Below, piece by piece: positions 1 to 15,025 of a stretch of 15,025 nucleotides of DNA. The stretch's first letter is position 1; each line of letters opens with the position of its first letter. The stretch covers positions 1-15,025 of the forward strand of contig JANXXG010000087.1 in assembly GCA_025350745.1 (NCBI GenBank), in the 5' to 3' direction. The stretch comes from Chloroflexota bacterium. GTDB lineage: Bacteria > Chloroflexota > Limnocylindria > P2-11E. The notes under the pieces are model-generated. The model was not told the DNA's origin, searched no databases, and was given only the letters and a program-made list of their open reading frames with translations. The position numbers were made by a program, and so were the translations under genes.

Positions 1-995
1 CGGGCGTTCGCGAGCGCGATCGCCGCGTGCACCGCGAACCCCTCGAGCGCGTCGCGCTCCGAGCTGTCGAACGGTCGCACCTGGGTCCGCCCGACATTCA
101 GCACCGCGGCGATCTCGCCCTGCACGAGCACCGGGATCGCGATGGCGCTGCGAAGACCGAGGTCGATGACCGCCTGGGGCGCGTCCGGCAGGAGCCGATA
201 ATCGTCGACCGCGACGGTCGAGCGCGTTGCCACGACCTTGCCGACGATCCCGGCCGTGGCCGGCGCGTGCACGCCGATGACCCGCGTGCCGATCCCCGCA
301 CCGGCGATGATCAGGAACTCCTTTCCCCGGTGGACGTTGAGCGTCGCGTGCTCCGCCGGCACGAGCTCGAGGGCGTGCCGCGGGATCGAGGACAGGACCA
401 GATCGGCGTCGGTCTCGGCCGCGACCTCGGCGGCGGCCGATGCGAGCAGCTTCGCTCGACGGAGATTGCGCACGGCGCGCTCCTGCTCGGCGCGATACGA
501 GGTCACGATGACCCCGGTCACGAGCATCACCAGACCGACGACGATGACCTCGCGGAGGATCGCCCGCGGGTCGAGCGGTACCCCGAGATCGGTGGCGACA
601 AGCTGCTTGGCAAAGACCGCGAGGAGGAAGACCGCGCCACTGACCGCGATCCCGGCGCGGCCGAGGCGGAACTGCACGAGCGCCGCAGCGATCAGGACGA
701 GGGCAAAGGCAATGCTGTTGGGGTCGGCCGCGGTCGCGACGAGCCAGAGGGCCGTGATCAGCAGATCGGCGAGGACCAGACCGATCGGCGCGGTGGACAC
801 CGTGAACGGCCGACCGCGGGCCGTCTGGGCGATCCAGCTGTAGACGATCGTCCCGAACACGATGGCGAGCGCGGGAACAGTGATCGCCGGCACGATCCGA
901 CTGCCGCTCGCGACCCAGCCCGCGCCCGCGACGAGGGCGAACAGCCGCCCATAGATCAGGGGGTCGCTCGGGACAGCGCGTCCGAGCCGTTTCAC
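1..995 (-). CDS. Membrane-anchored GAF-domain sensor protein (C-terminus cut by window edge)
   Basis: This frame is open from the start codon to the window edge and gives 331 residues with the C-terminus missing. About six hydrophobic helices are visible (roughly residues 14-30, 36-55, 70-88, 94-110, 114-130 and 148-166). A charged, probably coiled segment (about 167-195) follows, then a GAF domain from about 196 to the edge. The GAF ends in the usual pattern: SAIAIPVLVQGEIAAVLNVG, then FDSSERDALEGFAVHAAIAL. The region lost off the left edge would probably carry an output domain such as a histidine kinase, GGDEF or HD domain, but this cannot be seen. I chose GTG at 995 because a TACGGT hexamer lies 7 bases before it. 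GTG at 1004 is the alternative, and neither has a Shine-Dalgarno sequence. The gene begins 37 bases after the ABC ATPase stop. Being a membrane GAF sensor is well supported; its ligand and output are unknown. Confidence 0.8.
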   Translation of the reverse strand, partial: MKRLGRAVPSDPLIYGRLFALVAGAGWVASGSRIVPAITVPALAIVFGTIVYSWIAQTARGRPFTVSTAPIGLVLADLLITALWLVATAADPNSIAFALVLIAAALVQFRLGRAGIAVSGAVFLLAVFAKQLVATDLGVPLDPRAILREVIVVGLVMLVTGVIVTSYRAEQERAVRNLRRAKLLASAAAEVAAETDADLVLSSIPRHALELVPAEHATLNVHRGKEFLIIAGAGIGTRVIGVHAPATAGIVGKVVATRSTVAVDDYRLLPDAPQAVIDLGLRSAIAIPVLVQGEIAAVLNVGRTQVRPFDSSERDALEGFAVHAAIALANA

Positions 996-1002
996 TCGGC
1001 TC

Positions 1003-1008
1003 ACCGTA
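1003..1008 (-). promoter_or_regulatory. Candidate -10 hexamer TACGGT for a leaderless GAF-sensor mRNA
   Basis: Read on the minus strand, TACGGT (TANNNT pattern) lies 7 bases before the GTG at 995. This is the spacing seen when transcription starts at the start codon itself. No -35 match was found, and the gene could equally be read from the upstream ABC operon. Confidence 0.3.
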
Positions 1009-1032
1009 CGAGCGGTGCGACCGCTACGGGTA

Positions 1033-2136
1033 TCAGCCGCGGGCCGCTCCCTCACGCGGTACCGATCCGGCAGGGAACGCCCGGAAGGCGCCGTCACGGA
1101 CGCGCAGACCGACGGCCGCGCCGGCCGGCTGCAACGGTACGCCGCGCTCCATCGGGACCGTCGCCTGGAGCTCCACGCCGCCGGCCAGCAGCTGGTAGAG
1201 GGCCGAACCCCCGAGGAAGCTCGATGCGACCACCGTCCCGGCGATCGCTCCGTCGGCACCAGCGGGCACCACGTGGACCTCCTCCGGCCGGATCATGACG
1301 TCGACCTGATCCCCTTCCGCATAGACCCCGGGCGCGAACGAGGTCGGCCGTGACGCACCGAGCGTCTCGACGATCAGCGTGTCACCCCGCCGCCCGCGGA
1401 TGATGCCTGCGGTGAAGTTCGCGTGACCGACGAACGCCGCCACGAGGCGGTCAGCGGGCTCCTCGTAGATCTCACGTGGCGTCCCCAGCTGCGCGATCCG
1501 GCCGCGGTCCATCACGGCGATCCGGTCCGCGAGCGTCATCGCCTCGGCCTGGTCGTGCGTGACGTACAAGCTCGTGATGCCGACCCGCTGCTGGAGGGTC
1601 CGGATCTCGAGGCGCATCTGCTCGCGCAGCTTGGCGTCGAGGTTCGAGAGCGGTTCGTCGAAGAGCAGGAGCTTCGGCTCGAGGATAAGCGCCCGCGCCA
1701 GAGCGACGCGCTGTTGCTGACCACCGGAGAGCTGCTGCGGCCTGCGGTCCCCAAGACCCTCGAGACCGACCAGTTCGAGCGCTGCATGGACCTTGTCCCG
1801 CAGAGCCTGGCCGCCGACCCGGCGGACCCGCAGTCCGTAGCCGACGTTCTCGAAGACGGAGAGGTGCGGGAACAACGCGTAGCCCTGGAAGACCATCGTC
1901 GCACCGCGCCGGTCGGGCGGGAGGACGTCGATCCGCTTCCCGCCGAGCTCGATCGTGCCTGCGGACGGATCCTCGAAACCAGCCACCATCCGCAGCGTGG
2001 TCGTCTTGCCGCAGCCGCTGGGTCCGAGAAGGGCGACCAGCTCACCCGCCCCGACCTCGAGGTCGATGCCATCGACCGCCACGGTGCCGTTGGGGAAGCG
2101 CTTCTCGAGGTGCCGCAGGACGAGATCCGCGGTCAT
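1033..2136 (-). CDS. ABC importer ATP-binding subunit (FbpC/PotA-type, with TOBE domain)
   Basis: This 367-residue protein is the cytoplasmic ATPase powering the importer encoded just upstream. The nucleotide-binding domain has all key motifs: Walker A GPSGCGKT (38-45), Q-loop Gln84 in FQGYALFPHL, signature LSGGQQQR (136-143), Walker B LLLFDEP (156-162), D-loop SNLD and switch His194. The C-terminal part (about 235-350) fits the TOBE regulatory domain of the iron, spermidine, sulfate and phosphonate ATPase group (COG3842). Its ATG overlaps the permease stop as ATGA, which implies translational coupling and fixes the start. Length and motif set are normal, so it should be active. Homologues in this group serve many substrates, and the ATPase sequence alone does not name the ligand. 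Confidence 0.95.
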   Translation of the reverse strand: MTADLVLRHLEKRFPNGTVAVDGIDLEVGAGELVALLGPSGCGKTTTLRMVAGFEDPSAGTIELGGKRIDVLPPDRRGATMVFQGYALFPHLSVFENVGYGLRVRRVGGQALRDKVHAALELVGLEGLGDRRPQQLSGGQQQRVALARALILEPKLLLFDEPLSNLDAKLREQMRLEIRTLQQRVGITSLYVTHDQAEAMTLADRIAVMDRGRIAQLGTPREIYEEPADRLVAAFVGHANFTAGIIRGRRGDTLIVETLGASRPTSFAPGVYAEGDQVDVMIRPEEVHVVPAGADGAIAGTVVASSFLGGSALYQLLAGGVELQATVPMERGVPLQPAGAAVGLRVRDGAFRAFPAGSVPREGAARG

Positions 2137-3776
2137 GCCCCGACCTCGATGGGTGCCTTGCCGAAGACGCGGTTCAAGGTGATCACGGCCGCGAGCACGA
2201 TCACGATGAGGATCGTCGAGTACGCGGCCCCTGAGCCGAGGCGTTGGGCATCGATCTCATTCAGGATCTGCGACGTCATGATCCGCCAGTTCGGGGTGAC
2301 GAGGAGGGCGATGGTCGACAGGGTCGTCATGTTGCGAGTGAAGCTGAAGATCGCGCCGCTCAGGACGGCCCGCCGGACGAGCGGCAAGGTGATGCGCCGG
2401 AAGGTGGTCGCCGCGCCGGCACCGAGGTTCGCCGAGGCCTGCTCGAGGGACGGATCGATCTGAAGGAGCGCCGCGACCGTGGTCCGCAGGGACACCGGCG
2501 CCGTGCGGATCACGAACGCGATGATGAAGATCACCGCGGTACCGCTGAGCAAGAATGGTCGGTGGTTGAACGCGAGAAGGATCCCGAGGCCGAGGACGAT
2601 CCCGGGGGCCGCGGCGCCGAGCATGACGACGTAGTCGAACACGGTCCGGCCGGGCACCTTTGTCCGGACGACCAGGTACGCGGTCGCGAGTCCCAGGAGG
2701 GCCGCGATCGGGGCGGCCACCGCCGACAGGAACGTCGTGTCCGTCATGGCGCGAGTCCCGATGCCGCCGAGCACGAACTTGAAGTTGTCGAGCGTCACGG
2801 TGTTGTCGATCCCGAGCAGCTTCGTGAACGCGCCCGCGAGCACCGTGAGGTACAGGAGGAGCACGAGGACCGCCACCGTGCCGGTGACGACGAGCAGGCC
2901 GACGCGGAATGACGCGCCGAGGCGTTGCGCGCGCCCACCCGAGGGCTTGCCCGTGACGGTGACGACCGAGCTCTCGCCGACCCAGATCCGCTGCGCGAAA
3001 TACGCAAGGAGCGAGGGAAGCATGAGCACGACGGAGTACGCGACGGCCTTGCGGGTGTCGAACTCGCCGATGATCGCGAGATATGCGCTCGAGGCGAGCA
3101 CGTTGAAGTCCCCGCCGATGAGGAGTGGGTTCGCCAGATCGGCGAGCGACTCGACGAAGATGATGAGGAACGCGGCCGCGAACCCGGGTCGAAGCAGCGG
3201 TATCACCACGGTGCGGAGGATCCGCCCACGGGACGCTCCGAGATTGAGGGCGGCTTCCTCGAGGGCGGGGTCGAGCTGGCGGACGAGCGCATCGAAGATG
3301 AGGTAGGCGACCGGGAAGAACGTGATGGTCTGCACGAACAGAAGACCGGTCAGCCCGTAGGGATCCGTCTCCCAGTGGAACAGGCCGCGGGTCAGGAGGC
3401 CCTGTCGACCGAAGAGGAAGATCGTGGACAGCGCGAGCGCGAAGGGCGGCGCGATGAGCGGGAGCAGCGCGATGTAGTGAAGCGCGGAGCGATGCGGGCC
3501 GCGGACGGCTCGCGCGGTCGTGAGCGCGAACGCGAAGCCGAGCAGCGTGCCCATGGTCGCCGCGAGCACGCCCATGAGGAGGGAGTTCACCACGACGGCG
3601 CGCGGCACCGGGAAGCTGAAGATGCGCACGATGGGTGCGACGTCGAATCGTCCCAGATCGTCCAGGACGGCCTGGCCCAGCACGTTCGCGAGGGGATAGC
3701 CGAGGCCGAACGCGATGGCCGCCGCCACCATCAGTGCGAGGGCGGCGGCGGCCGGATCGCGGCGGATCGCGATCAC
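2133..3776 (-). CDS. ABC importer permease, two fused transmembrane domains (FbpB/ThiP-like)
   Basis: This 547-residue integral membrane protein carries two BPD_transp_1 domains in one chain. The architecture is that of FbpB (ferric iron) and ThiP (thiamine) rather than two separate permease genes. Each half has the cytoplasmic EAA loop that docks on the ATPase: EEAALNLGAS followed by IPLLRP (about 173-197), and EQASANLGAG followed by LPLVRR (about 445-469). About 12 hydrophobic helices are spread over both halves. The start is GTG at 3776, overlapping the TGA of the binding-protein gene as GTGA; the frame is open further upstream, but that part is antisense-like noise over the binding-protein gene. 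The 3' end overlaps the ATPase start by 4 bases. It should form the channel of the importer, with two ATPase copies below and the lipoprotein outside. Confidence 0.93.
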   Translation of the reverse strand: MIAIRRDPAAAALALMVAAAIAFGLGYPLANVLGQAVLDDLGRFDVAPIVRIFSFPVPRAVVVNSLLMGVLAATMGTLLGFAFALTTARAVRGPHRSALHYIALLPLIAPPFALALSTIFLFGRQGLLTRGLFHWETDPYGLTGLLFVQTITFFPVAYLIFDALVRQLDPALEEAALNLGASRGRILRTVVIPLLRPGFAAAFLIIFVESLADLANPLLIGGDFNVLASSAYLAIIGEFDTRKAVAYSVVLMLPSLLAYFAQRIWVGESSVVTVTGKPSGGRAQRLGASFRVGLLVVTGTVAVLVLLLYLTVLAGAFTKLLGIDNTVTLDNFKFVLGGIGTRAMTDTTFLSAVAAPIAALLGLATAYLVVRTKVPGRTVFDYVVMLGAAAPGIVLGLGILLAFNHRPFLLSGTAVIFIIAFVIRTAPVSLRTTVAALLQIDPSLEQASANLGAGAATTFRRITLPLVRRAVLSGAIFSFTRNMTTLSTIALLVTPNWRIMTSQILNEIDAQRLGSGAAYSTILIVIVLAAVITLNRVFGKAPIEVGA

Positions 3777-4861
3777 TTGGGTGCCGGAGCCACCTCGTTC
3801 GAGAACCGATCGACGATGGCCTTCTTGTTGTCGCCGGCCCACTGGAAGTCGTAGCTGACCGTCTTCACGGTGCTGAGCTTCACCGACTTCTCTGAGACCT
3901 TGGCATCGGGATTCGTCGGGATCTGGTACGCCTTGAACGTTGCCGCGAGCTCTTGCGCCTTCACGCTGAGGGCCCAGTCCAGGAACGTCTTGCCGGCGAT
4001 CGGGTCCGGCGCATTCTTGACGAGCGCCTCGCCGCCGATCTCGTACCCGGTCCCTTCCGACGGGAAGACGACCTTCAGGTCCTTGAAGCCCTCTTCGATC
4101 GCGGCGACGGTGTCGTGCGAGAACACAACACCGATGGCGACCTCGCCCTGGCCGGCGATGCGCGCCGGCGCGGCGCCGGTCTTCTGGTACTGCAGCACGT
4201 TGGCGTGGAACTGCTTGAGGTACGCGAAGGTCTTTTCGAGATCCTTGTTGTTGAGGAACGCCTGTGTCGCGACCATCGTGTACGCCGTCCCGCTCGAGGC
4301 GGGGTGGGCCATCGAGATCTGACCCTTGTACATGGGCTTCGCCAGGTCCGCCCATGAGGTCGGCTCAGGAAGATTCTTGTCCTTCAGGACCTTCGTGTTG
4401 ACCGCGAGCCCGAGCGCGCCGACGTAGATCCCGGTCCAGACCCCGTTGGGGTCCCGATACTGCGCGGGGATCTTGTCGAACAGCTTCGGCTTGTACGCCT
4501 CGAGGAGGCCCGCGTTGTTCGCGGCGATGAAGCCGTCAGCCGGGCCACCCCACCAGACGGAGAACTGCGGGTTCGCCTTGTCGGCCGTGAGCTTCGCGAC
4601 CGCCTCGCCGCTCGAGAGCCGGACGTAGGTCGTCTTGATGCCGCACTCGGCCTCGAACGCCTTTGCGACGCCCTGGATGTACTCCTCCTGCGGTGTCCCG
4701 AGGATCGTCAGGGATCCGGTGCCCTTCGGCCCACAGGGCCCGCTGTTCGCGGCCGTCGTCGCGCTGGCGGCCGGCTGCCCGGCACCCGCCGGTGCGGCGG
4801 CGCCGCCACATGCGGCGATGAGCACCCCGAGTGCCGCGATGATCGCCATTGCCCGCTTCAT
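3773..4861 (-). CDS. ABC importer substrate-binding lipoprotein (COG1840/AfuA-type)
   Basis: This 362-residue extracytoplasmic binding protein delivers the ligand to the permease. The ATG at 4861 is favoured over an in-frame GTG at 4867 because a GGAGG sequence lies 7 bases before it. The N-terminus is MKRAMAIIAALGV followed by lipobox IAAC, so Cys18 would be lipidated; an Ala/Gly/Thr/Pro-rich tether of about 25 residues follows. The fold signature of the family is clear: SLTILGTPQEEYIQG near the mature N-terminus, FSVWWGGPADGF, the hinge-side AHPASSGTAY, and GEVAIGVVFSHD. At the place where ferric-binding FbpA proteins carry a Tyr-Tyr pair, this protein reads FSHD, so it is unlikely to bind iron in the FbpA manner. 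A phosphonate, thiamine-like or other small anionic ligand is possible. The gene heads the three-gene importer operon. Confidence 0.92.
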   Translation of the reverse strand: MKRAMAIIAALGVLIAACGGAAAPAGAGQPAASATTAANSGPCGPKGTGSLTILGTPQEEYIQGVAKAFEAECGIKTTYVRLSSGEAVAKLTADKANPQFSVWWGGPADGFIAANNAGLLEAYKPKLFDKIPAQYRDPNGVWTGIYVGALGLAVNTKVLKDKNLPEPTSWADLAKPMYKGQISMAHPASSGTAYTMVATQAFLNNKDLEKTFAYLKQFHANVLQYQKTGAAPARIAGQGEVAIGVVFSHDTVAAIEEGFKDLKVVFPSEGTGYEIGGEALVKNAPDPIAGKTFLDWALSVKAQELAATFKAYQIPTNPDAKVSEKSVKLSTVKTVSYDFQWAGDNKKAIVDRFSNEVAPAPK

Positions 4862-4867
4862 TCCCAC

Positions 4868-4901
4868 CCTCCGTATCGCGTCAAGCGTGCATCAAAAGAT
4901 A
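4868..4901 (-). promoter_or_regulatory. Ribosome binding site and weak candidate promoter of the importer operon
   Basis: On the minus strand a GGAGG Shine-Dalgarno core (within 4868-4874) sits 7 bases before the binding-protein ATG, and it decides the start. A TATCTT hexamer at 4896-4901 could be a -10 element. No convincing -35 element is visible, and readthrough from the cupin gene is also possible. The 66-base gap holds a CGTCGACG palindrome but no convincing terminator. Confidence 0.4.
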
Positions 4902-4927
4902 ACCGCCGTCGACGATCCTCTTTTCGC

Positions 4928-5257
4928 TCACAGGTCGTCGCGCGCCGGCGCCCAGATGTCAATGACCTGGCAGGCCTGCTCGAGCACCCGGGCCCCGTGG
5001 GAGGCGTTGGGGGGGACGCGATAGGTGTCTCCCGGGGTGAGGATCCGCTGCTCGCCGGCAATGACCATGACCATGCTGCCCTTCGTGATCACGCCGGTCT
5101 GCTCCATCGGATGCTTGTGCGACTCGACAACGGTCGTCGCGGCAAGATCGGTGATCGCGACAGTGGCCGCGTCAGCGCGGATGATGCGCTGGGTCATGCC
5201 AGGGATCGGGGTCTTGACCGGGAGATCGCGCGGGGAGGCGAAGTAGAGCTTGGGCAC
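4928..5257 (-). CDS. Small single-domain cupin protein
   Basis: This 109-residue protein is one beta-barrel cupin domain. Metal ligands are recognisable: His47 and His49 in SHKHPMEQ, with Glu52 or Gln53 next, and His87 in the second motif (GDTYRVPPNASHG). The HxHPxEQ form is common in small stand-alone cupins whose functions range from metal-dependent isomerases and dioxygenases to ligand sensors, so no reaction is assigned. No signal peptide is visible, so it is probably cytoplasmic. The start is GTG at 5257. No Shine-Dalgarno precedes it, but a TAGCAT hexamer ends 6 bases upstream, which supports both this start and a leaderless transcript. It lies 40 bases after clpX and 66 bases before the importer genes and may belong with either or with neither. 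Confidence 0.85.
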   Translation of the reverse strand: MPKLYFASPRDLPVKTPIPGMTQRIIRADAATVAITDLAATTVVESHKHPMEQTGVITKGSMVMVIAGEQRILTPGDTYRVPPNASHGARVLEQACQVIDIWAPARDDL

Positions 5258-5263
5258 GCCGGC

Positions 5264-5269
5264 ATGCTA
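5264..5269 (-). promoter_or_regulatory. -10 hexamer TAGCAT for a leaderless cupin mRNA
   Basis: On the minus strand TAGCAT is followed by exactly 6 bases and then the cupin GTG. The same hexamer with the same 6-base spacing stands before the histidine kinase start at 7326. The repetition at two unrelated genes supports a real leaderless promoter element. No clear -35 element was seen. Confidence 0.5.
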
Positions 5270-5297
5270 GCGCCCCAGCTGAAGACCTCATCGAGTC

Positions 5298-6572
<1,275 letters not shown>

Positions 6573-7232
6573 TTAGGGGACCCGCACCGGTTCGACCGCG
6601 GCGATCGAGGTGGGCTCCTCGGCCTTCGGAAGCACGGCGTCGTTCGCCTTGCCGACGTAGACATCGTCGATCAGACCGTAGGTCTTCGCCTCTTCCGCGC
6701 TCATGAACCGGTCACGCTCGGAGTCGTGACGCACCTTCTCGGCATCCTGGCCGGTGTGGAACGCGAGGATCTTCGTGAGCTTGTCGACGAGGGTCTCGAG
6801 CTCCTTCACCTGGATGATCACGTCCGGCGTGTTGCCTCGGAATCCGCCTGAGCCCTGGTGGATCATGATCCGCGAATTCGGCAGCGCGAACCGCTTCCCG
6901 GGCGCGCCCGCCGCGAGCAGCACGGCGGCCATGGATGCGGCCTGACCGATGCATACGGTGTTGATGGGCGAGCGGAGGTACTGCATCGTGTCGTAGATCG
7001 CGAGACCTGCAGTGACGACGCCACCACCCGAGTTGATGTAGACGTGGATGTCCTTCTCAGGGTCCTCGGAATCGAGGAACAGCAGCTGGGCGATGATGAG
7101 ATTGGCCATGTTGTCTTCGATCATGTCGGTGATGAAGATGATCCGGTCCTTCAGCAGGCGGGAGAAGATGTCGTACGCCCGCTCGCCGCGGCCGGACTGC
7201 TCCACGACCATCGGCACGAGGTTGTTCTGCAA
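6573..7232 (-). CDS. clpP: ATP-dependent Clp protease proteolytic subunit ClpP
   Basis: ClpP is the barrel-forming serine protease that degrades proteins fed by ClpX. The chain is 219 residues from TTG at 7232. The catalytic triad is clear: Ser100 in GQAASMAA, His125 in MIHQGSGG and Asp174 in SERDRFMS. The N-terminal processing region reads [20 protein letters not shown], as in other ClpPs. TTG is chosen because a consensus AGGAGG stands 9 bases before it. An ATG at 7253 lies in frame, but it would turn this Shine-Dalgarno into two rare AGG arginine codons and has only GGAG 2 bases upstream. With the ATG start the protein is 226 residues. About 23 residues after the conserved ClpP fold form a variable tail rich in Ala, Glu, Pro and Val. 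Only one clpP lies here, unlike the paired clpP1-clpP2 of actinobacteria. Confidence 0.96.
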
Positions 7233-7264
7233 CGCGGTGACCCTCCTCGACATGGCTCCGTCCG

Positions 7265-7270
7265 AGTGTA
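7265..7270 (-). promoter_or_regulatory. Candidate -10 hexamer TACACT for clpPX
   Basis: On the minus strand TACACT (TANNNT) stands about 32 bases before the TTG start of clpP. Transcription would begin near 7256-7258, giving a short leader that holds the AGGAGG site. No good -35 match was seen. Confidence 0.35.
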
Positions 7271-7279
7271 CCAACCGAT

Positions 7280-7313
7280 GTCCGACGGACCGGGTGGCGA
7301 GACGGTAGCCGTC
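7280..7313. promoter_or_regulatory. Two short perfect dyads in the divergent clpP/kinase promoter region
   Basis: GTCCG-A-CGGAC (7280-7290) and GACGG-TAG-CCGTC (7301-7313) are perfect inverted repeats, 10 bases apart, in the 93-base region between clpP and the histidine kinase. The second ends exactly where the kinase -10 hexamer begins. They could be operator half-sites, but short dyads also arise by chance in GC-rich DNA. Confidence 0.3.
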
Positions 7314-7319
7314 TAGCAT
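7314..7319 (+). promoter_or_regulatory. -10 hexamer TAGCAT for a leaderless histidine kinase mRNA
   Basis: TAGCAT is followed by 6 bases and then the kinase ATG at 7326, with no Shine-Dalgarno between them. This is the layout of a leaderless mRNA and matches the cupin promoter in hexamer and spacing. Confidence 0.5.
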
Positions 7320-7325
7320 TCGGGC

Positions 7326-9767
7326 ATGCGCCGCCGTTGGCCGTTGGTGAGCATTCCGGTGGTCTACGCGGTGGCCGTGTACCTCGCTCTGCTCGCCTCG
7401 CGATCGCGCGGCGACAGTGCGGAGATCCTCGTCCTCGTCATCGGCGTGAGCGTTGCCGTCGGGGTGCTCGCCTGGCGATTCGCCGAGCGTCTCGAGTCCG
7501 CCCGGGCCCTCGCGGAGCGCGGGCAGGCCGAGCTCGCGCTGGTCGGCAAGCTGGCGGCGGGACTGTCTGGTCCACTCGATCCGGCCGAGGTGGCGACGCA
7601 GTACCTGGATGCGGTCGCGGACGCTCTGCCCCCGACGTCGGTCGCGACACTCCTCCAGTACGAAGAAGCGACAGAGTCGATCCGGATCCTCGCCCAGCAC
7701 GGACGGGCCGTCGCTGAGGCGACCGGCACCATCTACCCGGTGGCCATCCTGCCGGCCGGGATGCGCGCGAAGATCATCGGAGAGCAGCGGAGCTACGTGA
7801 TCGACGACACGACGCAGGACCCCGAGTGGCCAGTGTTCGCGACAGCGGTGCCGCTGGCGGCCCGGGCTCGGACGTTCGCCGCGATGCCGCTGGTCTCGCG
7901 CTCGCGCCTCATCGGGTCACTCGTGATCTCGGACCCGCGACCACGGGGCATCGATCGCGACCAGCTTCAGATCGTCGCGCTGCTGCTGCAGTACGCGGCA
8001 GGCGCCCTCCACAACGCGCTCTCGATCGCGGAAGCCGACGAACGAGCCGACCGCGAGGCGGTCGCCAACCGGATCGCGCAGCGTCTGTATTCGGACCTGG
8101 ACCCGAGCACCGTCGTCCGCTCGGCTCTCGAAGCGCTCGGGGCCGAGCTCAAGGTCTCGCGCGTGCTCGTGGCCTCTCGCGACGAGCATGGTGAGATAAA
8201 GGTGATCCACACCTGGTCGGCCGAAGGCGTGGAACCGATCCCCGTCGGGACGCGCGGCGAGCTCCCGCTCGCGATGCTCGCCGCGCGAGAAGGCCGGACC
8301 ATCGCGGTGCGCGACGCCGAGCACGACCCGCGACTGGCCGATCCGGCTCTCGGCGGTCACCGCTTCATCGACCGCGGGACGCGGGCCGGCATCGCGACCC
8401 CGATCGGTCTGGGCGGGCAGCTCACCGGCGTGCTCGTCCTGCATCAGGTCGGCGCGTCGCGGGCCTGGACGGTGCAGGACATCCGCCTCCTCGAGACGAT
8501 CGCCCGGGAGCTCCGGACAGCCCTTGAGGCCGCGAACCTGCTCGAGGCCCGGAGGCGGGAGAGTGAGCGGATGCTGGCACTGCATCACGCCTCATCACTG
8601 GTCGCCGGCGAAATGGATCCGAGCGAGGTCCTCGGCGAGATCCTGGACGCAACGGCCGCCCTCCTGGGGCGCGGCGTCGCCGCGCTCTATCGCTGGGACG
8701 ACCGCGCCCAGGTGCTCCGTCTGGCCGAGGACGTGCGCGCCGCGCCTGGCACCGCCAAGGTGATCGGGGCCGGCGTAGGAGTCGGCGGGCAGGCATTCGC
8801 GTCGGGCACGCCCGTCATCGTCAATAACTACGCCGAATGGGTGCACGCGGCGCCCGCCAACGTCGCGGCGGGGTGGCGCGCAGCAGTTTCCGTCCCCCTC
8901 GTCCGGGCCGGACAGCGCCTCGGGGTCCTGACCGTTGGAGCAACGGATCGGCACACCCGCTTCGACGATGAGGACGCCCGGCTGCTCGGACTCTTCGGCG
9001 ACCAGGTCGCCGCGGCGCTCGGGACCGCTGAGCTTGTGGCCCAGCAACGGAAGGCCGTGCAGCAGCTCGAGCGCCTGAACGCCGCCAAGAGCGACTTCGT
9101 CTCCATCGTGAGCCATGAGTTCCGAACGCCCCTCACCGGCATCCAGGGCTTCAGCGAGCTCATCCGCGACGAGGAGCTGTCGGTCGAGGAGGTGAAGGAG
9201 TACGCCGGTGACATCAACACCGACGCGCAGCGGCTGAACCGCATGATCACCGAGATGCTCGACCTCGACCGGATGGAGTCCGGCCGCATGACCCTCAACG
9301 TGGAGCGTGTCGACCTCAATGCCGTCCTCGCGGAGGCGGCCGGGCGGCTGGCCCAGGGGGCGCCACGCCATCCGATCCGGCTGCAGCTCGATCCGATGCT
9401 CCCGTTGGTCGACCTCGACCGGGACAAGATGAGCCAGGTGATGCTGAACCTCCTGAGCAACGCCGTGAAGTACTCACCCGATGGCGGCGAGATCACGATC
9501 ACGACCCGCATCGAGGGGGAGATGGTCCACGTATTCGTTCGCGATGCGGGTCTCGGCATCCCCGCGGATTCGCTCGAGAAGGTCTTCGATCGCTACTCGC
9601 GGCTCGAATCGGGCGCCACGCGGTACATCCAGGGGACCGGTCTCGGGTTGCCCATCACGCGGCAGATCGTCGAGATGCAGGGCGGCCGGGCGTGGGTGGA
9701 GAGCACCGTCGGCGAAGGATCCGTCTTTCAGTTCACACTGCCGCTCAGCGCTGTCGCGAGCATCTAG
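7326..9767 (+). CDS. Membrane-bound sensor histidine kinase with three GAF domains
   Basis: This 813-residue kinase probably heads the signalling operon. Two hydrophobic helices (about 7-24 and 32-50) with only a short loop between them anchor it, so sensing is most likely cytoplasmic through three successive GAF domains (about 84-232, 257-402 and 428-568). Each ends in the usual strand-and-helix pattern, for example [16 protein letters not shown] and [17 protein letters not shown] short coiled linker leads to the HisKA dimerisation domain with phospho-acceptor His597 in SHEFRTPL. The ATPase domain has N-box [11 protein letters not shown] (Asn712), G1 DAGLGI (740-745) and G2 GTGLGL (770-775). 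All catalytic motifs are intact. The ligand bound by the GAF domains cannot be told. The next gene starts 9 bases later and encodes a receiver, its likely partner. The leaderless TAGCAT element supports the ATG start. Confidence 0.95.
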
Positions 9768-9776
9768 GAGGACCTG

Positions 9777-10148
9777 ATGGCGAGGATCGTGTTCTGCGAA
9801 GATGACCCCATGATCCAGAAGCTCGTCCGCGCAGCCCTGCGCGACTCGGGCCACGACCTGCATCTGGCCTCGGACGGCGAAGAGGGCCTGGCCCTCATCC
9901 GGACCCTGCGTCCCGACCTCGTGTTCAGCGACGTGTCCATGCGGAAGATGGACGGCTATCAGCTGGGCGACGCGCTGAAGGCGTCACCCGACACCGCGGC
10001 CATCCCGCTGGTGTTCGTCACGGCATCGGTGCAGCGCTCCCAGATCGAGGAAGCGACGAAGCATGGCGGCGAGAGTGTCCTCCCGAAGCCGTTCACGATG
10101 GCTGAGCTCCGGGCGAAGGTCGCCGAGCTCCTTTCGGCGGGACACTAG
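9777..10148 (+). CDS. Stand-alone response regulator receiver protein (CheY-like)
   Basis: This 123-residue protein is a single receiver domain with no output domain. It has the complete active site: acidic Asp9 and Asp10, phospho-acceptor Asp52 in VFSDVSM, Thr82 in VFVTAS and Lys104 in LPKPF. It should be phosphorylated by the adjacent kinase and act by protein contact, or pass phosphate on in a relay. The start is firm: AGGAGG, overlapping the kinase stop codon, lies 5 bases before the ATG. The next gene begins 2 bases after its stop. Confidence 0.94.
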   Translation: MARIVFCEDDPMIQKLVRAALRDSGHDLHLASDGEEGLALIRTLRPDLVFSDVSMRKMDGYQLGDALKASPDTAAIPLVFVTASVQRSQIEEATKHGGESVLPKPFTMAELRAKVAELLSAGH

Positions 10149-10150
10149 CG

Positions 10151-11299
10151 GTGGCCGGCGAGCGCATCCTCGTCGTCGACGACGAGGGTCAGATCCGCAA
10201 GCTCCTCCAGGCGACGCTCCAGCGTCACGGGTATGTGGTCTCCACGGCGGAGGACGGGTATGAGGCGCTCCGCGAGATCAGGAAGGCGCCACCGCACCTG
10301 GTCATCACCGACGTCGCGATGCCGAATCTCAATGGACTGGAGCTGACGCGCCGCCTCCGCGCGGAGGCAGCGACCGCGCGGCTCCCGATCATCATGCTGT
10401 CCGCCCGGAAGCAGGCCGACGACATCCTCGCCGGCTACGCGCAGGGTGCCGATGAGTACATCGCGAAGCCGGTCGAGCTGGCGGTCCTCGCGGCGAAGGT
10501 GGAGCTCCTCCTACGCCGCTCGACCGAGGCGGACGCCAAAGCCGGCGCCGGGCGGCGCGCCGGGCGGGTGTGCGTGTTCCTGCACGGCAAGGGCGGCGTC
10601 GGATCCACGACCCTTGTGGTGAACGGAGCGATCGCTCTCGCCAGCACGATGATCTATCGGGTCGCGCTCCTCGATCTGTCACTCGAGTTCGCCAACTGCG
10701 GGATGCTGATGGATCTGAAGCCGCCGCGGACCCTCGCGGACCTCTCGGACGTCCGGATCGCGGACATGAGCGACGACCTGTTCGACCTCTTCGTGGCTCC
10801 GCATCCGAGCGGCGTGCGGCTGGTGACCGGCTCCGACAGCCCCGAGCTCGCCGAGCTCGCCACCGTCTCGGCAGTGCACCATGCGCTCGAGCGCCTTCGG
10901 TCGTCGGCGGATTACGTGCTCGTGGACTGCGCTGCGACCTTCACCCAGCACACGCTTGCGGCCGTCGACGCGGCGGACGTCATCGCGGTCGTCACGACGC
11001 CACACCTCGCCTCGATGAAGGCTTCGCTCGACATCATTCGAGTCCTCGAGAAGCTCAAGATCCCGAAAGAGCGGGTGCTCCTGATCCTCAACCGCACCAC
11101 CGCCTCGGGTGTCCCGATCGAGCAGCTGAGCCGCTTCTTCGGCCGTAAGCCCGAGGTGATCATCCCGTTCACCCCACCCTTCGACGACGCGGCCGACGGC
11201 GGCAGGCCGCTCGTGATGACCGCGCCCCAGAACGTCGGCAGCGTCGTCATGCGCGATCTTGCGGCGCAGATCACGGTCGCCGCTCCGATCGCGCACTAA
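10151..11299 (+). CDS. Receiver domain fused to CpaE/TadZ-like MinD-family ATPase
   Basis: This 382-residue protein joins a full receiver domain (about 5-122) to a MinD/ParA-superfamily domain (about 139-380), the layout of CpaE/TadZ, which localise Tad pilus machinery. The receiver looks functional: Asp10, Asp11, Asp54 in VITDVAMPN, Ser84 and Lys106. The nucleotide-binding loop reads GKGGVGSTT (146-154). It keeps the signature lysine Lys147, but the usual Walker A lysine is Ser152, a departure known in CpaE/TadZ proteins. Other motifs are LLDLSLEFANCGML (switch region) and YVLVDCAATF (Walker B). GTG at 10151 follows the previous stop by 2 bases without a clear Shine-Dalgarno, which suggests coupled translation. 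No pilus genes are in the window, so a positioning or scaffold role in this signalling set is inferred, not shown. Confidence 0.88.
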   Translation: MAGERILVVDDEGQIRKLLQATLQRHGYVVSTAEDGYEALREIRKAPPHLVITDVAMPNLNGLELTRRLRAEAATARLPIIMLSARKQADDILAGYAQGADEYIAKPVELAVLAAKVELLLRRSTEADAKAGAGRRAGRVCVFLHGKGGVGSTTLVVNGAIALASTMIYRVALLDLSLEFANCGMLMDLKPPRTLADLSDVRIADMSDDLFDLFVAPHPSGVRLVTGSDSPELAELATVSAVHHALERLRSSADYVLVDCAATFTQHTLAAVDAADVIAVVTTPHLASMKASLDIIRVLEKLKIPKERVLLILNRTTASGVPIEQLSRFFGRKPEVIIPFTPPFDDAADGGRPLVMTAPQNVGSVVMRDLAAQITVAAPIAH

Positions 11300-11301
11300 C
11301 C

Positions 11302-12615
11302 GTGCGGACACGCTTTTGGGGAGTGCGCGGGTCTATCGCTGCCCCCGGCCCGGAGACCGCGCGATACGGCGGCAACACGCCGTGCGTGGAGACCAGGACC
11401 GACGACGGCACGCTGCTGATCTTCGATTGCGGCACCGGCGCGCGCAAGCTTGGGATCGCGCTGGCTCGACGCGGTCCGGTGCGGGCCCACCTCTTCATCA
11501 GCCATACCCATGCCGATCACATCCAGGGCCTGCCATTCTTCCTGCCGGCGTTCGTGCCCGGCTCGCACCTCACGGTGTATGGGCCCGCGGGCATCGACCG
11601 GTCCTTCCCCTCCGCGCTCGGCGGGCAGATGGACTATTCGTACTTCCCGGTGGCGATGGATCAGCTCGCGGCCAAGGTCGAGGTCGTGGAGCTCGCGGAG
11701 GGAGAGTTCACCATCGGCTCGATCCGCGTCCGGACCCAATTCCTGAACCACACCGCTCCGACGCTCGCGTACCGCGTGACGTCCGGTGGCGCGAGCCTCG
11801 TGTACTCCACCGATCACGAATCCCACGAGGGCGCGACCTGGCGTCCCGGCCGCGCCGAGGGCACGTACGACGATGCCGACCTGCTGCATCCCGGCGACCA
11901 GCGGCACGCCGCGTTCATGCGCGACGCGGATGTGGTCATCCACGATGCCCAATACCACGCGCCGGATTACCCCGCGAAGGCCGGCTGGGGCCACAGCACG
12001 ATCGAGTACGCCGTCGACATCGCGCGCGCCGGGAACGTCCGGCGGCTGGTGCTGTTCCACCACGATCCCAGCCGCGACGATGCCGGTATCGACGCCCTCG
12101 TCCGGGCGGCGCGGATCCGGGCCGGCGCTCTCGACGTCACCGCTGCCGCGGAGGGCGACGAGCTCGTGATCGAGGAGGCCGCCGATGACACCGCGGCGCC
12201 CGTCGAGGGCCCGCGGACCCCCACCCTCCAGACCCGCGCCCGCGTCCTGGTGGCCGACGACGACGGAACGATCCGTCAGGTCCTCAAGACCGTATTGAGC
12301 GGTGATGGGTACGAGGTGATCGAAGCTGCCGACGGCGCCGAGGCCCTGGCGCTCGCCCAGGCGGGGGCATTCGACCTGATCCTGCTCGACGTCCAGATGC
12401 CGAATCTGGACGGCCTCTCGGCCGCCCGTCAGCTCCGCGCCGATGCGAAGTTCGCCGACGTTCCGATCGTCATGCTCACCGGCCGGACGGCGGACAAGGA
12501 CATCGAGGCGGCGTTCGCGGAGGGCGTCACCGACTACATCACGAAGCCGTTCGCGGTGGCCCAGCTGCGGGCTCGGGTCCGCTCGTGGCTCTCGCGGTCG
12601 GCGGAGCGGGCCTGA
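11302..12615 (+). CDS. Metallo-beta-lactamase-fold hydrolase with C-terminal receiver domain
   Basis: The first about 290 residues are a PhnP/RNase Z-like metallo-beta-lactamase domain. It begins MRTRFWGVRGSI and has the HxHxDH metal site His68, His70, Asp72 and His73. Further likely ligands are His150, Asp171 and a histidine near the end of the domain (His231 or His253/His254). This branch hydrolyses phosphodiester-type bonds in characterised relatives; the substrate here is unknown. A linker rich in acidic residues, Ala and Pro (about 290-312) leads to an intact receiver domain (313-433) with Asp319-Asp321, phospho-acceptor Asp363 in LLLDVQMPN, Thr393 and Lys415. The natural reading is a hydrolase controlled by phosphorylation. 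GTG at 11302 follows the ATPase stop by 2 bases, placing it in the same operon as the kinase. Both halves are in one uninterrupted frame. Confidence 0.92.
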   Translation: MRTRFWGVRGSIAAPGPETARYGGNTPCVETRTDDGTLLIFDCGTGARKLGIALARRGPVRAHLFISHTHADHIQGLPFFLPAFVPGSHLTVYGPAGIDRSFPSALGGQMDYSYFPVAMDQLAAKVEVVELAEGEFTIGSIRVRTQFLNHTAPTLAYRVTSGGASLVYSTDHESHEGATWRPGRAEGTYDDADLLHPGDQRHAAFMRDADVVIHDAQYHAPDYPAKAGWGHSTIEYAVDIARAGNVRRLVLFHHDPSRDDAGIDALVRAARIRAGALDVTAAAEGDELVIEEAADDTAAPVEGPRTPTLQTRARVLVADDDGTIRQVLKTVLSGDGYEVIEAADGAEALALAQAGAFDLILLDVQMPNLDGLSAARQLRADAKFADVPIVMLTGRTADKDIEAAFAEGVTDYITKPFAVAQLRARVRSWLSRSAERA

Positions 12616-12644
12616 GGTCGGCGAGAGATCAAGGGGGTGGCGGG

Positions 12645-13655
12645 ATGAGCGAGCAGTGGACGGATCTGCAGCGGTACGTGATCGAGGAGCACTTCGAGGA
12701 ATACACGGAGGGGCGGATCTCGCGGCGCGAGCTCCTCAAGCGGGTCTCGTACATCACGGGGGGGACGCTCGCATCGCTTGCGGCGCTCTCCGCGCTTGGC
12801 TGTAACGTCGATCAGCCGCGCGCGCTCGGGAGCGCGGCGGCCAGCGCGGCCGCAACGCCGAAGCCGGCATCCCCGCAGCCGAACGTGCCGTTCGCGACGC
12901 CACCGGCGACCGCGTCGACAGATCCGGTGACCGTCACGCCGACCGACCCGCGGCTACGGAAAGCCAACTCGGTCTCCATCCCGTCCGGCGACGGGAAGGC
13001 CACGCTGATCGGCTACGAGGCATACCCCGCGACCCCGCGGGGCGGCGGCGTGCTCGTCATGCACGAGAACACCGGGCTCTCGGAGCACATCAAGGACGTT
13101 ATCCGGCGCGTCGCGACCGCGGGGTACGCCGGCTTCGGGATCGACCTGCTGTCACGGCAGGGCGGCGCGGAAAAGCTCGGTGGTGGCTACTCGGGCGCGC
13201 TGGCCAACACCACCGTGGACCAGATGAACGCTGACCTGATGACGGCGGTCGCGTATCTGCAGTCGAAGGCGGGGGACGGCTATGCGCCGGCGAAGATCGG
13301 CGCGGTCGGCTTCTGTTTCGGTGGCGGGACCACGTGGAACCTCGTCATCGCCGGCGCGCCGCTCGCGGCCGCGGTGCCGTTCTACGGACCGCTTCCGTCG
13401 AAGGCCGAGGGCCTTGCCACGACGAAAGCTGCGGTGCTCGCCATCTACGCGGAGCAGGACACCCGCATCACCGCGAGCTGGCCCACCGCGGAAGAGCAGC
13501 TCAAGAAGAGCGGGTCGCCGTACGCGACGAAGGTCGAGCCCGGCGTGGGGCATGCGTTCCACAACGACACGAACGGGCCGACGCGCTACGGGCCGGCGCA
13601 GGCGCAGGACGCCTGGGTGGCCACGATCGAGTGGTTCCGGAAGTATCTCGGCTAG
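12645..13655 (+). CDS. Exported dienelactone-hydrolase-family lipoprotein
   Basis: This 336-residue alpha/beta hydrolase has the cysteine triad of dienelactone hydrolases: Cys224 in GFCFGGG, Asp272 in AEQDTR and His303 in GVGHAFHN. Glu141 in MHENTG matches the conserved active-site glutamate of the family. The N-terminus holds SRRELLKR (26-33), close to a Tat twin-arginine motif, then a hydrophobic stretch ending in SALGC (Cys53), a weak lipobox. A low-complexity Ala/Pro/Thr/Ser linker (about 60-100) precedes the enzyme domain. It is therefore probably anchored outside the cytoplasmic membrane. The substrate is unknown, since the family includes many esterases of unclear role. ATG at 12645 has the purine-rich AAGGGGGTGG upstream and lies 29 bases after the hydrolase-receiver stop. 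The frame is open 60 bases further upstream, but that part overlaps the previous gene. Confidence 0.88.
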   Translation: MSEQWTDLQRYVIEEHFEEYTEGRISRRELLKRVSYITGGTLASLAALSALGCNVDQPRALGSAAASAAATPKPASPQPNVPFATPPATASTDPVTVTPTDPRLRKANSVSIPSGDGKATLIGYEAYPATPRGGGVLVMHENTGLSEHIKDVIRRVATAGYAGFGIDLLSRQGGAEKLGGGYSGALANTTVDQMNADLMTAVAYLQSKAGDGYAPAKIGAVGFCFGGGTTWNLVIAGAPLAAAVPFYGPLPSKAEGLATTKAAVLAIYAEQDTRITASWPTAEEQLKKSGSPYATKVEPGVGHAFHNDTNGPTRYGPAQAQDAWVATIEWFRKYLG

Positions 13656-13670
13656 GTGGTCCCCGACATG

Positions 13671-13745
13671 ACATAGCTGACGGTTGTCACTAGATCCCGG
13701 CCGCCATCACATCGCTGACATCGTTACCGCCAGCACATTGCTGAC
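13671..13745 (+). repeat. Three direct repeats ACATnGCTGAC (probable transposase-binding sites)
   Basis: The copies are ACATAGCTGAC (13671-13681), ACATCGCTGAC (13709-13719) and ACATTGCTGAC (13735-13745), identical except for the fifth base. Start-to-start distances are 38 and 26 bases. A TGACA/TGTCA inverted pair flanks the first copy. Arrays of this kind at a transposon end usually bind the transposase. Confidence 0.7.
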
Positions 13746-13815
13746 AACACCGACCGGCTGAGGTCGCGTCGCTTTCTAGCCTTCACGACGGAAACGCACC
13801 GTCGAGGAGGACGCA

Positions 13816-15025
13816 ATGGATGAGGAAGAGCGCCGGCGCCGTGCGATCGCGGCGCTCGGCGCGGGCCGTCGACCGGGCGAGGTCTGCGCCGAGTTTGGGC
13901 GCAGCCGCGAGTGGTTGGCGAAGTGGCAGCGTCGCTTCGCCGAGTCGGGTGCGGGCGGACTGCGCGAGCGATCGCGCGCGCCCAAGCGTCAGGCGCGGCA
14001 GACGGCGCCGGCGGTCGTCCGCGCGGTGTTGCGGGCTCGAGACCGCCTCGAGCGACGGCGGACGTTCAAAGGAGCGGGAGCAGACGCGGTCGCCTGGGAA
14101 CTCGAGCTCGCCCGGGTCCGGCCACGGCCGGCCCTGCGGACGATCGAGCGGATCCTCCAGCGCGCCGGGCGGACCGCTCGGCGCGGGCCGGTCGCGCACG
14201 AGCGCAGTGGCGCGGCGTACCCCGCGCCGCGGGCCGACCGACCGGGAGACCTGCAGGAAACCGATCTGGTCGGGCCGCGGCACCTGCGCACGCCGCGCGG
14301 ACCGGTGCGGTTCTACGGCTTCCACACCGTCGACGTCGGCGGTGGTGGCGTTGCGACCTGGCAGGGACCAGACAAGAGCGGCGAGAGCTTCTGCCAGTAC
14401 CTCGCCGAGTGCGCCTGGGCCCGGTTGGGTCTTCCGAAGATCTGGCAGGTCGACAACGAGACCACCATCGCCGGATACCCCGGCCGGCCGTTCACCCCGC
14501 CGGTCCGGCTCGCCCTGCTCCTTGGCATCGAGGTGCGATTCATCCCCGAGGGCGAGCCCGGCCGCAACGCCGACATCGAGAGCTTCAATGCCCTCTGGCA
14601 GGACCGCGTGCTGCGGCGGTTCGCGACCCCGAGCCTCGCCCGGCTGGCCACCGTTTCCGATCGCTTCGAGCGCTGGTTCATGGACGAGCGCCCACACCCC
14701 AAGCTCTCGCTCGCCCGCCACGGCACGCGCTTCCCGAGCGCGTTCCTCGCCGCGCAGGACGGCGCGCTGCCGCGGATCCCGGCGGCCTTCAGCCTCGATC
14801 GGTATCGCGATCGCTCCGGCGAGCTGCGCTTGCCGCTGGCGCGCGGGCGGATCAGCTGGGTCCGCCGGGCCGACGATCGCGGGACCGTCGCGCTGCTCGG
14901 GCGCCGGCTGCCGCTCGGCCGAGCCGCGGCGAACGAGTACGTCGTGGCGACGCTCTCGACCGCGCGTGGTGAGATCGCCGTGCGGAGTGGCGCGCTCGGG
15001 CCCAAGCACTTCAACTTCCCCGTGC
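13816..15025 (+). CDS. DDE transposase/integrase, IS481-like (C-terminus cut by window edge)
   Basis: At least 403 residues are present, open to the window edge. The N-terminus is a helix-turn-helix region (about 5-60; PGEVCAEFGRSREWLAKWQ looks like the recognition part), with a second DNA-binding segment around 62-118. The rve catalytic core follows, with Asp150 in LQETDLVGP, Asp213 in WQVDNET and Glu255 in NADIESFNALWQ, which fits a DDE triad. A C-terminal beta-rich region begins near 345. GAGGAGG stands 5 bases before the ATG at 13816, giving a firm start. The triad is intact over the visible part, so the enzyme may be active. The family name is by pattern and could be a neighbouring rve-type group instead. 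Confidence 0.87.
   Translation, partial: MDEEERRRRAIAALGAGRRPGEVCAEFGRSREWLAKWQRRFAESGAGGLRERSRAPKRQARQTAPAVVRAVLRARDRLERRRTFKGAGADAVAWELELARVRPRPALRTIERILQRAGRTARRGPVAHERSGAAYPAPRADRPGDLQETDLVGPRHLRTPRGPVRFYGFHTVDVGGGGVATWQGPDKSGESFCQYLAECAWARLGLPKIWQVDNETTIAGYPGRPFTPPVRLALLLGIEVRFIPEGEPGRNADIESFNALWQDRVLRRFATPSLARLATVSDRFERWFMDERPHPKLSLARHGTRFPSAFLAAQDGALPRIPAAFSLDRYRDRSGELRLPLARGRISWVRRADDRGTVALLGRRLPLGRAAANEYVVATLSTARGEIAVRSGALGPKHFNFPV

Follow-up and report, generated by a model that had tools for sequence, protein, structure and literature searches.

What does a histidine kinase control when the genes behind it encode three receivers and no DNA-binding output? The question is raised by a four-gene cassette in a 15,025-nucleotide stretch of DNA from an uncultured member of the Chloroflexota (hereafter the window), which is an entire contig of an incomplete, 2.0 Mb assembly. 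The initial annotation, made from the DNA letters, had described one compact operon that lacks a DNA-binding output and appears to act through a CpaE/TadZ-like ATPase and a metallo-beta-lactamase (MBL). Our analysis supports the single operon, the missing DNA-binding output and the two output domains. In the open-access literature, to which our coverage was confined, we found no description of the four-gene set. As detailed below, the cassette is real, conserved and clade-specific, and constitutes a variant of the known two-component system with enzymatic outputs.

Results

Locus organization

The cassette and its surroundings contain the following genes:

4928..5257, minus strand: cupin protein, whose gene often adjoins clpX in relatives
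5298..6572, minus strand: clpX (Pfam and model search)
6573..7253, minus strand: clpP, divergent; the mechanical open reading frame (ORF) reaches 7700, and the likely start is 7253 or 7211
7326..9767, plus strand: histidine kinase, 813 amino acids (ORF and Pfam)
9777..10148, plus strand: single-domain receiver, REC1 (Pfam Response_reg alone)
10151..11299, plus strand: REC-ATPase, a receiver (REC2) with a CpaE/TadZ-like MinD/ParA-family ATPase (Pfam Response_reg and AAA_31/ParA-type)
11302..12615, plus strand: MBL-REC, a metallo-beta-lactamase (PF12706) with a receiver (Pfam Lactamase_B_2 and Response_reg)
12645..13655, plus strand: dienelactone-hydrolase-family protein, 29 nt downstream of MBL-REC

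The four cassette genes all lie on the plus strand and are separated by gaps of 9, 2 and 2 nt. These gaps, the gene coordinates, the three GAF stretches of the kinase and the intact receivers had been noted before, and the ORF list, Pfam and ortholog alignments bear them out. The dienelactone hydrolase gene is probably the fifth co-directional gene of the unit; judged by eye, its product has a twin-arginine/lipobox-like N-terminus. Neither this gene, 29 nt downstream, nor the divergent clpP-clpX pair upstream had been mentioned in the initial annotation.

The hallmarks of two-component signaling are present, namely a full kinase core and receivers with an acid pair, an aspartate, a threonine or serine, and a lysine. 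The kinase contains two hydrophobic N-terminal segments, three GAF stretches, a HisKA domain (H597) and a HATPase_c domain (Pfam). Its domain content varies among relatives, with three GAF domains in G003, G007 and L197, one in G016, and PAS in G490. In REC1, E8, the phospho-acceptor D52, T82 and K104 are invariant in 15 of 15 ortholog rows, including that of G009, which carries a probable frameshift at the N-terminus. Equally invariant are D10, D11, D54, S84 and K106 of the REC-ATPase receiver (18 of 18 orthologs) and D319, D320, D363, T393 and K415 of the MBL-REC receiver (10 of 10).

Conservation in relatives

Among 29 genomes of the order, the window's own included, 18 carry a REC-ATPase ortholog (56–61% identity), all within one family (genera g1, g3, g4 and g7). 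A class-wide search (177 genomes, E ≤ 1e-70) returned the same 18 orthologs and no others. The kinase gene sits directly upstream of the REC-ATPase gene in 17 of the 18; in G014 it lies on another contig, with REC1 near that contig's end. Searched at whole length (E ≤ 1e-150), the kinase is recovered from eight of the 29 genomes and is the more variable gene. REC1 accompanies the REC-ATPase in 15 of 18 genomes (absent from G011, G017 and G020), a pattern that takes one change on the tree, and MBL-REC is present in nine of the 18 cassettes, which takes two changes on the ATPase tree (two to four in bootstrap trees). Such absences are soft, as the genome searches score only a subset of the first-look candidates (four per genome when 400 genomes were searched, and no more than 11 in the class-wide search). 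Outside the genus the cassette genes are about 34–63% identical; for MBL-REC the figure is 59–64%, with best-aligned segments reaching 71%.

The initial annotation had proposed co-occurrence and gene order as the check on its four-gene set. The order never varies, yet the full complement of four is present in only six of the 29 genomes (G000, G004, G007, G022, G023 and G014, the locus being spread over two contigs in G014 and G022), so that the set as such is not fixed. Because the same genes recur in the same order in relatives, the cassette is more than a chance grouping. Its constant unit is the kinase plus the REC-ATPase, and MBL-REC is an optional extra. A kinase gene also lies beside a REC-ATPase gene in other Chloroflexota families, there without an MBL; this phylum comparison covers 15 loci with up to five neighboring ORFs per side, one of them (L191) without readable REC-ATPase context. 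ORFs in fetched loci were chosen by a simple rule of length and GC3, and many of their gene names were given by eye.

The junctions are tight in relatives as well, with a 1-nt overlap between REC1 and REC-ATPase in 11 of 14 measured cases. Of the 18 REC-ATPase genomes, 15 have the hydrolase gene downstream of the cassette (the exceptions are G007, G016 and G024), and in seven of the nine loci that lack MBL-REC it comes directly after the ATPase gene. Abnormal overlaps between the kinase and REC1 frames, probably caused by frameshifts, occur in G023 and G009. In G001, of the window's genus, the N-terminus of the kinase continues in frame into the final residues of the ATPase, and this remnant is followed by an intact MBL-REC gene (81% identical) and then the hydrolase gene; a genome search found no REC-ATPase ortholog elsewhere in that assembly. 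Either the kinase core, REC1 and most of the ATPase were deleted, or the assembly is at fault.

The MBL-REC protein

The MBL domain matches PF12706 with 64.0 bits (Pfam cut-off 27). Its motif S67-H68-T-H70-A-D72-H73 (SHTHADH, residues 67–73) fits the pattern [T/S]HXHXDH, and H68, H70, D72, H73, H150, D171 and H253 are invariant in 10 rows; H150, D171 and H253 we take to be further metal ligands. The atypical class-II phosphodiesterases (PDEs) Rv1339, YhfI and Corynebacterium glutamicum CpdA likewise belong to PF12706, adopt the MBL fold and carry [T/S]HXHXDH as their published signature; the window protein differs from them in being fused to a receiver. Stand-alone MBL paralogs cluster with class III cyclase genes, of which the genome has many. 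Because of this clustering and the signature, our best guess is that MBL-REC would hydrolyze cyclic nucleotides under the control of receiver phosphorylation.

There is a substantial, if minority, chance that the domain is instead an RNase Z-like nuclease or some other phosphodiesterase, likewise controlled by phosphorylation. In a PDB sequence search RNase Z is the nearer match, and the fold matches extend to both RNase Z and the Rv1339/YhfI side. Against this alternative stand the stand-alone paralogs beside class III cyclases and the fit to the PDE signature; the case is weak, because RNase Z has the same HxHxDH core. Cyclic-nucleotide hydrolysis remains the activity that we tentatively assign.

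Fusions of MBL and receiver are widespread in other phyla. MBL-REC and MBL-degenerate REC-GAF proteins of Pseudomonadota, Nitrospirota, Verrucomicrobiota, Myxococcota and others have a similar architecture and belong to the same MBL clade; at the loci viewed there, unlike in the window, no REC-ATPase gene adjoins. In the MBL tree, MBL-REC nests with the MBL-REC and MBL-REC-GAF proteins of other phyla (SH-aLRT 94, just below the starred level). The stand-alone rows near home in this tree are one each from the family, the order and the class, and are weakly placed (17). Before the tree was built, 18 of 40 stand-alone rows were removed, as were matches below about 230 residues, and the grouping by architecture relied on length rather than on a domain search. 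Profile scores are about 293–380 bits for the fusions of other phyla and 185–275 for the listed stand-alone MBLs of family and order. Tree and scores both point outward, and an origin of MBL-REC in situ from the family's stand-alone MBL is not favored.

Translation start of MBL-REC

The aligned first codon of MBL-REC is ATC in seven of 10 orthologs and ATT in one; G001 has ATG and the window GTG. In the nine orthologs with a readable junction, this position lies 1–3 nt past the ATPase stop. No ATG, GTG or TTG precedes it before a stop in G004, G007, G022 and G023, where the first downstream candidate lies at codon 86 or beyond, past the HxHxDH motif (68–73). G014 likewise has no NTG upstream, and a GTG at codon 32 downstream. 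In G011, G017 and G020 (three of the eight ATC/ATT cases), in-frame upstream starts exist within the ATPase gene. All 13 listed stand-alone MBLs of the family carry ATG or GTG at the corresponding codon, and L044, which belongs to a different family of the order, shows TTC there within a longer frame. Five loci of other phyla (L091, L105, L106, L122 and L126) also show ATC or ATT at the aligned position. In four of them an in-frame ATG or TTG lies three to four codons upstream, and L091 is at a contig end, so they apparently represent a different case.

On the simplest reading, ribosomes would reinitiate at AUC or AUU right after the ATPase stop. In E. coli, excess IF3 inhibits reinitiation that lacks a Shine-Dalgarno sequence and also initiation at non-canonical start codons (PMC2268962). 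Readthrough or frameshifting that would yield a single REC-ATPase/MBL-REC fusion protein is not favored, because the frame offset differs by genus (1, 2 or 3 nt) and the start position is constant. Because of the non-NTG start, gene calling limited to ATG, GTG and TTG would yield an MBL gene truncated past the metal-binding motif; this concerns at least four of the 10 orthologs (G004, G007, G022 and G023).

Receiver specificity

That the kinase acts on the REC-ATPase is suggested by their conserved pairing. Where REC1 and REC2 are both present they have an I.KL pattern in helix 1 in common, which is absent from most MBL receivers. Over the kinase-facing residues of helix α1 and the loops, REC1 and REC2 are 0.27–0.47 identical. 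In one of six genomes this identity lies above the 95th percentile of a comparison set of 111 other receivers.

Whether MBL-REC belongs to the same pathway is a separate matter. It might be a co-transcribed passenger fed by another kinase, leaving a pathway of kinase, REC1 and REC-ATPase, a possibility that we consider somewhat unlikely. MBL-REC is present in only nine of 18 cassettes and is kept in G001 although kinase and ATPase are mostly gone there; in eight of nine genomes, those other than the window's own, its kinase-facing residues are only 0.13–0.33 identical to those of REC2; and MBL-REC genes of other phyla lie near other kinase genes (L073, a hybrid kinase, L075 and L078). Conversely, the 10 MBL-REC orthologs that the family yielded all sit at the cassette locus, nine of them with a spacing of 1–3 nt, and in the window the MBL receiver is closer to REC2 than REC1 is (0.40 and 0.33).

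The REC-ATPase and TadZ/CpaE

Pfam, model and fold searches agree that the REC-ATPase resembles TadZ/CpaE, with a receiver-type domain followed by a MinD/ParA-fold ATPase with a deviant Walker A motif. This motif is KGGVGSTT in the window and KGGxG[S/T/C/A/N]T in 18 of 18 orthologs, the P-loop lysine being lost and the signature lysine kept; the published TadZ/CpaE motif is KGGVGSS. Alignment to 3fkq covers 378 columns over both domains with an rmsd of 9.0 and a TM-score of 0.46–0.49, indicating that the domains match and their arrangement differs. Two further differences stand out: the receiver of TadZ/CpaE is described as atypical, whereas that of the REC-ATPase is canonical, with all phosphorylation-site residues kept in 18 of 18 orthologs, and its gene belongs to a kinase operon outside any tad locus. 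A Pfam scan of 15 ORFs of the window found no Tad families.

Could the REC-ATPase simply be the CpaE of the genome's Tad pilus, displaced from its locus? The same domain order, the similar Walker A deviation and related REC-ATPase paralogs that adjoin Tad-type genes would fit this already disfavored idea. We regard it as very unlikely, since the genome retains on other contigs a second REC-CpaE (C426, 28% identical) and a contig of cpaF-tadB-tadC type, and in relatives with longer contigs cpaE, cpaF, tadB and tadC are found together (all labels by eye).

Genomic position

In 17 of 18 genomes clpP adjoins the kinase gene; in the other, G043, the contig ends. At seven loci without the cassette (L063–L065, L067–L069 and L046) a trigger-factor-like gene (tig, by eye) adjoins clpP directly, at L066 only the hydrolase gene lies between the two, and at L054 a tig-like gene (by eye) is found downstream of the cassette. 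The cassette is thus an insertion within a tig-clpP-clpX gene order, and its proximity to clpP need not mean function. Caulobacter CpdR is a single-domain receiver that works with ClpXP, but despite the neighboring clpP we reject as most improbable a CpdR-like control of that protease by REC1, which scores 54.8 bits with the CpdR model (equivalog cut-off 180), is missing from three of 18 loci and owes its position to the insertion, with no clpP among the listed neighbors of five cassette-like loci in other families.

Discussion

The reading that we tentatively favor, at somewhat less than even confidence, is a two-component system with non-transcriptional outputs, in which the kinase would control placement of the REC-ATPase, likely for a Tad-type pilus, joined in some lineages by the PDE-type MBL-REC. 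It builds on the observed domains, on catalytic and phosphorylation residues that are intact, on the conserved gene order, on a kinase–ATPase linkage across families, and on the presence of Tad-type genes and many class III cyclase genes. From these we infer each phosphotransfer step, the pilus target and the MBL substrate. Using its GAF domains, the membrane-anchored kinase would sense a signal inside the cell and phosphorylate the receiver of the CpaE/TadZ-like ATPase, while REC1 would be a second, diffusible acceptor or a sink for phosphate. Phosphorylation may alter dimerization or membrane placement of the ATPase, whose state would set the timing and site at which an envelope machine is assembled; the most likely candidate is a Tad-type pilus whose genes lie elsewhere. 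MBL-REC would be a third response regulator, added behind the ATPase gene in some lineages and most likely acting as a receiver-gated atypical class-II cyclic-nucleotide phosphodiesterase, so that the system might also lower cAMP or cGMP. More speculatively, and with rather low probability, the system may be branched and bypass transcription: a single kinase would determine where a MinD-type machine sits, through the phospho-gated CpaE/TadZ paralog, and also how much cyclic nucleotide is present locally, through a phospho-gated MBL phosphodiesterase. In most lineages that carry this phosphodiesterase, its dose would be held low by reinitiation at the conserved AUC/AUU start right after the ATPase gene.

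In response regulators with enzymatic outputs, such as those of PleD type, the receiver gates an output enzyme; in the window system this place is taken by an ATPase of MinD type and a hydrolase of the MBL family. Two features are surprising, the live receiver on a kinase-tied CpaE paralog and the odd start of MBL-REC. In several Chloroflexota families a CpaE paralog with a full phosphorylation site accompanies a kinase, a combination in which phospho-control of MinD/CpaE-type positioning can be tested directly. If MBL-REC is indeed a receiver-gated phosphodiesterase, its output would connect two-component with cyclic-nucleotide signaling.

Variants of the cassette and its surroundings

In a genome of the same genus as the window (G001, locus L034:880-1420), the REC-ATPase C-terminus is fused in frame to the kinase N-terminus. 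MBL-REC is intact there, but the kinase lacks its core, the lone receiver is absent, and the greater part of the ATPase is missing too; the junction reflects either a deletion or an assembly fault. In G006 (L066:3618-7020), only the dienelactone hydrolase gene lies between tig and clpP, an arrangement that is a candidate for the state preceding insertion of the kinase cassette or following its loss.

Two further regions of the window were noted. A transposase ORF lies immediately 3' of the operon, and the beginning of the permease ORF is a false frame across the end of the solute-binding-protein gene, the true start, judged by eye, being further inside.

13816-15024, plus: rve-type transposase ORF with helix-turn-helix, cut by the contig end
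2133-4355, minus: permease, mechanical ORF
3773-4867, minus: solute-binding-protein gene

Related components in other clusters

In another family of Chloroflexota, REC-CpaE-like ATPases are encoded within gene clusters of chemosensory type (L194, L195, L196, L202; labelled by eye). A CHASE2-class III cyclase, a GAF protein, a GAF-HD-type protein and an MBL recur together at three loci, possibly as a cyclic-nucleotide signalling unit carrying its own phosphodiesterase.

L044:7641-12197
L045:5975-10739
L046:4708-9653

Start codons of MBL-REC

The aligned start of the MBL-REC orthologs is ATC or ATT, 1-3 nt past the REC-ATPase stop, at eight loci.

L035:10009, plus
L036:11545, plus
L037:7098, plus
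L038:11977, plus
L040:9974, plus
L041:9612, plus
L042:11676, minus
L043:1425, plus

In L035, L036, L040 and L041, calling restricted to ATG, GTG and TTG would place the MBL-REC start past the metal-binding motif.
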